From NCBI RefSeq assembly GCF_900142915.1, contig NZ_FRCM01000001.1:1488001-1552000 (forward strand): 64,000 bases of DNA, in the 5' to 3' direction. The stretch is from Mucilaginibacter sp. OK098. GTDB lineage: Bacteria > Bacteroidota > Bacteroidia > Sphingobacteriales > Sphingobacteriaceae. Positions within the stretch are counted from its first letter, which is position 1. Every line of letters begins with the position of its first letter. The notes below the pieces were generated by a model, which had not been told where the DNA came from, did no database searches, and was given only the letters and a program-made list of their open reading frames with translations. Made by a program: the position numbers and the translations under genes. This document shows positions 1 through 64,000 of the stretch, one piece after another.

Positions 1-159
1 TTGATTACCGAAGATCCATTCTATCCTAACCAGTTCCTGGTCTCCGGAGTTAAAGCAGAATATATTACAGCCATTATCCAGCTTTTGATGAGCGGGCCTT
101 AACAGGTTTATATTATCTATGGCCCTGAATTCAGGAGCTTGTTTTCTATCTATCGTCAT
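1..159 (-). CDS. M16 peptidase family protein, second member of a pair (partial, 3' end missing)
   Basis: A minus-strand frame starts at the ATG at 157-159 and runs off the left edge, giving 53 residues. It begins MTIDRKQAPEF and continues with KLDNGCNIFCFNSG, the usual N-terminal beta-strand of M16 (insulinase/pitrilysin) proteins, where a hydrophobic strand follows L-x-N-G. It lies 41 bp downstream of the catalytic M16 gene on the same strand. Bacteroidota commonly encode M16 proteins as a catalytic/non-catalytic pair forming one clamshell protease. That this copy is the inactive partner is inferred, because the region that would hold or lack HxxEH is outside the window. A short plus-strand frame ending at 102 is a shadow. 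Confidence 0.85.
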   Translation of the reverse strand, partial: MTIDRKQAPEFRAIDNINLLRPAHQKLDNGCNIFCFNSGDQELVRIEWIFGNQ

Positions 160-199
160 TTGTCATTGGTCATTAGTCATTGGTGATTACCAATGGGTG
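160..199. repeat. Short TCATTRGTCATTGG-type oligomer repeat
   Basis: Four imperfect copies of a TCATT-G/AG-T unit lie in the 41-bp spacer between the two M16 genes, followed by an inverted end (ATTGGTGATTACCAATGG). This is one of several degenerate oligomer families in the window. Its position just upstream of an ATG could affect which start is used. Confidence 0.6.
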
Positions 200-200
200 T

Positions 201-1445
201 TTAGGCAACCTTCTCCGCCAAATATATTAGCGTTGAAGAATTATCTTTTCTGAATAATTTATTGGCCAGTTCTTTTATCTGCTCAACTGTAACTTCCAGG
301 TATTTGGCTGTTTCCTGGTTTAGCAGGTCAGCATCACCCAGCAGCTCGAATGAAGCCAGGTTCATCGCCTTGTCCAATAATGACATTTCTGAAAATATCA
401 TGGTTGATTCGGTTTTGTTTTTAACCTTGGTTAATTCATCAGCCGGGATCTCATTTATTTTTATCTTTTCAAGTTCATCCCAAATAGCGGCTTCGGCAGT
501 TTCAATACTGATATTTTCCAGCGGCTTGCCCTCAAATACAAACAGGCCTTTATCAAGGCTACCCGTCATGTAGGCATGCACTTCGCTAAAGATCTGCTTT
601 TCCTTTACAAGGCTGCGGTATAAACGTGATGAGTTGCCGCGCGAAAGTATATCTGAAAGCAGCTCGGCCACATAATAAGATTCGTCCAAACGGTCACCCA
701 TCTGGAAAGCTATATACACATCATTAAGCGGCACTTTGGCTGTAACCGTTAAACGGCGCTCGTCATGCTGTTCAGGCTCTTGTGGCAAATCGCGGTGATA
801 CTTTTCACCCATCGGGATCGGTCCAAACCATTTTTCAGATAGTTGTTTTACCTGTTCCAAACTAACATCGCCCCCAACAACCATAATGGCGTTTTGCGGG
901 TTATAATGTTTTTTAAAGAATGCTTTAACATCTTCAATTTTCGCATCCTCAATATGTTTGATCTCTTTGCCTATGGTTGCCCATTGATACGGGTGTTTTT
1001 TATAAACCATCGGCCGCAACTTAAGCCAAACGTCACCATAGGGCTGATTAAGGTAGCGCTGCTTAAATTCCTCGATCACCACGTTGCGCTGCACTTCAAG
1101 GCTTTTTTCGCTAAATGCCAGGCTTAGCATCCTATCGCTCTCCAGCCAAAAGGCAGTTTCTATATTTGCGGATGGAAGCGTGATATAGTAATTGGTAATA
1201 TCGTTGCTGGTGAAGGCATTATTTTCGCCGCCTACACGCTGCAAAGGCTCATCATAGCTTGGAATATTTACTGAGCCGCCAAACATCAGGTGTTCAAATA
1301 AATGCGCAAAGCCGGTTTGTTCCGGGTCTTCATCGCGGGCGCCAACATCATAAAGAATGTTAAGCACTGCCATTGGGGTTGTATGATCTTCGTGCACAAT
1401 AACACGCAAGCCATTATCTAAAGTAAATCGGTTGAATTTAACCAT
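201..1445 (-). CDS. M16 family zinc metallopeptidase (catalytic subunit)
   Basis: 414-residue protein with the inverted zinc motif HxxEH (HLFEH, residues 48-52) and acidic residues E125/E126 in VIEEF as the likely third ligand, so this is the catalytic member of the pair. No signal peptide is visible, which suggests a cytoplasmic or non-classically located processing peptidase; many Bacteroidota homologues are simply called insulinase family proteins. Substrates are probably short peptides, by family analogy. The length fits one M16 half-clamshell that needs the downstream partner at 1-159. A TACATTTG -7 element lies on the minus strand at 1471-1478, about 25 bp before the ATG. Residue identity is seen; partnership is inferred from tandem arrangement. 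Confidence 0.93.
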   Translation of the reverse strand: MVKFNRFTLDNGLRVIVHEDHTTPMAVLNILYDVGARDEDPEQTGFAHLFEHLMFGGSVNIPSYDEPLQRVGGENNAFTSNDITNYYITLPSANIETAFWLESDRMLSLAFSEKSLEVQRNVVIEEFKQRYLNQPYGDVWLKLRPMVYKKHPYQWATIGKEIKHIEDAKIEDVKAFFKKHYNPQNAIMVVGGDVSLEQVKQLSEKWFGPIPMGEKYHRDLPQEPEQHDERRLTVTAKVPLNDVYIAFQMGDRLDESYYVAELLSDILSRGNSSRLYRSLVKEKQIFSEVHAYMTGSLDKGLFVFEGKPLENISIETAEAAIWDELEKIKINEIPADELTKVKNKTESTMIFSEMSLLDKAMNLASFELLGDADLLNQETAKYLEVTVEQIKELANKLFRKDNSSTLIYLAEKVA

Positions 1446-1470
1446 TTGTAAATTTTCAATTAACGGATAG

Positions 1471-1478
1471 CAAATGTA
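1471..1478 (-). promoter_or_regulatory. -7 promoter element (TACATTTG) for the M16 operon
   Basis: Minus-strand TACATTTG matches the Bacteroidota -7 consensus TAnnTTTG 25 bp upstream of the M16 start. No clear -33 TTG at the expected distance. Confidence 0.5.
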
Positions 1479-1482
1479 GAGT

Positions 1483-1590
1483 TTTTGTTGATTGTTGAAA
1501 CGTTGTAATGTTGAAAGGTTGTAAAGTTATTATTTGATTTTTATTGGCCGAGTGATACCTTTAACCCTTCACCTTTCGCCTTTTACCCAA
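1483..1590. repeat. Two oligomer repeat families upstream of the alpha-solenoid gene
   Basis: Positions 1483-1530 hold several GTTGWAA/GTTGTAA units. Positions 1558-1590 hold CTTTAACCC, CTTCACC, TTTCGCC, TTTTACCC units, the same family seen at 17217-17329, 32154-32228 and 51938-51976. The second block ends 4 bp before the ATG at 1595, so the leader of that gene is largely repeat. Confidence 0.65.
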
Positions 1591-1594
1591 TTGG

Positions 1595-2146
1595 ATGATC
1601 TCAAAAGACGAGCTTATAAAGCAAATTACAAATTCATTAGGAAAACCTAAAGTACTTGAACTTGGGCGGATCCTGAGTGAGCAGCAATTTGCCTTGCGCG
1701 ATTTGATTGATATTACTTTTTACCCGGATAAAGTAATGGCCTTCCGTGCAAGCTGGATCCTGGAAAATATTTTGTTAGCCGATCCTTTAAGATATGAGAC
1801 AAACCTTGATTATTTGTTATTACGATTTAAGGATGTTAAACACCCCGGCCCGCAAAGGCATTATGCGAAAATACTAATGCATTTAACTGATCCTGGTATG
1901 TTGCCAGAAATAAAAGTCAAATTACAAGCGTTGGATCTTGAACCCGCAGTTGAACATTGTTTCGACTGGATGATTGATCCAAAAGTTAAAGTTGCCGTTA
2001 AAGTTTTTGCATCCGAAGCGCTGTTTAACCTGCGTCACCGTTACCCATGGGTAGCTGAAGAGCTGGCAAGCCAAATTAAGTTCCTGATGCGGAACGGCTC
2101 ACCAGCTATTCAATCGAGAGGGAAGAAATTACTTGCAATGTTTTAG
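1595..2146 (+). CDS. HEAT-like alpha-solenoid hypothetical protein
   Basis: 183-residue protein with no signal peptide or membrane segment. The sequence is almost entirely helical in character, with repeated pairs of amphipathic helices (for example KVMAFRASWILENILL, YAKILMHLTD, VKVAVKVFASEALFNL), typical of HEAT/armadillo solenoids that bind proteins or nucleic acid. No catalytic motif is visible. It is basic near the C-terminus (IQSRGKKLLAMF). It stands alone between divergent M16 genes and a convergent small gene, so context gives no function. The start is the first ATG after the repeat block; no Shine-Dalgarno is present. Family assignment is by helical pattern only and the exact HEAT class is uncertain. 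Confidence 0.8.
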   Translation: MISKDELIKQITNSLGKPKVLELGRILSEQQFALRDLIDITFYPDKVMAFRASWILENILLADPLRYETNLDYLLLRFKDVKHPGPQRHYAKILMHLTDPGMLPEIKVKLQALDLEPAVEHCFDWMIDPKVKVAVKVFASEALFNLRHRYPWVAEELASQIKFLMRNGSPAIQSRGKKLLAMF

Positions 2147-2570
2147 AAAGCAGGATTTTATAGCTCCTTATGCTCCTCTGAATTGGTGAGTTCGACATAA
2201 GCAAACAGTCACCTCACCCTGAACTCTTCTCTAACCGCGTGCAGCCGTAGCTTTAAATGGGGCGAAGCGAACGTTTGTGTGTCAACGTCGGCAAAGCGTT
2301 CCATTTTTACACGCGGAGCAGGTGGAACGCTCTGAAACATGCTGACTATAAGATACTTAAGTAAAGTACAATATATAAGTGCCTGACAATCAATAATTAT
2401 TAATTTTTTGCTTTTTTAATAATTTATTATAAATAACTCATAATCAGAGTGTTTCACTTTTACTTGATTAATCAAAATTATGTCCATCATGGAAAATATT
2501 TACACCTTTTTAGTGAATAATCCTGATTTGAGTTTACAAGACTAAGCATCAATTCACGAGCAATACAAAA
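2147..2570. other. 424-bp intergenic region between convergent genes, no gene seen
   Basis: No convincing ORF. It contains a 9-bp inverted repeat AGCGTTCCA (2295-2303) / TGGAACGCT (2323-2331), with nearby CACGCGG/CCGCGTG arms, which could form a branched hairpin at the 3' ends of the two flanking genes. The stretch 2395-2530 is very AT-rich and without clear signal. Confidence 0.5.
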
Positions 2571-2915
2571 TTAGACTTCAGGTTTATCTTCCCTGTGAAG
2601 ATTATCGCTCACCTGGTCGTGGTTTAGTTTTGCATGGATAGCCGATGAGCTGTCATTGGCATAAGTACCAAAGGCATTAACCAGCACACCCTTTAAGTTG
2701 TATTTTTTTGAAGTAACCGCATAAACTATCGACATATCGTCTGGGTTACTGGCACCCTCAAAACGGTAGAACTCATCAATCTCAATATCGTCTGCCGTCA
2801 TGCGGATATTTTTATCTTTATCGTCTATCGTATCACCTTCCAAACTCAGGTTTTCGGTGTATCCTCTTTTCATTAAATCGTTAGTGGCTTCCACTAGGTT
2901 GTTATATGTTATCAT
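2571..2915 (-). CDS. Small conserved Bacteroidota protein (often labelled phosphoribosylpyrophosphate synthetase)
   Basis: 114-residue soluble protein. The pattern MITYNNLVEATNDLMKRGY, followed by EGDTI, an acidic DIEIDEFYRFEG block and IVYAVTS, matches a small family widespread in Bacteroidota that databases often name phosphoribosylpyrophosphate synthetase. It is far too short for a PRPP synthetase (about 310 residues) and shows neither the PRPP-binding loop nor the ATP flag region, so the transferred name should not be trusted. The C-terminal 25 residues are polar and probably disordered. It is monocistronic between convergent and divergent neighbours. Real function unknown. Confidence 0.8.
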   Translation of the reverse strand: MITYNNLVEATNDLMKRGYTENLSLEGDTIDDKDKNIRMTADDIEIDEFYRFEGASNPDDMSIVYAVTSKKYNLKGVLVNAFGTYANDSSSAIHAKLNHDQVSDNLHREDKPEV

Positions 2916-3130
2916 GGTTAGATTCTTTTAAGTAGTTCTTTTAATTGATAACCATAAAACATCTGCGTTGTTTGCTTTTTGATGATTTGTTGTGATAAGT
3001 TCTGAAGGTCAACGCGCAAGGTCATCTTCGTTTCAAACGCCCCCATAAGTATGCATTTATGCCAATTGCACATTAATTTGTGATAATAAATCAGTTTATG
3101 CGTATCTTGTTTTTAATTACCCAAACCGCT

Positions 3131-4591
3131 ATGAAAACCCGTATCCTGCTATTTACCGGCATATTAATTCTATTCATCAAAATAAATGCCTTCGCACAAT
3201 ACTCGTCAGAGGTCAATGAAAAGATCCAGCGCGTTGAGCAAAACCTGCTCCCAAATATCCAAACGGGAAATGATGGCCCTATGACCATGCTGGACCGGAT
3301 GACTTTTTATAAAGTACACGGTGTAAGCGTTGCGGTTATTCACAACTATAAAATTGAGTGGGCAAAAGGATACGGCTATGCAAATGACATTCTGAAGGTG
3401 CCGGTAACGCCGCAAACGTTGTTCCAGGCGGCGTCCATCAGTAAATCACTAAATTCGGTTGGGGTGCTTAAATTGGTGCAGGATAAAAAAATTGATCTTT
3501 ATGCCGATATCAACACTTACCTCACCAGTTGGAAATTCCCTTACGATTCGCTCTCTAAAAATAAAAAGATAACTGTTGCTAACCTGCTGAGCCACACAGG
3601 CGGTTTAACCGTACATGGTTTTGGCGGCTACGAAAAGGGGGAGCAATTACCAACCATTCCACAAATTCTTGACGGTAAAAAGCCGACCAATTCAGCTGCC
3701 GTACGTTCCATGTACGCGCCGGGCATAAAATCGGAATATTCGGGCGGTGGGATTACCATTTCACAGCTTATAGTAGTGAATGTTACCCACCAGGCTTATG
3801 ATAAATTTATGTACGACAATGTTTTGAAACCACTTGGGATGAACAGCAGTACTTATACCCAACCACCACTGAATAAAAAGCCCGGATTACTGGCCACAGC
3901 TTACCGGGATAATGGAACGGCGGTAAAAGGCAACTATCATATTTACCCCGAGCAAGCCGCGGCAGGCTTGTGGACCAACCCTACTGATCTTTCAAAATAC
4001 ATCATCGAAACGCAACTGGCTTTGCAGGGAAAATCCAACAAGGTTCTTGACCAGAAAACCACCAGGTTAAGGTTAACCCCATACATTGACAAAAGTGCGG
4101 CATTAGGGGTTTTTATAGATAGCTTACAGGATGGGGTAAAATACTTTGAACACGGCGGGGCAAACGAAGGCTTCAGGTGCCAGTATTTCGGTAGTTTGGA
4201 GGGCGGGAATGGTGTTGTGGTGATGGTAAACTCAGATGACGGACGTATTATAAACGAAATTGTGAACAGCGTTGCTAAAGTTTACGACTTTAAGGGATTA
4301 AACCGTTCAAAATCACGAAAGGAAGTAATGGTAGCAGATACTCTTCTGCAAAAGTATACCGGTAAATATGAACTTGCCCCAAGCTTTATTTTAACCATAA
4401 CCCGCGAAGGAAACAGCTTATACGGACAGGCAACCGGGCAGGGAAAGGTACAGCTGTTTGCAGAAAGCAACAGCAAATTCTTTTTAAAAGTAGTTGATGC
4501 GGAAATTGAATTTATTAAAGATGATAAAGGCCAAATAACTAAAGCAACCCTTTATCAAAACGGGATTCATGATGCTAAAAAAATTGAGTGA
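3131..4591 (+). CDS. Secreted serine hydrolase, class C beta-lactamase/PBP family
   Basis: 486 residues from the ATG at 3131, chosen because it begins a clean signal peptide (MKTRILLFTGILIL..., cleavage near AFAQ); longer in-frame starts at 3080 (GTG) and 3098 (ATG) would bury it. The catalytic S-x-x-K is S102-I-S-K105 (FQAASISKSLNS); a tyrosine motif SEYSGGG serves as the Y-x-N/S element and EHGGANEGF as the third K/H-T/G-G box. The last ~90 residues form a separate beta-rich domain like those trailing many esterase/PBP-like hydrolases. It is likely periplasmic, acting as an esterase, D-aminopeptidase or carboxypeptidase rather than a resistance enzyme; substrate unknown. It converges on the SRPBCC gene with only 9 bp between stops. 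Confidence 0.88.
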   Translation: MKTRILLFTGILILFIKINAFAQYSSEVNEKIQRVEQNLLPNIQTGNDGPMTMLDRMTFYKVHGVSVAVIHNYKIEWAKGYGYANDILKVPVTPQTLFQAASISKSLNSVGVLKLVQDKKIDLYADINTYLTSWKFPYDSLSKNKKITVANLLSHTGGLTVHGFGGYEKGEQLPTIPQILDGKKPTNSAAVRSMYAPGIKSEYSGGGITISQLIVVNVTHQAYDKFMYDNVLKPLGMNSSTYTQPPLNKKPGLLATAYRDNGTAVKGNYHIYPEQAAAGLWTNPTDLSKYIIETQLALQGKSNKVLDQKTTRLRLTPYIDKSAALGVFIDSLQDGVKYFEHGGANEGFRCQYFGSLEGGNGVVVMVNSDDGRIINEIVNSVAKVYDFKGLNRSKSRKEVMVADTLLQKYTGKYELAPSFILTITREGNSLYGQATGQGKVQLFAESNSKFFLKVVDAEIEFIKDDKGQITKATLYQNGIHDAKKIE

Positions 4592-4600
4592 AATAAGTGA

Positions 4601-5029
4601 TCAGTTTTCTTCTATCATTTCCTTCAGTCCTTTAAGAATTTTATCCCAGCCTTTAACAGATTTACTATATCTTTTTTCCGCATCGCCGCCATTTCCAACA
4701 TCGTCAGTTATTGATAATATGGTTTTGCCGTCTTTATAGGTTAGCTTATCAGTTACTGTCGAAAAAGTTGAAGAGTCGTCGCTGCTATTCTTTAAGTTGT
4801 ATTGCAACAGCTTTTCAGGTTCGATCTTTAAGATCCTGCCCTTCATTTTTATGGGGATGATTAAAAACATTCTACCCTTGAAAGTTATCGGGCTCCCCGC
4901 TTTCCACGAAGAGACCACTTTACAGTTAAAAAAATATTTTTCTGTCTTTACCGGATCGGTTAATGCATCCCAAACCACCGAAGGCTCAGCATTAATGGTG
5001 ACATCCTTCTTAACAATATATTCTTTCAT
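4601..5029 (-). CDS. SRPBCC (START/AHSA1-like) domain protein
   Basis: 142-residue single-domain protein of the Bet v 1-like helix-grip fold. The N-terminus (VTINAEPSVVWDALTDPVKTE) is the typical opening strand and helix, followed by the alternating strands GSPITFKGRM, ILKIEPEKLLQYNL and LSITDDVGNGG, and a long C-terminal helix KRYSKSVKGWDKILKGLKEM. These proteins bind hydrophobic ligands or act as Hsp90 co-chaperone-like or polyketide-cyclase-like proteins; no ligand can be assigned. It follows clpB on the same strand beyond a terminator-like hairpin, so it is probably transcribed separately. Confidence 0.87.
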   Translation of the reverse strand: MKEYIVKKDVTINAEPSVVWDALTDPVKTEKYFFNCKVVSSWKAGSPITFKGRMFLIIPIKMKGRILKIEPEKLLQYNLKNSSDDSSTFSTVTDKLTYKDGKTILSITDDVGNGGDAEKRYSKSVKGWDKILKGLKEMIEEN

Positions 5030-5121
5030 AGCCTGTTGATTATTAAGATTATACTAATATTCAGTTAACAATCCTGCTATGAAAAAGTGTTATTTTTTTA
5101 TGATAATCCGTTTTTTAAAAC

Positions 5122-5151
5122 GACAAAGGCCGCCCGTAAGCAGCCTTTGTC
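5122..5151 (-). terminator. Rho-independent terminator downstream of clpB
   Basis: Stem GACAAAGGC (5122-5130) pairs perfectly with GCCTTTGTC (5143-5151) around a 12-nt loop. Read on the minus strand it is followed by GTTTTAAAAAAC. It lies about 100 bp past the clpB stop. Confidence 0.7.
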
Positions 5152-5201
5152 TCTATATGATGGAGTTATTATTTTAATTAGTGATTTCTTGAATTAGTGA
5201 T

Positions 5202-5262
5202 CGATTAACTTAATCAACCTAATCCAACCTACTAAACCCAATCAACTTATCCCTCACTCAAC
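5202..5262. repeat. CAACTTAATC / TTGATTAAGTTG oligomer family, copy 1
   Basis: Degenerate units AACTTAATC, AACCTAATCC, AACCTACTAA, CCCAATCAACTT run directly into the clpB 3' end (stop at 5254). The same family occurs at 7880-7971, 26321-26442, 48712-48906 and 59625-59728. Confidence 0.7.
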
Positions 5263-7866
5263 CCTATCCAGCAAATTCTCATTCAAAAACACAAACTGGT
5301 TATCAAACATATCCAGCTTTATTTTGCTGTCTTTGTCCACTTTTCCGGCAAGGATTTGTTTTGAAAGTTCGTTCAGGATCTTTTTCTGGATTACACGTTT
5401 CAAAGGCCTTGCTCCAAATTGCGGATCGTAACCCAGCTGTGCCAGCCAGTCAAGCGCTTCTTCCGATGCTTCCATGGTGATCCCAATTTCGGCAAGGGTT
5501 TGTTGTAACTGTTTAAACTGCAGCTTCACAATATCAGTTATTTCATCCCGGGTAAGCGGTGTGAACATAATGATTTCATCTATCCTGTTCAAAAACTCCG
5601 GACGAATGGTTTTCCTTAGCAGGTCAAACAACTGGTTCTTGGTTTTTGCCACCACTTCGTCCCTGTTATCATCTTCCAATTCCTGGAAATTATCCATTAT
5701 CAGGTTTGAGCCGATGTTGGAGGTCATAATGATGATGGTATTTTTAAAGTTCACCACCCGGCCCTTATTATCGGTTAAGCGGCCATCATCCAAAACCTGT
5801 AGTAATATATTAAACACGTCCGGATGGGCTTTTTCAATCTCGTCCAGCAATATTACGCTGTATGGCTTGCGACGAACGGCTTCAGTTAATTGTCCGCCTT
5901 CATCATAGCCCACATAGCCTGGAGGCGCTCCTATCAGTCTTGAAACCGCATGGCGTTCCTGGTATTCACTCATATCTATCCGTACTAATGCGCCTTCATC
6001 ATTAAACAGGTATTCTGCCAATGCTTTGGCCAGCTCCGTTTTACCAACACCTGTAGTGCCCAAAAATATGAACGAGCCAATTGGCTTACGTTTATCCTGT
6101 AACCCGGCCCTGCTGCGGCGAATGGCATCACTTATTGCTTCAATAGCTTCCTCCTGCCCTGCCACACGCTTGTGCAGTTCTTCTTCCAAATGCAAAAGCT
6201 TTTCACGTTCGCTCTGGATCATTTTTGAAACCGGGATGCCGGTCCACCTCGAAACTACACCTGCTATATCATCGGCAGTAACTTCTTCTTTCAGCATCCG
6301 GCTGTCGCTCTGGTTTTCAAGCAGAACCTTTTTTAGGTCTTCAACTTCCTGTTGTGTCTTTACTATTGTTCCATAGCGTAATTCGGCAACTTTTCCGTAA
6401 TCACCTGCGCGTTCGGCCTGTTCAGCTTCCAGCTTATAGTTCTCTATCTGCTCAACCTTTTGGTTAATGCCGTCTACAAGGTCTTTTTCACCCTGCCATT
6501 TGGCGCGTAATGAATCGCGTTCGGCAGATAAATTTGCAATTTCCTCGCTCAGCTCTTTTACTTTCTTATCATCACGTTCGCGTTTAATGGCTTCGCGCTC
6601 AATTTCCAGCTGCATAATGCGGCGGTCAAGCTCATCAACAACTTCAGGTACGGAATCCATTTCTAAACGTAATTTAGAAGCGGCTTCATCCATCAGGTCG
6701 ATAGCCTTATCAGGTAAAAACCTATCAGAGATATAACGTTGTGACATTTCAACTGCGGCAATAATAGCCTCGTCCTTTATCCGCACCTTATGGTGGGTTT
6801 CGTAACGTTCCTTTAATCCACGTAAAATAGAAATAGCATCGGCAGTATCCGGCTCACCAACCAATACCATCTGGAAGCGACGCTCTAAAGCTTTATCCTT
6901 TTCAAAAAACTTCTGGTATTCGTTTAATGTGGTTGCGCCAATAGCTCTTAACTCGCCACGTGCAAGTGCCGGTTTTAATATATTGGCCGCATCCATAGCA
7001 CCTTCGCCGCCGCCTGCGCCAACTAATGTGTGGATCTCATCAATAAACATAATAATCTCGCCATCGGCTTGTGTTACTTCTTTAATAACAGCTTTTAAAC
7101 GTTCTTCAAACTCGCCTTTATACTTGGCCCCTGCAATCAGCGCACCCATATCAAGCGAGTACACGGTTTTTGTTTTCAGGCTTTCAGGCACATCGCCCTT
7201 AATTATCCGGAAGGCAATCCCTTCGGCAATGGCGGTTTTACCAACACCAGGCTCACCAACTAATATCGGGTTGTTTTTTGTACGGCGCGAAAGGATCTGG
7301 ATCACCCGCCTGATCTCTTCGTCACGGCCAATAACCGGGTCCAATTTGCCAGATTCGGCATACTCATTCAAATTACGGGCATATTTGTTCAGGGCATTAT
7401 AGGTAGCTTCCGCATTCTGATCGGTTACCTTATTATCGCCTCGTAGGGCAACAATAGCCTTTTTAAGGTCTTTTTCGTTTACGCCATAATCCTTTAAAGC
7501 GGTGCTTGTTTTATCGTTTACTGATAAAATTCCCAGTAAAATATGCTCAACAGATACAAACTCATCCTTAAATTCTTTAAGGTAAGCCGTTGCCTTTTGC
7601 AAAGCTGAGTTTGAACCCGATGATAGATAAGCGTTGCTCCCGCTAACCTTTGGGAATGAGCTTATCTGTTCATCTAAAGTTGCATTTAAGCGGTTAAGGT
7701 TAACGTTTAATTTTTTTAACAGGTATGATATTACGTTTTCATCAACCAGCAATAAACCTTTTAGCAGGTGCGCAGTTTCAATAGCCTGCTGCTGGTTCCC
7801 TACCGCAATTTCCGAAGCCTTTTGAACAGCTTCCTGCGCTTTTATGGTAAAATTGTTAAAATTCAT
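5254..7866 (-). CDS. clpB: ATP-dependent disaggregase ClpB
   Basis: 870 residues, the normal length. Order of parts: N-terminal Clp_N repeat domain (about 1-150), AAA+ domain 1 with Walker [10 protein letters not shown] and Walker [11 protein letters not shown], the long charged coiled-coil M domain (about 400-525, [19 protein letters not shown]), AAA+ domain 2 with Walker [10 protein letters not shown] and Walker [12 protein letters not shown], and the C-terminal D2-small domain. The M domain marks it as ClpB rather than ClpA/ClpC, and no ClpP-binding loop is evident. It works with DnaK/DnaJ/GrpE to resolve heat-induced aggregates. It lies alone on the minus strand; no HrcA CIRCE element is visible upstream. 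Confidence 0.98.
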
Positions 7867-7879
7867 GGTTATGTTTTAA

Positions 7880-7971
7880 TTTGTTGTTTTCAATGGATTG
7901 GAAGGACTGTTGAATTGTGCATTTTCACAACATATTCAACTCAATCAACCCATTCAACCTAATCAACTCAA
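7880..7971. repeat. CAACTCAATC / TTGATTGAGTTG oligomer family, copy 2
   Basis: Left arm 7880-7918 carries GGATTGGAAGGACTGTTGAATTG-like units, right arm 7933-7971 carries CAACTCAATC, CAACCCATT, CAACCTAATC, CAACTCAA. The arms are roughly inverted and sit between the divergent clpB and histidine kinase genes. Confidence 0.65.
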
Positions 7972-8069
7972 GGCCATCAATTCACCTGCCATATTCCCAA
8001 AACTGCTAAATTGTCGCCTAAAAATAAAATCATCCGCTACTTTGTCATTGCCCGGTAATCTGACATTTA

Positions 8070-8103
8070 TTGACCTTTTCTTAAGTAAAAAATTATAATT
8101 TTG
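8070..8103 (+). promoter_or_regulatory. Promoter of the histidine kinase gene (TTG ... TAATTTTG)
   Basis: -33 TTG at 8070-8072 and -7 TAATTTTG at 8096-8103 with 23 bp between, matching the Bacteroidota TTG/TAnnTTTG pattern. The predicted transcription start near 8109 makes the TTG codon at 8101 too early and favours the TTG at 8128 as translation start. Confidence 0.55.
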
Positions 8104-8127
8104 CTATGCCCTAATAATCACACTATT

Positions 8128-9483
8128 TTGGATAAGCATCTTTTTAAAAATTTACCGGGAAAATATAAAAACGCCTATCGCGATTACTATACAAACCAAA
8201 ACCTGGCTTCTGTACGCGTAGGGAGTGTTATTTTTTTGGTGTTAAATGTAGTGATCAGGGCGCTATATTTTATTTTCCCATTAAGCCTTACCCGGGCCGA
8301 GAATTTTCCGGAGTTTGATATTACCAATTGGGTTTTTATGGCATCGGCGCTGGTATTTTATATTATCAGCAATTTTTTGATCGATGAATTCAGGAAAAAC
8401 AAAAAAACCACTGCCATAATGTCGTTGTTTGTTTTTTCATTTTCGCTGTATATTATTCTTTGCGGGATGTTCAGCAGCTTTATTGCAACGGCTAACCCGC
8501 GAAATGCCCTTACACTTTATTTAATATCATTAACGGTTATCAGTATTCTGTGCGTATTTGAATATTACGAAACCATTATACTCATCATTGCGGTTGAATT
8601 ATTATTTACTTCGTTACTGATCCATAGTCATACCGACCCTACCGAAATGATCTATAATCAGATGGTTTCTATTATTTTGTTAGGGGGATTTTATTTGATA
8701 TCACGCTACTTTTTCTCTTACAAAGCCAATTACTGGATGCAGGTGAACGAGATCAGGGAAAAAAACCTGGAGATTGAACGGGGAAGCGAATTTAAAAGCC
8801 AGTTGCTGGGTACAGTAGCACATGATTTACGGAATCCTATAGCTGCTGTAGAAACATTAGCCATGATGATGGAAATGGAAGATATTGATGCAGATACACA
8901 GGACACCCTAAACCTGATGAAGGCATCATGCATAAGAGCCCGTACCATAATTGACGACCTCCTTGAGTCTGCCCGGAATGAAAATTCGGTAGAATTCATC
9001 ACCGCCAAAACCGAGCTTAATACCTTATTGAGGAATAATATTGAAGGTTGGAAGATCCAGCAAGAGGCTAAAAATATCATTGAGCTTATTAGTTCAATAA
9101 GTCCTGTTTATGCACAAATAAATCATGAAAAATTTACCCGTGTGCTGGATAATCTTATTGGAAACGCGCTTAAATTCTCCAAAGAGAAAAGCAAGATCGA
9201 GGTATTTTTAAGCAAAAGGAACCAACAGATCATTATAGAAGTAAAAGACCGTGGTTTGGGCATCCCTAAAGATATGCTACCTATTATTTTTATCCCGTTC
9301 TCAAAGGCAGGCCGCACCGGTTTAAAGGGCGAACAATCAACCGGCCTGGGTTTAAGTATTGTAAAACAGATCATTGAAAAACACAACGGCAAAATTGAAG
9401 TGGAAAGCGAAGTGGGAAAAGGATCAACTTTTAGGATAGTGTTGCCGGAAGTTGAGATTAGAGATTTGTTAATTGGAGATTAG
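8128..9483 (+). CDS. Membrane-bound sensor histidine kinase
   Basis: About 451 residues. The N-terminal half has about six hydrophobic helices (VGSVIFLVLNVVIRALYFIF through IILLGGFYLISRYFFSY), then a HisKA domain with H-box GTVAHDLRNPIAA (phospho-His codon at 8821-8823) and an HATPase domain with N-box DNLIGNALKFS, G1 DRGLGIP and G2 GLGLSIVK. It is a complete kinase with no receiver domain and no response regulator next to it, so it is an orphan whose partner lies elsewhere. There is no in-frame ATG before the second membrane helix; TTG at 8128 is chosen from promoter position, TTG at 8101 being the alternative. The last residues (EIRDLLIGD) are encoded by a GATTAGAG-type repeat. Confidence 0.9.
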   Translation: MDKHLFKNLPGKYKNAYRDYYTNQNLASVRVGSVIFLVLNVVIRALYFIFPLSLTRAENFPEFDITNWVFMASALVFYIISNFLIDEFRKNKKTTAIMSLFVFSFSLYIILCGMFSSFIATANPRNALTLYLISLTVISILCVFEYYETIILIIAVELLFTSLLIHSHTDPTEMIYNQMVSIILLGGFYLISRYFFSYKANYWMQVNEIREKNLEIERGSEFKSQLLGTVAHDLRNPIAAVETLAMMMEMEDIDADTQDTLNLMKASCIRARTIIDDLLESARNENSVEFITAKTELNTLLRNNIEGWKIQQEAKNIIELISSISPVYAQINHEKFTRVLDNLIGNALKFSKEKSKIEVFLSKRNQQIIIEVKDRGLGIPKDMLPIIFIPFSKAGRTGLKGEQSTGLGLSIVKQIIEKHNGKIEVESEVGKGSTFRIVLPEVEIRDLLIGD

Positions 9484-9497
9484 AGGTTAGTTAAGTA
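9451..9497. repeat. GATTAGAGATTAGAG oligomer family, copy 1 (overlaps kinase 3' end)
   Basis: Units GAGATTAGAGATT, GGAGATTAGAGGTTAG span the last codons and stop of the histidine kinase. Other copies: 44307-44466, 58256-58288, 58746-58852. Confidence 0.65.
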
Positions 9498-9513
9498 TGG
9501 TATTCGGTGTTGA

Positions 9514-9939
9514 TCACAGATCAACGCCATTCAAATCCTTCACTATTTTTAAGGTGCTGTCAAAAGTAAACCTGCAGGTATCGGTTTTAAGGGTTCCTTT
9601 TTTATCTTTTGCTTTGTAAATGAGCCTGACATCCCAGCCAACCAAAACATTTTTGTAGGTTCTTTCTTTTTCTTTGACCGCTGCTTTGGTTTCTCTGACG
9701 TTAGCAGAATCTCCTTTAATGTAAAAATTGTTAAGAGCAACCATTAATGACCTGTATTCAGGATTATCACGAAAAGTGGTATAAATGCTATCAGGTTTCA
9801 AAAACTTAATGGTATCAACAGAAGCCGGGTTCGGCACCTTCGTTTTTAAATATTCAACTGCTTTTTGTTTATAATTAACATCTGATGAGCAGCCGAAAAA
9901 ACAGGTTATAATTGGTATTATGAATAATATCCTTTTCAT
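9514..9939 (-). CDS. Small hypothetical lipoprotein
   Basis: 141 residues with a short signal peptide (MKRILFIIPIITCFFGC) ending in a lipobox FFGC, so it is predicted to be lipid-anchored at Cys17. The mature part is a mixed alpha/beta domain of about 120 residues with no recognised motif; it contains YLKTKVPNPASVDTIKFLKPD and a pair of strands VGWDVRLIYKAKD / TCRFTFDSTLKIV. Similar short lipoproteins are common in Sphingobacteriaceae without known role. A perfect TATATTTG -7 box ends only 4 nt before its ATG, suggesting a nearly leaderless mRNA. It converges on the histidine kinase. Confidence 0.8.
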   Translation of the reverse strand: MKRILFIIPIITCFFGCSSDVNYKQKAVEYLKTKVPNPASVDTIKFLKPDSIYTTFRDNPEYRSLMVALNNFYIKGDSANVRETKAAVKEKERTYKNVLVGWDVRLIYKAKDKKGTLKTDTCRFTFDSTLKIVKDLNGVDL

Positions 9940-9943
9940 CCTT

Positions 9944-9972
9944 CAAATATATAATTATCACAAGAGATTCAA
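9944..9972 (-). promoter_or_regulatory. Promoter of the small lipoprotein gene, almost abutting its start codon
   Basis: Minus-strand TATATTTG (-7) at 9944-9951 and TTG (-33) at 9970-9972, 18 bp apart. The -33 TTG is part of the CAAGAATC oligomer repeat. Only 4 nt separate the -7 box from the ATG. Confidence 0.6.
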
Positions 9973-10000
9973 GAAGTCAAGAATCAAGATGCAAGAATTA
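9961..10000. repeat. AAGAATCAAGA oligomer family, copy 1
   Basis: Units CAAGAGATT, CAAGAAGT, CAAGAATC, AAGATGCAAGAATT. The longer copy with inverted arms is at 42966-43127. Confidence 0.6.
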
Positions 10001-10015
10001 AAAAGGGTAACCTGA

Positions 10016-10723
10016 TCAACTCATATTATTCTTAAAAAATGCGAGCGTTAAAGCCCAGGCTTCTTTAGCAGCCTTTTCATTATAGCTGTCGCGCTCATCG
10101 CAATTAAAGCCATGGTCTGCATAGGAAATTTTCACGTTGATGTATTCCTTGCCTACTTCGTCCATAGCTTTGGTGATGGTATCAATCTGATCCTGTCCGA
10201 TATGCTTATCCAGCCCGCCCCAAAAAAACAGGTGCCTGCTGTTAACGCTGCCAGCTTTATCAGCAACCTTTGAAATATAACCGCTGTAATAGCTTACCCC
10301 GGCTTTTATCGGTAAGGTTGCATTAGCCAAAAACGAGATCCTGCCACCCATACAGTAACCAATGCTGAAAATATTTTCCGGGTTTACCAGCTCATGATGA
10401 CTTAGCCAGTGGTATGCAGCTTTCAAATCAGCTTCGTTGCTCTCAAGGGTCATTGCCATACCGTGAGACCTAACCCCTTCAAAATTGGTATAGCTGCCTT
10501 CAAAATATGGCGGCGCTGTGCGGTGATAAAGTTCAGGCGCTATTACAACAAAGCCCTGCGCTGCAAACCGGTCGGCCATATCCCGGATATGATGGTTTAC
10601 ACCATAAGCTTCCTGTAATAAAATTAAACCGGGACTGGTTTTCCCTGCGGCACCTTCCGGGATAGCGGTATAGGCCTTCATATCGGTACCATCCGCTACT
10701 TTTAGGGTTACGTATTTTTCCAT
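10016..10723 (-). CDS. Dienelactone hydrolase family protein
   Basis: 235-residue alpha/beta hydrolase of the dienelactone hydrolase type. The nucleophile is a cysteine in SIGYCMGGR (G-x-C-x-G), the acid is Asp in FFWGGLDKH, and the histidine is in YADHGFNCDERDSYN, the usual C-D-H triad of this family with the characteristic late H-G-F. No signal peptide is visible, so it is cytoplasmic. Family members hydrolyse lactones or small esters; the true substrate is unknown and no aromatic-degradation genes lie nearby. It is transcribed ahead of the small lipoprotein gene with a 76-bp gap that contains that gene's own promoter. Confidence 0.92.
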   Translation of the reverse strand: MEKYVTLKVADGTDMKAYTAIPEGAAGKTSPGLILLQEAYGVNHHIRDMADRFAAQGFVVIAPELYHRTAPPYFEGSYTNFEGVRSHGMAMTLESNEADLKAAYHWLSHHELVNPENIFSIGYCMGGRISFLANATLPIKAGVSYYSGYISKVADKAGSVNSRHLFFWGGLDKHIGQDQIDTITKAMDEVGKEYINVKISYADHGFNCDERDSYNEKAAKEAWALTLAFFKNNMS

Positions 10724-10793
10724 GGTTAAATAAACATCTTCAGATTTAGAAGTTTTTAAAACTTCGTAAATCTTTCCTTCACTAATTCACTAA

Positions 10794-13640
10794 TTAAAAT
10801 ATAGTCACCGGCACAATCAATTCAAGCCTGTTATGCCCGTTGCCGCCAAAAAGATCCGGATCAACCAAATAACTGTACCTAAAGCCAAAACTTATAGATG
10901 CCTGGTTAAAAAACTTGGTATCAAAATAGATCTCCGCCCCAGTTGAGCGGAAAGTACCTTTAAACTGGGTTCCGTTTGTAAAAAAATCTGTGGCGCGGGT
11001 ATAATCATAAAAAGCATTGCCACGGATGCGCAGCAGGTAAAAGGTATTGGCAAAACCTGCGTCTGGATATGCTATCGGGAAATGATAGTTTACACCAAGC
11101 TTATTCATATCGTACAAATTCTCCGCCTGGTATCCCCGCGAAAATGGGAAGTCGTTAGAAAAACTGATCACGCTGTTTTTATTTTTTTGCTGATGTGCCG
11201 CACTTAATACCAGGCTTTGGTTGGTAAATAAGCCGGGGAAATAAAAATTACCCGATGCTAAAAATTGATTCGCTGTTAAACCGGAAACCGCCGATTTATA
11301 TGAAAGGCTTATCCTTTGGCCCAGCATAGGATAAATATTTTTACGGGCTTGTTGTGTGCTATTGCTAAAGGATATAAAGTTGCTGCTGTACAGGTATGAC
11401 CTGTCATTAAACATACTCCTGTAAGCCTGCTGAAAATTAGTTTGAGAATAAACCAGCGCGCTACCAAACTGTAAACCGGTTAAATGTTTACCAGCTGATA
11501 AATTAAGCGGCACCTGCAGTCCGGCATTAATTTGAGTTTCATTCCAGTATATATTGCTTCCTTTATAATATCCGCGCCTATCAACTGTATAATTGGCTCC
11601 CGCTGAAATATAAGGAAACAATGTGCCGTAAATGGCATCAAAGCCAAATTGTTTATACCCCTCATCCCGGTTATAATCAAAGGAGATATTGGTTTGCATG
11701 GTATTCAGCACATTTTCTCCGGCTATAGATATTTCGTAGTTAGGGTCGCTAATATTGGGGATAATGCTGTGAAAGTTAAATAAATGGTACGATTTGGAGT
11801 ATTTAGTTGCAGGCAGTGGTTCGTTCTTTATAGCAGCTAATAAATTGGTTGATGAATCTCTTTTTAAAGCACTAATATTAAAATCAGGTAAATCACAGCA
11901 GATCTCGCTTTTCTCCAGCCATTTGAGATCTTCCCTTTTGGCTTCAATCACTTTAAATCCTTCGGCGGCAAAGCCAACCCAGGCAAATGATCTTTCAGAT
12001 ACAGCGGGCTGATAAAATCCAAATGAACCTGTATGGTTATAACCGGCCTGGCAGTATAATTTACCGGTGGTTATATTTAGCGCGTATAAGTTATCATCTT
12101 TTCCGGATGCAACTGTAAAATAAACGGTGTCATTTTTCACTACAGGAAATGCTATTGGCTGATAGGAGAAAGGTAGCAGGTATTTTGCATCACCTGTTTT
12201 TATGTCGATCATGGCTAACGACATCTTACCTTTTGAGTTTCGTACAGCAGAGATCACCTTATCAGCACCATAAAATTTAGGATAGGTATAAAATAAACCC
12301 TGTTTGTTCGGAATAACAGCAATCAGCTTGCCATCTGCGGTGTTTATTAAGTGAAGATCACTTTTTCCGGATGTTGCTTCTTCAACCGTTACTATGGTTT
12401 TTCCGTCATCACTAAAGGCAGGTGAAAAATATTTGGTTTTTCGGGTAAGTTTTTGCTCTTCTCCCGTATTTATGTCCAGTAAAACCAGCTCGCCGTAGTT
12501 GCGGTAGTTCCACCTTACATCGGGGCGGTAGGCGCTGTAGATGATCTTACCATCACGATAAGCAAAATAGTCATCGATTGATACATCTCTTACACTAATG
12601 TTTCTTTCAATGTTACCGCTTTTGATCACAAATACAGGTATGTGATCATAGGTACTTTTCAGATAGATCAATGTACTATCGTTTACAAAAGCCGGGTATT
12701 CCCTATTGGCGTCGAAATGTTTGTGGTGCTTGGCAAAAGAAGTGTCAGCTTTTGGAAGTATGTTACCATAAGACGCATATAGACCAAACGCCTTTTTAAA
12801 ATGGTTAAGTCCGTCGTTTCTGAACGTTTCAAAATCCTTGCCTGAATATTTTTTTATGGCCCTTTGTAAAGGATAAAATCCACCCTTAAAAGCAGCAGCA
12901 TCATGCGTTACCTTTTTCCAGAAATCATCGCCATATTTTTCTCTCCCATATGATACCAGCATATAGCCCAAGGGATACCAATCAGGCACATAATCACGGT
13001 ATGATCCATTGCGGATCTTCATATAGCTGTAATCTTTCCCTTCAGCCCATAAAGACCGGAAACCATTGAAGAAATACGGGAGCCTGCCCCTGCCCTGCTC
13101 ACTTACATGAGTTTCGTTAAAAACGGCATCCCCTTCAAAAAACCAGTCGGGTATAGCAAGGCCGTTACCCAGCGCCTGGCCGCCCTCGCCAAAAAGCACT
13201 TTTAATAGGTGCGATACGCCCACATTAAAATTATTATACTGCTGCACATGCCTGAACTCGTGGATAGCCAGTTGCTCGTTCCAGGGCAGGCTACCCACAT
13301 CAAAGCTATTCTGCTCGGGGGTTAAAAAAAACTCACTGCGAAAAGGCGCCAAACCAACGTAAGCATTGGCAACAGTGGTTTGGTTTTGCATTACAATGCT
13401 TACCTGCTTTTGCTTATAACCAATGGTAGGCTGGATAACTCCATTCATTTGCTGCACAATGTTAGCCACCTTTATCGCCATTGAATCAAGTCCAACAGGG
13501 AAGATAACTTTTGCCGCAGGGGTATTTACCTGTTTCCATTTTATGGATGGCGGATTACCACCAAATTGCTGGGCATTGGAAATAGTAACGGTGGCAGTTA
13601 AGAGTAGCAGTAAAAAGGAGTGTTTTGGGCAAAATTTCAT
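10794..13640 (-). CDS. Large exported HExxH metallopeptidase-like protein with beta-propeller and C-terminal barrel
   Basis: 948 residues from the ATG at 13638-13640, which opens a clear signal peptide (MKFCPKHSFLLLLLTATV, cleavage near SNAQQ); an upstream ATG at 13688 would add 16 polar residues. Parts: a peptidase-like domain with zinc motif HEFRH (127-131) and a downstream FFEGDAVFNE that could supply the glutamate ligand; a TolB-like propeller (about 300-620) with repeated DDGKTIVTVE, DLHLINTADGK, SLAMIDIKTGD patterns; and a C-terminal region rich in alternating aromatic strands ending VTIF, typical of an outer-membrane beta-barrel. A surface-exposed protease or anchoring device is inferred; no substrate known. 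Confidence 0.85.
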   Translation of the reverse strand: MKFCPKHSFLLLLLTATVTISNAQQFGGNPPSIKWKQVNTPAAKVIFPVGLDSMAIKVANIVQQMNGVIQPTIGYKQKQVSIVMQNQTTVANAYVGLAPFRSEFFLTPEQNSFDVGSLPWNEQLAIHEFRHVQQYNNFNVGVSHLLKVLFGEGGQALGNGLAIPDWFFEGDAVFNETHVSEQGRGRLPYFFNGFRSLWAEGKDYSYMKIRNGSYRDYVPDWYPLGYMLVSYGREKYGDDFWKKVTHDAAAFKGGFYPLQRAIKKYSGKDFETFRNDGLNHFKKAFGLYASYGNILPKADTSFAKHHKHFDANREYPAFVNDSTLIYLKSTYDHIPVFVIKSGNIERNISVRDVSIDDYFAYRDGKIIYSAYRPDVRWNYRNYGELVLLDINTGEEQKLTRKTKYFSPAFSDDGKTIVTVEEATSGKSDLHLINTADGKLIAVIPNKQGLFYTYPKFYGADKVISAVRNSKGKMSLAMIDIKTGDAKYLLPFSYQPIAFPVVKNDTVYFTVASGKDDNLYALNITTGKLYCQAGYNHTGSFGFYQPAVSERSFAWVGFAAEGFKVIEAKREDLKWLEKSEICCDLPDFNISALKRDSSTNLLAAIKNEPLPATKYSKSYHLFNFHSIIPNISDPNYEISIAGENVLNTMQTNISFDYNRDEGYKQFGFDAIYGTLFPYISAGANYTVDRRGYYKGSNIYWNETQINAGLQVPLNLSAGKHLTGLQFGSALVYSQTNFQQAYRSMFNDRSYLYSSNFISFSNSTQQARKNIYPMLGQRISLSYKSAVSGLTANQFLASGNFYFPGLFTNQSLVLSAAHQQKNKNSVISFSNDFPFSRGYQAENLYDMNKLGVNYHFPIAYPDAGFANTFYLLRIRGNAFYDYTRATDFFTNGTQFKGTFRSTGAEIYFDTKFFNQASISFGFRYSYLVDPDLFGGNGHNRLELIVPVTIF

Positions 13641-13703
13641 TAGCGTGAAAGTAAGCACATTTTGTTGATTGTCTGAATCAGAAATCATTGAATTTATAAA
13701 TTA

Positions 13704-13745
13704 TTCGTTCCGCATTCGACATTTCGACTTCAGCATTTAAATTAA
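13704..13745. repeat. CGAAATCCG-type oligomer block, left of the hairpin element
   Basis: Block reads CATTCGACATTTCGACTTC then AGCATTTAAATTAAATCC. A similar block in direct orientation lies at 14055-14100 on the other side of the 13759-14035 element, so the element sits between two direct copies. Confidence 0.55.
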
Positions 13746-13758
13746 ATCCCAAATTAAG

Positions 13759-14035
13759 AGTGTTCGAAAGATTTATAACCCTTCATTTTCATTGCCACAA
13801 CGCTAAAAAAAAATTACCAGAGGCGTAGCCTCGGCCTATATTGTAACAACGGATTTTAATCCGTTGGCTATAAAAAGCAGATAAAAAAGAACCATAGGTT
13901 CGGTACATATAAATACTTCCTAAGATCGATATGCATCGTACTTGTGCTATTAGTTCTCAACGGGTTGAAACCCGTTGTTACAAAATGCATCGAGCCGAAG
14001 GCTCTTATTGTAAGGGATGATGAATCTTTCGAACA
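13759..14035. repeat. Hairpin-rich dispersed element, copy 1 (about 277 bp)
   Basis: Ends AGTGTTCGAAAG / CTTTCGAACA are inverted. The interior carries a series of perfect small hairpins: AGAGGCGTAGCCTC, ACGGATTTTAATCCGT, GAACCATAGGTTC, CAACGGGTTGAAACCCGTTG and GAGCCGAAGGCTC. Nearly the same interior recurs in the same order at 39465-39774. No ORF of note, no transposase. Could be a non-autonomous mobile element or a structured RNA; it lies upstream of hscA. Confidence 0.75.
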
Positions 14036-14036
14036 A

Positions 14037-14126
14037 TCGTAATCCGAAATTAAGTCATTCCGCAATCGGCATTTCGACTTCCGCATTTAGTAAATCCGAA
14101 ATAGAACATTCGAAATCCGAAATTCA
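14037..14126. repeat. ATCCGAAAT oligomer family block
   Basis: Units AATCCGAAATT, CATTTCGAC, AATCCGAAAT, CGAAATCCGAAATTC. Related copies at 13704-13745 and 45524-45577. Confidence 0.55.
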
Positions 14127-14153
14127 CATGACACACCATCAACTAAAACATCC

Positions 14154-14161
14154 TACATTTG
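14154..14161 (+). promoter_or_regulatory. -7 promoter element (TACATTTG) for hscA
   Basis: Perfect TAnnTTTG, 20 bp before the hscA ATG. No -33 TTG seen at the usual spacing. Confidence 0.5.
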
Positions 14162-14181
14162 CGTTTTGTTAATATATCGTA

Positions 14182-16038
14182 ATGGCTAAAGTTTCTATCA
14201 ACCTGGCAACGGGTTCTATACAAAAGGAAGAGTTAATAGTAGGGATTGATTTAGGTACCACCAATTCGTTGGTTGCTTTTATTAACCCGGATAAAAATCC
14301 GCAGGTAATAAATGATACCGGCAAGGGGGTTTTAGTACCTTCAATAGTGCATTTTGGTGCATCGGGCGATATTACAGTTGGTAACGAGGCTAAGGAATAT
14401 TTAATAACCGATCCTCAAAACACGGTCTTTTCTGTGAAGCGTTTGCTTGGCCGCTCCTATCACGATATTGAAAACTACAAAGATTTTTTCTCCTACAAGG
14501 TAATTGACGATGATTCTGAAAGCCTTGTAAAAATAAAGGTTGGCGATAAATTTTATACACCTATCGAGCTTTCGGGCCTGATATTAAAAGAGCTTAAGGC
14601 GCGTGCCGAACACGCTTTAAAAACACCGGTTAACCGCGCAGTTATAACCGTACCTGCCTATTTTAACGATTCGCAGCGCCAGGCTACCCGCGATGCCGGT
14701 AAATTGGCCGGACTTGATGTATTGCGGATTGTAAATGAGCCAACCGCCGCAAGCTTAGCTTATGGCATCGGCTTAAACCCCGAAGAAACAAAAACAATTG
14801 CCGTATACGATCTGGGGGGCGGAACATTTGATGTTTCTATCCTGCAAATTCAAAACGGCATTTTCGAGGTATTGGCAACAAACGGCAATACTTTTTTAGG
14901 GGGCGATGATTTTGATAGCGCCATAGTTGATTACTGGATAGAAAAAAACCAGCTTAACAAAGCTGATATAATTGCCGATAATAAGCTTGCCCAGCAATTA
15001 CGCCTTAAAGCCGAAGAGGCAAAAAAAGCATTTGCCCACCAAAGTTTGGTGAACGATAAAATAGGCGATATCTGGTGCACCATTGACCGGACTACGTTTG
15101 AGCAACTCATCCTGCCGAAAGTACAGGAAACCATTACCTGCTGCCAGAATGCATTGAAAGACGCAAAACTGGATATCAGCCAAATTGATGAGGTGATTAT
15201 GGTAGGCGGTTCAACTCGTACGGAGCTGGTTAAAAAAATGGTGGCTGAGTTTTTTGGTCGCCCTGTTCATGATGAAGTTAACCCGGATGAAGTTGTTGCC
15301 CTTGGCGCCGCAATCCAGGCGGATGTTTTAGCAGGCAATCGCAGTGATATTTTGCTGCTAGATGTCACCCCGCTTTCCCTGGGCATTGAAACCATGGGCG
15401 GATTAATGGATGTCATCATTCCACGTAACTCAAAGGTACCTACAAAGGCTGGTCGCCAGTACACTACCTCAATTGACGGGCAGGTTAATATGAAAATTGC
15501 CGTTTACCAGGGTGAGCGTGATCTGATAAAAGAAAACCGCAAACTGGCTGAATTTGATTTGAAAGGCATCCCATCCATGCCGGCAGGTTTCCCTAAAGTG
15601 GATATAAACTTTTTATTGAATGCCGATGGGATTCTAAAGATCCAGGCGGTTGAACTACGTTCAGGCGTTAAGCAGGAAGTAGAAGTTACACCAACCTACG
15701 GCATCACCGACGATCAGGTTGAGCAAATGTTAATGGACAGCATCACCCATGCAAAAGATGATGTAAGCCAGCGGATGCTTATAGAAGCACGTGTTGAAGG
15801 GGAGCAAATGGTTAAAACGGTGGAAGGCTTCCTAAGAAAGAACAGTGATTTTGTTTCGATCGCAGAAATTTCCGATACACATAAATATATTGAAACTTTG
15901 AAAGGCTCATTAACCAGTGGCGATAAAGACCAGATCCATAAAGCCATTGATGAATTAAATGAATTTACCCGCCCCTTTGCCGAGCGATTAATGGACCAGG
16001 CGATCAGTCATGCCATGAAGGGAAAAAGTATAGAGTAA
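14182..16038 (+). CDS. hscA: Hsp70-type iron-sulfur assembly chaperone HscA
   Basis: 618 residues, close to HscA length and shorter than DnaK (about 635-640). Hsp70 signatures are intact: phosphate loop [13 protein letters not shown] after an HscA-like N-terminal extension, [14 protein letters not shown], and [13 protein letters not shown]. The C-terminal substrate-binding domain starts at [16 protein letters not shown]; the tail ends in [10 protein letters not shown] without the acidic EEVKD-like end of Dna[19 protein letters not shown] is typical of HscA. It would act with HscB on IscU during Fe-S transfer, but neither hscB nor iscU is near; a cysteine desulfurase begins at 63689. A second DnaK-like role cannot be excluded. 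Confidence 0.9.
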
Positions 16039-16054
16039 TTCAATTGGAAAATTT

Positions 16055-16182
16055 GTAGAGACGCGATGCATCGCGTCTAAATGCGGACAAGCTGCCAATA
16101 TGTTTCACAAACCTGGCAAATTGTGTTCCTAATTATAATGATTAATCTTAATGGTTTCAGACGCGAAGCATCACGTCTCTAC
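16055..16182. repeat. Inverted GTAGAGACGCGATGC repeat pair
   Basis: Left arm GTAGAGACGCGATGCATCGC... (16055-16078, itself palindromic) and right arm ending CACGTCTCTAC (16159-16182) are inverted. A single palindromic copy is at 61351-61376. Lies between hscA and the next gene and may act as an RNA hairpin. Confidence 0.7.
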
Positions 16183-16222
16183 AACGAATAACATATAAAT
16201 CATACACCTATAAACACCTATT

Positions 16223-17215
16223 TTGAAAAACATCAAATCTACCTTCCTCCTATTAGTCCTGCTTTGCTTTTTAAGCATTACAAAGGCATCGGCTACAAAA
16301 ATCAATTATTTAAAATTTAATGATACCACCGTTAAATCTTTGGATACCACTTTGTACGATTCATTGATGCATAAGCTGGCTAATGGTGATAAAAGGTGGC
16401 CCGTAAAAACTAAAGCCTATCCTTTGCCGGGTGCAGTTTTACCGTATAACCGAATAGTTGCCTATTATGGTAATATGTATTCAAAAAATATGGGGGTATT
16501 GGGTCAGTATCCGCCAAAAATCATGCTGGCAAAGCTTAAAGCGGAGGTAAAGAATTGGGAAAAGGCAGATACCAGCACCCCTGTTAAACCAGCCCTGCAT
16601 TATATATGTGTTACCGCCCAGGCTGATGCCGGCAGGAACGGCCTGCACAACCTGCGCATGCCCTTTAAACAGATTGACAGCGTAATCAGCATGGCCAAAT
16701 CTATTGATGCATTGGTGTTTTTAGACCTGCAGGTTGGCTTTAGTACGGTGCAAAAAGAGGTGCCTTTGCTTGAGAAATATTTAGTAATGCCAAATGTGCA
16801 TTTAGGAATCGACCCGGAATTCTCTATGAAGGAAGGTAGCGTTCCCGGAAAGCGGATAGGTACTTTTGATGCAGATGACATTAATTATACTACCCAATAC
16901 CTTGCATCGCTGGTTAAAAAGTACAACCTGCCGCCAAAAATATTTATTGTTCACCGTTTTACTAAAAAGATGGTGACAAACTATAAAAATATAAAACTAC
17001 GACCTGAGATTCAGTTTGTAATGGATATGGACGGCTGGGGTGGCCCCGATCTAAAAAAAGGTACCTATAAATACTTTATCCAGGGTGAGCCGGTACAATT
17101 TACCGGTTTCAAGTTATTTTATAAAAACGACATTAAGAATGGCCCAAAACGTTTGCTGACTATGAAAGAAGTTTTGGACCTGAAGCCTGCTCCTATTTAT
17201 ATCCAGTACCAGTAA
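16223..17215 (+). CDS. Exported hypothetical protein with barrel-like pattern
   Basis: 330 residues, TTG start at 16223 (no in-frame ATG nearby; the TTG opens a clean signal peptide MKNIKSTFLLLVLLCFLS, cleavage near KASA). The mature part alternates strands and helices: NRIVAYYGNM, HYICVTAQAD, DALVFLDLQVGF, VHLGIDPEF, KIFIVHRFTKKM, IQFVMDMDGWGG, which resembles a TIM-barrel layout as in glycoside hydrolases. Acidic residues at strand ends (DPEF, DMDG) would fit catalytic positions, but I recognise no family motif. It follows hscA but is separated by a repeat hairpin and probably has its own promoter. Function unknown. Confidence 0.78.
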   Translation: MKNIKSTFLLLVLLCFLSITKASATKINYLKFNDTTVKSLDTTLYDSLMHKLANGDKRWPVKTKAYPLPGAVLPYNRIVAYYGNMYSKNMGVLGQYPPKIMLAKLKAEVKNWEKADTSTPVKPALHYICVTAQADAGRNGLHNLRMPFKQIDSVISMAKSIDALVFLDLQVGFSTVQKEVPLLEKYLVMPNVHLGIDPEFSMKEGSVPGKRIGTFDADDINYTTQYLASLVKKYNLPPKIFIVHRFTKKMVTNYKNIKLRPEIQFVMDMDGWGGPDLKKGTYKYFIQGEPVQFTGFKLFYKNDIKNGPKRLLTMKEVLDLKPAPIYIQYQ

Positions 17216-17216
17216 T

Positions 17217-17329
17217 GAGGTGAAAGGATAAAGGCGAAAGGTAAAAGGCTGAAAAGCTTTTAAAAAAAAGGCGAAAGGCAAAACATGATGGTCTACCTTT
17301 CGCCTTTTACCTTTCAGCTTTAACCTCCT
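17217..17329. repeat. GGTGAAAGGCGAAAGG oligomer inverted pair filling a convergent spacer
   Basis: Left arm: GTGAAAGG, ATAAAGGCGAAAGG, TAAAAGGCTGAAAAG. Right arm: CTACCTTTCGCC, TTTTACCTTTCAGC, TTTAACCTCC. Together they fill the entire spacer between two convergent stop codons and can fold into one long hairpin, probably a bidirectional terminator. Confidence 0.75.
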
Positions 17330-17618
17330 ATAACTTATTTATCGCGTCCTGCTCTTTCAGGGCGGCAATATTGTTGGTATCGCTAAACTTATCGGTTTGT
17401 GAAGCAAAATCTTCCAGGATACTTGCAATGGTATCAAGGTTATCAGCTACACGTTGGTGCATATCGGGCAAGTCTTTTTCAAGTCTTTTATCACCCAGTT
17501 CCATATTATCTACCTCTATTTTAGCAAGTTTTTGAATGATCGCCTGCTGACTATTTTTTAAATCTTCCAGTTCATGGACAATCTTTTCCATTAACCCAAA
17601 TTTCTTTAACTTATCCAT
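17328..17618 (-). CDS. Small coiled-coil hypothetical protein
   Basis: 96-residue soluble, highly charged protein made of helices: MEKIVHELEDLKNSQQAIIQKLAKIEV with heptad-like spacing, then DMHQRVADNLDTIASILEDF. It is acidic overall, with no signal peptide, no membrane segment and no catalytic motif. This pattern fits a coiled-coil or helical-bundle protein. It is monocistronic; the TPR gene is divergent upstream and the exported protein convergent downstream. Function unknown. Confidence 0.7.
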   Translation of the reverse strand: MDKLKKFGLMEKIVHELEDLKNSQQAIIQKLAKIEVDNMELGDKRLEKDLPDMHQRVADNLDTIASILEDFASQTDKFSDTNNIAALKEQDAINKL

Positions 17619-17711
17619 AATGTTTTGGTTTTAATTATATAGTTGCAACATCACTTGACATAAAATGTTTGAAAATTTGGATTTATGATTTATAACTAAT
17701 AATTTAGTTAT

Positions 17712-18857
17712 ATGAAAACCATTCTTACATCTTTCCTGTTCCTCTGCCTGTTTACAACCACATTTGCTCAGCAATCATCAAAACCAGATGATGCCCTGCT
17801 AATGGACTATTATCAAAGTCAGCGGTATAATGAGGCTATAGATTACCTGAAAAAGAGTTTCCCCGAGCCAGTTACCGATCTGAAGGTTTTATCCCGCCTG
17901 GCTTATACATCGCAAATGGCGAATAAACTTCCGGATGCCGAGGCTTATTACCAGCGTGCTTATGATATGGATACTACTAACCAAAACATCTTATTTAACA
18001 TGGCTGGCATAAATATACGGCGCGGTAATCTTCCAAAAGCTGAGCAATATTATAAACAGGTAGCTTTACGGGATACAGGGAATTTCACAGTTTACAATCA
18101 GCTGGCATCGTTATCGGAAAGGAAGAACGACACCGTTGCCGCTATCGGTTATTTTGAACACGCTAACAGGATCAACCCTAACGATGTTGATGTGGCAAGT
18201 GAACTGGCGGATCTTTACACTGCCCTTAAACAATTCGACAAGGCGTTGTTGATACTAAATAAAGCTGCCGCAAGCGATCCGGATAACGTTATTATTTTGC
18301 TAAGCACCATGAAGTTAACCTACGCTGAAAAAAAATGGGCCGAAACTGTTGACGTATGTAATAAGCTCGTCCAAATGGGATCAGTAAGCGGGATGATAAC
18401 TACCAAGCTCGGTATTTCTTATTATAATTTAAACAACTATGCCTGCGGCGCTGAAACTTTGGCCAGCCTGAAAGCCATTGAACAAACTGAATACACCCTT
18501 TACTATGCAGCCTTATGCTACAAAGGACTCAAAGACAATGTACAGGCTATTAATTTTTTGAACCAGGCTATTGCCCAGGGAATCTCTCCTTACATTGCTA
18601 ACTACTATGGTGAAATTGCTGACAGGGACATTACTTTAAACAGGCATAAGAAAGCCGCCATGGCCTATCAAAAAGCGTTACAGTTTAGCGAAAGCCCGAT
18701 ATTGTATTACCTGTTGGCTAATTTATACGATACAAAATTGAATGATAAAAGAAATGCCCGCATCTATTATAAAAAGTTCCTGGCTTCAAACCCGTCGGGG
18801 AAACAACAAACCTATATAGCTTTTGTAAAAAGCCGGGTAGAGCAGCTTAACAATTAA
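17712..18857 (+). CDS. Exported TPR-repeat protein
   Basis: 381 residues with a signal peptide (MKTILTSFLFLCLFTTTFAQ) and then about eight to nine tetratricopeptide repeats through to the C-terminus, for example AEAYYQRAYDMDTTNQNILFN, which continues into a second unit, and AAIGYFEHANRINPNDVDVA. TPR solenoids mediate protein-protein contacts; in Bacteroidota such periplasmic proteins often serve envelope assembly or gliding-type machinery, but nothing nearby identifies a partner. The stop codon overlaps by 4 bp the stop region of the convergent riboflavin synthase gene. The start is the ATG opening the signal peptide. Confidence 0.88.
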   Translation: MKTILTSFLFLCLFTTTFAQQSSKPDDALLMDYYQSQRYNEAIDYLKKSFPEPVTDLKVLSRLAYTSQMANKLPDAEAYYQRAYDMDTTNQNILFNMAGINIRRGNLPKAEQYYKQVALRDTGNFTVYNQLASLSERKNDTVAAIGYFEHANRINPNDVDVASELADLYTALKQFDKALLILNKAAASDPDNVIILLSTMKLTYAEKKWAETVDVCNKLVQMGSVSGMITTKLGISYYNLNNYACGAETLASLKAIEQTEYTLYYAALCYKGLKDNVQAINFLNQAIAQGISPYIANYYGEIADRDITLNRHKKAAMAYQKALQFSESPILYYLLANLYDTKLNDKRNARIYYKKFLASNPSGKQQTYIAFVKSRVEQLNN

Positions 18858-19438
18858 CGCTGCATTAATCGTGCAACGTATTTGCCTATAATATCAAATT
18901 CAAGGTTAACAACAGAACCGGCTTTTACATGCTGCAGGTTGGTGTGTTCAAAAGTGTAGGGAATTATAGCAACCGAGAAGCTGTTGTTATGTGAGTTAAC
19001 AACGGTTAGGCTTATCCCATTTACGCAAATGGAACCTTTCTCTACCGTTACGTTGCCTTGTGCTACGTCATATTCAAAGGTGTATTCCCAGCTGCCATCT
19101 AACGCTTTAAAATCAATGCAGGTTGCGGTTTGATCAACATGGCCCTGTACAATATGACCATCAAGGCGGGCATTCATTTGCATGCAGCGTTCCAGGTTTA
19201 CCAGGTCGCCGGTTTTAAGGTGGCCCAGGCTGGTTTTATTTAAGGTTTCTTCAATGGCTGTAACCGTATGCTTGCCATCTGCTAACGCGATAACCGTTAA
19301 ACACACCCCATTATGCGCTACCGACTGATCGATCTTTAACTCCGCAGCTATTGATGATTCAACCGTAATGTGCAGGTTACCCTGTTCATGCCGCAGCTCA
19401 GTTATTGTTCCTAAAGTTTCTATTATTCCTGTAAACAT
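18854..19438 (-). CDS. ribE: Riboflavin synthase alpha chain
   Basis: 194 residues with the family start MFTGIIETLGTI and the two tandem lumazine-binding barrels: repeat 1 includes NGVCLTVIAL and repeat 2 NGISLTVVNSH, each with the conserved G-x-x-L-T-V. Both halves hold the GHI/GHV substrate-binding motifs (DGHIVQGHVDQ). It dismutates two 6,7-dimethyl-8-ribityllumazine molecules to riboflavin. No FMN riboswitch is visible upstream; instead a TACATTTG -7 box lies about 44 bp ahead, and the leader contains a CCCCCTAAAGGGGG hairpin. No other rib genes are adjacent. The symbol ribE follows E. coli-style usage. Confidence 0.97.
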   Translation of the reverse strand: MFTGIIETLGTITELRHEQGNLHITVESSIAAELKIDQSVAHNGVCLTVIALADGKHTVTAIEETLNKTSLGHLKTGDLVNLERCMQMNARLDGHIVQGHVDQTATCIDFKALDGSWEYTFEYDVAQGNVTVEKGSICVNGISLTVVNSHNNSFSVAIIPYTFEHTNLQHVKAGSVVNLEFDIIGKYVARLMQR

Positions 19439-19482
19439 AGTCGGCCCCCTGGCCCCCTAAAGGGGGAACTTTTTGATTTGCG

Positions 19483-19490
19483 CAAATGTA
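19483..19490 (-). promoter_or_regulatory. -7 promoter element (TACATTTG) for ribE
   Basis: Perfect minus-strand TAnnTTTG. Between it and the ATG the leader contains the self-complementary CCCCCTAAAGGGGG (19453-19475 region), which could influence translation. Confidence 0.5.
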
Positions 19491-19552
19491 ATTAATTACA
19501 GTATTTCTTGTGTCAGATAAATATGGTATTACCACATGTTATCCCCCCTTGA

Positions 19553-19819
19553 GCTACAGTGTACCCACATCTTTTTATAAAACCCCAGCGGGGTTCAATA
19601 TTGGTAGAAAAATGTCAAAAAATATTTTTTGTGCCGGAGGTACAACACCTATTCCGCCTTTTGGTTAATTAACGAAAATCCGTGGTAAAATAGTCCAATA
19701 GGTTTCGCACCTATGGAGCGAAAATTTATTGTTTTCTATTTTTCTACCAATATTTTGCTCCTACCGGAGCAGCCTTTCTTGATAATTAATTTAAATAAAA
19801 GATGTGGGTACACGGTAGC
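19553..19819. repeat. MITE-like element with nested inverted repeats
   Basis: Perfect 17-bp terminal inverted repeat GTGTACCCACATCTTTT (19559-19575) / AAAAGATGTGGGTACAC (19797-19813), extended outward by GCTAC/GTAGC. Inside it a second perfect 17-bp pair AATATTGGTAGAAAAAT (19597-19613) / ATTTTTCTACCAATATT (19738-19754), and small hairpins CCCCAGCGGGG and GCTCCTACCGGAGC. No coding potential. This accounts for the stretch without genes from 19439 to 19839. Confidence 0.75.
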
Positions 19820-19839
19820 CCCTTGAGTGGGCCTGGCTC

Positions 19840-20337
19840 CTATTTAAAATTACTGCTTAGCTCTAATTTTTTATTTCTCAAGTCAACTCCACCTTCAATT
19901 ACCGATTTCAGGTTAGCCATATAAAACGTCCACCCTATTTGGCATTGGATATATAAATTTTTTGAAGGATCAGCTTCTTCAGGGATATTTTCCTGCGTAA
20001 GCTCAACAATTGATACTCCGTTGCGACTGTAGATATTTATGGTTACAATACTCCCGCCCGAAAAGGTGAATTTTAAAGAATCGGTTCCGTTTGCTTCAAG
20101 AATCTGCCCTTTTTCAACAGCATCATCACCATAGCCGTGCCAGTACCATTCATAGGTATCCTCGGTCATAATAAATTCATGAGGTTCCCTGGTGCGTCTT
20201 GGGATGGTATAAAAATTAGCTTTACGTAAAAACCATTTTTCAATACCTTCTGTGGTTGCCCATGCTTCGTAAAGGGTTCTTATATCTGTATTATAATCGC
20301 CGGCTATTTTAAAGCTGGTCCATTTGTTGTCGGTCAT
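19840..20337 (-). CDS. SRPBCC domain protein (AHSA1-like)
   Basis: 165-residue Bet v 1-like protein. The N-terminal helix-strand (YNTDIRTLYEAWATTEGIEKWFLR) and the later EWYWHGYGDDAVEKGQILEANG / VTINIYSRNGVSIVELTQENIPEE strands match activators of Hsp90 ATPase and related START proteins; the C-terminal helix IGWTFYMANLKSVIEGGVDLRNK is the usual closing helix. Such proteins bind small hydrophobic ligands; no substrate can be named. Divergent from the Nudix gene. A perfect TAAATTTG -7 box lies 25 bp upstream. Confidence 0.87.
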   Translation of the reverse strand: MTDNKWTSFKIAGDYNTDIRTLYEAWATTEGIEKWFLRKANFYTIPRRTREPHEFIMTEDTYEWYWHGYGDDAVEKGQILEANGTDSLKFTFSGGSIVTINIYSRNGVSIVELTQENIPEEADPSKNLYIQCQIGWTFYMANLKSVIEGGVDLRNKKLELSSNFK

Positions 20338-20362
20338 ATGGGTAATATAGCTTTTATTCTCT

Positions 20363-20370
20363 CAAATTTA
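20363..20370 (-). promoter_or_regulatory. -7 promoter element (TAAATTTG) for the SRPBCC gene
   Basis: Perfect minus-strand TAnnTTTG in the divergent spacer between the SRPBCC and Nudix genes. Confidence 0.5.
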
Positions 20371-20417
20371 GTTATAATAGTTTTTGTGTTTGTTAACTTG
20401 CTGATAAATCTTTAAAA

Positions 20418-20879
20418 ATGCCATATCAAAGTGCCGGGATCTTATTATACCGTAAAATAAACACCCATCTACAGGTCTTCCTTGTTCACCCCGGCGGACC
20501 ATTCTTTAAAAACAAAGATATGGGTGCATGGTCGATCCCCAAAGGCGAATTTTTAGATGATGAAGAATCGTTTATAGCGGCCAAACGTGAATTTGAGGAA
20601 GAAACCGGGCAGGCAATTGATGGCAATTTTATCCCTTTAAATCCTGTTAAGTTAAAAAGTGGTAAAATGGTTTATGCATGGGCCGTTGAAGGTGATATCA
20701 ACCATGAAACCATTTTCAGCAATTTATTTGAGATGGAATGGCCGCCCAAATCAGGCAAAAAACAATCATTCCCCGAAATTGACCGTGCCGGATGGTTTGA
20801 GATTGATGAAGCGAAATTAAAGATAAATGGGGCGCAGGCGGCGTTTATTGAAGAGTTAATTGCTCTTTTCTCTGTGTAA
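20418..20879 (+). CDS. Nudix hydrolase
   Basis: 153 residues. The Nudix box G-x5-E-x7-R-E-U-x-E-E-x-G-U is complete (GEFLDDEESFIAAKREFEEE then TGQ), so the metal-binding helix is intact. The N-terminal PYQSAGILLYRK and the insertion VHPGGPFFKNKDMGAWSIPKGE resemble NTP pyrophosphohydrolases acting on diadenosine polyphosphates or oxidised nucleotides; substrate not assignable. Cytoplasmic. The final codons (LFSV stop) run into a TCTGTG-type repeat shared with the convergent spacer. Single gene, convergent with accC. Confidence 0.93.
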   Translation: MPYQSAGILLYRKINTHLQVFLVHPGGPFFKNKDMGAWSIPKGEFLDDEESFIAAKREFEEETGQAIDGNFIPLNPVKLKSGKMVYAWAVEGDINHETIFSNLFEMEWPPKSGKKQSFPEIDRAGWFEIDEAKLKINGAQAAFIEELIALFSV

Positions 20880-20955
20880 CTTTGCGTATCTCTTTGTGAA
20901 CTCCGTGGTAAAAAATAACCACAGAGATACTGAGCAGGCACGGAGGTCACTGAGA
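20862..20955. repeat. CTCTGTGTAACT / CCACAGAGATAC oligomer inverted repeat
   Basis: Left units CTCTGTGTAAC, TATCTCTTTGTGAAC, CTCCGTGGT and right units ACCACAGAGATAC, GCACGGAGGTCAC are inverted around AAAAAATA. It fills the spacer between the convergent Nudix and accC genes and supplies the last codons of the Nudix gene. Confidence 0.7.
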
Positions 20956-20972
20956 TTTGGGAAAATACCGGT

Positions 20973-22454
20973 TTAAACAGCACGCCTGTTCTTCACCCAA
21001 TCAGATACCTTTCCATCAACAACTTCAGCTACTTTTAAACGCTGGGTGCTTAATAGCTTTTCCATTATCATGGCTGCTATCAAAGCCTCGTCTTCATTGC
21101 TGGTTTGCAGCGAGCCGGGGGTAAAATACTTCTTTACAAAATGTGTATCAAAATTACCCGATACAAAAGCTTCATGCTGCATCACAAACTTTCCGAAACC
21201 AAGCGTAGTGGTTATCCCTGTTATGTGGTACTCGTCAATTGCGCGGATCATCCGTTCAATTGCCTCGGTTCTGTCTTTACCATAAGTTACCAGCTTGGCT
21301 ATCATCGGGTCGTAGTAAATGGGGATCTCCATGCCTTGCTCAAAGCCATCATCCACCCTAACACCCGGACCTTTTGGGGTAATGTAGGTTTGCAACGTGC
21401 CTATATCCGGTAAAAAATTATTATCAGGGTCTTCGGCGTAAACGCGCAGCTCAATGGCATGACCATTAATTTTCAAATCCTCCTGTTTAAAGCTGATTGC
21501 TTCGCCTCTTGCTATTTTTATCTGTTCTTTTACCAAATCAACCCCGCTGATCAATTCACTTACCGGGTGTTCAACCTGCAAACGGGTATTCATCTCTAAA
21601 AAGTAGAAATTCAGCTGTTCATCCATAATAAACTCAACCGTGCCAGCGCCGGTATAGTTAACAGATCGCGCTACGTCAACAGCACATTTACCCATCTGCT
21701 CCCTTATCTCCGTCGTTAATATAAACGAAGGTGCTTCTTCAATAACTTTTTGATGGCGACGCTGCACAGAGCAATCCCGCTCAAACAGGTGCAGAATATT
21801 GCCATGTGTATCGCCCAAAACCTGGATCTCGATATGCCTTGGCGATGACACATAACGTTCAATAAATACAGAGCCATCCCCAAAAGCCGAGACAGCTTCA
21901 GATACCGCCAATTGCATTTGCTCTTCAAAATCAGCCGCGCTTTCCACTATCCGCATCCCCTTGCCGCCACCACCGGCTGCCGCTTTTATTAATATGGGGA
22001 AACCTACCTCAACAGCACGAAGCTTAGCCTCATTAATATCAGTAATGGCTTCCTCGGTGCCGGGTACCATTGGGATATTATATTTTAAAGCTGCCGCCTT
22101 TGCCGATAACTTGTTACCCATTACTTCCATAGCCTCGGGCGAAGGGCCAATCAATATCAATCCTGCTTCCCTAACCTTACGTGCAAATGCAGCATTCTCA
22201 CTTAAAAACCCATAGCCCGGATGAATTGCTTCGGCACCTGTTTTATGGCAGGCATCAATTATTTTACTCCCCACAAGGTAGGATTGACTTGAAGGAGACT
22301 CACCGATGTGCACCGCTTCATCAGCATATCGAACGTGAAGCGCATTACGGTCGGCATCCGAGTAAACAGCCACTGTTTTAATGCCCATTTCGCGGGCAGA
22401 ACGCATTACTCTTAAAGCTATTTCGCCACGGTTGGCAACAAGGATCTTTTGCAT
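20973..22454 (-). CDS. accC: Acyl-CoA carboxylase biotin carboxylase subunit
   Basis: 493 residues from ATG 22452-22454 (MQKILVANRGEIALRVMRSA). Biotin carboxylase N-domain, ATP-grasp with glycine loop AAAGGGGKGMRIV, carbonate/biotin site with YFLEMNTRLQVEHPV and the C-domain GHAIELRVYAEDP are all present. It is some 45 residues longer than E. coli AccC, as in Bacteroidota enzymes that serve acetyl- or propionyl-CoA carboxylases, so the exact acyl-CoA is uncertain. The reading frame stays open to 22556, but a perfect TAACTTTG -7 box at 22464-22471 puts transcription start within a few bases of the chosen ATG. No biotin carrier protein or carboxyltransferase gene is adjacent. Confidence 0.94.
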   Translation of the reverse strand: MQKILVANRGEIALRVMRSAREMGIKTVAVYSDADRNALHVRYADEAVHIGESPSSQSYLVGSKIIDACHKTGAEAIHPGYGFLSENAAFARKVREAGLILIGPSPEAMEVMGNKLSAKAAALKYNIPMVPGTEEAITDINEAKLRAVEVGFPILIKAAAGGGGKGMRIVESAADFEEQMQLAVSEAVSAFGDGSVFIERYVSSPRHIEIQVLGDTHGNILHLFERDCSVQRRHQKVIEEAPSFILTTEIREQMGKCAVDVARSVNYTGAGTVEFIMDEQLNFYFLEMNTRLQVEHPVSELISGVDLVKEQIKIARGEAISFKQEDLKINGHAIELRVYAEDPDNNFLPDIGTLQTYITPKGPGVRVDDGFEQGMEIPIYYDPMIAKLVTYGKDRTEAIERMIRAIDEYHITGITTTLGFGKFVMQHEAFVSGNFDTHFVKKYFTPGSLQTSNEDEALIAAMIMEKLLSTQRLKVAEVVDGKVSDWVKNRRAV

Positions 22455-22463
22455 AAACAGTTT

Positions 22464-22471
22464 CAAAGTTA
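22464..22471 (-). promoter_or_regulatory. -7 promoter element (TAACTTTG) fixing the accC start
   Basis: Perfect minus-strand TAnnTTTG with 9 nt between it and the ATG. A translation start at 22556 would lie upstream of transcription initiation, so the shorter protein is favoured. Confidence 0.55.
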
Positions 22472-22649
22472 GAAGAATTGGCGGAAATTTTGCTGAAGCT
22501 AAAAAATTAGTACTTAGCAAACCGGGCTTTAAACAATCAAAAAACGGCTTTAGCAATAAATATTATAAAAACCGGTATAAACATTAAACATTGCGTAACC
22601 TTAGAAGTATTGTTTTCGTAAAAACCAAAAATCACTTTGGACCCCTTAT

Positions 22650-22841
22650 ATGAATATTCTAATCTTCCTGGTAAAAACACTTATGATCCTCGGCGTTATT
22701 CTAATTATCGGGGTATTGTTTTTTAGCTATCTAAAACATTTGAAAAAAACACGTTATCCTAACTGGAAATTTCCTGATTATGTTAGCGTTGGTTATGCCG
22801 AGTATTTGTACAATAAGTATATAAAGAGAAGCATTAAATAG
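22650..22841 (+). CDS. Small single-span membrane protein
   Basis: 63 residues: one hydrophobic helix at 5-27 (IFLVKTLMILGVILIIGVLFF), then a basic, tyrosine-rich cytoplasmic tail (KHLKKTRYPNWKF, YAEYLYNKYIKR). No lipobox and no cleavage site, so an inner-membrane anchor peptide is likely. It overlaps the convergent GNAT gene by 8 bp at the 3' ends. Hypothetical; the clean helix and ATG argue that it is real, but it could be spurious. Confidence 0.55.
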   Translation: MNILIFLVKTLMILGVILIIGVLFFSYLKHLKKTRYPNWKFPDYVSVGYAEYLYNKYIKRSIK

Positions 22842-23352
22842 CTTTTGGCGTATTACTTAAAATCAACTCCAGGAATTTAAGATCAAGCCATCGGCTAAAC
22901 TTATACCCAACTTCTTTAAAGTGAGCTACCTCCTCAAACCCAAACGAACGATGGAGGTTAATACTGATTTCATTATCGGCGCTTATGCCTGCTAGCAGCG
23001 CATGTATGTTCATTTGTTTTGCACGCGCTATCAATGATTGCAGCATTATTTTACTAACGCCTTTTCCTCTATAAGAAGCCTCTACATAAACGGATAGCTC
23101 CGCAGTATACCTATAGCAAGGCCATGCCCTGAAATGCCCGAAACTGCAAAAGCCTGCTACGTCACCATCTATAATAGCAACAAATACCGGGAAATTATTA
23201 TTCACTCTATCCTGGTACCAGTCTTTTCTCATTTGAAGGGTATGCGGCTGTTCGCTGTATACCGCAGTGGTATTCACGATAACATCATTATAAATATCGA
23301 GGATGCGGGGCAGGTCATCTTCCTGCGCATCTCTAATTTTTATATCATTCAT
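22834..23352 (-). CDS. GNAT N-acetyltransferase, phosphinothricin-acetyltransferase-like
   Basis: 172 residues from ATG 23350-23352 (MNDIKIRDAQEDDLPRILD); an upstream in-frame ATG at 23373 adds seven hydrophobic residues and lies inside a terminator hairpin, so it is rejected. The acetyl-CoA loop (Q/R-x-x-G-x-G/A) is YRGKGVSKIMLQSL; AELSVYVEASYRGKG and GFEEVAHFKEVGYKF are typical of the Pat/Bar/YncA branch that acetylates amino-group-bearing small molecules such as methionine derivatives or phosphinothricin. Substrate unknown. It is convergent with the small membrane-protein gene. Confidence 0.9.
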   Translation of the reverse strand: MNDIKIRDAQEDDLPRILDIYNDVIVNTTAVYSEQPHTLQMRKDWYQDRVNNNFPVFVAIIDGDVAGFCSFGHFRAWPCYRYTAELSVYVEASYRGKGVSKIMLQSLIARAKQMNIHALLAGISADNEISINLHRSFGFEEVAHFKEVGYKFSRWLDLKFLELILSNTPKAI

Positions 23353-23370
23353 AATTACTATAAAGCAAAA

Positions 23371-23397
23371 CACCCTTTAACGTAATGTTAAAGGGTG
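23371..23397 (-). terminator. Strong Rho-independent terminator after the cytochrome gene
   Basis: Perfect 11-bp stem CACCCTTTAAC (23371-23381) / GTTAAAGGGTG (23387-23397) with a 5-nt loop; on the minus strand it is followed by TTTTGCTTT. It sits 11 bp past the cytochrome stop and just upstream of the GNAT gene. Confidence 0.85.
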
Positions 23398-23408
23398 CTT
23401 ATTATATT

Positions 23409-23909
23409 TTATTGTTTGTGATCGCCTTGCGGAGCCGGTGTTCCACCAGGAGCAGGTGCACCTGCAGGTGGGCCTCCGGGACCTTTTCTTTCAGGAAGCT
23501 TTGCATCGGGATGAGAATCACCGCGGTGGCAGGTATAGCAGTTAACACCACTGGTTAACACCATTCCCAATGAATCCTTTTTAGCTTCAAAATATTTTTG
23601 GTTGATCTTGTTCATCATCTTATACATTTTGCGGGCCATCTCTTTTTCAGGCTTGGCATCACTTGCAAAATCCATTTTCTTTTCGGCTTCATTGCGTACA
23701 TGGCAAAAATCGCAGTGAACACCTAATGAGCCCGACCATTCATGCATTACTTTACCTAATTGTTCGTGTGTAAGGTTTTTAGGCAGTACCTTAAGGTTTT
23801 TATAGCCCTTATCATCATCCGGCTTCATTGAGGTTAACGCAACCAATGTTACTACAGAAGACAAACAAAGGGTTACTAAGATTTTTTTGTTGATTAGCAT
23901 ATTTGTCAT
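23409..23909 (-). CDS. Exported dihaem c-type cytochrome (reaction-centre cytochrome-like)
   Basis: 166 residues with an N-terminal signal sequence or anchor (LINKKILVTLCLSSVVTLVAL) and two haem-binding motifs, CDFCH and CYTCH, separated by about 60 residues. The spacing and surrounding residues (NLTHEQLGKVMHEWSGSLGVHCDFCH) resemble the small CytoC_RC-type cytochromes abundant in Bacteroidota, which are not photosynthetic and probably shuttle electrons in the periplasm. Methionines between the motifs (ARKMYKMMNKI) could be axial ligands. The C-terminal tail is proline/glycine-rich and likely disordered. A second ATG nine bases downstream (MLINKK) is an equally good start. Confidence 0.88.
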   Translation of the reverse strand: MTNMLINKKILVTLCLSSVVTLVALTSMKPDDDKGYKNLKVLPKNLTHEQLGKVMHEWSGSLGVHCDFCHVRNEAEKKMDFASDAKPEKEMARKMYKMMNKINQKYFEAKKDSLGMVLTSGVNCYTCHRGDSHPDAKLPERKGPGGPPAGAPAPGGTPAPQGDHKQ

Positions 23910-24026
23910 GTTTAAGTCATCTAAGATATGCCATTAATTTCAATGTTACAACCGTTACCTGTTTAATCACAAATATTTTACCATCAAAAAAATATTTGTT
24001 AAAAAAAGTTAAAACGCTTGCTTTAT

Positions 24027-24061
24027 TACGAATTAATCGTAGATTTACGAAACAATCGTAA
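24027..24061 (+). promoter_or_regulatory. Twin operator dyads upstream of the BlaI-type repressor
   Basis: Two perfect palindromes: TACGA-ATTAA-TCGTA (24027-24041) and TTACGA-AACAA-TCGTAA (24045-24061), centres 19 bp apart, ending 5 bp before the repressor ATG. BlaI/MecI dimers bind tandem dyads on one face of DNA, so this is very likely the autoregulatory operator. The half-site TACGA/TCGTA differs from the TACA/TGTA of staphylococcal operators. Confidence 0.8.
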
Positions 24062-24065
24062 AAAG

Positions 24066-24428
24066 ATGGAAAAATTATCTAAACAAGAGGAAGATGCAAT
24101 GCAGGCGGTATGGCAGTTTGGCAAAGGTTTTATAAAAGATTTCCTTGACCTGATGGAAGAACCAAAGCCCCCTTACACCACGCTTGCATCAACAGTAAAA
24201 AACCTGGAACGTAAAGGTTTTGTAGAAAGTGAAAAAATGGGTAACTCATTCCGATATGCCCCGGCAATACTGGAAGAGGATTACAAAAAGAAATTTATGA
24301 ACGGTTTTGTAAACGATTATTTTCAAAACTCCTATAAAGACCTCGTTACATTTTTTGCCAATGACAAAAAGATCAGCGCCAGCGAGTTAAAAGAGATCAT
24401 TAAACTTATTGAAAACCCTAAATCCTGA
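24066..24428 (+). CDS. BlaI/MecI/CopY-family transcriptional repressor
   Basis: 120 residues from the ATG at 24066 (MEKLSKQEEDAMQAVWQFG); an upstream TTG lies in the operator and is rejected. The winged helix occupies residues 1-80 with the family pattern PPYTTLASTVKNLERKGFVE (recognition helix and wing), followed by a short dimerisation helix bundle (ELKEIIKLIENPK). It should repress itself and the following M56 sensor by binding the twin dyads. In beta-lactam systems the partner protease triggers loss of repression. No lactamase gene lies next to it, so the regulon is unknown. It is followed after 5 bp by the M56 gene, a clear operon. Confidence 0.95.
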   Translation: MEKLSKQEEDAMQAVWQFGKGFIKDFLDLMEEPKPPYTTLASTVKNLERKGFVESEKMGNSFRYAPAILEEDYKKKFMNGFVNDYFQNSYKDLVTFFANDKKISASELKEIIKLIENPKS

Positions 24429-24433
24429 AGGCC

Positions 24434-26323
24434 ATGCCAGCTTTGTTTGTTTTCCTTTTTAAAGTAAATATTGCCCTCTTGCTATTTTGTGCGGGTTATT
24501 ACCTGGTATTAAGGCATCTTACCTTTTACACATTAAACCGCATTTACCTGGTCGCCGCCATAATATTTGCAACCATATATCCCAAAATAAACATGTCGGG
24601 CTTTTTAGAACATCATCAGCAAATTGCCAAGCCGATGCAGGTTATAGTTCTTAACTGGCAGGCCCCCGCTAAGGCACTTATTAAACCGATTGCACAGCCA
24701 AACTACTGGTTATGGGCTGAAGTTGTTTTATGGACGGGTGTTGTATTGTTTGCTTTACGGCTACTGGTGCAATTATATTCATTATATAAATTATACCGCA
24801 ACTCAACTGCCGCTACAATTCATAACCATGATGTAAGAGTGATCAATAGCGATACGGGCCCGTTTTCATTCTGGAAAAGCATCTACATTAATCCAGCAAA
24901 GCACGAGCCTTCTGATTTGAGATCGATATTATTACACGAACAGATCCACGTGAGCGAATGGCATACGCTGGATGTATTACTGGCTGAATTGAGCACTATA
25001 TTCTACTGGTTTAACCCCGGGGTTTGGCTCATGAAAAAAGCAGTGCGCGAAAATATAGAATTCATTACCGACCGTAAAATATTAAAAACCGGCACCGATA
25101 GTAAACAATATCAATATAGCCTGGTAAACGTAAGTTTTTCTGCCGCACCACAGGGAATAGTGAACCACTTTAATATATCAACTATTAAAAAAAGAATTAT
25201 CATGATGAACACAAAAAGATCTTCGAAATTTAACTTAACCCGGTATGCATTTTTAGTACCTGCCGTGGTTATCCTGCTGCTTGTTTTCAGCATCTCAAAA
25301 GCAGCTTTGGTTAAAAAAAGTTCCCCTGCTATTAAGGTATTTTCAGCTTTAACAAATAAATCAATTTATAAAGAAAATGTAAAAACTGCAGCAGGCAATA
25401 ACAAAGCTATCACCACTACTATTAAAAGTAATTTAGTACAGCCAAAAGCTGCAAAAGCTATTGACACGATCAGAAAAGGCAAGTTCTTTTTTAGTACCTC
25501 TGACAATTCAGATTCATTAAATTATGTATTAAATGGTGTTAGAACCACAAAGGCTGCACTTTTAAAGCTCGATGAAAGCCGCATTTATAGTGTAAATGTT
25601 GTATCAGCAGAAACTGCCGCGAAATTATTGCCCCACCTTAGCAACAAACACGGTGCATTATTTATAACTACGGACGACTCTGAAGCTGGGAAAAAATTCA
25701 AAGAAAAATTAGATAATCTTGACAAAAACAAGTACACAGTAGTAAGTGGCAACTACACCCCAATTGGAACCGTAAGTAAACTTGTAGTTATTGGTACATC
25801 AAATAGCTCGGGTAATGCTATTAGTGATGATGATTCAGACAATAACGTAGCTATAGCAGGTTCAAGCAGTGGTACAGGAAAGGTTGCGACATTTAATCTT
25901 GTAACTAAAAATGGCAGTTCAGTAGCCCGGTTAACACAACGAAAAGGTGTTAACGTTTATGGAAATAAAACAAATAAAGATTCCTCTAACAAAGCGGCAA
26001 TAACTTATAGCATATCTTTTGATACCGTCGCTGCTGTCCATAATTTAAACTCCAGGCTATACGAAAACAGGACTAATTCCAGGGCTGCCACACTTGCTTT
26101 CACAAATTCAAATTCAAAATTCAGTCTTAATCACCTTTCTGATAAGCTGATCATTATTAATGGTAAAATAGCGTCAGAAACAGACCTGAAAAAGATCTCA
26201 GCGTTTGACATCGACCGTATGGTTTTAAAAACCGATGAAGAAACCAAAGAACTTTATGGCGATAAAGCCAAAAATGGAATTGTTTTTATAGTGACGAAGA
26301 AGGGGGCTAAAGAAGTTAAGTAG
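24434..26323 (+). CDS. BlaR1-like M56 membrane metallopeptidase with plug-like C-terminus
   Basis: 629 residues. The N-terminal part has about three membrane helices (LFVFLFKVNIALLLFCAGYYLV, IYLVAAIIFATIYP, WAEVVLWTGVVLFALRLLVQL), then the M56 zinc motif HEQIH (168-172) in LLHEQIHVSEWHTLD, and another membrane helix (YAFLVPAVVILLLVFSI, about 275). The periplasmic part is not a penicillin-binding domain; it is a Ser/Asn-rich linker ending in LIIINGKIASETDLKKI and YGDKAKNGIVFIVTKKG, which resembles the plug domain of TonB-dependent receptors. It forms an operon with the BlaI repressor. A signal-sensing protease that inactivates the repressor is inferred by analogy with BlaR1. Confidence 0.9.
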   Translation: MPALFVFLFKVNIALLLFCAGYYLVLRHLTFYTLNRIYLVAAIIFATIYPKINMSGFLEHHQQIAKPMQVIVLNWQAPAKALIKPIAQPNYWLWAEVVLWTGVVLFALRLLVQLYSLYKLYRNSTAATIHNHDVRVINSDTGPFSFWKSIYINPAKHEPSDLRSILLHEQIHVSEWHTLDVLLAELSTIFYWFNPGVWLMKKAVRENIEFITDRKILKTGTDSKQYQYSLVNVSFSAAPQGIVNHFNISTIKKRIIMMNTKRSSKFNLTRYAFLVPAVVILLLVFSISKAALVKKSSPAIKVFSALTNKSIYKENVKTAAGNNKAITTTIKSNLVQPKAAKAIDTIRKGKFFFSTSDNSDSLNYVLNGVRTTKAALLKLDESRIYSVNVVSAETAAKLLPHLSNKHGALFITTDDSEAGKKFKEKLDNLDKNKYTVVSGNYTPIGTVSKLVVIGTSNSSGNAISDDDSDNNVAIAGSSSGTGKVATFNLVTKNGSSVARLTQRKGVNVYGNKTNKDSSNKAAITYSISFDTVAAVHNLNSRLYENRTNSRAATLAFTNSNSKFSLNHLSDKLIIINGKIASETDLKKISAFDIDRMVLKTDEETKELYGDKAKNGIVFIVTKKGAKEVK

Positions 26324-26442
26324 GTTGATTAAGTTGGATTGAGTTGATTAGGTTATTGAAGTCAATAATAAGGTCAGTTAATAATTGTTGAGGATTTAAC
26401 TTAATCAACATAATCCAACTTAGTCAACTCAACCAACTAACT
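26321..26442. repeat. GTTGATTAAGTTGG oligomer inverted pair filling a convergent spacer
   Basis: Left arm GGTTGATTAAGTTGG, ATTGAGTTGATTAGGTT; right arm AACTTAATCAACATAATCC, AACTTAGTCAACTCAACC. The block occupies the whole spacer between the M56 gene and the convergent topoisomerase gene and can fold on itself. Confidence 0.75.
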
Positions 26443-27528
26443 GGCTTCGGCCAGTTTTTCGTTTTCAATTATTTTGATCAACGCTTTTTCGGCAATATTT
26501 AACTCGACAGAATTAACATCTTTTTCTTCATCAATATTTTTGATGTATTTAAAAATTGCACCGTCCTCATAGCTTTTTATAACAGTTGGGTGCACGTAGT
26601 ACTTTTTGCAAACGGTACGGGTATTGCCCAGGTTTAGTGCAACCTCATCCAAAACCGTAACAATTTTCTTTTTACACTCTGCAATTGTTTCAAACTCACC
26701 GGCTTGTTTAAAGGCATATAATGCGCTTACGCTACCTGCCCAGGTTCTGAAATCTTTGGCGGTAAAATCTTCTCCGGTAATTTCTTGTAAGTAATTGTTC
26801 ACATCTCCCGATCCTACTGTGCAATGTTTACCATCAGCATTATAATATTGAAAAAGTTCTTTCCCCGGGATTTCCCGGCATTGTTTTACCAGCTTCGCAA
26901 GTTTTCTGCTTTGTAATGATACTTTATGATAAACCCCTTTTTTTCCTTTAAACTCAAAATTCAGGGTTGATCCTTCAATCTTTACGTGGCGGTTCATTAG
27001 TGTGGTTAAACCGAAAGAGCCATACAGTTTTTTGTACGATTCATTCCCTACCCTTATACTGGTCAGCTCCATCAGGCGCACAACAAGCGCTACAATTTTA
27101 TCATGATCGGGGTTATGGCGGGCCAGGTCTTTATCAACCTGCCTCCTGATAGCTGGTAAATGGGCTGCAAACATTTGAAGGCGATGATATTTTGATTGGT
27201 TACGAATTTTGTTCCAGTCAGGATGATAGCGATATTGCTTTCTTCCGGCAGCATCTGTACCGGTAAATTGCAAATGCCCGTTCTCATATGGCGAGATCCA
27301 TATATTGGTATATGCAGGCGGGATAACCAGCTTGTTGAATCGTTCTATTAATTCTTTGTCTTTTACCAAACTTCCATCTGCATTGTAATAGTTCCAGCGC
27401 TTGCCTGCCTTTTTACGACTATAGCCGGGTGTTGAATCTGATACATAACGTAGCCCGACAGCTTTTGCAGTGATTTTTGGGTCGCGTCCTATTTTTTCGA
27501 GTTTGGTTAGCAATCGGTTCATCATCAA
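26437..27528 (-). CDS. DNA topoisomerase IB
   Basis: 363 residues, the compact bacterial/poxvirus-like form of eukaryotic-type topoisomerase I. The N-terminal part (RKKAGKRWNYYNADG, FNKLVIPPAYTNIWISPYENGHLQFTGTDAAGRKQYRYHPDW) and the catalytic core (MELTSIRVGNESYKKLYGSFGL with the first Arg, KDFRTWAGSVSAL with the second) are complete; the nucleophilic tyrosine is in KKYYVHPTVI. It relaxes supercoils without ATP. Such enzymes are common extras in Bacteroidota and are not essential. The start could be any of the clustered ATGs (MMMN). Single gene. Confidence 0.95.
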   Translation of the reverse strand: MMMNRLLTKLEKIGRDPKITAKAVGLRYVSDSTPGYSRKKAGKRWNYYNADGSLVKDKELIERFNKLVIPPAYTNIWISPYENGHLQFTGTDAAGRKQYRYHPDWNKIRNQSKYHRLQMFAAHLPAIRRQVDKDLARHNPDHDKIVALVVRLMELTSIRVGNESYKKLYGSFGLTTLMNRHVKIEGSTLNFEFKGKKGVYHKVSLQSRKLAKLVKQCREIPGKELFQYYNADGKHCTVGSGDVNNYLQEITGEDFTAKDFRTWAGSVSALYAFKQAGEFETIAECKKKIVTVLDEVALNLGNTRTVCKKYYVHPTVIKSYEDGAIFKYIKNIDEEKDVNSVELNIAEKALIKIIENEKLAEAS

Positions 27529-27783
27529 TACAACAAGGGCGGATATTATAAGTTTGTTAATAGATAAGAAATAAATTCTACGATTATCTATTTCCTCTTT
27601 ACGCGCAGCGAAGAGAGGGAAGGTCCAGCGAAGCGTCGACCGGGTGAGTAAACTATGCAGGCGATATTAACGTGAGCGCTTTAAAGCAAATGCATGGTGG
27701 AGCGGCCTTATTTTTTGACCATCCGCTGACTATTCTCAGCCAATAAACACTGAATTTTACTTTTCTAACAAACCATCAAACTT

Positions 27784-28806
27784 ATGAAATACAATTTTTT
27801 AGGAAACACCGGCCTGGTGGTATCCGAGCTATGTTTTGGCACCATGACCTTTGGCGGCAAAGGCTACTGGGAAGCCATAGGCAGCGCACAACAGCAAGAA
27901 GTTAACGACCTGATGAAGGTTGTGGTAGATTCTGGCATTAACTTTATTGATACAGCCAATGTTTATTCGTTTGGCGAATCAGAGAAACTGCTGGGGCAGT
28001 CTATAAAAGATGTTGGTTTTAGTCGTAATGAACTGGTAATAGCTACCAAAGTTCGTGGCCGTATGGGTGAAGGTGCCAATGATATGGGCCTCTCACGTTA
28101 CCACATTTTCCAGTCGGTTGATGATAGTTTAAAACGTTTACAGCTCGATCATATCGATATTTTATATTTACACGGTATAGATCCAAAAACATCAGTAGAA
28201 GAAACGGTGCGTGCTCTTAATGATATTGTGCTAACCGGTAAAGTACGTTATATAGCTATTTGCAACTGGCCTGCATGGATGGTGATGAAGGCAATTGCAA
28301 TAACTGAAAAACATGGCTGGAATAAATTTATGGGGCTTCAATATTTTTACTCATTAGCTGCGCGCGATATTGAAAGAGAATTATTACCCTTAGCAGCCGA
28401 TCAAAATATTGGTGTAATGCCTTGGAGCCCACTTGCAGGTGGTTTTCTTGGTGGTAAATACGGGCGCAATGCAGAAAAAGCAGAAGGCAGCCGCAGAGAC
28501 ACATTTGATTTCCCGCCTATTAATAAAGACAAAACCTACGATATTATTGATGTAATTACCGAAGTTGGCAAGCAGCACAATGTTTCAGTAGCCGAAGTGG
28601 CTTTAGCCTGGGTTCGTCAGCAAAAAGGAGTATCCAGCACCATTATCGGCGCTAAAAATGTTGATCAGCTAAATGCCAACATCAAATCGACCGAATTATT
28701 GCTAACTGCCGATGACCTGAAAAAACTTGATGAAGTAAGCGCACTGTCAAGAGAATATCCTGCATGGATGGTTGAAAGACAATCTGCCGATAGGGCGTTG
28801 AAATAA
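27784..28806 (+). CDS. Aldo/keto reductase
   Basis: 340-residue TIM-barrel oxidoreductase. The catalytic tetrad is visible: D and Y in NFIDTANVYSFGESE, K in VIATKVRGR, H in LYLHGIDP. The NADPH site is at the C-terminal STIIGAKNVDQLNANI. It belongs to the YajO/YghZ-like branch of NADPH-dependent reductases acting on aldehydes; natural substrate unknown. Cytoplasmic. It stands alone, with a 255-bp upstream region without clear gene content and a repeat-filled convergent spacer downstream. Confidence 0.94.
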   Translation: MKYNFLGNTGLVVSELCFGTMTFGGKGYWEAIGSAQQQEVNDLMKVVVDSGINFIDTANVYSFGESEKLLGQSIKDVGFSRNELVIATKVRGRMGEGANDMGLSRYHIFQSVDDSLKRLQLDHIDILYLHGIDPKTSVEETVRALNDIVLTGKVRYIAICNWPAWMVMKAIAITEKHGWNKFMGLQYFYSLAARDIERELLPLAADQNIGVMPWSPLAGGFLGGKYGRNAEKAEGSRRDTFDFPPINKDKTYDIIDVITEVGKQHNVSVAEVALAWVRQQKGVSSTIIGAKNVDQLNANIKSTELLLTADDLKKLDEVSALSREYPAWMVERQSADRALK

Positions 28807-28891
28807 GTCGGAAAGGCCGAAAGTCAGTAAAGTCCGAAAGATGTAATCTCTCTTTCGGACTTCCGGACTTTACCGACTTTCGGACTTCTTC
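28807..28891. repeat. GTCCGAAAGTCGG oligomer inverted pair filling a convergent spacer
   Basis: Left arm GTCGGAAAGGCCGAAAGTC, AGTAAAGTCCGAAAG; right arm CTTTCGGACTTCCGGACTTT, ACCGACTTTCGGACTTC. It fills the entire spacer between the aldo/keto reductase stop and the next convergent stop. Other copies: 34573-34612, 42294-42341, 53117-53184, 53578-53661. Confidence 0.8.
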
Positions 28892-28893
28892 AC

Positions 28894-29439
28894 TCACTCC
28901 TTTAATGTTTTACCTGTTTGAAGGTAGTAATTGATCGATTTTTCCCAATCCTTTAAATTTTGCATATAAATGGATTGCATGGCGATAGGGTTAATTTGAT
29001 TGCCAATTAAATTAAGTCCTGTGTAGCTGTAAGTTATTTCTGCGGATGTAAGTTTACCTGATCCGGTACATTTTATTGTTATCGTCCAATACCTGTTTTC
29101 GGTTGAAACAAGGTATTGGATCAAATGATCATTTGGCTGGTATTTGGTTACAATCCACAAAAACCCGGTTTCATTATGTCCGTGTCCTTTTGTTTTAAAA
29201 ACTGTTCCCTCTTCTATCCTTTCTGTTGATGGATAAACAAGTTTTGGATCCCACTTATCGGCCCATTTTTTTTCCTCAAATGCCCCAAATAATGGAAATA
29301 CCTTTTCAATACTCCCATTAAGCTGAATAATTGCCGTTTTAGAAACCCTTTGGGATACAAATTTTTCAGTCTCCATTTGATTTTGATTTTTACAGGAAAA
29401 CAGCAGCAATGCTACCATCATAAAATATAACTGTTTCAT
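28894..29439 (-). CDS. SRPBCC-type lipoprotein
   Basis: 181 residues from the ATG at 29437-29439, which gives a lipoprotein signal (MKQLYFMMVALLLFSC with lipobox LFSC); an earlier ATG at 29460 sits inside the -7 box. The mature domain is a helix-grip/polyketide-cyclase-like fold: AIIQLNGSIEKVFPLFGAFEEKKWADKW, GTVFKTKGHGHNETGFLWIV, YWTITIKCTGSGKLTSAEITYSY, and a closing helix MQSIYMQNLKDWEKSINYYL. A lipid-anchored START-like protein is unusual and suggests binding of a hydrophobic ligand in the periplasm; ligand unknown. Confidence 0.82.
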   Translation of the reverse strand: MKQLYFMMVALLLFSCKNQNQMETEKFVSQRVSKTAIIQLNGSIEKVFPLFGAFEEKKWADKWDPKLVYPSTERIEEGTVFKTKGHGHNETGFLWIVTKYQPNDHLIQYLVSTENRYWTITIKCTGSGKLTSAEITYSYTGLNLIGNQINPIAMQSIYMQNLKDWEKSINYYLQTGKTLKE

Positions 29440-29457
29440 TGTTAATACTATTTGAAA

Positions 29458-29465
29458 CAAATATA
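29458..29465 (-). promoter_or_regulatory. -7 promoter element (TATATTTG) for the SRPBCC lipoprotein
   Basis: Perfect minus-strand TAnnTTTG, 18 nt before the chosen ATG. It overlaps the codon at 29460, arguing against the longer start. Confidence 0.55.
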
Positions 29466-29505
29466 TCCTGAGAAGTAAAAACAGATTTATCGAAAATTGG
29501 GAATT

Positions 29506-30396
29506 TTATTTACGCAATAAAGCAGATGGGGAAATTTTAAATCTTCTTCTGAAAAGGCTGCTAAAACTCTGAAGACTGTCAAACCCTACTGAATAACAAA
29601 CCTGTGTAACAGAATAATGCTGTTCATTTAAAAGCTGATATGCTTTTTGCAGTTTTACATTTATAATATACTGGTGGGGTGTTATACCATACAATGCCTT
29701 AAAGTTTGCCAAAAAATGAAACTTGTTCATACAGGCCTGTGCTGCAATATCATCTAAAGATACCGAAGGCGCAGTTGCGTTGTCTTCCATAAAGTCCTTT
29801 GCTATAAACAAGCGCTTATATAATTCCTCCCTTGTTGATCTTTTTATTGAATTAATTTTTTGCAGATCAACGGAAAGCGCGGAGTTAATTTTAGCAAAAC
29901 TTGTTAACAGATTAAATAAGATATCATCTATTTCCTGTTGGCTGTAGTAGTTTAATGATACCAGGAAATGCAACTGTGAAAGGATTGTACCTGATTGAAA
30001 CGGCACATTCGGAATATTCAATTTTCCCTTTTGCTTAATTGAAGGATTATCTAAAAGATGATTGGCTGGGGTGCTAATTGAATAAATACTGCTGTCCACA
30101 AAATCCTCATTAAACAATATAAACAATGTTTTTAATGGCTGGTTACTATTGAAGTTGATAGTAAGCTCATCCCCCGGGTTTAAGAAATAAAAACACTTTT
30201 CAGAGATCGATACCGGCTGATCATTGATAATATACCGCCCTTTATTTAAGAAATTAGTGGCAAAAAGATAGGGAGTTGTATGTGCAGGATAGTAATATTT
30301 GGTATTGGTGTTTGCATATAAAATGGCATTTTTTAACTGCGCAGGTTGCCCGGTATTTATACTAAGTTGTGGGTTAGGCAGTTGGGAAATGACCAT
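29506..30396 (-). CDS. AraC-family transcriptional regulator
   Basis: 296 residues. The N-terminal ~170 residues form a cupin-like sensing domain (NKGRYIINDQPVSISEKCFYFLNPGDEL), the C-terminal ~100 residues the double helix-turn-helix: first HTH SLDDIAAQACMNKFHFLANFKALYGITPHQYI, second HYSVTQVCYSVGFDSLQSFSSLFRRRFKISPS. It begins 22 bp after the threonine aldolase stop on the same strand, so the two may be cotranscribed. Effector unknown; many homologues control sugar or stress genes. Confidence 0.92.
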   Translation of the reverse strand: MVISQLPNPQLSINTGQPAQLKNAILYANTNTKYYYPAHTTPYLFATNFLNKGRYIINDQPVSISEKCFYFLNPGDELTINFNSNQPLKTLFILFNEDFVDSSIYSISTPANHLLDNPSIKQKGKLNIPNVPFQSGTILSQLHFLVSLNYYSQQEIDDILFNLLTSFAKINSALSVDLQKINSIKRSTREELYKRLFIAKDFMEDNATAPSVSLDDIAAQACMNKFHFLANFKALYGITPHQYIINVKLQKAYQLLNEQHYSVTQVCYSVGFDSLQSFSSLFRRRFKISPSALLRK

Positions 30397-30418
30397 TACT
30401 ATTGTATTTATTACCCGG

Positions 30419-31432
30419 TTAAATATTTTTCAGCACGCTTACTACATACTCCACCTGTTCAGGGTGCACATCAAGGTGCAGCACAAAGCGGATACGGTGT
30501 TTATCAGTTGATAATGCTTTTATGCCTTTTTCTTCCAGCTTTTGCAGAACGATGCTCGCGGGCTCAACGGTATCAAACAAAACAATATTGGTTTCCTGCG
30601 GCAATACATTGGCCACCCAACCACATTTACCCAGCTCATCAGCCAGTATCTGGGCATGAGTGTGGTCGATTTTTAACCGTTCAACATGATGATCAAGTGC
30701 ATAAATTCCCGCAGCGGCTAAAAATCCCGCCTGGCGCATTCCGCCACCAAAAACTTTACGGATGCGCCGCGCGTATTTTATGGTTTCCTTATCCGCCAGG
30801 AACACAGAGCCAACCGGAGCCCCTAAACCTTTTGAAAGGCAAACAGAAATTCCGTCAAAACATTTACCGTAATCAGCGGCTTTATCACCCGTGTGAACCA
30901 ACGCATTAAAAATGCGGGCGCCATCCAAATGAAGCTTTAAGCCTTTATTTTTACAGAGTTCAGCAATTGGTTTTATCTGTTCAATTGTGTAACAACTGCC
31001 TCCGCCCTTGTTGACCGTATTCTCCAGTACCACCAAACTGGTATGTGGGTAATGAATATTTTCAGCATTAATTTCAGGTTCAATCATTTCAGCAGTAATA
31101 ATACCTCGGTAACCATTCAATAAACGGGTTGATACACCTGAGTTAAAGGCTATCCCCCCACCCTCATAGCGATAAACATGTGCAGTTTGATCAGCAATCA
31201 GTTCATCCAAAGGTTGAGTAAAGCATTTTATGGCAATTTGATTGGTCATGGTGCCTGACGGGCAAAAGATGCCGGCTTCCATACCAAAAATAGCAGCAGA
31301 CTTCTCTTCCAGTTCATTTATAGTTTCATCTTCGCCAAAAACATCATCGCCTACTTTTGCATTAAACATAGCCTCCAGCATCCCCGGAGTTGGTTTTGTA
31401 ACGGTATCGCTTCTTAGATCAACAATCATCAT
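30419..31432 (-). CDS. ltaE: Low-specificity L-threonine aldolase
   Basis: 337 residues, fold type I PLP enzyme. The start MMIVDLRSDTVTKPTPGML is diagnostic of the family (either of two adjacent ATGs possible). The PLP lysine is in ISVCLSKGLGAPVGSVF, and the cofactor-contacting HLDGARIFNA holds the Asp and Arg. It cleaves L-threonine/L-allo-threonine to glycine and acetaldehyde. The AraC regulator follows after 22 bp. The divergent gene at 31474 shares the 41-bp upstream spacer. Confidence 0.96.
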   Translation of the reverse strand: MMIVDLRSDTVTKPTPGMLEAMFNAKVGDDVFGEDETINELEEKSAAIFGMEAGIFCPSGTMTNQIAIKCFTQPLDELIADQTAHVYRYEGGGIAFNSGVSTRLLNGYRGIITAEMIEPEINAENIHYPHTSLVVLENTVNKGGGSCYTIEQIKPIAELCKNKGLKLHLDGARIFNALVHTGDKAADYGKCFDGISVCLSKGLGAPVGSVFLADKETIKYARRIRKVFGGGMRQAGFLAAAGIYALDHHVERLKIDHTHAQILADELGKCGWVANVLPQETNIVLFDTVEPASIVLQKLEEKGIKALSTDKHRIRFVLHLDVHPEQVEYVVSVLKNI

Positions 31433-31473
31433 ATTAAATGTTGTAAAATTACGTTATTTGTGTTTTAATAATT

Positions 31474-32199
31474 ATGCGCTCAATTTTAATCATTTTATTT
31501 TTTATGCTGATGATTGTATCAGCAAAATCGCAATCTTCCAAATGGCAGCCCGGCCGTTTTACCGATATAAAAGGAAATACCGAATCTGGCTTTATCCGGG
31601 TTAACCCATCGGCCAAAGGCCCGATAAAAGGCGAAGGCTTTATTGAATTTAGAGAAAACGATAAATCAAACCCGTTTAAGCTAAGTGCAAGTGATCTGAA
31701 ATCATTCGTGGTAGCAAAAGACAGCTTTGTTGTAGCACATGCTCCGGGAAATGAAGCCTGGGCAAAAAACGAGTTTGATTTTGTGAAGGTTGTAATTGAT
31801 GATGAAGTTAAGCTCTACATGAGCCGTGGCGGCAGTGGCAGTAAGGGCGGTATTGGCGGAACTGGCATTGGTATTGAACCGGGCATAGGCATTGGAACCG
31901 GTGGATATGGCGGAGGCTTGAGTGGTGGTGTGAGTGGCGGCGTATCTATCCCTATAGGCGGCGGTGGCTATAACAACAACGAAAAAACGGTTTACTACTA
32001 CGGTGCAAACACTGCCGAAATGAAACGCATTACCAATCAAAATTTCGAAGATGTAATGACCGATATTATGGGCGATGAACCCGATGTTGTCGACAAGATC
32101 CACGCAAAAGTGTACATACTTGCCAATATAGACAGGCTAATTGTTTATTTTAAACAGGTGAAAGAAGGTGAAAGGCAAAAGGTTAAAGGCGAAAGGTAA
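31474..32199 (+). CDS. Exported glycine-rich hypothetical protein
   Basis: 241 residues with a signal peptide (MRSILIILFFMLMIVSAKSQ). A beta-rich N-domain (GRFTDIKGNTESGFIRVNP, FVVAKDSFVVAHAPG, FVKVVIDDEVKLYM) is followed by a glycine-rich stretch (about 125-165, repeated GIGIGTGGYGGGLSGG-like units) and a second small domain (TVYYYGANTAEMKRITNQNFEDVM, HAKVYILANIDRLIVYFKQ). The last residues, KEGERQKVKGER, are encoded by a GGTGAAAGGCAAAAGG dispersed repeat, so the natural C-terminus may have been at about FKQ. Function unknown; exported or surface protein. Confidence 0.8.
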   Translation: MRSILIILFFMLMIVSAKSQSSKWQPGRFTDIKGNTESGFIRVNPSAKGPIKGEGFIEFRENDKSNPFKLSASDLKSFVVAKDSFVVAHAPGNEAWAKNEFDFVKVVIDDEVKLYMSRGGSGSKGGIGGTGIGIEPGIGIGTGGYGGGLSGGVSGGVSIPIGGGGYNNNEKTVYYYGANTAEMKRITNQNFEDVMTDIMGDEPDVVDKIHAKVYILANIDRLIVYFKQVKEGERQKVKGER

Positions 32200-32228
32200 G
32201 AAGTTTTTACCTTTCAGCTTTCACCTCC
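32154..32228. repeat. GGTGAAAGGCAAAAGG oligomer inverted pair (overlaps a gene 3' end)
   Basis: Left arm GGTGAAAGAAGGTGAAAGG, AAAAGGTTAAAGGCGAAAGG is inside the coding sequence of the glycine-rich protein; right arm TTTTTACCTTTCAGCTTTCACC lies in the 31-bp convergent spacer. Same family as 17217-17329. Confidence 0.75.
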
Positions 32229-32230
32229 TC

Positions 32231-33445
32231 TTACAGCCCCTGCGCTATTACAAACCCGCTTGCCCAAGCCCATTGAAAGTTGTAGCCACCCAGCCAGCCG
32301 GTAACATCCACACACTCGCCGCCATAGTACATACCCGGTATCTTTTTTACTTCAAGGGTTTTGGATGACAGTTCATCGGTTGATACGCCACCGCGCATTA
32401 CCTCGGCTTTATCATAACCCTTATCTCCTGCCGGTTTCACCTTAAACTCATGGATCAGGCTGTTAATGCTTTCAAGGTCCGTTTTATTTAGCGATGCCAG
32501 GTTTTTATCCACTGGTAATTTATCGCTCAAAGCTTCGGCAAATTTGCGGGTAAACAGGTTGGCCAAATAAGCCAGCAGCATCTTTTTACCGTTTGCTTCG
32601 CGTTCCTGCAGGATCAGTTCAGCTATACTTTGATTTGGCAGCAGATCGATATAAATATATTCACCTGGCCGCCAGTAGGATGAAATTTGCAGAATGGCCG
32701 GGCCACTTAGCCCCCAATGGGTGAACAGGATATTTTCCTCAAAGCTGATCCGGTCGTTCCAAACCCGGCAGAATATGCTGTTGCCTGAAAGCTGCTCATA
32801 CCAGGGCTGGTCTTTACCGGTTATAGTAAGCGGCACCAATGCCGGAGCAGTATCATTAATTTTTAAGCCGAATTTCTTTGCTATTCTCAACCCAAAATCT
32901 GTTGCTCCCATTTTAGGAATAGGTAATCCACCTGATGCGATCACCACTTTAGGGACAGATAAGTTTTCAGTTCTTCCGTTTCGTTCTAACGAAACAATAA
33001 AACCATTATCAACCTGTTCAATCCCTTTAACTTCTGCGTCGCACCAGATCTCCTGCCCCAAATCGGCACAAAGAGAGGTAAATACTTTTACTACATCCCT
33101 GGCATTATCACTTTCAGGAAATAGCTGCCCGAGTGTTTTTTCTTTACCAATGATCCCGTAGGTTTCAAAAAAGCTAACGGTATCATCAACCGTCCATTGC
33201 GACAGGGTTGATTTGCAAAAGTGCTCGTTATCAGATATAAACTGTTGCGCCGAGGCATACAGGTTGGTGTAATTGCATCGGCCGCCGCCACTGATCAGGA
33301 TCTTAGCGCCTACCTTATCGTTCTTCTCTAATACAAGGGTGCGTTTGCCTAAAAAACCGGCTTGCACGGCACACATTAATCCGCACGCGCCGCCGCCGAT
33401 AATTATAGCGTCAAAATCTGTTTGTTTTGTTAAATTTGCTGTCAT
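32231..33445 (-). CDS. BaiN/HI0933-family FAD-dependent oxidoreductase
   Basis: 404 residues from ATG 33443-33445 ([19 protein letters not shown]). The dinucleotide-binding motif GGGACGLMCAVQAG, the family motif SGGGRCNYTN, and the C-terminal VRGG-like VMRGGVSTDELSSKTLEVKKIPGMYYGGECVDVTGWLGGYNFQWAW region mark the HI0933/BaiN (YhiN) flavoproteins. Their reaction is not settled; related BaiN acts in bile-acid reduction, but the housekeeping homologues are of unknown role. The frame is open to 33628, but that part lies antisense to nuoA and lacks family similarity. Its start codon shares CATG with nuoA on the opposite strand. Confidence 0.92.
   Translation of the reverse strand: MTANLTKQTDFDAIIIGGGACGLMCAVQAGFLGKRTLVLEKNDKVGAKILISGGGRCNYTNLYASAQQFISDNEHFCKSTLSQWTVDDTVSFFETYGIIGKEKTLGQLFPESDNARDVVKVFTSLCADLGQEIWCDAEVKGIEQVDNGFIVSLERNGRTENLSVPKVVIASGGLPIPKMGATDFGLRIAKKFGLKINDTAPALVPLTITGKDQPWYEQLSGNSIFCRVWNDRISFEENILFTHWGLSGPAILQISSYWRPGEYIYIDLLPNQSIAELILQEREANGKKMLLAYLANLFTRKFAEALSDKLPVDKNLASLNKTDLESINSLIHEFKVKPAGDKGYDKAEVMRGGVSTDELSSKTLEVKKIPGMYYGGECVDVTGWLGGYNFQWAWASGFVIAQGL
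33431..33438 (+). promoter_or_regulatory. -7 promoter element (TAAATTTG) for nuoA
   Basis: Perfect TAnnTTTG ending 5 nt before the nuoA ATG and lying inside the first codons of the divergent flavoprotein gene. Predicts a leaderless or near-leaderless nuoAB mRNA. Confidence 0.55.
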
Positions 33446-34106
33446 GGCTGAAGTGTCGCAAATATCAGAATTTGGAAAGATACTTATCTTCCTTATTACA
33501 GGAATAATAATGGTATGCGTGGCTTTTTTAATAAACAAGCTTTTAGCGCCCAGTAATCCTACCCCGGAAAAGCTAACCTCGTACGAATGCGGCGAAGAAA
33601 CAACCGGCAATGCCTGGCTACCGTTCAACTCCCGCTTTTATGTTATCGCGCTGATTTTCTTATTGTTTGATGTGGAAATGGTGTTTATTTTCCCCTGGGC
33701 AACTGTATTTGGCAGCCATGAAATAAACAACTACGACCCACGCTGGGGTTGGCTGGCATTAACCGAGATGTTTGTGTTTTTGGGCATCCTGATCCTCGGC
33801 CTGGCTTACGTTTGGGTAAAAGGCGACCTAGACTGGATAAAACCGAAGCCCATTGTTCCAATAACAGACACTTTTATTCCAAAATCCCTCTATGAAAAGT
33901 TGAATGCGGAACAAAGCGTTTATAAAGTGAAGGCATTTTCACTTACCACTGTTCCACCTGTTCCACTTGAAACAGTGTTAACAGCGGAAACAACCGGAAC
34001 AAATGAAACATCTGGAACAAGTGGAACAGGTGGAACACCAGGAACACCGCCTATAAGAAAACCTATGTTTAAACCAACCTTTAAAAAACCCGGCAATGAG
34101 CAATGA
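33444..34106 (+). CDS. nuoA: NADH-quinone oxidoreductase subunit A
   Basis: 220 residues from the ATG at 33444. Three membrane helices are evident ([62 protein letters not shown]) with the conserved loop [21 protein letters not shown] that lies at the quinone site. Canonical NuoA is about 120-145 residues; this one carries an extra ~75-residue hydrophilic tail, of which residues about 169-202 are Thr/Gly/Pro-rich and encoded by a TGGAACA-type repeat with perfect 20-bp inverted arms. The tail is probably disordered. nuoB overlaps by 11 bp. The gene belongs to proton-pumping Complex I. Confidence 0.95.
33948..34047. repeat. TGGAACA oligomer inverted repeat inside the nuoA coding sequence
   Basis: Perfect 20-bp inverted arms at 33950-33969 (TGTTCCACCTGTTCCACTTG) and 34018-34037, with further GGAACA/GAAACA units between and after. 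It encodes the Thr/Gly-rich part of the NuoA tail. Confidence 0.85.
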
Positions 34107-34626
34107 TCTGACAAGTGAGAATGGTGGCGTTATAATCACCAAAGTGAATGATCTGCTTAACTGGTCAAGGTTATCATCCCTATGGCCATTAAGTTTTGGA
34201 ATTGCCTGCTGTGCCATTGAATTTATGGGGGCTTTTGCCTCTACGTATGATCTGGACCGATATGGCGTATTCCCCCGCCCATCTGCCCGCCAGGCTGATG
34301 TTATCATCATAGCCGGAACAGTTACTTTTAAAATGGCGGAACGCATTAAACGCCTGTACGAACAAATGCCCGAGCCAAAATACGTAATCTCTATGGGCTC
34401 GTGTTCCAATTGCGGCGGTCCCTACTGGCAACATGGCTATCATGTGGTAAAAGGAGTTGACAGGGTGATCCCTGTTGATGTATATGTGCAGGGCTGCCCA
34501 CCAAGGCCTGAAGCGCTAATTGGCGCTATATTGGAATTACAGAAAAAAATTGAAGGAGAGAGATTGTTGGGGGGAGTCCGAAAGTCGGAAAAGACCGAAA
34601 GTCCGGAAGTAAAAGAAAGCGTATAA
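34096..34626 (+). CDS. nuoB: NADH-quinone oxidoreductase subunit B
   Basis: 176 residues, starting inside the last codons of nuoA. The four ligands of the terminal N2 [4Fe-4S] cluster are present: C38-C39 in [11 protein letters not shown]103 in [10 protein letters not shown] and C134 in [30 protein letters not shown] is fully conserved. The canonical protein ends near residue 160; residues 161-176 ([16 protein letters not shown]) are encoded by a GTCCGAAAGTCGG-type repeat and look like an acquired tail. nuoC is not next; it lies 9 kb away at 43811. Confidence 0.97.
34573..34612. repeat. GTCCGAAAGTCGG oligomer repeat inside the nuoB 3' end
   Basis: Units GAGTCCGAAAGTCGGAAAAG and ACCGAAAGTCCGGAAGT encode the last residues of NuoB. 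Same family as 28807-28891. Confidence 0.75.
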
Positions 34627-34640
34627 CCCCCTCTCCCCGG

Positions 34641-34660
34641 TGGCTGTGTCCTCACAGCCA
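34641..34660 (+). terminator. Hairpin downstream of nuoB
   Basis: 8-bp stem TGGCTGTG (34641-34648) / CACAGCCA (34653-34660), loop TCCT, no T-run. Possible 3' hairpin closing the nuoAB transcript. Confidence 0.4.
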
Positions 34661-34788
34661 ACTCCGTGCGGCTTGGGGTTTAGCACAAACTTTCTACAAA
34701 CCTTATCATAGTTAAGTCGGAGCCCAATACTCATTTTAAAACTCACAGCCTATGGAATCATGGTCTATACCTTTTGACAATTAACAGG

Positions 34789-35223
34789 ATGAACATTAAG
34801 ATCAAAATTGTTTTGGGGGTCATAGTTGCAATTTGGACTTTGTCGTATTTGATGCATTTATATGCAACAAAAGACAAATTCAAGATTGAAAACATTGAAT
34901 TTAAAAAGATTAATTCAATAAGAGTAGTTGATCGCGGTATGGAAGGGACTAATATTGTAGTTATCAATAAAAAAGACAGTATTTATGTATTTAATAAAAT
35001 TATACACGATTCAAAAACCATTAACGAAAATGGTCTAAATTTAAGGGATAGCTATGGTCTTTGTGACATAATAATCTATTTTAAAGATAAAAAGTCAATG
35101 GAGATCGGTTTAATAAACACTCGTCTTACCGGAGGCATAATTAGATCAGGAGACTATATTTACCGCAATGATAAATTGTTGGACTATATTATTACTATCT
35201 TAAAAAACAGGAAATATAATTAA
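34789..35223 (+). CDS. Hypothetical membrane-anchored protein
   Basis: 144 residues from the ATG at 34789 (a TTG at 34774 adds five). A signal anchor at about 3-25 (IKIKIVLGVIVAIWTLSYLMHLY) is followed by a lysine/isoleucine-rich extracytoplasmic domain with alternating strands (IEFKKINSIRVVDRGMEGTNIVVINKKDSIYVF, CDIIIYFKDKKSMEIGLIN). The region is clearly more AT-rich than its neighbours, which hints at separate acquisition. It sits between nuoB and the esterase, in the gap that separates nuoAB from nuoC. No family recognised. Confidence 0.7.
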   Translation: MNIKIKIVLGVIVAIWTLSYLMHLYATKDKFKIENIEFKKINSIRVVDRGMEGTNIVVINKKDSIYVFNKIIHDSKTINENGLNLRDSYGLCDIIIYFKDKKSMEIGLINTRLTGGIIRSGDYIYRNDKLLDYIITILKNRKYN

Positions 35224-35370
35224 ATGATGGTGTTATCCCTGGCTGCCGTCTAACTATTCTAATATAAAGATTATTTCTTAATTTTCATCGGGGATTTGGT
35301 ATAGCCGCATAGGTAGTTGCCTATGAAAGACACTGACAACGGAGATGGGATATTAACATTGAAATCATTT

Positions 35371-36276
35371 ATGAAAAAGAAATTATTCACTGCAATTATT
35401 ATTTTAGGCATTTCAATTTCTTATGCTGCCCACGCCCAAACTAACCCCAAATCAACCATCTTCCCCACCGGTACAACCTTATTCGGCGATATCCCCTACG
35501 CCAATGATACCTTAAAAAAGCACTTGCTTGATATTTACCTTCCACCTGTTAAAAAAGCCAGTTACCCATTGATTATATGGATCCACGGCGGGGCATGGAT
35601 GCTGAATGATAAATATGCAGATATGGGCTACATGACCCAAACCCTGAAAGCTTTTGCCGATAGCGGTTATGCAGTAGCCTCTATAGATTACAGGTACAGC
35701 ACAACGGCCGTATTCCCCGCACAGATCAGGGATTGCAACCAGGCCATTGAGTTTTTATATGATAATGCAGATAAATACAGTTTGGATAAAAACAGGATCG
35801 CGCTGATAGGCTTTTCAGCTGGTGGACATCTTGCTTCATTATTGACTTTATCGAACAATAATAATGTTAAGGCTTTTTATCCGGATAAACAGAAGCCCAA
35901 ATTTAAGATCAAGCTTTGTCTTGATTTTTATGGGCCGTCAGATTTCACAACACTTAAAGGCAATGATAGCCCTGATCCCAAATCCCCGATCACCCTATTA
36001 TTGGGTGCGACTGTTGCTAACCGGCCCGACCTTGCAAAAACCGCCAGTCCCGTAACTTACATAGATAAAAATGATCCGCCATTCCTGATTGTACAGGGTG
36101 AAAAAGATGAATCAGTAAATCCTGCTCAGTCTGTTTCATTAAGCGCCCGGCTAAAACAAGCCGGTGTACAAAATGAGCTGATCATAGTACCGGGTGCACC
36201 GCATTACGGGGTAATGTTTGATGCGGAGTATATCCGAAAAAGTATCTTTTCTTATTTAAATGCTTATATGCAGTAA
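35371..36276 (+). CDS. Secreted alpha/beta hydrolase (HSL/BD-FAE-like esterase)
   Basis: 301 residues from the ATG at 35371, which begins a signal peptide (MKKKLFTAIIILGISISYAA, cleavage near AHAQ); earlier in-frame starts give a polar leader. Oxyanion motif HGGAW, nucleophile elbow GFSAGGH, acid in VQGEKDESVNPAQS and histidine in PGAPHYGVMF form a complete triad. It resembles periplasmic carboxylesterases of the BD-FAE/hormone-sensitive-lipase group that deacylate sugars or small esters. Substrate unknown. A bidirectional terminator follows. Confidence 0.9.
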   Translation: MKKKLFTAIIILGISISYAAHAQTNPKSTIFPTGTTLFGDIPYANDTLKKHLLDIYLPPVKKASYPLIIWIHGGAWMLNDKYADMGYMTQTLKAFADSGYAVASIDYRYSTTAVFPAQIRDCNQAIEFLYDNADKYSLDKNRIALIGFSAGGHLASLLTLSNNNNVKAFYPDKQKPKFKIKLCLDFYGPSDFTTLKGNDSPDPKSPITLLLGATVANRPDLAKTASPVTYIDKNDPPFLIVQGEKDESVNPAQSVSLSARLKQAGVQNELIIVPGAPHYGVMFDAEYIRKSIFSYLNAYMQ

Positions 36277-36320
36277 CCTACTCGCCTCAATTGAGCTAAT
36301 GCCTGTGATCAGCAAATATA

Positions 36321-36352
36321 AAAGCCCGGTCTGTTTTCCAGAACCGGGCTTC
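36321..36352. terminator. Bidirectional Rho-independent terminator
   Basis: 9-bp stem AAGCCCGGT (36322-36330) / ACCGGGCTT (36343-36351), flanked on the plus side by CCTTTT and on the minus side by TTTATATTTG. It lies between the convergent esterase and fasciclin genes. Confidence 0.85.
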
Positions 36353-36371
36353 CTTTTAACCTTATAATTTA

Positions 36372-37028
36372 TTACTTATACATAAACACACCATTAATCC
36401 CATGGATTATTCCATTTGAGGCCGGTGTATCAAATGAGGTCACTTCAGCAGTATTTCCCTGGGCATCTTTAAGCTGGAGTTTTTTATTTACAACAGCTAT
36501 GGTGATGGTTTGTCCGTCAATAGTTTTCAGAGTTGCGGACCTGCTTGCATTTGTTAAAGCTTTAATAATTGCAGCTTTATCATATTTGCCTGCAACCACG
36601 TGTGCTTTTACAAGTGTTGCCAGCTTAACCGGATCTTTCATTAAGCTATCCAGCCTGGTTTTAGGGATAGCGCTAAATGCTGAATTGCCTGGTGCAAAAA
36701 CAGTGAACGGACCAGGCCCCTGTAAAGTGGCATCCAAATTTGCAGCCTTTATAGCAGCTACCAGTGTTGATAGATCTGCAACGTTCGCCAGCGTAGCCTG
36801 TACGTCTTTTACAGAATCGGTCTTCGCAGCAGGGGTGGATGTTGCAGGTGGTTGTGTTTGTGCAGGTGGTTGTGTTGGCTGAGCAGGCTGCGGTGTCGGC
36901 TGGGTAGGAGTCGGCGTTGGCTGAGTCGGCTGCGGTTGGGTTGGGGTTGGTTGCGTTTGCGCAAATACGTTGTTTGACAATAGTCCTATTGATAGCGCTG
37001 CTGCTACAATTAAAATTGATCTTTTCAT
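36372..37028 (-). CDS. Exported fasciclin-domain protein with Pro/Thr/Gln-rich linker
   Basis: 218 residues: signal peptide (MKRSILIVAAALSIGLLSNNVFA), a low-complexity linker of repeated QPTPTQPT units (about 24-70), then one fasciclin (FAS1) domain with the H1 motif GPGPFTVFAPGNSAFSAIP and H2 region SNGIIHGINGVFMYK at the very end. Single-FAS1 secreted proteins in bacteria are associated with adhesion or matrix binding. The linker looks like a spacer that holds the domain off the membrane. Single gene with its own terminator. Confidence 0.92.
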   Translation of the reverse strand: MKRSILIVAAALSIGLLSNNVFAQTQPTPTQPQPTQPTPTPTQPTPQPAQPTQPPAQTQPPATSTPAAKTDSVKDVQATLANVADLSTLVAAIKAANLDATLQGPGPFTVFAPGNSAFSAIPKTRLDSLMKDPVKLATLVKAHVVAGKYDKAAIIKALTNASRSATLKTIDGQTITIAVVNKKLQLKDAQGNTAEVTSFDTPASNGIIHGINGVFMYK

Positions 37029-37284
37029 GTTAAAATTACTTTTATTTATTAGTTTTAGTTAGCATTATTGCCTCAAGTACGTTATTAAAATCACTTTCAG
37101 CAGTTTGTTAATTTCGATCTTTATAACTGTTAATTACACAATATAGTTTTAACGAAATAAAAAAAGATGTGTAAACAATTAATAAATACATAGTTAAATA
37201 AGCATTTTTCAGGGCACAAATCACTAATAATCTGTCATTTACTTTTTTATAATTTTATACCTTTATTACCTGTAAATTTTATCA

Positions 37285-37773
37285 ATGGCGATTCAAAACA
37301 CCGACAGACGTAACAATATATTTCTAAATATAATTTTAATAGGCTTATTAACCGGCACATTGGATGCGGTAGCTGCCTTAGCCTGGAACTATAAAGCAAA
37401 TGCTGGGGTGATTTTTGAATTTATAGCAAGCGGGGCATTCGGAAAAGCTGCTTATGCAGGTGGCAGCACCATGGTTTTGTGGGGGATCCTGTTTCACTAC
37501 ATTATAGCCTATGCGTTTACAATTGTGTTTTACCTGGGCTATCCGGTTTTTTATAAGTTCTTCCGCAATAAGTATCTTATTGCCTTTGAATATGGAATAA
37601 TTTGCTGGTTTGTAATGAACATTATCGTTATCCCGATCAGCAAGATTGGCTTAAAGCCATTTCATATTTTGCCAACCCTTATTGGAATGGGGATCTTGAT
37701 AATTTGTATTGGATTGCCGGTTGCCTTGTTTGCCGACAAAAGGAGAAGAAGGATTTTAGCAGAAAAGATTTGA
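37285..37773 (+). CDS. Four-helix integral membrane protein
   Basis: 162 residues with four predicted membrane helices: NIILIGLLTGTLDAVAALAWN, GILFHYIIAYAFTIVFYLGYPVFY, AFEYGIICWFVMNIIVIPIS, LPTLIGMGILIICIGLPVALFA. The helix-rich layout with a basic end (DKRRRRILAEKI) resembles the YagU/DUF1440-type inner-membrane proteins, but only loosely. Role unknown. Its stop codon sits inside a 14-bp palindrome that probably ends the transcript. Confidence 0.78.
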   Translation: MAIQNTDRRNNIFLNIILIGLLTGTLDAVAALAWNYKANAGVIFEFIASGAFGKAAYAGGSTMVLWGILFHYIIAYAFTIVFYLGYPVFYKFFRNKYLIAFEYGIICWFVMNIIVIPISKIGLKPFHILPTLIGMGILIICIGLPVALFADKRRRRILAEKI

Positions 37774-37796
37774 CAACTTTTAAAAAGTTGTCAAAT
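37768..37796. terminator. Palindromic hairpin overlapping a stop codon
   Basis: Perfect 14-bp arms ATTTGACAACTTTT (37768-37781) and AAAAGTTGTCAAAT (37783-37796). The TGA stop of the upstream gene is at 37771-37773, within the left arm. Lies between convergent genes. Confidence 0.7.
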
Positions 37797-37833
37797 CTGC
37801 ATTCACGATTTTGGACTACCGACTCATGACTTA

Positions 37834-39297
37834 TTACTGTCCCTGCGCCAGCGTATAACCAATCTTACCCCCAAATTTCATCAGGAACTCAACTGAACAC
37901 ACTTTAGCATCTTCCGAAAAATCAGCAGCTATGTGTAAAAGCTCTTTCTGGCTTACAATTACACCTGGTTTCTTTTCAAAGCGTACACGGTATTCATTAA
38001 CAAGCTCGGTATAAATTGATCCTGTTGGCCACACTTGTGTGCCGCGGTTCGAGATCATCACCAAATTGAAGTTGTCAGTAAGTCTTTTCTTTGCCAATTC
38101 AGCAAGCTCGGCAGGTTGTAATTCACCAGCTTCAACAAACACGTCAACCCCTACCATTTCTTCTTTAATCCCTTTGGTAACAGTAAGTTTATTTTTTGTT
38201 AGTATATGATGATTGGCATTGGCTTTAAGCTGCATATTTGCTTTTCCAACCACGCCGCCATCTGCGGGCACTTTACCTAAATTAGCAATTACAGCATCGG
38301 CAAAACCATTTGTGCCTACTGATGCAACAGCTTTGTCGCCAAAGTCACCTGTATGCACACCCTGCTCCAGGGTATAAAGCAAAGCATTTTCAATGGTAGC
38401 GGCATTTTCGGTAAAGCCCATGTAACGCAACATCAAGATCCCCGAAAGCAATAAAGCTGTAGGATTAGCTATGCCTTTACCCATAATATCAGGAGCAGTA
38501 CCATGTACAGCTTCAAAAATGGAAATATTATCGCCAATATTGGCCGATGGCGCAAAACCCAATCCGCCTACTAAGCCGGCACAAAGGTCAGACACAATAT
38601 CGCCCTGTAAATTGGTTAATACAATTGCCTGGAAGTTTTGCGGCTGGGTAACCAGCTTCATACACAAATCATCAACAATAATATCTGACGATTGAATATC
38701 AGGATACTCTTTTGCTATTTCCTGGAATGTTTCTAAAAACAAACCGTCAGTAAGCTTCATAATGTTGGCTTTATGAGCGCATGCTAATTTTGTATAGCCT
38801 TTACGCCTTGCCATTTCAAACGCATACCGGATAACCTGCGCCGAACCCGGGCGGGTGATAATTCTGCGGCCCACAGCAACATCATAAGTTAAAAGGTGCT
38901 CAATACCACCGTAGGTATCCTCAATATTTTCGCGGATGATTGTTAAGTTGATCGGGATGCCGGCCTTTGAAAAAACAGTTTCAACACCTTTCAATGTTCT
39001 GAAATCCCTTTGATTGGCATAAGTATTCCAAACTTTTCGGGCAGTTACATTTATACTTTTCACGCCTTTGCCTTTTGGCGTTTCCATTGGCCCTTTAAAC
39101 AGGGTACCAAGGCTTTCAATAGTTTCTTTGGCGGCAGATGTCATCCCGGTTGAGTGGCCTGCATCAAAATAAGATTTCCCCATTTCAACAAATTCATATT
39201 CAAGGGGAACATTGTTGGCTTCAAAAATGCGGAGAACAGCTTGCATTATTTCGGGGCCTATACCATCGCCGTTGGCTACGGCTATTTTAGTTTTCAT
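37834..39297 (-). CDS. icd: NADP-dependent isocitrate dehydrogenase (Thermus-type)
   Basis: 487 residues. Isocitrate-binding SINVTARKVWNTYANQRDFR and TIIRENIEDTYGGIEH, Mg-binding NLQGDIVSDLCAGLVGGLGFAPS, and nucleotide-binding EAVHGTAPDIMGKGIANPTA are intact. The extra ~140-residue C-terminal domain after residue 340 matches the longer Thermus/Bacteroidota type of isocitrate dehydrogenase rather than the 416-residue E. coli form. TCA cycle, isocitrate to 2-oxoglutarate, generating NADPH; the cofactor is inferred from the family. A TATCTTTG -7 box lies 30 bp before the ATG. Confidence 0.94.
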   Translation of the reverse strand: MKTKIAVANGDGIGPEIMQAVLRIFEANNVPLEYEFVEMGKSYFDAGHSTGMTSAAKETIESLGTLFKGPMETPKGKGVKSINVTARKVWNTYANQRDFRTLKGVETVFSKAGIPINLTIIRENIEDTYGGIEHLLTYDVAVGRRIITRPGSAQVIRYAFEMARRKGYTKLACAHKANIMKLTDGLFLETFQEIAKEYPDIQSSDIIVDDLCMKLVTQPQNFQAIVLTNLQGDIVSDLCAGLVGGLGFAPSANIGDNISIFEAVHGTAPDIMGKGIANPTALLLSGILMLRYMGFTENAATIENALLYTLEQGVHTGDFGDKAVASVGTNGFADAVIANLGKVPADGGVVGKANMQLKANANHHILTKNKLTVTKGIKEEMVGVDVFVEAGELQPAELAELAKKRLTDNFNLVMISNRGTQVWPTGSIYTELVNEYRVRFEKKPGVIVSQKELLHIAADFSEDAKVCSVEFLMKFGGKIGYTLAQGQ

Positions 39298-39326
39298 TTT
39301 AAAGAACTTTTAACGTAAATATCGCG

Positions 39327-39334
39327 CAAAGATA
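39327..39334 (-). promoter_or_regulatory. -7 promoter element (TATCTTTG) for icd
   Basis: Perfect minus-strand TAnnTTTG about 30 bp upstream of the icd start. A TTG at 39360-39362 lies 25 bp further up, slightly long for a -33 box. Confidence 0.5.
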
Positions 39335-39441
39335 GCTGTTTAAAGGTTTATTTGAAATGCAATGGATCGATATCAGGAAATCGATTTGCAAAAAGCGGAT
39401 AATAGCTACTGAATTTTGCTGCGCAGAATGAATATTTGCAG

Positions 39442-39797
39442 ATAGTGATGGGTTTGCAACTGCGAGTGTTCGAAACATTTATAATCCTTCATTTCGTTAC
39501 CACAACGCTAAAAAAGTTACCAGAGGTGTAGCCTCGACCTATATTGTAACAACGGATTTTAATCCGTTGGCTATAAAAAGCAGATAAAAAAGAACCATAG
39601 GTTCGGTCCGTATAACTACGTGCAAAATGGTAAATGCTTCCTAAGATCAATATGCATCGTGCCGACAGCACTTCGTACGTGTGGTCTTAGTTCTCAACGG
39701 GTTGAAACCCGTTGTTACAAGATGTATCGAGCCGAAGGCTCTTACTGTAAGAGACAACGAATTTTTCGAACACTTGCAGTTGCAAACCCATCGCTAT
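39442..39797. repeat. 356-bp hairpin-rich element with 34-bp terminal inverted repeats, copy 2
   Basis: Left end 39442-39475 and right end 39764-39797 are inverted with 32 of 34 positions matching (outer part ATAGYGATGGGTTTGCAACT, inner part AGTGTTCGAAA). The interior matches the element at 13759-14035 in order and hairpins (ACGGATTTTAATCCGT, CAACGGGTTGAAACCCGTTG, GAGCCGAAGGCTC) with an extra ~30 bp. No transposase. This fills most of the gap without genes from 39298 to 39958. Confidence 0.82.
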
Positions 39798-39958
39798 GGT
39801 AAAACCTGCTTGCAATTTTAAAAAAGCAATTTTCCCCTATCTTTATCCCTATTTGTGACATTAGAATTGATGCGGATCAGGCTATTAAATATTTTTTTCA
39901 GGTATAAACATCCAATAGCCACACAAAATCGTGAAATTTGACAAAATTTAAATTAGAT

Positions 39959-40351
39959 ATGGTCAAAATAATTCTGCTTAATCTCGTTAAAACTTTTATT
40001 TTTTCGCTGATCGTTTCAATAGCCATCTCCTGCATTTATTACGCAGTAGTAATTAAAGGCAATGATTACAGCAAAGCGCTCCCGGTAATTATATCCGCAT
40101 TATTTTATTTGAATGGAATATTACTGATAATGGCCACGCCGGCTTTGTTTACTCCTAATCCCGCTATTTGGGGTAATCCCGCATGGAAGCTATTCCTGTA
40201 TTTTGCCGGGCCATTAGCTTATATAATTACCAATTTTATTGCCCCGCAGCCAGGTCCTAATAACACCATATATATTACTGCGGGCATTGTGTTTTTTATT
40301 ACCCACGCTATTTTTTATTATAAACTCACTAAAAAAGTATCCGGTAATTAA
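39959..40351 (+). CDS. Four-helix membrane protein, hypothetical
   Basis: 130 residues from the ATG at 39959 (TTG at 39938 would add seven polar residues). Four hydrophobic helices: LNLVKTFIFSLIVSIAISCIYYAVV, LPVIISALFYLNGILLIMATPALF, LFLYFAGPLAYIITNFIA, TIYITAGIVFFITHAIFYYKL. No charged catalytic residues or known motif. It is upstream of purK with a 48-bp gap and same strand, so cotranscription is possible but a shared function is not implied. Confidence 0.72.
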   Translation: MVKIILLNLVKTFIFSLIVSIAISCIYYAVVIKGNDYSKALPVIISALFYLNGILLIMATPALFTPNPAIWGNPAWKLFLYFAGPLAYIITNFIAPQPGPNNTIYITAGIVFFITHAIFYYKLTKKVSGN

Positions 40352-40399
40352 CACTATTTAGGCTTTTTGAAAGATTTAGGCTAAACTTGCAGCATTATA

Positions 40400-41539
40400 A
40401 TGAAAGCATTTTACGGAGACCTTAAACTCGGAATTTTAGGCGGCGGCCAGCTAGGGCGCATGCTTATACAGCAGGCTATTAATTACAATGTTACCGTAAA
40501 GGTGCTTGATCCCGACAGGGAGGCGCCATGCCGCAAATTATGTGATGAATTTGTAATTGGCTCATTGGGCGACTACGAAACTGTTTACAACTTTGGCAAA
40601 AAGGTAGACCTGCTAACCATCGAAATTGAAAAAGTAAACGTTGATGCGCTGGAGCAGCTTGAAAAGGAAGGTGTTTTAGTTTATCCGCAGCCACGCATTA
40701 TCAGGCTGATCCAGGATAAAGGACTGCAAAAACAGTTTTTTAAAGAAAACAATATTCCAACTGCCGAATTCCAGGTAATCTCATCGCCGCAGCAATTAAA
40801 AGAAAGCCATATCCCTTTCCCCTATATTCAAAAGTTAAGGCGTGACGGCTACGATGGCAGGGGTGTTTATAAAGTTATTGATGAATCGTACCTGGCAAAG
40901 GCTTTTACCGAACCCAGCCTTATTGAACGTTTGATTGATTTTGAAAAAGAAATAGGCGTAATAGTTGCCCGCAATGAAAGCGGTGAAGTAAAAACCTTCC
41001 CGCTGGTGGAGATGGAGTTTAACCCGGATGTTAACCTGGTTGAATTTTTGATCTCTCCGTCAACCCTCCCGTTTGAAGTACAGCAGGATGCGGCCCAAAT
41101 AGCCATCAAAATAGCCCAGGACCTGAAAATTGTAGGCTTACTGGCTGTTGAGATGTTTTTAGATAAACACGGTAAAATATTGGTTAACGAGCTTGCTCCA
41201 AGGCCGCATAACAGCGGTCACCAAAGTATTGAGGGCAATGTTGTTTCGCAGTTTGAGCAGCATTTAAGAGCTATATTTAATCAGCCGCTTGGCGATACCG
41301 CCTGCCTTAATAATGCCATAATGGTCAACGTTTTAGGCGAAGCCGGATACGAAGGCCCCGCAGTTTATGAAGGCATTGAAAAAGTATTGAAATGCCCAGG
41401 CGTATATGTACATTTATATGGCAAGGCATTAACCAAACCATTCCGCAAAATGGGCCATGTTACTATTGTTGATGTTGATAGAGAAAAAGCTATTGAGAAA
41501 GCAAGATTTGTGCAGCAAACACTAAAAGTAATAAGTTAA
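40400..41539 (+). CDS. purK: N5-carboxyaminoimidazole ribonucleotide synthase PurK
   Basis: 379-residue ATP-grasp enzyme. The N-terminal GILGGGQLGRMLIQQA is the PurK signature; ATP-grasp residues include YIQKLRRDGYDGRGV and the metal-binding VEMFLDKHGKILVNELAPRPHNSGH. It converts AIR, ATP and bicarbonate to N5-CAIR, the substrate of PurE, which follows 104 bp downstream. The spacer contains a long inverted repeat that could form an mRNA hairpin between the two genes. Cytoplasmic, de novo purine synthesis. Confidence 0.97.
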   Translation: MKAFYGDLKLGILGGGQLGRMLIQQAINYNVTVKVLDPDREAPCRKLCDEFVIGSLGDYETVYNFGKKVDLLTIEIEKVNVDALEQLEKEGVLVYPQPRIIRLIQDKGLQKQFFKENNIPTAEFQVISSPQQLKESHIPFPYIQKLRRDGYDGRGVYKVIDESYLAKAFTEPSLIERLIDFEKEIGVIVARNESGEVKTFPLVEMEFNPDVNLVEFLISPSTLPFEVQQDAAQIAIKIAQDLKIVGLLAVEMFLDKHGKILVNELAPRPHNSGHQSIEGNVVSQFEQHLRAIFNQPLGDTACLNNAIMVNVLGEAGYEGPAVYEGIEKVLKCPGVYVHLYGKALTKPFRKMGHVTIVDVDREKAIEKARFVQQTLKVIS

Positions 41540-41551
41540 ATATAACCCGTC

Positions 41552-41632
41552 TTGTCATTGCGAGGTACGAAGCAATCGCGAACTATGCATAACGGGATAA
41601 TGAGGAGGTTGCTTCGTTCCTCGCAATGACAA
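41552..41632. repeat. TCATTGCGAGGTACGAAGCA inverted repeat between purK and purE
   Basis: 26-bp arms at 41552-41577 and 41607-41632, 24 of 26 positions complementary, loop of 29 nt. This GCGAGG...GAAGCAATC palindrome is a dispersed element known from many bacterial genomes. In this place it could attenuate or stabilise the purK-purE message. Confidence 0.85.
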
Positions 41633-41643
41633 ACTAGTATAAT

Positions 41644-42135
41644 ATGAGCCAGGTAAAAGTAGGTATAATAATGGGCAGCAAGTCCGACCTTAACGTAATG
41701 CAGGATGCTGCGGATGTGCTAAAAGAATTAGGCGTTGACTATGAAATTACCGTAGTATCGGCCCACCGCACACCCGACCGTATGTTTACCTACGCCCGTG
41801 AAGCAGCAGACCGCGGATTAAAAGTAATTATAGCCGGTGCCGGTGGTGCAGCACATTTACCCGGCATGGTGGCTTCATTAACCCATTTGCCGGTTATTGG
41901 CGTACCCGTAAAATCAAGCAATTCAATTGACGGCTGGGATTCTATTCTTTCCATATTGCAAATGCCAAATGGCATCCCGGTTGCAACGGTAGCCCTAAAT
42001 GCTGCTAAAAACGCAGGGATCCTGGCTGCCCAAATAATCTCAACAGCTGATGAACAAATCGTCAAAAACCTGATTGCCTTTAAGGATGAATTGAAGAAGA
42101 AGGTGGAAGAATCGGCAAAGGAGATGGAGAAATAA
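41644..42135 (+). CDS. purE: N5-carboxyaminoimidazole ribonucleotide mutase PurE
   Basis: 163 residues, class I PurE length. Signature loops are intact: [34 protein letters not shown] with the catalytic histidine, and [27 protein letters not shown]. It moves the carboxyl group of N5-CAIR to form CAIR, working after PurK. It forms an octamer in other bacteria. The charged C-terminal tail ([17 protein letters not shown]) is typical. Confidence 0.98.
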
Positions 42136-42139
42136 TTCT

Positions 42140-42275
42140 TTTATCACAATTCGCAGGGCGTTGCCCTGCGCTGTTATATTGGCCCCTTTCAGGGTCAGGA
42201 AACTTATAAAAATTAAAAATATCCCAGCCCTGAAAGGGCTTAATTCGTCAGCGCAGGTCGAAGGCCTGTGCGAAA
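42140..42275. repeat. CCCTGAAAGGG / CGCAGGTCGAAGGCCTG hairpin repeat
   Basis: Hairpins GCAGGGCGTTGCCCTGC, CCCTTTCAGGG / CCCTGAAAGGG and GCAGGTCGAAGGCCTGTGC. Same units recur twice in the 53189-53547 element. Located between the convergent purE and yqgE genes. Confidence 0.65.
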
Positions 42276-42293
42276 CAATCGGCAAAAACTACA

Positions 42294-42341
42294 ATTCTTT
42301 CTTTCGGACTTTCGGACTTTTCCGACTTTCAGACTCCCCCT
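42294..42341. repeat. CTTTCGGACTTTCGG oligomer repeat
   Basis: Units CTTTCGGACTTTCGGACTTT, TCCGACTTTCAGACTCCCC abut the yqgE stop. One-sided copy of the family at 28807-28891. Confidence 0.65.
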
Positions 42342-42903
42342 AATTCAACGCAGGATTCTCCGGAAAATTAGCAATATGTGCATAACGCTGCCCAAGCCCT
42401 ATCACAACTTCCCGCCACAACGTTTCTTCATTTTGTGAAAATATGGTATCAATATTTAATTGATTGGCAACAATCCAGCTATCCTCTTTGATCTCTTCAT
42501 CCAGCTGTTTGGGGATCCAACCGGAATATCCTGTAAAAAACCTGATCTCATCGGCATTTAATTGGTAACTGGTTATCAGTTCTTTAACCGCGTCGAAATC
42601 TCCGCCCCAAAACACCCCTTCGGCTATTTCAATGCCATCGGCTATTTTTTCAGGGCAGCGATGAATAAAGTGCAATGTGTTACCTGCCACAGGTCCGCCA
42701 ATAAAAACAGGGATCTCTGAATATGACAGATCGGGTAAAATATCCCCCAGCAAAAATTCACTGGCATGGTTTAAAATAAAGCCCATGGCCCCGCCTTCAG
42801 AATATTCTGTCAATATAATTACGGCTCGTTTAAAGTTCGGGTCCACCATAAAAGGCTCCGATATTAGTAAACGTCCTGCGGCTGCCGAAATAGAACTTAG
42901 CAT
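42340..42903 (-). CDS. YqgE/AlgH family protein
   Basis: 187 residues, typical for the family. Conserved pieces are visible: GRLLISEPFMVDPNFKRAVIIL near the start, GGAMGFILNHASEF, and FIGGPVAGNTLHFIH, then the RFFTGYSGWIPKQLDEEI region. YqgE/AlgH proteins are widespread with uncertain role (possible transcriptional regulator in Pseudomonas). A TATTTTTG -7 box lies about 36 bp before the ATG. It converges with purE. Confidence 0.94.
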   Translation of the reverse strand: MLSSISAAAGRLLISEPFMVDPNFKRAVIILTEYSEGGAMGFILNHASEFLLGDILPDLSYSEIPVFIGGPVAGNTLHFIHRCPEKIADGIEIAEGVFWGGDFDAVKELITSYQLNADEIRFFTGYSGWIPKQLDEEIKEDSWIVANQLNIDTIFSQNEETLWREVVIGLGQRYAHIANFPENPALN

Positions 42904-42938
42904 AAGGGTTAAAATTTTGTTTAATATAACAAGTATTG

Positions 42939-42946
42939 CAAAAATA
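42939..42946 (-). promoter_or_regulatory. -7 promoter element (TATTTTTG) for the YqgE gene
   Basis: Perfect minus-strand TAnnTTTG 35 bp upstream of the start. Confidence 0.45.
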
Positions 42947-42965
42947 AGTCCAGTTTTAAAAAAAA

Positions 42966-43127
42966 GAGTCAGGAAAAAGAGTCAGGAAGTCAAGAATCAA
43001 GATTCAAGATTAAAAAATAAAAATCATTTTGTAAATATTTTTTTTCTCAATGAGGGGAGTTTTACCTTTTCTCTTGATTCCTGACTCTTTACTTCTTGAT
43101 TCTTGACTCTTGACCTCTTGATTCTTC
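42966..43127. repeat. AAGAATCAAGAGTCAGG oligomer inverted pair in a divergent spacer
   Basis: Left arm AAAGAGTCAGG, AAAAAGAGTCAGGAAGTC, AAGAATCAAGATTCAAGATT; right arm CTCTTGATTCCTGACTCTTT, ACTTCTTGATTCTTGACTCT. It lies between the divergent yqgE and pdxH genes. Confidence 0.75.
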
Positions 43128-43153
43128 ATACCCCTTCCTCGGTAATTAATTTG

Positions 43154-43161
43154 TAAGTTTG
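43154..43161 (+). promoter_or_regulatory. -7 promoter element (TAAGTTTG) next to the pdxH start
   Basis: Perfect TAnnTTTG ending 5 nt before the ATG; predicts a leaderless or near-leaderless pdxH-nuoC mRNA. Confidence 0.55.
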
Positions 43162-43166
43162 CAGGG

Positions 43167-43814
43167 ATGAATCAGGATAAATTAGAAAACTTAAGAGCGG
43201 ATTACACAGCATCCTCACTATCAGAAAGCAGCACTAAAGCCGACCCGATAAAACAATTTGAGGCATGGTTTAACGAGGCCCTTGAAGCAAACGTGCCGGA
43301 GCACAATGCGATGACACTTTCAACAGCCACAACCAATGGCATGCCATCGGCAAGGATTGTTTTACTGAAAGGTATTTATAATGATGGCTTTGTTTTTTAT
43401 ACCAATTACCTGAGCCGCAAAGGCAAAGAGATAACAAAGAACCCGGTAGGCGCCCTAACATTTTTTTGGCCAGGCCAGGAGCGGCAGGTGCGTATCGAAG
43501 GCACTTTGGAAAAGTTAAGTAAAGAGCAATCAGAAAAATATTTCCACTCACGCCCTAAAGAAAGCCAGATTGGCGCTGTGGTATCGCCGCAAAGCCAGGA
43601 AATTGAGGGTCGTGACGTTTTAGAAAAAAAATGGAATGAATTAGCTGCCGAGTATACCGATAAGGAAGTGCCTAAACCATCATTTTGGGGTGGCTATATT
43701 TTAAAGCCCCGGATGATTGAGTTTTGGCAAGGCCGCACCAGTAGGCTGCATGACCGCATAGCTTACAAAAAGATAGATAACAAAACCTGGAAAAAAGTTC
43801 GTTTAGCACCATGA
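43167..43814 (+). CDS. pdxH: Pyridoxamine 5'-phosphate oxidase
   Basis: 215 residues. FMN-binding segments SARIVLLKGIYNDGFVFYTNYLSRKGKEI and FFWPGQERQVRIEG, plus the C-terminal signature FWGGYILKPRMIEFWQGRTSRLHDRI, are complete. It oxidises pyridoxamine or pyridoxine 5'-phosphate to pyridoxal 5'-phosphate. It overlaps nuoC by 4 bp (ATGA), so nuoC is translationally coupled to pdxH here rather than to nuoB, which is unusual. Confidence 0.97.
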   Translation: MNQDKLENLRADYTASSLSESSTKADPIKQFEAWFNEALEANVPEHNAMTLSTATTNGMPSARIVLLKGIYNDGFVFYTNYLSRKGKEITKNPVGALTFFWPGQERQVRIEGTLEKLSKEQSEKYFHSRPKESQIGAVVSPQSQEIEGRDVLEKKWNELAAEYTDKEVPKPSFWGGYILKPRMIEFWQGRTSRLHDRIAYKKIDNKTWKKVRLAP

Positions 43815-44308
43815 GTTTTGAGGAGATTAAATTATTATTGATTGAAAAGTTCGGCGCTGAAGTAATTATTGACGAAGAAACGGACGGCCTGCAACCCGCT
43901 TTGCTTATATCTCCTGCCCGTATTGCCGAAGTTTGCCTTGAGCTGCGAAATAATTCAAATACTTATTTTGATTTCCTGAGCAGCATAACGGGTGTAGATT
44001 ATGGTGTTGAAGCAAACCGCTTTGGCGTTGTTTACCACCTGGCGTCCATCCCTTACCAAACACAGCTTACATTAAAAGTAAGTATTGATAATGATCGCGA
44101 TCTTAACAACCTGCCAAGTTTTCCCAGCGTAACTTCTGTTTACCGCACTGCCGATTGGCACGAACGTGAAACTTATGACCTTTTAGGAATATTTTTCGAA
44201 GGCCATCCCGACCTTCGCCGCATTTTATTACCCGATGACTGGGAAGGTTTCCCTTTGCGCAAGGACTATAAAACAGCGGAGTATTATAGGGGGATAAAGA
44301 TAGATTAG
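43811..44308 (+). CDS. nuoC: NADH-quinone oxidoreductase subunit C
   Basis: 165 residues, the 30-kDa-type subunit not fused to NuoD. The conserved block ERETYDLLGIFFEGHPDLRRILLPDDWEGFPLRKDY is complete and ends in the usual KDYK. Peripheral arm of Complex I. It starts within the last codons of pdxH and is 9 kb from nuoB; nuoD follows at 45580 after a JmjC/cupin gene. The stop codon runs directly into a TAGAGATTAGAG repeat block. Confidence 0.95.
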   Translation: MSFEEIKLLLIEKFGAEVIIDEETDGLQPALLISPARIAEVCLELRNNSNTYFDFLSSITGVDYGVEANRFGVVYHLASIPYQTQLTLKVSIDNDRDLNNLPSFPSVTSVYRTADWHERETYDLLGIFFEGHPDLRRILLPDDWEGFPLRKDYKTAEYYRGIKID

Positions 44309-44466
44309 TTGATAGAGATTAGAGACCAGAGGTTAGAGATTAGTTGCGTTTTATAAAACTTTCCCTATTCTCTGGCCTTTAACCTTTGGTTACTATTCCC
44401 TCCCTAATCTCCAGCCTCTGATCTCTATCCCCAACTAATCTCTAACCTCCAGCCTCTAATCACTAA
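44307..44466. repeat. GATTAGAGACCAGAGG oligomer inverted pair, copy 2
   Basis: Left arm TAGAGATTAGAGACCAGAGG, TTAGAGATTAG; right arm CTAATCTCCAGCCTCTGATC, TCTAACCTCCAGCCTCTAATC. Begins at the nuoC stop codon (TAG). Confidence 0.75.
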
Positions 44467-44547
44467 ACCCAACCTTTTTAATCTCGATACCGTACAAGCC
44501 TGTATAATTTTAGTAATAATCAACTAATTAAACCCCAGGTTGACGCT

Positions 44548-45390
44548 ATGGATATTATAAGAAGAGATAATATTACCTACGAAGAATTTATGGAGGAGCA
44601 TTATAAGCCCGGCATTCCGCTGGTTTTTACTAATGCTGCAAAAGTTTGGAAGGCAAACGGCTTGTTTACGCCCGATTGGTTCAGGGAAAATTATCCTGAG
44701 CGGGAAACCGATTGCAGGGGAACATCCTACAAAATGAAGGATATAATGGATATGGTTGAAACCAGCACGGTTGAAAAACCCGCACCCTACCCTATTATAT
44801 TTGATATCCCAGCAATTTTACCCGAGATAATGTCATTGATCGATCCGCTCGATCTGCAATACGCTTCGCCAAACTGGCTAAAAAACCCGATGTTTTCATT
44901 AGGCAAATGGGGCGGCGCTACAGAGTTGTTTATTGGCGGCCCGGGCGGCAAGTTCCCGTATTTACATATTGATTATTACCATTTAAATGCCTGGATCACC
45001 CAGCTATATGGCGAAAAACGGTTTACCGTATTCCCACGCGGGCAGGATGATTTGTTATACCCGCGCCCTGACGATCCCTGGCGCTCAGAATTAAACATTT
45101 TTGAACCGGATTTTGAGAAATTTCCGAAATATAAAGATGCCACACCTATTCATTTTACTGTAGGGCCGGGCGAAACGCTGTTTATTCCATTTGGAACATG
45201 GCATACAGCATATTCATTAACCCCAACTATTTCTGTAGCTTTTGATACGCTGAACAGCAAAAATCATAAAGAATTTATGAAAGATGTATGGACATTTAAA
45301 AGCCGCCAGAGTAAAGTAAAAGCCGTTGCCATGTATAGCTATGCCTGGCTGGCAACCCAAAGCAGCAAGCTTAAAGAAAGCTTTGCCTGA
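44548..45390 (+). CDS. JmjC/cupin_8-domain Fe(II)/2-oxoglutarate-dependent oxygenase-like protein
   Basis: 280 residues of the cupin-like (cupin_8/JmjC) fold. Iron ligands are visible: H140-x-D142 in YLHIDYYHLNAW and H219 in FGTWHTAYS; K157 in GEKRFTVFPRG or a nearby residue could bind 2-oxoglutarate. The N-terminal YKPGIPLVFTNAAKVW is typical of FIH-like and RmlC-like hydroxylases. Probable cytoplasmic hydroxylase of protein or small-molecule substrate; substrate unknown. It lies between nuoC and nuoD on the same strand, followed by a strong terminator that separates it from nuoD. Confidence 0.88.
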   Translation: MDIIRRDNITYEEFMEEHYKPGIPLVFTNAAKVWKANGLFTPDWFRENYPERETDCRGTSYKMKDIMDMVETSTVEKPAPYPIIFDIPAILPEIMSLIDPLDLQYASPNWLKNPMFSLGKWGGATELFIGGPGGKFPYLHIDYYHLNAWITQLYGEKRFTVFPRGQDDLLYPRPDDPWRSELNIFEPDFEKFPKYKDATPIHFTVGPGETLFIPFGTWHTAYSLTPTISVAFDTLNSKNHKEFMKDVWTFKSRQSKVKAVAMYSYAWLATQSSKLKESFA

Positions 45391-45450
45391 AGAGAATATA
45401 GTTTGATTTCGAAAGTTCCATTTCGGGGTCAGTAATTATAGTTTATCAGT

Positions 45451-45482
45451 CGCCCGTAGATTAGTAACTACGGGCGTTTTTT
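45451..45482 (+). terminator. Rho-independent terminator between the JmjC gene and nuoD
   Basis: 9-bp stem CGCCCGTAG (45451-45459) / CTACGGGCG (45468-45476) followed by TTTTTTATTT. It cuts the nuoC-JmjC unit from nuoD. Confidence 0.9.
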
Positions 45483-45523
45483 ATTTATGTACGACTCATC
45501 CGGTAGAATTTCCTAAATTTGAA

Positions 45524-45577
45524 ATCGGAATTGAAACAATTCAAAATCCGAATTCGAACATCCGAAATCCGAAATCA
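45524..45577. repeat. ATCCGAAATCCGAAAT oligomer block upstream of nuoD
   Basis: Units GAAATCGGAATTGAAAC, AAAATCCGAATTCG, ACATCCGAAATCCGAAATC end 3 bp before the nuoD TTG start, so the leader of nuoD is repeat sequence. Confidence 0.65.
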
Positions 45578-45579
45578 AA

Positions 45580-46779
45580 TTGGCCACACATCCCAAATAC
45601 GATACCGCTTTAAATAATTACTATCAAAAGATAGCCGATGCAGCCACCGAGGATATGGTGCTTAACATGGGGCCGCAGCATCCGTCAACCCACGGTGTGT
45701 TACGGCTTGAGCTGATAACAGATGGCGAGATAGTAAAAGAAGTGATCCCGCATATTGGCTATTTGCACCGCTGCTTTGAAAAACACGCAGAATCATTAAC
45801 CTATCAGCAAACCATTCCGTTTACCGACAGGATGGACTACCTGGCATCAATGAACAACAGCCATGCTTTTGTTATGGGTGTGGAGCGAATGATGGGCATT
45901 GATAAAGATATCCCAAAACGAATTGAATACATAAGGGTGCTGGTTTGCGAATTAAACCGCATAGCATCGCACCTGATAGCCATTGGCACCTATGGCATTG
46001 ATATTGGCGCCTTCACTCCCTTTTTATGGTGCTTCAGGGATAGGGAACATATTATGGGCATGCTGGAGTGGGCCTCAGGCTCGCGGATGCTGTATAACTA
46101 TATTTGGGTTGGCGGCTTGTTTTATGATCTGCCGGTAGGATTTGAAGAACGTTGCGCTGAGTTCGTAACCTATTTTAAGCCCAAAATGGTTGAGCTCAAC
46201 CAACTCTTAACCGATAACCAGGTATTCATAAGCCGCACAGCCAACGTTGGCGTTTTACCCCTTGATGTAGCCATAAACTATGGTTGCTCAGGCCCAATGC
46301 TTCGCGGATCAGGCCTTAAGTGGGATTTGAGGCGGATAGATAACTATTCCGTTTACCCGGAGCTTGAATTTGATATACCGGTGGGCAAAGGCGAAATGGG
46401 TGCCGTGGGCGATTGCTGGGACCGCTACAAGGTTCGGGTTGATGAGATTGAACAATCCCTCAAAATGGTTGAACAATGCCTTAGCCGTCTGCAAAATGAG
46501 CTGAAACGTACACCAGATTTTGATCCCCGCTCAAAAATGCCGCGTAAGATTACCCCAAAGGCACAGGACTATTATGTGAGGTGCGAAGGTGCAAAAGGCG
46601 AGCTGGGTTTTTATTTTATGGCTGATGGCCGGTCAGAGATCCCTACGCGCGTTAAAGCCCGCGCCCCAAGCTTTAATAACCTGTCTGTACTGCCCGAAAT
46701 AGCCAAAGGGGTAATGATTGCCGACATGATTGCCATAGTAGGCTCTATCGACTTTGTATTGGGCGAGGTGGACAGGTAG
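45580..46779 (+). CDS. nuoD: NADH-quinone oxidoreductase subunit D
   Basis: 399 residues from a TTG start at 45580 (no ATG until residue 25). The 49-kDa-subunit signatures are intact: [20 protein letters not shown] with the quinone-site histidine, [18 protein letters not shown], and the C-terminal [18 protein letters not shown] followed by [20 protein letters not shown]. Peripheral arm of Complex I, at the quinone cavity. It is separated from nuoC by the JmjC gene and a terminator. nuoE and later subunits do not follow; the next genes are on the other strand. Confidence 0.97.
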
Positions 46780-46883
46780 GTCCATTTGAAAATTTGAAGA
46801 TGGGTGAAATTTAATTACATGAATGCGAAAGAATATCCAGGAGTGAAGCTAAAGTTCCCCTTTAAGGGTTAGGGGCAAACAAA

Positions 46884-46914
46884 CAGGGCGCTGTGAATAA
46901 ATCACAGCGCCCTG
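46884..46914 (-). terminator. Terminator of the sigma/anti-sigma-protease operon
   Basis: Perfect 13-bp stem CAGGGCGCTGTGA (46884-46896) / TCACAGCGCCCTG (46902-46914), 5-nt loop, followed on the minus strand by TTTGTTTG. It lies 28 bp past the protease stop; on the plus strand it may also serve nuoD. Confidence 0.85.
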
Positions 46915-46942
46915 AACTATATAGAATAGTTTTTTGGGATCT

Positions 46943-48040
46943 TTACTGGTTATAAACCCTAACCATAAATACGTAATTTTCTATTTTTTTAATCTGCTGA
47001 GGACGCCCAAGGCCAGCCAATATATTTTTACCGTTTATATTAATTGGCTTATTCAATGAATCAGTAGGAATATCCTTAATAGCCTTTAACAGATAACTTG
47101 TTTTAACCGCAAAGGCAGCACCTTCAACCCGGGTTTGCTTTCCGTTCACAATGCCGATAATATTACCTTTACTATCAAGCAATGGACCGCCACTATGCCC
47201 GTAGTCAAGCAGCGCTGATATCTGGTATTGCGTGGTATCGCCTTTGTACCCAGTGCTTGAAGTTAAGAAACCGGAACCCAGTACTATATTATCCTTTGGA
47301 TACCCTATGGTAAACACACCTTCTCCCAAATCGGTTTCAGCTTTTTTAAATGTGTAAGGCAACGCGGCTAATGGCTTAAAAGATGGATCAGTGATTTCCA
47401 AAATAGCAATATCGTTTTGTGGTTCGGTATAAATCACTTTGGTACGGTATGATTTTCCGTCAGCTGCCTGCACATAAACCGAATCTGCATGTTGGATAAC
47501 ATGATTATCTGTAACTATGTAACCATTAGCTGAAATTGCAAAACCAGTACCCCTGAAATTGCCCGGGTTATTCATTGCGGTCCGCAATGGAAGGTTCTTT
47601 ACCGCTGTCTGTAATGATTTTTGGCTGTTTTTTAATTTGTCGATCTCGCCAACCAACTGGCCATAGTTTGCTTGTTTATTACTCAAATATCCCGTAAAAA
47701 ACAAGGTACATAGCGCAGCAAATATTGCTATTGACGCCGCCACAGAAATCTTTGAATGATGATTGCGCCACATCCTCACTACCCATGACGGGTGGATCAT
47801 CAGCTCATCTTCCAAAGCATGAACATCAATTTCATCATGTATAGCATCCAGGCGTTGTTCCAACTCCAAACGTTCACCATACTGTTTTATCAGGTTGGTG
47901 AAATGCTTGTGCTCGGCTACTTTTGTGTTAACATCGGCATCCTTAGCCCGCAGTTCTTCAAACTGTGCGCGCTCAGCTTTGGTCATCTCACCATTAAGAT
48001 AACGTTCAATTGTTTCGGTTAACTGGTTATTCTCGCTCAT
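46943..48040 (-). CDS. Anti-sigma factor fused to a periplasmic trypsin-like serine protease
   Basis: 365 residues. Residues 1-95 are cytoplasmic and helical (ETIERYLNGEMTKAERAQFE, RLELEQRLDAIHDEIDVHALEDEL), like the N-terminus of Bacteroidota anti-sigma factors. One membrane helix follows at 97-118 (KISVAASIAIFAALCTLFFTGYL), a short coiled-coil (130-150), then an S1C/DegP-like protease domain with H180 (VTDNHVI), D210 (PQNDIAIL) and S283 (DYGHSGGPLL), a complete triad. There is no PDZ domain. It starts 13 bp after the ECF sigma gene, so they are an operon. It probably holds the sigma factor and senses envelope conditions with its own protease; the direction of control is inferred. Confidence 0.9.
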   Translation of the reverse strand: MSENNQLTETIERYLNGEMTKAERAQFEELRAKDADVNTKVAEHKHFTNLIKQYGERLELEQRLDAIHDEIDVHALEDELMIHPSWVVRMWRNHHSKISVAASIAIFAALCTLFFTGYLSNKQANYGQLVGEIDKLKNSQKSLQTAVKNLPLRTAMNNPGNFRGTGFAISANGYIVTDNHVIQHADSVYVQAADGKSYRTKVIYTEPQNDIAILEITDPSFKPLAALPYTFKKAETDLGEGVFTIGYPKDNIVLGSGFLTSSTGYKGDTTQYQISALLDYGHSGGPLLDSKGNIIGIVNGKQTRVEGAAFAVKTSYLLKAIKDIPTDSLNKPININGKNILAGLGRPQQIKKIENYVFMVRVYNQ

Positions 48041-48053
48041 CGCTTTTCTCTCC

Positions 48054-48623
48054 TTATTTTTGCTGAAAAAATAATTTCTTCAGCCTTTGCAGGCATTTAT
48101 ATTTTTGAGTTTTAGCATTATCTGCATTGGTATACCCAAAATTCTCGCAGATCTCCTGCATCGATCTGTTATTTATATAAAAATCTTCTATAATAGTTTT
48201 ACAAGGCTCGCCCAATAACTGGAGGGCATTACCCATTTTATTAAACTGGATGTCGCGTTCATTATTCTTTTCAGTTTCATCATCAACAGATAAGTACTCC
48301 TGGAAATCTTTTATATCGCCGCCATACCTGTTCATATGTGTAAGCCTTTTAAGCCAAAGCCTTCTACAAATCGAATAGATATAGGTTTTAAGCTTACTGC
48401 TTAATTCAAAATCACCCGTTTTAACTTTATTATAAAGAACAATTATGGCTTCCTGGTAAATGTCTTTCGCATCATCAGCATTGCCATTGTTATTAATTAC
48501 CAGTTGTAATATCATCGGAAAATAAGCGATATACAGTCGCTTTAACACACTTTCCGAATTGTTAAGGATACCAAGGATAACTTCACTATCTGTTGGTATT
48601 CCGCTATTTAACTCTTTACTCAC
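48054..48623 (-). CDS. ECF-type RNA polymerase sigma factor
   Basis: 189 residues, GTG start at 48621-48623 (an in-frame stop lies two codons upstream). Region 2 is NADDAKDIYQEAIIVLYNKV with the polymerase-binding and -10-reading helices, and region 4 is the C-terminal NRSMQEICENFGYTNADNAKTQKYKCLQRLKKLF. The region 2/region 4 linker is long and acidic (LSVDDETEKNNERD). It is followed 13 bp downstream by the membrane anti-sigma/protease fusion. Likely self-regulated; the promoter it recognises is unknown. The divergent 490-bp spacer leads to two small lipoprotein genes that are possible targets. Confidence 0.93.
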   Translation of the reverse strand: MSKELNSGIPTDSEVILGILNNSESVLKRLYIAYFPMILQLVINNNGNADDAKDIYQEAIIVLYNKVKTGDFELSSKLKTYIYSICRRLWLKRLTHMNRYGGDIKDFQEYLSVDDETEKNNERDIQFNKMGNALQLLGEPCKTIIEDFYINNRSMQEICENFGYTNADNAKTQKYKCLQRLKKLFFQQK

Positions 48624-48711
48624 TACTTAATACTATTTATGCGAAATTGTAACCCATTATTGATAAAAAAAAATTAAAACCAAAATAAATTTACTTTTTG
48701 ATTGATCGAAA

Positions 48712-48906
48712 GATCAGTTGATTGAGTTAGATCAAGTTAGACTATGTTGATTAAGTTATTAGTCTCACACTCCTGCTCATCCTCAATTTTAAAGTTGATC
48801 CATATAAAGTAGTATGCATCTGCTTACTTAAGCTTTCTATAGGTATATAACTTCTTTCCAAATTTAACCTATTCAACTCAATCAACCTAATCTAACCTAG
48901 TCAACC
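48712..48906. repeat. GTTGATTGAGTTAGATC oligomer inverted pair in a divergent spacer
   Basis: Left arm 48712-48760 (AGTTGATTGAGTTAGATC, AAGTTAGACTATGTTGATTAAG); right arm 48870-48906 (CAACTCAATCAACCTAATC, AACCTAGTCAACCC). Between them about 100 bp of AT-rich sequence. The rest of the 48624-49113 gap shows no gene. Confidence 0.7.
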
Positions 48907-49113
48907 CGCACACCCAAGCTAACTTACCCTAAAACTGTTAAAGATAAAGAACAGTAACATCAGATAAAAGTAACGAAACCATAACTCCGGCTACTTTTAT
49001 CGTATTAAAACTACTAATGCTATGGATTTTATATTTTTTTAAAAAATAAGTGGGTTACCTTTTAAACATTCTGGTATTAATGCTACAAACACTCACATTT
49101 AAAATAATAAAAA

Positions 49114-49311
49114 ATGAAAAATTCATTCAAAATGGGCGCTTTAGCCTTAGTTATCGCGGTTTCTTTCGCAGCTTGTAAAGGTAAATCTGATTCAACTACT
49201 ACTGACACAACTGTAAAAGTTGATTCAACAGTTAAAAAAGATTCAGTAGTTAAAGTTGACACAACTGCTAAAAAAGACACCACTAAAAAAGACACTACTA
49301 AAAAGAAATAA
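49114..49311 (+). CDS. Small lysine/threonine-rich lipoprotein, tandem copy A
   Basis: 65 residues: signal peptide and lipobox MKNSFKMGALALVIAVSFAAC (Cys21), then a low-complexity tail of KVDST, KKDS, KKDTT units. The first 27 residues (to KGKSDS) are identical to those of copy B at 49450, while the tails differ, so the two arose by tandem duplication with unequal divergence. It has no folded domain and is probably a small surface-exposed or periplasmic polycation anchored by lipid. Upstream DNA is also shared with copy B. Confidence 0.8.
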   Translation: MKNSFKMGALALVIAVSFAACKGKSDSTTTDTTVKVDSTVKKDSVVKVDTTAKKDTTKKDTTKKK

Positions 49312-49353
49312 TCTGATAAGATTTTTCTGTTAATTTTTTAGTTTTTACATGGT

Positions 49354-49403
49354 AAAAGGTAATCTCTGATTTTTTTAAAAATCGTGGGTTACCTTTTGCT
49401 TTT
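49354..49403 (+). terminator. Nested terminator hairpin between the two small lipoprotein genes
   Basis: Outer stem AAAAGGTAA (49354-49362) / TTACCTTTT (49389-49397), inner stem GATTTTT / AAAAATC, followed by GCTTTTTT. A related but unpaired GGGTTACCTTTT occurs at 49051-49062 upstream of copy A, marking the duplication unit. Confidence 0.7.
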
Positions 49404-49449
49404 TTAGGTATTAAGAGAAACTATTTAATCACTTAAAAAGAAAATTAAC

Positions 49450-49677
49450 ATGAAAAATTCATTCAAAATGGGCGCTTTAGCCTTAGTTATCGCAGTTTCT
49501 TTCGCTGCTTGTAAAGGTAAATCTGATTCAGCTGCTGCAGATTCAGCTAAAATGGACTCAGCTAAAATGGATTCAGCTAAAATGACTGACACAGCTAAGA
49601 AAATGGTTGACACAGCTAAAAAAATGACTGACACAGCTAAAAAAATGACTGCTGACACTACTAAGAAAAAGAAATAA
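49450..49677 (+). CDS. Small lysine-rich lipoprotein, tandem copy B
   Basis: 75 residues with the same signal peptide and lipobox as copy A (residues 1-27 identical), then tail units DSAKMDSAKM, TDTAKKMVDTAKKM, TDTAKKMTADTTKKKK. The tail has perfect 5-, 7- and 9-residue repeats, which is consistent with slipped-strand growth. The start ATG lies 336 bp after that of copy A. A strong terminator follows the stop. No database family is recognisable; it may be a surface-charge or adhesion peptide. Confidence 0.8.
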   Translation: MKNSFKMGALALVIAVSFAACKGKSDSAAADSAKMDSAKMDSAKMTDTAKKMVDTAKKMTDTAKKMTADTTKKKK

Positions 49678-49696
49678 TCTCTTTTCCAGTAAAAAA

Positions 49697-49732
49697 CAAA
49701 AACGCCCGGTTAGCAATAGCCGGGCGTTTTTG
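49697..49732 (+). terminator. Strong Rho-independent terminator after the tandem lipoproteins
   Basis: Stem ACGCCCGG / CCGGGCGT extended by A/T pairs (49697-49709 with 49720-49732), followed by TTTTATTC. Closes the lipoprotein unit before the ABC gene. Confidence 0.9.
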
Positions 49733-49836
49733 TTTTATTCATTTTTCTTGCACTCATTTTGCCACAGGTATACCTATTTCAAATTATTTTAGGCTTATTG
49801 AAATAGATAATTAATTTTACCGGCAACAAAAAGCAG

Positions 49837-51348
49837 ATGGATCTACCCTTAATTTCTATAAATAAAGCTACCGTACGATTTTTAAATAACACACTTTTTA
49901 CCGGCTTAAGTTTTGCAGTCAGTAAAGGAAAAAGCTGGGCGCTGGTAGGGAAAAGCGGATCAGGCAAAAGCGCTTTACTGCATACCATAGCCGGCAGGTT
50001 CAATGTGACAGGTGGCGAAATTGTTTATCATTTTTTCGATGATTTTATTAAACACACAGGGAATGCCGACGGGCATCTTACTTATCACAAGCTGATAGCC
50101 CTTGTTGAACCCAAACATCACTTTAAAAACCTTTCAAACACATCCGATTTTTATTACCAGCAACGGTATAATTCGTCAGATTCAGAAGATGCGTTAACGG
50201 TTGAGCAGTACCTGCATTCCATAACACCTGTATTTCAACAAAATAATTACTGGAATTTTGAAAAAACAACCGGCTTATTAAAACTTGATGAGTTATTAAG
50301 CAAACAGATCATCAAACTTTCAAACGGCGAAACCAAACGCCTGATGCTTGCCGCTGCTTTATTAAAATCGCCGGTTTTATTATTGTTGGATAGTCCGCTA
50401 ACCGGGCTGGATGTTCAAACCCGAAAGGATTTTAATTTTATAATTGATGAGATCATCAAATCGGGTATAACGGTAATAATGGCCACATCACCTTATGAAA
50501 TTCCGGATGCAATAACCGATGTTGCCATTTTACAGGATGGCGCGATAATTAAAAGCCTTACCAAAGATGAGTTTAAACCCGCTTTGTTTATGCAGGATGA
50601 TACCGATGTTATTGATAACGAAGAGCTTAAAGCATTATTAAATCCCGAAACAGCCAAAACAACTTATGAGCATATTGTTAAAATGAATAATGTGTTTATA
50701 AAATATGGCGATAAAGTTATTTTAAACCAAATTAACTGGCAGATAATCCCAGGAGAAAGATGGGCGCTGCTGGGGCCAAACGGATCCGGCAAATCCACCC
50801 TGCTTAGTTTAATAAATGCGGATAATCCACAGGCGTATGCCAATGATATTGTTTTGTTTGATAAAAAACGCGGAACAGGTGAAAGCATCTGGGATATAAA
50901 AAGCAAGATCGGTTTTGTATCGCCCGAATTGCACCAATATTTCCCTACCGATAACAGTTGTTTACAGGTTATAGAATCAGGATATTATGATACACTCGGC
51001 CTGTTCCGTCCATCGCAAAAAGTAAAAGCAGATACTGCTTTGCGCTGGATGAAGGCGCTGGAGATAGACAAATATGCCCGTGTACTCTTAAAAAACATCC
51101 CGGCAAGTGCACAACGCCTTTGCCTGCTGGCCCGCGCCCTGATAAAAAACCCCGATCTCCTTATTTTTGATGAACCCTGCCAGGGCCTTGACGAACATCA
51201 GCAACATCACTTTAAAACACTAGTTGATACCATTTGCAGGCTCAGCAATGTTACGTTGATCTATGTAAGCCATTATCAGCATGAGATTCCGGAGAGTGTG
51301 ACGAAAGTTTTGAGGTTGGATAAAGGGCTTATAATTAAAAATGAGTAA
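49837..51348 (+). CDS. ModF-like protein with two ABC ATPase domains
   Basis: 503 residues with two nucleotide-binding domains and no membrane segment. Domain 1: Walker A GKSGSGKSA, signature LSNGETKRLMLA, Walker B LLLLDSPLTGLD. Domain 2: Walker A GPNGSGKST, Walker B LLIFDEPCQGLD, but the signature is IPASAQRLCLLARAL, which lacks LSGGQ. This asymmetric arrangement resembles E. coli ModF (PhrA) and other soluble double ABC proteins, whose role near molybdate transport is not proven. No transporter or molybdenum genes are adjacent. The stop is 5 bp from the convergent neighbour's stop. Confidence 0.9.
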   Translation: MDLPLISINKATVRFLNNTLFTGLSFAVSKGKSWALVGKSGSGKSALLHTIAGRFNVTGGEIVYHFFDDFIKHTGNADGHLTYHKLIALVEPKHHFKNLSNTSDFYYQQRYNSSDSEDALTVEQYLHSITPVFQQNNYWNFEKTTGLLKLDELLSKQIIKLSNGETKRLMLAAALLKSPVLLLLDSPLTGLDVQTRKDFNFIIDEIIKSGITVIMATSPYEIPDAITDVAILQDGAIIKSLTKDEFKPALFMQDDTDVIDNEELKALLNPETAKTTYEHIVKMNNVFIKYGDKVILNQINWQIIPGERWALLGPNGSGKSTLLSLINADNPQAYANDIVLFDKKRGTGESIWDIKSKIGFVSPELHQYFPTDNSCLQVIESGYYDTLGLFRPSQKVKADTALRWMKALEIDKYARVLLKNIPASAQRLCLLARALIKNPDLLIFDEPCQGLDEHQQHHFKTLVDTICRLSNVTLIYVSHYQHEIPESVTKVLRLDKGLIIKNE

Positions 51349-51353
51349 ATTGT

Positions 51354-51857
51354 TTAAGCCTTACAACACACGTTTTCTGGTGGCGGAGGCGGCAAACTAT
51401 ATGGCTCCCCTCTCCAAACCAAAATCTTATTTTTATAAAGAATGAAAGCAATATGCTTACTTTTAAGTTGGGCACAAATATCAATACATCTAATGATATC
51501 CTCATATTTTGTATGATCTACGAATGTTATACTAAATCCGTTTACTGTATCCCTAGTATTCGATAACATTCTAACATTTTGTTCGAAATGATTTAATAGA
51601 ACCCCATCTTTTTTTTCGTCACCGGTTAGCAAATCGTTGTTAAATTTCCTAAATGTGCCAGGCTTAAACGGTTTCCTTTGATACTGCGCCCATGCTTTAA
51701 TCATCGAATCATCGCCCCATGCAGCATGAATTCCGTATTTAATTTTCGACAAATTAATATAATAGCTGTATACAATAAACAGTATCGGAAAAAGTGCCAG
51801 GCTGATAAGGCCAGGAAAATATAATTTCCTGATAGATATGCGCTTCCGTTGTAGCAT
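51354..51857 (-). CDS. Single-span membrane protein, ExbD-like fold suspected
   Basis: 167 residues: a basic N-terminus (MLQRKRISIRKLYF), one membrane helix at about 13-35 (PGLISLALFPILFIVYSYYINL) and an extracytoplasmic domain containing DTVNGFSITFVDHTKYEDIIRCIDICAQ then SKHIAFILYKNKILVWRGE. Topology and the strand-helix-strand pattern recall ExbD/TolR, but the membrane aspartate of true ExbD is missing, so a motor role is unlikely. The tail PPPPPENVCCKA has two adjacent cysteines. No ExbB partner lies nearby. Hypothetical. Confidence 0.68.
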   Translation of the reverse strand: MLQRKRISIRKLYFPGLISLALFPILFIVYSYYINLSKIKYGIHAAWGDDSMIKAWAQYQRKPFKPGTFRKFNNDLLTGDEKKDGVLLNHFEQNVRMLSNTRDTVNGFSITFVDHTKYEDIIRCIDICAQLKSKHIAFILYKNKILVWRGEPYSLPPPPPENVCCKA

Positions 51858-51937
51858 ATAACTAAGTTACATAAATCAATTATCTACAATCAAAATTTAT
51901 TTGAATTGTTAAACAGCTGTAAAAGTTTACTCGTTAT

Positions 51938-51976
51938 CCACCTTTTACCTTTCTGCTTTCGCCTTTCACCTCCTAC
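51938..51976. repeat. CCTTTTACCTTTCTGCTTTC oligomer repeat upstream of mqnC
   Basis: Units CACCTTTTACCTTTCTGC, TTTCGCCTTTCACCTCC. Single-arm copy of the GGTGAAAGG family, occupying the expected -33 region of the mqnC promoter. Confidence 0.65.
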
Positions 51977-51980
51977 TTCG

Positions 51981-51988
51981 TATATTTG
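51981..51988 (+). promoter_or_regulatory. -7 promoter element (TATATTTG) abutting the mqnC start
   Basis: Perfect TAnnTTTG with only 3 nt before the ATG at 51992; transcription would begin at or within the start codon. The longer in-frame TTG start lies inside the box and is rejected. Confidence 0.6.
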
Positions 51989-51991
51989 TGC

Positions 51992-53116
51992 ATGAACACA
52001 GCGGATTTGTTGCAACGCGCTTTGCGGTTTGATTTTTTGACCCAGGAGGAGGGCGTTTTTCTTTATAAAAATGCTTCAACTGCCGATTTGATGTACACAG
52101 CCAATGAGCTGCGCAAGATCCAGGTGCCGCATGGCAAAGTGACCTGGCAGATCGACCGGAACGTTAACACCACCAATGTTTGCATAGCCAACTGTAAGTT
52201 TTGCAATTTTTTCCGTCGCCCCGGTCACGAGGATAGTTACATAACTGATATTGAAACCTATAAGCAAAAAATTGAAGAAACCTTTCGCTATGGAGGTGAT
52301 CAGTTATTGCTGCAGGGTGGCCACCACCCCGATCTGGGACTAAAATTTTATGCTGATACCTTCAGGCAGCTGAAAGAACTATATCCAACTTTAAAACTGC
52401 ATTCATTAGGTCCGCCGGAAATTGCGCACGTTGCCAAACTGGAAGGCATGAGCCATTATGATGTTTTAAAAGAATTAAAAGCCGCAGGCCTGGATTCATT
52501 ACCCGGCGCCGGCGCCGAAATATTGAACGACCGCGTTCGCCGCCTCATCAGTAAAGGTAAATGCGGTGGTAAGGAATGGCTGGATGTAATGCGTGCCGCT
52601 CACCAGCTTAACCTGCCAAGCTCTGCCACTATGATGTTTGGTCATATTGAAACCATTGAGGAACGCTTTGAGCATTTGGTTTGGATTCGCGAAGTACAAT
52701 CTGAAAAGCCGGAAGGCGCTTACGGCTTTGTTGCCTTTATTCCATGGCCCTTCCAGGATGATGGCACTTTATTACGTAAGATAAGAGGCATCACCAACAA
52801 TGTTACCGGTGATGAATATATCCGGATGATAGCGCTTAGCCGTATTATGCTGCCAAATATTAAAAACATCCAGGCCTCATGGTTAACCGTTGGCAAACAA
52901 GTAGCGCAATTATGCCTGCATGCCGGTGCAAATGATTTTGGATCCATAATGATCGAAGAAAATGTGGTATCAGCAGCGGGTGCCCCACACCGCTTCACCG
53001 CAAAAGGTATCCAGGAATCAATAAAAGAAGCAGGCTTTGAACCACAGCTGCGTACCCAAAAGTACGATTGGCGTGAAATCCCAGCAGCTATTGAGGAGCA
53101 GGTGATAAATTATTAA
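51992..53116 (+). CDS. mqnC: Cyclic dehypoxanthinyl futalosine synthase (radical SAM)
   Basis: 374 residues from the ATG at 51992. Radical SAM cluster motif CIANCKFC (CxxxCxxC) follows HGKVTWQIDRNVNTTNV; the LLLQGGHHPDLGL and HSLGPPEIAHVAKLEGMS segments are typical of MqnC, as is the C-terminal GANDFGSIMIEENVVSAAGAPHRFT. It makes the cyclic intermediate of the futalosine route to menaquinone. No other mqn gene is adjacent. Futalosine-type menaquinone synthesis would supply the quinone used by Complex I encoded in this window. Confidence 0.97.
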   Translation: MNTADLLQRALRFDFLTQEEGVFLYKNASTADLMYTANELRKIQVPHGKVTWQIDRNVNTTNVCIANCKFCNFFRRPGHEDSYITDIETYKQKIEETFRYGGDQLLLQGGHHPDLGLKFYADTFRQLKELYPTLKLHSLGPPEIAHVAKLEGMSHYDVLKELKAAGLDSLPGAGAEILNDRVRRLISKGKCGGKEWLDVMRAAHQLNLPSSATMMFGHIETIEERFEHLVWIREVQSEKPEGAYGFVAFIPWPFQDDGTLLRKIRGITNNVTGDEYIRMIALSRIMLPNIKNIQASWLTVGKQVAQLCLHAGANDFGSIMIEENVVSAAGAPHRFTAKGIQESIKEAGFEPQLRTQKYDWREIPAAIEEQVINY

Positions 53117-53184
53117 GAGAGTCCGAAAGACGGGAAGTCAGTAAAGTCCGAAAGTAGAAGAATAGCTTTTACTTCCGGACTTTT
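53117..53184. repeat. GTCCGAAAG oligomer repeat after mqnC
   Basis: Units AGTCCGAAAGACGGGAAGTC, AAAGTCCGAAAGTAG and inverted CTTCCGGACTTTTC. Starts directly after the mqnC stop. Confidence 0.65.
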
Positions 53185-53188
53185 CTTT

Positions 53189-53547
53189 ATAGCGATGGGC
53201 TTAATCGAAACGTACCCTAATAATCGGTTATTTACCTTATTTAATGCAGGTCTTCGACCTGCACTGATATATTAGGCCATAAAAACCACAACATCCAAGC
53301 CCTGAAAGGGCGACATCCATCAGCGCAGGTCGCAGGCCTGCGTGATTGATAAGATTTCGAACTTGAATGTTTGAAACATATCCTAATGATCAATTATTTT
53401 CCTGCTTCATCCGTATTTAACGCAGGCCTTCGACCTACGCTGATATATTAGGCCATAAAAACCACAACATCCAGGCCCTGAAAGGGCGACATCCATCAGC
53501 GCAGGTCGCACGCCTGCGTGATTAATAAGGTTTCGAACCCATCGCTA
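53189..53547. repeat. 359-bp element with two 176-bp-spaced hairpin units and inverted ends
   Basis: Ends ATAGCGATGGGC...TCGAAAC (from 53189) and GTTTCGAACCCATCGCTAT (to 53547) are inverted and match the outer ends of the 39442-39797 element. Inside, two tandem units 176 bp apart each carry GCAGGTCTTCGACCTGC-like hairpins, TGATATATTAGGCCATAAAA, CCCTGAAAGGG and GCGCAGGTCGCAGGCCTGCG. No ORF or transposase. Together with neighbouring repeats it fills 53117-53663. Confidence 0.8.
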
Positions 53548-53577
53548 TGAAAATGCGGTATAATTTAAAAACTTTTT

Positions 53578-53661
53578 CCATCTTTCGGACTTTACCGACT
53601 TTCGGACTTCCGGACTTTTCCTTACTTTCGGACCTCCGGACTTTCCAGACTTTCGGACTTG
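53578..53661. repeat. CTTTCGGACTTCCGGAC oligomer repeat running into scpB
   Basis: Tandem units CTTTCGGACTTTACCGAC, TTTCGGACTTCCGGAC, TTTCGGACCTCCGGAC, TTTCGGACTTG end 2 bp before the scpB ATG. The block is in frame with scpB without stops, which can mislead start calling. Confidence 0.75.
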
Positions 53662-53663
53662 AA

Positions 53664-54224
53664 ATGGACAACATTGAACAATACATAGAAGCCCTCATAT
53701 TTGCATCGGAACAAAGCATCCGTTCAGAAGAAATTATCTATTGCCTGCAATCGGCATTTAGCCAGGATTTTAGTGAAGATGAAATAAGCGGCTATATTCA
53801 AAACATCACCAATAAATATCATGATCAGCAATTTGCCATCGAGGTGGTTAAAGTGAGCAATGGCTACCAATTTTTAACAAAGAAAAATTATCACCAGGTT
53901 ATCAGCCTGCTGCAGGCACAACGCTCAAAAAAGAAATTAAGCCAGGCCGCGCTCGAAACGCTTGCCATTATAGCCTATAAACAACCTGTAACTAAACCCG
54001 ATATTGAACAGATCCGCGGCGTAAATTGCGATTACTCCATTCAAAAACTCCTCGAAAAAGAATTAATTGCCATTATTGGCAAATCAGAAGCATTGGGCAA
54101 ACCAATACTTTATGGCACAAGTATACTTTTTATGGACTATTTTGGCATAAACAATATAAACGAACTGCCTCAAATGAAGGATTTTACAAATAATACGGCT
54201 TCTATTGGCGAAGAATCTGAATAA
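53664..54224 (+). CDS. scpB: Segregation and condensation protein B
   Basis: 186 residues from ATG 53664 (MDNIEQYIEALIFASEQSI), the normal length for ScpB. Winged-helix domains are seen in LIFASEQSIRSEEIIYCL and in LSQAALETLAIIAYKQPVTK, which is followed by the family motif PDIEQIRGVNCDYSIQKLLEKELI and the closing GKPILYGTSILFMDYFGI. It works with ScpA and SMC in chromosome condensation; scpA is not in this window. The in-frame extension to 53547 is repeat DNA and not part of the protein. No Shine-Dalgarno. Confidence 0.95.
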   Translation: MDNIEQYIEALIFASEQSIRSEEIIYCLQSAFSQDFSEDEISGYIQNITNKYHDQQFAIEVVKVSNGYQFLTKKNYHQVISLLQAQRSKKKLSQAALETLAIIAYKQPVTKPDIEQIRGVNCDYSIQKLLEKELIAIIGKSEALGKPILYGTSILFMDYFGINNINELPQMKDFTNNTASIGEESE

Positions 54225-54384
54225 TTTTATAAATCACTCAAAAACAATTAAAAAATATTTTTTTTTAATTGATGTTTTTAATGAAAATGATTTTGATTAT
54301 TTTTACTAAGAAATACAACCAACAAATTAAACTTATTTGCATTTGTGTGCATTTATTAATGAAAAAAGTTTTACTATAAAATTC

Positions 54385-54579
54385 ATGGCAATGGGAACTC
54401 CAAAAAAACCGGTAAACAAGAAAGTTGAAAACACGGGAGAGGATGAAGATGATGATGATAGCACGCTTGATCAGAAACCCAAGAAAAAGGTAGATGATGA
54501 CGACGATGATTTTGACGGCCCTTTAGACGATTTAGGGTTTGAAAATTATGGCGATGATGACGATGACGACGATTATTGA
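54385..54579 (+). CDS. Small aspartate-rich acidic protein
   Basis: 64 residues from the ATG at 54385 (a second ATG at 54391 is nearly equivalent; upstream in-frame codons from 54337 give an unlikely N-terminus). The N-terminus is basic (TPKKPVNKKVENTG), then two Asp runs (EDEDDDDS and VDDDDDDFDG) and an acidic end DDDDDDDY. No signal peptide and no hydrophobic segment, so it is soluble and probably disordered; it could bind cations or basic proteins. Similar short Asp-rich proteins are common in Sphingobacteriaceae. Terminator follows. Confidence 0.72.
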   Translation: MAMGTPKKPVNKKVENTGEDEDDDDSTLDQKPKKKVDDDDDDFDGPLDDLGFENYGDDDDDDDY

Positions 54580-54604
54580 TCTTTAAAAAAATAGATTCTA
54601 CTTT

Positions 54605-54643
54605 AAAGCATCCGGGTTATGCCTGCGGATGCTTTTTTTTATA
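54605..54643 (+). terminator. Rho-independent terminator after the acidic protein gene
   Basis: 10-bp stem AAAGCATCCG (54605-54614) / CGGATGCTTT (54626-54635) followed by a run of T's. Confidence 0.9.
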
Positions 54644-54667
54644 TTAAATTTTTCCCGGCTAAATATT

Positions 54668-55789
54668 ATGATTATACGCGAAGTAAAAGATAAAGCAACC
54701 AAAAAGGCATTTTTAGATACAGCGAGGATAATTTATGAAAACGATAGCATTTGGGTTTGTCCGCTTGATAATGATATTGAAGCGGTTTTTGATCCGGCTA
54801 AAAATAATTTCCACCAGGATGGTAAATGTACCCGCTGGGTGCTTACTGATGCAAACGGGCAGCTGATTGGGCGCATTGCTGCTTTTATAAATAATAAAAA
54901 AGCTTATCATTATGAGCAACCCACCGGGGGTATCGGTTTTTTTGAGTGCATAAATAATGAGGGGGCTGCTTTTTTACTGTTTGATACAGCTAAAAAATGG
55001 CTGGGTGAAAATGGTATGCAGGCAATGGATGGCCCGATAAATTTTGGCGAAAATGATAATTTCTGGGGACTACTGGTTGAAGGCTTTATCCCTCCCTCCT
55101 ACGGGATGAATTATAACCATGCTTATTACCAGGCTTTTTTTGACAATTATGGCTTCAAAACACTTTATGCACAGATCACCAATCATTTAGATATCCTTAA
55201 GCCATTTCCTGAACGATTTTATAAAATAGCCAAATGGGTAACTCAAAAACCAGGCTATGAATTCAAGCATCTGAAAGCCGGTCAAATTGAAAAATTTGCT
55301 TCAGACTTTATGGAGATCTATAACGATGCCTGGAAAGATTTTGAAAATTTTGTACCGATAACCCATGCTACCATTGCCGAAAGCTTCAAAAAAATGAAAC
55401 CGCTTATGGACGAAAACCTGATATGGTTTGCGTACATAAATAATGAGCCTGTATCTTTTTTAATAGTTTTACCCGATGCTAACCCAATGATAAAGCCACT
55501 AAATGGCAAGCTAAACCTGGTTGGAAAACTTAAATTTGTTTATAATAAATGGAAAGGTGTTTCGCGGATGCGGGCAATTGTAATGGGAACAAAGCAAAAA
55601 TTCCAGAATCACGGGGTTGAATCAGCGCTTTTTATAACGCTGGGCGAATATGTTTTGCCTTTAAACCAATATAAAGAACTTGAACTATCGTGGGTTGGCG
55701 ACTTCAATGAAAAAATGATTGCAATGCACAATGCAATGGGGGCAGTATTTGGTAAAAAGCATTTAACAATGCGTTATATCTTTAATTAG
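54668..55789 (+). CDS. GNAT-like (BtrH/DUF-type) hypothetical acyltransferase fold protein
   Basis: 373 residues from the ATG at 54668 (MIIREVKDKATKKAFLD). The N-terminal half (RWVLTDANGQLIGRIAAFINNK, GGIGFFECINNEGAAFLLFDTAKKWL) and C-terminal half (LIWFAYINNEPVSFLIVLPD, GTKQKFQNHGVESALFITLGEYV) look like two GNAT-type repeats, without a convincing acetyl-CoA Q-x-x-G-x-G loop in the second. Homologues in Bacteroidota are common and called GNAT family or hypothetical. Substrate unknown. It is followed by an AATTATCACGAAT inverted repeat that fills the convergent spacer. Confidence 0.82.
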   Translation: MIIREVKDKATKKAFLDTARIIYENDSIWVCPLDNDIEAVFDPAKNNFHQDGKCTRWVLTDANGQLIGRIAAFINNKKAYHYEQPTGGIGFFECINNEGAAFLLFDTAKKWLGENGMQAMDGPINFGENDNFWGLLVEGFIPPSYGMNYNHAYYQAFFDNYGFKTLYAQITNHLDILKPFPERFYKIAKWVTQKPGYEFKHLKAGQIEKFASDFMEIYNDAWKDFENFVPITHATIAESFKKMKPLMDENLIWFAYINNEPVSFLIVLPDANPMIKPLNGKLNLVGKLKFVYNKWKGVSRMRAIVMGTKQKFQNHGVESALFITLGEYVLPLNQYKELELSWVGDFNEKMIAMHNAMGAVFGKKHLTMRYIFN

Positions 55790-55791
55790 TA

Positions 55792-55912
55792 TAATTATCA
55801 CGAATTTTATCGAATTACACGAATGGACTGCCTGAAGTTGGGCAATTACAGAATGTTTGCTTTATTATAATTCGTGAAATTCGAATAAATTAGAGCCCAT
55901 TCGTGATAATTA
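55792..55912. repeat. TAATTATCACGAAT inverted repeat filling a convergent spacer
   Basis: Perfect 14-bp ends TAATTATCACGAAT (55792-55805) and ATTCGTGATAATTA (55899-55912), with ACACGAAT, ATTCGTGAAATTCG units inside. It occupies nearly all of the spacer between the GNAT-like gene and the XRE gene. Confidence 0.8.
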
Positions 55913-55915
55913 ATA

Positions 55916-56257
55916 TCAGGCGGTTACCCTGTTGTGCCTTAACTCTTCAAATAACTCAATAACCTTCTTTTGCAGATCAATAACCTCTGTTTCGCGATCC
56001 ATTAATTTTTTGTTAATGGTTTCCAATTCGTTAATCGCTTTTTGATCCTGTTCAGAATCGGTAAAAGTAAGCAACTGAACTACGGACATTTCAAACAAAG
56101 CTGCTATCTGCTCAAGTCGTGATAAATTAATGTCGGTTATTCCCGTTTCAATTTTTGAAAAAGCCGGGATAGAGATGTCCAATCTTTTGGCAACATCCTC
56201 CTGGCTCCATCCTTTTTGATGACGTAATAACCTGATTTTTTTTCCGAGTGTTTTCAT
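55916..56257 (-). CDS. XRE-family transcriptional regulator
   Basis: 113 residues. A helix-turn-helix Cro/C1 domain occupies residues 4-60 (KIRLLRHQKGWSQEDVAKRLDIS, PAFSKIETGITDINLSRLEQIAALF), followed by a charged coiled-coil tail (KAINELETINKKLMDRETEVIDLQKKVIELFEEL). This is the stand-alone Bacteroidota XRE regulator with a C-terminal leucine-heptad dimerisation segment. No toxin gene is adjacent, so not an obvious antitoxin. Targets unknown. Long AT-rich upstream region (56258-56455) shows nothing clear. Confidence 0.9.
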   Translation of the reverse strand: MKTLGKKIRLLRHQKGWSQEDVAKRLDISIPAFSKIETGITDINLSRLEQIAALFEMSVVQLLTFTDSEQDQKAINELETINKKLMDRETEVIDLQKKVIELFEELRHNRVTA

Positions 56258-56455
56258 TTAATATTAAAGGTTAAAAGATTTCGCGATAGTTAATAATCTT
56301 ACAATTATATTCAATATCTATCTAATTATCAACAATTTTGAATAATATTTTATTTTAATGTGAAGTTAATTTACCGCTTTCACAACTCTAATATATCGAT
56401 AATTATTATTAATATCTAATATACGGCTTTTATACGTGTTTTAGCAACAATTAAC

Positions 56456-57304
56456 TTACTTTAACAACAGTACCGGTACGGCCGCACTTTCTAACAATTG
56501 CTGCGAAACACTGGTATGCAACAGTGATTGCAGAAAGCTATATTTATGCGGTAACGCTATTACTATTTGTGCGTCATTGTGCTTTGCAAATTGTAGTATT
56601 CCGTTAATAATATTCGTTTCGTTAATAAAATAATACTTGGGATCATGCTGCTTAAGCGCTGCATATAACGTAGTGCCTTCAGCCATTTTCTCTGCATTAT
56701 CTGTTGAGCCATTGGTTTTATTATTAATATTTACCACCAACAAGTCAAATTTCTTCCTGGCAAGCATCTTCATAAGTGAAGCCAAAGGAGCTATTTCAGT
56801 AACTTTATTAAAATCACAAGCAACAACCACACGGCTTATATTTTCAATACTGTAGGCCGGTGGTACAACTATTACCGGTACCGGGCAGGTTTTTGATATC
56901 CTAACTACGTGGCTTCCTATTTTTGCATCGGCATTGCTACTGTTCCCTGTGGTGCCTATTATAACAAGATCGGCATTTTTACTGATTACATTTTCAACTA
57001 CTGCACGTACTAAATGTGTGCGGTTTAAATGCGTACTTATTTCAACGCCCGGTCTAACTTTACTGGAAAGCCTTTTTTTGAATTCTTCCAGCTTTTTTAA
57101 CCTGTCGGCTGCATTTTGTTCAATTTCCTCATCCTTTACCAGCACCATATCAGGGTTGGGCAGCATTGTTTCATATACCGATACGTAATAAGCATTTAAT
57201 AAAACAATGTGCGTAACTTCTGTTTGATGGCTTAAGGCAGCAGCAAACTCGGCTGCATGGGCAGCTGTTTCCGAAAAATCAATAGGAACCAGGTATGTTT
57301 TCAT
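56456..57304 (-). CDS. Universal stress protein with two UspA domains
   Basis: 282 residues. Domain 1 (about 1-142) has the full ATP-binding motif G-x2-G-x9-G-S in VIIGTTGNSSNADAKIGS followed by HVVRISKTCPVPVIVV; domain 2 (about 150-282) keeps the fold (RVVVACDFNKVTEIAPL) but has lost the motif (ALPHKYSFLQSLLHTS), so only one half should bind nucleotide. Cytoplasmic. Expression in stress or stationary phase is typical for the family. Single gene. Confidence 0.93.
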   Translation of the reverse strand: MKTYLVPIDFSETAAHAAEFAAALSHQTEVTHIVLLNAYYVSVYETMLPNPDMVLVKDEEIEQNAADRLKKLEEFKKRLSSKVRPGVEISTHLNRTHLVRAVVENVISKNADLVIIGTTGNSSNADAKIGSHVVRISKTCPVPVIVVPPAYSIENISRVVVACDFNKVTEIAPLASLMKMLARKKFDLLVVNINNKTNGSTDNAEKMAEGTTLYAALKQHDPKYYFINETNIINGILQFAKHNDAQIVIALPHKYSFLQSLLHTSVSQQLLESAAVPVLLLK

Positions 57305-57411
57305 CTCGGGATTGGGGCAACACTCACATTTAGCAACACTAAAAATATAAAAAAAAGTTTAATATTTACATACAGTTAACCTAAATGTAATTTACACTGT
57401 GTAAAGCACAC

Positions 57412-58248
57412 TTATTTTACAAACTTAGCAGCTACCCAATCCTTATTTTTCTTATGGCCGATGTATTTTAACCCGTATTTACAGGCTTCTTCTTTAATTA
57501 TATCAAGGTCGGGGACTTCATAAAAGCCACTGAAATATATTTCACCATCAGTTTTTAGCACCTCACTATAGCGTTCCATTTGATCGATCAGGATATTGCG
57601 GTTTATATTGGCCAGGATGGTATCGAAAATTTCAGCAGGGATCACCTCTTTTGAGCCGCAAAGGGCTGTAATATTTTCGATATTATTTAACTGGGCATTT
57701 TCAATAGTACTGGCATAGCAAACCGGGTCGTAATCAATTGCTGTAATTGCTACAGCTCCTAATTTGGAAGCCATGATGGCGAGGATCCCTGTTCCGCAAC
57801 CCATATCAAGCACCTTTTTATCGGCAAAATCATTTTCCAGGATCAGCTCAAGCATCATTGAGGTAGTTTGATGATGCCCTGTTCCGAAAGCCATTTTAGG
57901 GTCAATTACTATCTCGTACGGAAATTCGGGCTTAGCCTGATGAAATGTGGCACGCACAAAAATCTGCTTGCCAATCTCAATCGGTTCAAAATTACTTTCC
58001 CATACCTCATTCCAGTTTTTTTGAGGGATAAGTGTTATTTCATAGCTAAAAGTAAACAGATCCTGGTAAGATAATAAAGTTTCGTCCAGCTTCTCCTGGT
58101 CAAAATCAGTTACAGGGATATAAGCTTTAAATCCAAAATCCAGCTCTTCAAAAGTATCAAAACCTATCTCGCCCAAAGCATTTATCAGCAAGTCCTGCTG
58201 GTAATCTTCAGTAGTTATGGTGGTAAAAAGTAATTCGTAGTAGTTCAT
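57412..58248 (-). CDS. prmA: Ribosomal protein L11 methyltransferase
   Basis: 278 residues: an N-terminal substrate-binding domain (YYELLFTTITTEDYQQDLLINAL), then the AdoMet domain with motif I VLDMGCGTGILAIMASKLGA, preceded by the family signature MAFGTGHHQTTSMML, and the NLTANI-type motif DTILANINRNILID. It trimethylates L11 on lysines and the N-terminus. Last gene of a likely minus-strand run: tpiA, small membrane protein, prmA. This tpiA-prmA neighbourhood fits Bacteroidota synteny. Confidence 0.97.
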   Translation of the reverse strand: MNYYELLFTTITTEDYQQDLLINALGEIGFDTFEELDFGFKAYIPVTDFDQEKLDETLLSYQDLFTFSYEITLIPQKNWNEVWESNFEPIEIGKQIFVRATFHQAKPEFPYEIVIDPKMAFGTGHHQTTSMMLELILENDFADKKVLDMGCGTGILAIMASKLGAVAITAIDYDPVCYASTIENAQLNNIENITALCGSKEVIPAEIFDTILANINRNILIDQMERYSEVLKTDGEIYFSGFYEVPDLDIIKEEACKYGLKYIGHKKNKDWVAAKFVK

Positions 58249-58255
58249 AGGAGTT

Positions 58256-58288
58256 ACAGATTAGAGAATGATGATCAGGGATTAGTTG
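58256..58288. repeat. GATTAGAGAATGATGATC oligomer repeat between two genes
   Basis: Short degenerate copy of the GATTAGAG family directly upstream of prmA (AGATTAGAGAATGATGATC, AGGGATTAG). Confidence 0.5.
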
Positions 58289-58308
58289 TAAAAAATATAT
58301 AACATTAA

Positions 58309-58737
58309 TCAGCGATCCTCAAACAAGTACAATACCAGCAGGTTAACCAACCAATAAACCATTTGTACCGCGGTCATAAAACCTACCAGCTTAATAAGAT
58401 TATTAATTCCGCGCTGTGGGTCCCAAATGGCATAGCTGATCCCAAGAGCAAAAACAAAGCAAATAAAACAAAGATCGACTATAACATTTACCTTGTCGGC
58501 TACCGTCTTTCTTTCCATGCCATTCCATACCGGCATTATCACCACTATTTGGGTTAATACCCCAACAATAAACAGCAAAGGCAACGTATACCTGTAAAAT
58601 GCCATGAAACTTCTCAAATCACCTACACCCATTCTATCTATCTGCAAAGTAAAATACAGCGAGCTATACCTTACCGCAGCAAAGAAAATAAAAAAGCCTA
58701 TAAATGGCGGCAGGATAACTTTTATCAGGTGTTTCAT
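58309..58737 (-). CDS. Four-helix membrane protein, hypothetical
   Basis: 142 residues with four hydrophobic helices: LPPFIGFFIFFAAVRYSSLYF, YTLPLLFIVGVLTQIVVIMPVW, VIVDLCFICFVFALGISYAIW, LVGFMTAVQMVYWLVNLLVLYLF. No known motif; conserved charged residues are few. It lies between tpiA and prmA on the same strand and could be cotranscribed with them, but no link to their function is evident. Confidence 0.78.
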   Translation of the reverse strand: MKHLIKVILPPFIGFFIFFAAVRYSSLYFTLQIDRMGVGDLRSFMAFYRYTLPLLFIVGVLTQIVVIMPVWNGMERKTVADKVNVIVDLCFICFVFALGISYAIWDPQRGINNLIKLVGFMTAVQMVYWLVNLLVLYLFEDR

Positions 58738-58745
58738 GCTTTCAG

Positions 58746-58852
58746 CGGTGATTAGAGGTTAGAGACCAGAGATTAGTTAAAAGTTTAATAACTCAATAAA
58801 AATTATCGCGTTTCGGCCTAATCTCTAATCTCCAGTCTCTGATCTCTCTAAT
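58746..58852. repeat. GATTAGAGGTTAGAGACC oligomer inverted pair; right arm begins at the tpiA stop
   Basis: Left arm GTGATTAGAGGTTAGAGACC, AGAGATTAG; right arm CTAATCTCTAATCTCC, AGTCTCTGATCTCTCTAATT. The tpiA stop codon TAG (58848-58850) is part of the repeat. Confidence 0.75.
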
Positions 58853-59612
58853 TAAACACTTTCACAATATCAATAAAATCGCGGGATTTAAGGGATGCGC
58901 CGCCGATAAGACCGCCATCAATATCAGGCTGTGCAAAAAGCTCGGGGGCATTTTTAGGGTTGCAGCTTCCACCGTATAAAATAGTGGTGTTCGCCGCTAT
59001 TTCCTGCCCATATTTTGCGGCGATCTCGATGCGGATAAACGCATGAATTTCCTGTGCCTGATCAGATGATGCGGTCACACCGGTACCAATAGCCCAAACA
59101 GGCTCATAGGCAATTACCAATTTCGCAAAATCAGTTTCATCCAGGTGAAATACGCCTTCAACCAATTGGCTCTTTATAATATTGAAATGCTCTTCTGCTT
59201 CCCTTTCCTGTAAAGTTTCACCGATACAAAAAATTGGTTTTAGATCATTTTTTAAAGCGGTATCCGTTTTTGCAGCCAATAACTCATTGCTTTCGCCGAA
59301 ATACTGGCGGCGCTCTGAGTGACCTAGAATAACATACTCAGCCCCAACTGATTTTATCATTTTTGCAGATATTTCGCCGGTATAAGCACCAGACTCTGCC
59401 TGGTGAGCATTTTGTGCGCCAACTGCAACATTGGTATAACCTTTTGCCAATTGCGCCAGGCTATGCAACTGAATAAACGGACTGCAAATAACAGCCTGTT
59501 GCTTGCCGGTCGCTTCGTCTTTAAACATATTTATTATTTCAGAAAACAAGCCTAAACCTTCGTTATAGTCAAGGTTCATTTTCCAGTTTCCGGCGACAAT
59601 TTTTTTTCTCAT
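58848..59612 (-). CDS. tpiA: Triosephosphate isomerase
   Basis: 254 residues, complete TIM barrel. Active-site residues are present: N and K in GNWKMN, H in YVILGHSERRQYFGE, E in AYEPVWAIGTGVTAS, and the phosphate loop GGSCNPKNA / GGLIGGASL. Glycolysis/gluconeogenesis, dihydroxyacetone phosphate to glyceraldehyde-3-phosphate. It is separated from the upstream GlmU-like gene by a GTTGATT-type repeat block. Confidence 0.98.
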   Translation of the reverse strand: MRKKIVAGNWKMNLDYNEGLGLFSEIINMFKDEATGKQQAVICSPFIQLHSLAQLAKGYTNVAVGAQNAHQAESGAYTGEISAKMIKSVGAEYVILGHSERRQYFGESNELLAAKTDTALKNDLKPIFCIGETLQEREAEEHFNIIKSQLVEGVFHLDETDFAKLVIAYEPVWAIGTGVTASSDQAQEIHAFIRIEIAAKYGQEIAANTTILYGGSCNPKNAPELFAQPDIDGGLIGGASLKSRDFIDIVKVFN

Positions 59613-59624
59613 GATTGTATTATT

Positions 59625-59728
59625 AGTTGATTAAGTTAGATTATGTTGATTGAGTTGGATTAAATTTGTGGAATCGAGATTGACTCAAAGGTTGATTTAA
59701 TACTCACTTAATCAACTCAATCAACCCT
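59625..59728. repeat. GTTGATTAAGTTAGATTATG oligomer inverted pair, copy 5
   Basis: Left arm 59630-59672 (AGTTGATTAAGTTAGATTATG, TTGATTGAGTTGGATT) and right arm 59693-59727 (TTGATTTAATACTCACTTAATC, AACTCAATCAACCC) lie between tpiA and the GlmU-like gene. Confidence 0.7.
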
Positions 59729-59731
59729 TAC

Positions 59732-60916
59732 CTAAAACCTCCTGAATCCCTCAGTTAATTCGAATACGGTTTGTAATATATGTTTTTCATTCTCATCAAA
59801 ATCACGGTGATCTCTGCGGGCAAATACTCTTTCAGCTGTTTCAAACATCTTTTTAATAGAGTAAACATCATAGCCTTGCGCGCCACCCCATGAAAAATCA
59901 GGAACAAAATTCCGTGGAAAACCTGCGCCAAAAACATTTGCGCTTACACCTACTACGGTGCCGGTGTTAAACATGGTATTTATGGCACATTTGGCATGGT
60001 CGGCCATAATTAGCCCGCAAAATTGCAGGCCGGTTTTACGAAAACGTTGTGCGGTATAATCCCACAGCTTTACATCGTCATAATTATTTTTCAGGTTCGA
60101 GTTGTTTGTATCAGCACCGATGTTGCACCACTCGCCTAATACCGAGTTACCCAGGTAGCCCTCGTGTCCTTTTGATGAATAACCCCATATCACCGCATTA
60201 TTTAACTCCCCGCCTACCCTTGAATATGGGCCCACAGTTGTTGCACCATAGATCTTGGCCCCCATTTTAACTTGCGAATGCTCACAAATAGCAAATGCAC
60301 CCCTGATGTGGGTTCCCTCCCAAACCTCTGTATTGTTAGCCAGGTAAATAGGTCCGTTAGTGGTGTTAAAAGTTGAACAATCTGCTATAGCACCTTCTTC
60401 AGCAAAAAAGGCATCGCCTATAATGGTGTTTGTTGAGCTGATGGCTGCGCTGGTGCGGCCTTTGGTAAGCAGGTTAAAGTCTTTACGCAGCTCTATATCG
60501 TTCTTCCTGAAAATATCTTCCGGAAACCTGATCATTAGCGGTGTGTTTTCTAAAACGGTAACCGATGAAAACTCAGCATTAGGGTTAAAATCAGCGGCAT
60601 CGGTTTCATTTAACTTAACAGCCAAAAGTTGATCGCCATATTTTAAAGCTTCGCCGTTTTGCAAACGGTCAATAGCTTCTGTAATAGATTCATCGGGACA
60701 AACACCGCCGTAAATAAATATATTATCCTGCTCAATTTTTAAAGGGAACTTTCCCTGTAACCAGGGTTGGGTATGAAAAGAGGTGTCCTGTTTTAAATAT
60801 TTAGCCCACTTTTCGGCAATGGTAAATATGCCAATGCGCAAGTCGGCTACCGGGCGGGTAAAAGTTAAAGGCAGAAGTGTTTGGTGTGCGTTATCGTCGA
60901 ATAAGATAATTGCCAT
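59732..60916 (-). CDS. Bacteroidota-type GlmU-like sugar nucleotidyltransferase/acetyltransferase
   Basis: 394 residues. The N-terminal half (ILFDDNAHQTLLPLTFTRPVADLRIGIFTIAEKW) is the atypical nucleotidyltransferase-like domain of the alternative GlmU family found in Bacteroidota; the C-terminal half is a left-handed beta-helix with hexapeptide repeats (NTIIGDAFFAEEGAIADCS, GAKIYGATTVGPYSRVGG, IGADTNNSNLKNNYDD). By family it makes UDP-N-acetylglucosamine or a related sugar nucleotide for cell-wall precursors; the exact activity of this divergent form is less certain. Its ATG lies 4 nt after a TATTTTTG -7 box that overlaps the U-tract of the rpmE2 terminator. Confidence 0.9.
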   Translation of the reverse strand: MAIILFDDNAHQTLLPLTFTRPVADLRIGIFTIAEKWAKYLKQDTSFHTQPWLQGKFPLKIEQDNIFIYGGVCPDESITEAIDRLQNGEALKYGDQLLAVKLNETDAADFNPNAEFSSVTVLENTPLMIRFPEDIFRKNDIELRKDFNLLTKGRTSAAISSTNTIIGDAFFAEEGAIADCSTFNTTNGPIYLANNTEVWEGTHIRGAFAICEHSQVKMGAKIYGATTVGPYSRVGGELNNAVIWGYSSKGHEGYLGNSVLGEWCNIGADTNNSNLKNNYDDVKLWDYTAQRFRKTGLQFCGLIMADHAKCAINTMFNTGTVVGVSANVFGAGFPRNFVPDFSWGGAQGYDVYSIKKMFETAERVFARRDHRDFDENEKHILQTVFELTEGFRRF

Positions 60917-60920
60917 GGTG

Positions 60921-60928
60921 CAAAAATA
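60921..60928 (-). promoter_or_regulatory. -7 promoter element (TATTTTTG) overlapping the rpmE2 terminator
   Basis: Perfect minus-strand TAnnTTTG, 4 nt before the GlmU-like ATG. Part of its T-run doubles as the U-tract of the upstream terminator. Confidence 0.55.
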
Positions 60929-60933
60929 AAAAA

Positions 60934-60957
60934 AGTCCCCCGATGTACCGGGAGACT
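60934..60957 (-). terminator. Rho-independent terminator of rpmE2
   Basis: Stem AGTCCCCCG (60934-60942) / CGGGAGACT (60949-60957), one mismatch; on the minus strand it is followed by TTTTTTATTTTTG. Confidence 0.85.
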
Positions 60958-60984
60958 TGTAAATATTTTATCGAAAAAACAAAA

Positions 60985-61233
60985 TTACTTTTTGTTGTAA
61001 CGGGTACGGAATTTATCAATACGACCTGCAGTATCAACCAGTTTCATTTTACCGGTATAAAAAGGGTGTGAAGTATGAGAAATTTCAAGTTTAATCAGCG
61101 GATATTCGTTGCCATCTTCCCATTTTATGGTTTCGCGGCTATCGATGCATGATTTGGTTATAAAAGAATATTCGTTAGACATATCCTTAAAAACAACTAA
61201 CCTATAGTTTGATGGGTGCAGATCTTTTTTCAT
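60985..61233 (-). CDS. rpmE2: 50S ribosomal protein L31 type B
   Basis: 82 residues: [19 protein letters not shown], then [39 protein letters not shown]. The zinc-binding CxxC pair of type A L31 is missing, so this is the zinc-independent type B paralogue. It has one of the few Shine-Dalgarno-like sequences here (AAGGAAAG about 10 nt upstream) and a TACATTTG -7 box at 61264-61271. Single gene with its own terminator. Confidence 0.97.
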
Positions 61234-61263
61234 TGCGTGTTAACTTTCCTTATAAAAGAGGTG

Positions 61264-61271
61264 CAAATGTA
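61264..61271 (-). promoter_or_regulatory. -7 promoter element (TACATTTG) for rpmE2
   Basis: Perfect minus-strand TAnnTTTG 30 bp upstream of the rpmE2 ATG; the leader contains AAGGAAAG as ribosome binding site. Confidence 0.55.
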
Positions 61272-61350
61272 GTAATAATATTTTAATATGGAAACGGTAT
61301 TTTATTTTTTAGTTAATGGCTGATTGATGAGTGTGCGTGATTGGATTTAC

Positions 61351-61376
61351 GTAGAGACGCAATGCATTGCGTCTCT
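61351..61376. repeat. GTAGAGACGCAATGC palindrome
   Basis: Near-perfect palindrome GAGACGCAATGCATTGCGTC. Single copy of the family that forms an inverted pair at 16055-16182. Confidence 0.7.
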
Positions 61377-61389
61377 CTTCGCAAAGTTG

Positions 61390-61512
61390 TCTGAACCAGG
61401 ATTAAACAGATTTTAGAATTTATCAGATTTTGCTTTTACAATGATACAGGACGAATATTTACAAGCGACAAGTATCCCTAAAATCCGTTAATCTGTTTAA
61501 TCCCGGTTCAGA
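61390..61512. repeat. 123-bp TCTGAACCNGGATTAAAC element, copy A
   Basis: Inverted ends TCTGAACCAGGATTAAAC and GTTTAATCCCGGTTCAGA, with a centre GGACGAATATTTACAA, CGACAAGTATCCC that recurs in copy B at 63071-63188 in the same orientation. The pair flanks the beta-helix lipoprotein gene. Confidence 0.8.
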
Positions 61513-61525
61513 AAAAATGCAGTGT

Positions 61526-62890
61526 TTATTTATATTCTGTCGCGCCGATATCAAAACCATTGCCAGAAGGGCGTGCAGTATTGTAATAATCGAAGCTTAT
61601 CCCATATGATAACACGTTTGTGCCTGCGTTAATAAGCGGGGACGACGGTTGCAAATGAAAGTCATCGCCATTATAGTTAATAAATTCACAGGCATTGATG
61701 TCTTTATTAACATAGTTACTTGATGCAGTGACTTTTACATCATCACTTTTTTTGAACACGGCGGTACCTGATCCCGGATTTATAATTACGTTATTAATAA
61801 CTGTATTCATCGGGATAATTTCAGAATCCAATTTAATACCATCTGAAGCGGGGGCCACAATTGTATTATTTATGAACTGAAAACCCGGGCCTGGTGTATA
61901 CCTTGAATCTGCAAAAATGCCGTTATCTCCCGAATTGATAATGTAGTTATTAAACACCACGTTGTCGCCAAGGCCCAGAACTATTATTCCGTTGCCAGGT
62001 GCGTTTTTAATAAGGTTATTATAACATTTACCGCCGGTTCCTTCGCCTATCTGAATGCCATTATTCTGGCTGTTTGCAAAAGGCGTTAATCCGGGAGATT
62101 GAACTGTATTGCTATAAATCTCACATCCTGAAACAGCACTGCCAACCTGTATACCTTCGCAGCCGGTAGAATCTGTAATATTATTGTATATCTTAACATT
62201 CACTACATCATGGGGCAAAACCGTGCCACAGGTAGCAGCCACTCCGTTTGCATAGAAGGAATTCCCGATATAAAAGCCTTCACCACCTGTTTTATGTACA
62301 TAATTGTCGTGAAGAAAAACGTTTTTCATTGTAAAATGACCGCGTTGCGTTGCCAAATCACATGTCGGGTCTGTTTTTGCCATGATCCCGGCAAACCCAC
62401 TATTGAGAACCTCCACATTTTGAATTTCAAAATCCGTGCTAAGGTCATCCATCGTCATGCCGATATTGCCGCCATTTATCACAAGCCCATATTTCATGCC
62501 GGCGACACCATTACCTCTAATCTTAAAGTACTGGCAATTTTGTGTTTTAAATGTATACCCGGCGCTGCCCGGCGCCGTGAAAATCACACGGCCTCCTTTG
62601 TTAATAATAATGATCGGCTTATCCACCGTACCTTTAAGGTTTTTTAACAATAAGGCTCCTCTTGTTCCTGCAGGAATACATAAAACAGATCCTGCGGCAA
62701 TGGCAGTTCCGTCAACCTGCCATTGCGATGGCTGAACAGTGTAGGTACAATCAGCTACCGGATCAGCGGGATTACCGGGCTGAACGGCAATTGTTGAATC
62801 GCCGGTCGGCTTTGCAATTTCAATGTCTGCCTTTTTTTTTGTACACATCGTAAATGACAATAAGGCCATCACAAGTACTATTTCACGCAT
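61526..62890 (-). CDS. Parallel beta-helix lipoprotein
   Basis: 454 residues from the ATG at 62888-62890, giving a lipoprotein signal MREIVLVMALLSFTMC (lipobox FTMC). After a linker, repeated strand-turn units such as FKIRGNGVAGMKYGLVINGG, FEIQNVEVLNSGFAGIMAK and YNNLIKNAPGNGIIVLGLGDN run to the C-terminus, the PbH1 right-handed beta-helix typical of pectate-lyase-like and other carbohydrate-binding or cleaving proteins. Asp/Asn ladders (NNYIINSGDNGIFADS) are visible but no proven catalytic set. Surface polysaccharide binding or cleavage is inferred. It is bracketed by two direct copies of a 120-bp repeat. Confidence 0.85.
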   Translation of the reverse strand: MREIVLVMALLSFTMCTKKKADIEIAKPTGDSTIAVQPGNPADPVADCTYTVQPSQWQVDGTAIAAGSVLCIPAGTRGALLLKNLKGTVDKPIIIINKGGRVIFTAPGSAGYTFKTQNCQYFKIRGNGVAGMKYGLVINGGNIGMTMDDLSTDFEIQNVEVLNSGFAGIMAKTDPTCDLATQRGHFTMKNVFLHDNYVHKTGGEGFYIGNSFYANGVAATCGTVLPHDVVNVKIYNNITDSTGCEGIQVGSAVSGCEIYSNTVQSPGLTPFANSQNNGIQIGEGTGGKCYNNLIKNAPGNGIIVLGLGDNVVFNNYIINSGDNGIFADSRYTPGPGFQFINNTIVAPASDGIKLDSEIIPMNTVINNVIINPGSGTAVFKKSDDVKVTASSNYVNKDINACEFINYNGDDFHLQPSSPLINAGTNVLSYGISFDYYNTARPSGNGFDIGATEYK

Positions 62891-63070
62891 TACACAATTC
62901 CTATTCATCATTCACAAACTATCTTTTTCAACAAAAGCCGACTATAGCCATTACGATTTATTCAAAACGACCTGTAATCCCTGCTTATTACGATATGTTA
63001 ACGAATTATTATATACCCGGGAAAACGTCCGCTATACATACGATACTTCGCGTCTTTTTGTGTGCAATTA

Positions 63071-63188
63071 TCTGAACCGGGATTAAACGAATTTTAGGAT
63101 TTATCAGATTTTTTTTAAATGATGCAGGACGAATATTTACAATCGACAAGTATCCCGAAAATCCTTTAATCCGTTTAATCCCGGTTCA
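63071..63188. repeat. 118-bp TCTGAACCGGGATTAAAC element, copy B (overlaps the mce stop)
   Basis: Ends TCTGAACCGGGATTAAAC and GTTTAATCCCGGTTCA; centre matches copy A. The right end overlaps the 3' end of mce: the codons for the last residues and the TAA stop (63175-63177) are inside the repeat. Confidence 0.8.
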
Positions 63189-63588
63189 CCTCCTGGCACA
63201 ACTCAATCAACACTCCGTTCGCACTTTTCGGATGCACAAAACATACTAACTTATTATCCGCTCCTAATTTGGGCTCCCCATTCAACAGCACAAACCCTTC
63301 ATCTTTTAGCCTTTGCATCTCGGCCCTTATATCGCTTACCTCAAAGGCAATATGGTGAACCCCCTCCCCTTTTTTGGCAATAAACTTAGCAATAGGACTA
63401 TCCGGGGTTGATGCTTCAAGCAACTCAATTTTGTTGGTGCCGACTCCTAAAAACGCTGTTTTAACCCCTTCAGAAAGCACTTCTTCGATTTTATAAACCG
63501 CTGTATTGAGCAATTTTTCATAAATATTGCCGGCCTGCTGCAGGTCATTTACCGCAATTCCAATATGCTCTATCTTGTTCATGTCCAA
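63175..63588 (-). CDS. mce: Methylmalonyl-CoA epimerase
   Basis: 137 residues of the VOC (glyoxalase-like) fold with the start NKIEHIGIAVNDLQQAGNIYEKLL. Metal ligands are visible: H10-type His in IEHIGIAV, H in GVHHIAFEVSDI, and E in GVLIELCQE; VGTNKIELLEASTPDSPIAKFI is typical of the family. It interconverts R- and S-methylmalonyl-CoA in propionate metabolism, which fits a biotin-dependent acyl-CoA carboxylase elsewhere in the window. The last residues NRD and stop come from an inserted repeat. Confidence 0.95.
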   Translation of the reverse strand: MDMNKIEHIGIAVNDLQQAGNIYEKLLNTAVYKIEEVLSEGVKTAFLGVGTNKIELLEASTPDSPIAKFIAKKGEGVHHIAFEVSDIRAEMQRLKDEGFVLLNGEPKLGADNKLVCFVHPKSANGVLIELCQEVNRD

Positions 63589-63632
63589 ATATTGTAAATT
63601 ATTGACTGTGTTAAGGTATTTTAAACCTTATT

Positions 63633-63666
63633 TTGAATGATTTTAAATTAAACTTACCTATCTTTG
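63633..63666 (+). promoter_or_regulatory. Promoter of the cysteine desulfurase gene
   Basis: -33 TTG (63633-63635) and -7 TATCTTTG (63659-63666), 23 bp apart, with a 22-bp leader to the ATG at 63689. Confidence 0.6.
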
Positions 63667-63688
63667 TACTCGTTAATAATATTGACTT

Positions 63689-64000
63689 ATGAATCTTCCG
63701 ATATATCTAGATAATAACGCCACAACACCCATGGATCCACGGGTTCTTGAAGCTATGTTGCCTTATTTTAATGAAAAATTTGGTAATGCTGCAAGCCGTA
63801 ACCATCCTTTTGGCTGGGTGGCCGAAGAAGGCGTTGATTACGCACGTGAGCAGGTGGCTAAATTAATTGGCGCAAGCGATAAAGAAATTATCTTTACATC
63901 AGGCGCTACCGAATCAGATAACCTTGCAATTAAAGGTGTATTTGAGATGTACAAAGAAAAAGGTAACCACATAATAACTACGGTTACTGAACATAAAGCA
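63689..64000 (+). CDS. iscS: Cysteine desulfurase, IscS/NifS family (partial, 5' part)
   Basis: 104 codons from the ATG at 63689 run to the window edge. [20 protein letters not shown] is the diagnostic N-terminus (YLDNxATTP), [20 protein letters not shown] and [17 protein letters not shown] are the usual substrate and PLP-phosphate loops, and the fragment stops in TVTEHKA just before the PLP histidine region. It supplies sulfur for Fe-S cluster assembly together with IscU and HscA; an hscA gene lies in this window but 47 kb away. The symbol iscS is by family; NifS-type group not separable from the fragment. Confidence 0.93.

Follow-up and report, generated by a model that had tools for sequence, protein, structure and literature searches.

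A predicted envelope-signalling module of Mucilaginibacter combining an ECF sigma factor, an anti-sigma-like/HtrA-like protease fusion and small lipoproteins rich in O-glycosylation-type motifs

A stretch of 64,000 nucleotides from the genome of Mucilaginibacter sp. OK098 (hereafter, the window) carried the gene of an ECF sigma factor directly before the gene of a membrane protein in which an anti-sigma-like domain is joined to a trypsin-like protease, and the same promoter-like motif, GGGTTAC-N15-GTATTAA, occurred before the sigma gene and before two divergent genes for small lipoproteins. We propose a model in which the protease of the fusion would serve as an intrinsic site-1 protease, cutting either its own chain or an adjacent one, after which RseP would act and the sigma factor would be freed; for this model as a whole we consider the chances to be about even. 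The part concerning the sigma factor, the promoter and the lipoproteins, taken alone, is very probably correct as judged from sequence comparison.

Both ORFs of the pair named in the preliminary description were present on the minus strand, the sigma gene at 48054..48623 (189 aa, GTG start) and the fusion gene at 46943..48040 (365 aa, ATG start). The sigma protein passed the cut-off of the sigma70-ECF superfamily model TIGR02937 of NCBIfam (67.6 vs. 42.9 bits; residues 28-183, regions 2 to 4) and stayed below that of the Bacteroidetes sigma-70 subfamily TIGR02985 (46.9 vs. 126.4 bits), and Pfam recognized region 2 only (Sigma70_r2, residues 30-95, E 4e-8); the protein may have a group number in the ECF classification. 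Relatives were recovered with the fusion protein as query, so that split forms are possibly under-counted. A match was found in 148 genomes of the family, 110 of which were examined in detail, and dropping duplicates (4 of 59 and 4 of 139) left 55 and 135 loci, respectively, with the window's own locus included; outside the family, 18 of 19 strong matches were examined (G221 was left out). Mucilaginibacter (Sphingobacteriaceae) was the source of all 29 named loci that the fusion query brought up. Sigma and fusion genes adjoined each other on the same strand in all 135 distinct family loci, with spacings from a 17-nt overlap to a 94-nt gap, and also in all 18 loci examined from three further families of the same class as the window genome (f2, f9, and f10), in which the sigma protein was 39-55% identical. 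Elsewhere in the window, the ORFs 43811-44308 and 45580-46779 presumably encode the respiratory complex I subunits NuoC and NuoD, and a gene for a Cupin_8/JmjC-like protein (44548-45390, plus strand; Cupin_8 E 4.6e-23) lies between them.

The proposed architecture of the fusion, a helical N-terminal domain, one transmembrane (TM) helix and an HtrA-type protease in a single protein, was borne out, and so was the contrast drawn with the separate RseA and DegS proteins, a single ORF encoding all parts here and likewise in relatives. Residues 1-80 (47801..48040, minus strand) are predicted to form a class I anti-sigma domain on the grounds of structure models, fold ranking and sub-threshold matches to zf-HC2. 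In the AlphaFold model, the N-terminal part contained helices at residues 3-15, 21-33, 35-70, 73-82, and 84-98 (mean pLDDT 83). A Foldseek comparison of this model with 350,542 PDB chains returned 11 matches, none of them significant (best E 2.2), the evidence lying in their ranking and not in the E-value: ranks 1-6 were chains from the SigW-RsiW, SigL-RslA, and AlgU-MucA structures, and rank 9 came from a SigK complex. From their length (63-71), the top-ranked chains would be the anti-sigma partners. Superposition on RsiW with VIA-align gave a Z of 6.2 (rmsd 5.1 A, 70 aligned), a value within what chance alone can produce for helical bundles. In sequence searches, Pfam gave no above-threshold match in the first 100 residues of the fusion protein, zf-HC2 appeared below threshold in 12 of 16 fusion members (best E 0.0049), and no anti-sigma factor was found among the 60 matches listed when the domain was searched against PDB, the best being a SUMO construct (E 0.0017). 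The N-terminal profile had one other match at E 1 or better in the same genome (positions 3-38, E 0.0115), to a protein that we take to be FecR-like.

A class I anti-sigma domain is described in a passage of PMC7406223 as an N-terminal helical domain, a three-helix bundle plus a fourth helix, whose zinc type is marked by Hx3Cx2C and which also has non-zinc members. The fusion protein contained no Hx3Cx2C motif, its sole cysteine being residue 111 within the TM helix. We read its N-terminal part as a predicted class I anti-sigma domain of a divergent kind without zinc; among family loci, this part was on average 45% identical to that of the window protein. The main anomaly for this reading is that two loci of f10 (L202 and L206) encode a fusion in which the anti-sigma part is shorter by its initial ~36-46 residues and so lacks its first two helices. 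This missing portion, together with the lack of a Pfam match over threshold, would suit a domain that acts as a positive partner or merely as a tether and does not inhibit the sigma factor. We nevertheless regard such a role as very unlikely, as the six best PDB folds, although not significant, came from ECF/anti-sigma structures and as the gene order, sigma factor and then membrane protein at tight spacing on one strand, speaks against it.

The best 19-residue hydrophobic window of the fusion started at residue 98, and one such helix was found (residues 98-117; 47690..47749, minus strand), with a mean identity of 58%, equal to that of the protease. It is followed by a juxtamembrane linker (residues 118-160; 47561..47689, minus strand), the most divergent segment of the protein (25% mean identity) and the putative site-1 region. 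The protease domain (residues 161-322; 47075..47560, minus strand) is of the HtrA/DegS type without PDZ, as indicated by Trypsin_2 (residues 164-297, E 2.4e-23 in Pfam), the triad and the fold, whose best structural match in PDB was DegS lacking its PDZ (TM-score 0.70 by target length). Scores stayed below the equivalog cut-offs of DegS (62.2 vs. 422.95 bits) and DegP (51.3 vs. 720); a His-Asp-Ser triad in a trypsin-like fold places the domain in S1C/HtrA. The Pfam search of the fusion revealed no PDZ nor any other known ligand domain able to gate the protease. A conserved C-terminal tail (residues 323-365; 46946..47074, minus strand; 56% mean identity) completes the protein, with a helix at 346-354 and a strand at 357-363.

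The triad residues proposed at the outset, H180 (47501-47503), D210 (47411-47413), and S283 (47192-47194; all on the minus strand), coincided with triad positions conserved in each of the 135 distinct family loci, and this invariance rules out a dead protease serving as a sensor domain. The suggestion that the protease is itself a sensor, or that it cuts neighbouring anti-sigma molecules, is compatible with the invariant triad and the fast-evolving linker. A homologue of RseP above its cut-off was present in the same genome; the conserved TM helix, the free linker and this homologue would suit a substrate of stepwise intramembrane proteolysis.

A protease built into an inhibitor might just as well serve as an effector. 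The sigma factor would then be released by other means and would switch on an envelope protease that merely happens to be fused to the inhibitor, and stand-alone relatives of the protease in other families suggest that the domain can work alone. Seven stretches (L274-L280, from f24, f17, and f53) encoded such proteins of 397-533 aa, with intermediate matches to the query; six of the seven displayed, by eye, a secretion signal or a lipobox, and no relative of the sigma factor was found within these stretches. Against this stands the regular joining of the two halves: among the 137 family genomes with a fusion match, the best match covered both halves in 134 (the rest being pieces, in G079, G134, and G149), and outside the family the fusion spanned both in 16 of 18 loci, with the reservation on split forms made above. 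Overall, we hold a pure effector role to be decidedly unlikely. The proteases of L274-L280 aligned into the C-terminal tail of the fusion in tblastn, several of them ending like VYIIEV; among other matches, L281 was a generic HtrA-like protein and that of L282 fell in a short frame.

The regions upstream of 48623 and 49114 had been pointed out as places for a conserved promoter, and the motif GGGTTAC-N15-GTATTAA, first noticed in the raw sequence, was found before the sigma gene and both lipoprotein genes. Its three sites lie at 48627..48655 (minus strand), ending 3 nt before the sigma GTG, at 49052..49080 (plus strand), 33 nt before the ATG of the first lipoprotein, and at 49386..49414 (plus strand), 35 nt before that of the second. 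In the whole genome of 7.2 Mb, the exact motif occurred precisely at these three sites. When two mismatches were allowed, 75 sites were obtained vs. 88 for the reversed control, and because such sites were no commoner than in the control, weaker members of the regulon are indistinguishable from noise. With two extra fixed T positions, the motif was found in 124 of 151 family genomes and the reversed-pattern control in 2; a chance origin of the motif is ruled out by these figures and by the location of all three exact sites here.

Upstream of the sigma gene, the motif was present at every one of the 134 testable family loci, as an exact copy in 126 and with a single mismatch in 8 (L116 was left out of these counts as its stretch is cut inside the sigma gene), the gap between the blocks being 15 nt in 125 of them and 16 nt in 9. 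The same was true for all 18 loci of f2, f9, and f10 (14 exact, 4 with one mismatch; gap of 15 or 16 nt), in 17 of which the site was at the sigma start and in one 127 nt upstream. Two fixed blocks separated by 15 or 16 nt correspond to the geometry of ECF promoters. In 121 of the 134 loci, the final base of GTATTAA was 2-3 nt ahead of the first in-frame start codon of the sigma gene; over all 134, this codon was GTG in 121 loci, TTG in 10, and ATG in 3; behind the divergent sites, the first ATG followed 23-47 nt downstream in 147 of 156 cases. Because the -10-like block is so close to the sigma gene, the usual transcription start would fall inside the sigma ORF unless the mRNA is leaderless. 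A spacing this short and constant would be in keeping with a leaderless mRNA whose 5' end is at, or close to, the GTG, and leaderless transcripts amount to 5.5% of the mRNAs of Flavobacterium psychrophilum according to a passage of PMC9723704. Alternatively, transcripts from the sense site would skip the sigma start codon and feed the inhibitor gene only. Some loci, e.g., L027 (126 nt), L030, L031, L040, L041, L055, and L062-L064, had another sense copy of the motif at a distance of 77-198 nt ahead of the sigma gene, and in L047 (at about 240-290 of that locus) the motif was 17 nt from the sigma GTG, with an ATG and a mini-ORF of five codons in between.

Presence of the module varied within the family, and its parts were retained or lost together. 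A full-length fusion was absent from 14 of 151 family genomes (11 with a generic HtrA-like match only and 3 with none; 8 of the 14 at least 90% complete and 6 under 90%), and these same 14 genomes displayed neither a motif match nor a relative of the sigma factor at E 1e-20, a relative that was found at this threshold in four of four fusion-bearing genomes tested. An exact motif match was obtained in 124 of the 137 genomes with the fusion vs. 0 of the 14 without it (Fisher P 1e-12, relatedness ignored). Among 392 genomes of the phylum, for which at most five candidates per genome were scored, strong matches (at least 320 bits) were limited to f1 (12 of 12), f2 (14 of 14), f9 (3 of 3), and f10 (2 of 3), and no match above 210 bits appeared in the remaining 360, which rules out a phylum-wide presence. 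The joint absence of motif and sigma gene in 14 of 14 genomes also bears on the possibility that a different regulator, be it a repressor or an activator, acts at the motif, which would then not be a promoter of this sigma factor. The unusual nearness of the sense site to the sigma start codon would be in line with such a site; this absence, the two fixed blocks with a gap of 15 or 16 nt and the ATG 23-47 nt behind most divergent sites all count against it, and we give this possibility little credence. We infer that the motif is the promoter recognized by this sigma factor.

The two lipoprotein genes of the window (49114..49311 and 49450..49677, plus strand) encode 65 and 75 aa, with 7 and 8 D-S/T-X sequons past the lipobox Cys, respectively. 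Divergent sites with up to one mismatch were followed by 174 ORFs in 117 of 153 loci (102 of 135 in the family and 15 of 18 in the others), and four more divergent sites had no ORF in the stretch examined, one of them belonging to the second lipoprotein of the window, which is truncated where L050 ends. Of the 174 ORFs, 158 were 60-79 aa long, 173 presented the strict lipobox pattern (vs. 6 of 221 control ORFs of the window), and 163 contained at least three sequons. In 162 distinct mature lipoproteins, related sequences that are not independent of each other, Asp was followed by Ser or Thr in 973 of 1032 cases, 875 of these Asp residues sitting in a full D-S/T-A/I/L/V/M/T motif, whereas the corresponding figures were 44 of 227 for Glu in the same lipoproteins and 98 of 885 for Asp in a control of 50 window ORFs of at least 150 aa taken from all six frames. 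The mean was 5.4 motifs per mature lipoprotein (range 0-8) vs. 1.0 in shuffles that keep composition, and the count exceeded expectation in 160 of the 162. Lys was the C-terminal residue in 74 of the 162, a feature that may bear on wall attachment. The O-glycosylation motif of Bacteroidota is given in a passage of PMC12871550 as D-S/T-A/L/V/I/M/T in exported protein; the rule of Asp and not Glu and the third position match this motif, and the lipoproteins are probably densely O-glycosylated. Both window lipoproteins weakly resembled the PG1828 family lipoprotein (NF050142) over most of their length, at 26.2 and 32.2 bits and below the curated cut-off of 50.

A divergent lipoprotein was lacking in 33 family loci, of which one (L135) had a site with two mismatches, four were short or cut, and 28 (genera g4, g16, and g19) had no sequon lipoprotein gene within 1.6-1.7 kb upstream. 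A scan of these 28 genomes with up to two mismatches yielded 54 matches vs. 12 for the control, and in 23 of them a site with at most one mismatch, at least 88 kb away or on another contig, preceded a sequon lipoprotein gene. Of the other five, G087 and G117 had no site at all in the scan, the sole unlinked site of G016 and of G045 had two mismatches and no fitting ORF, and the site of G078, with two mismatches, preceded a 270-aa lipoprotein without a sequon array. Therefore, the link between sigma factor and lipoproteins does not come from synteny alone, a reading ruled out by these unlinked sites before lipoprotein genes, all with at most one mismatch, and the idea that the sigma factor targets the divergent lipoprotein genes gained support from a motif common to the window and its relatives, also in cases of a distant lipoprotein gene. 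Of seven further exact sites at unlinked positions that were examined, three preceded sequon lipoproteins. The four that did not were those of L264 (a 393-aa ORF), L266 (206 aa), and L260 and L265 (no close ORF); the regulon may therefore be wider in some genomes, unless these sites are due to chance. In the window genome, the module appears, from the exact sites, to control little besides itself and tiny sequon-rich lipoproteins.

A regulon of this kind invites the reading of a homeostatic loop, in which the fused protease would be the sensor and its ligand or substrate would be the lipoprotein of the regulon, e.g., in an unmodified or mislocalised form; put differently, abundant and properly matured lipoprotein would keep the module off or be cleared by the protease. 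The restriction of exact motif sites in the window genome to the module and its lipoproteins, the joint retention or loss of module and motif, and the nature of the lipoproteins as low-complexity sequon arrays all suit a closed loop. The lipoprotein gene was however unlinked to the module in 23 genomes, and a plain target gene would tolerate this equally; on balance we find the loop unlikely. A further reading, which we find rather improbable, would make the module a dedicated sentinel for O-glycosylation of envelope proteins or for lipoprotein maturation, with the sequon lipoprotein as its probe. A fully glycosylated probe would be protease-resistant and silent, whereas an under-glycosylated one would be bound or cut by the fused protease; this engagement would switch the protease to its own tether, free the sigma factor and lead to more probe and more sensor. 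If true, sensor protease, anti-sigma factor and reporter substrate would have evolved as one closed loop.

The explanation that we prefer is the one given at the beginning, a self-contained envelope-signalling module. The fusion would, through its N-terminal class I anti-sigma domain, keep the sigma factor at the inner membrane until an envelope signal activates the periplasmic HtrA-like protease domain, the built-in site-1 protease. Once active, this domain would cut the variable linker of its own or of a neighbouring fusion chain in an HtrA-like trimer, and the RseP-type site-2 protease of the genome would then cut the conserved TM helix and free the sigma factor. Transcription from GGGTTAC-N15-GTATTAA would follow, both of its own operon, probably as a leaderless GTG transcript, and of the small lipoprotein genes. 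The sequences themselves show the domain architecture, the order of the genes, the invariance of the triad, the common motif with lipoprotein genes as its other bearers, and the sequon arrays; the binding between sigma factor and anti-sigma domain, the role of the motif as promoter, the cleavages with their order, glycosylation, and the signal are what we infer.

Among known systems, the closest in logic is sigmaE/RseA/DegS/RseP of Escherichia coli (for its scheme, see PMC8103513), with which the module shares an ECF sigma factor, a predicted membrane anti-sigma factor, a DegS-type fold and an RseP-type protease in the genome. In contrast to that system, site-1 protease and anti-sigma factor are one polypeptide here and no PDZ was found, and the broad regulon of sigmaE compares with three exact predicted promoters in this genome. 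The module would work like sigmaE-RseA-DegS but is not a member of it, with neither separate proteins nor a PDZ. The Dma/Das (ECF21) system of Bacteroides also pairs a Bacteroidota ECF sigma factor with a neighbouring membrane anti-sigma factor, Dma consisting of an N-terminal sigma-binding domain, a TM helix and a long extracytoplasmic part that ends in a beta-barrel (both points from a passage of PMC13088901), whereas the fusion ends in a trypsin-like protease and has no C-terminal beta-barrel. FecI/FecR cell-surface signalling likewise involves an N-terminal sigma-binding domain (predicted here) and one TM helix, but the fusion had no FecR match in Pfam and carries a protease instead, and no receptor gene was recognized among the neighbouring ORFs listed; the likeness to the Dma and FecR systems is limited to the cytoplasmic part. 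FecR is cleaved by RseP in E. coli, as stated in a passage of PMC8144685. The excerpts of the literature matches listed held no description of the fusion, the motif or the lipoprotein regulon.

Judging from the loci compared, this is a small circuit kept in several bacterial families, with a conserved pair in which a predicted inhibitor bears an intact protease and with a motif specific enough for the regulon to be read from sequence; the sigma factor and the motif might also be used together as an orthogonal pair for expression. A class I anti-sigma domain occurs in the neighbourhood of only 6% of Bacteroidetes ECF sigma factors, according to PMC7406223 in the passage cited, and because of this low share the control of most of these sigma factors is open. 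The role of Bacteroidota O-glycans is likewise called largely unknown in the passage of PMC12871550, and the module links an ECF sigma factor to lipoproteins made of O-glycosylation motifs. It would offer a compact and testable example for asking if an anti-sigma factor can itself supply site-1 proteolysis.
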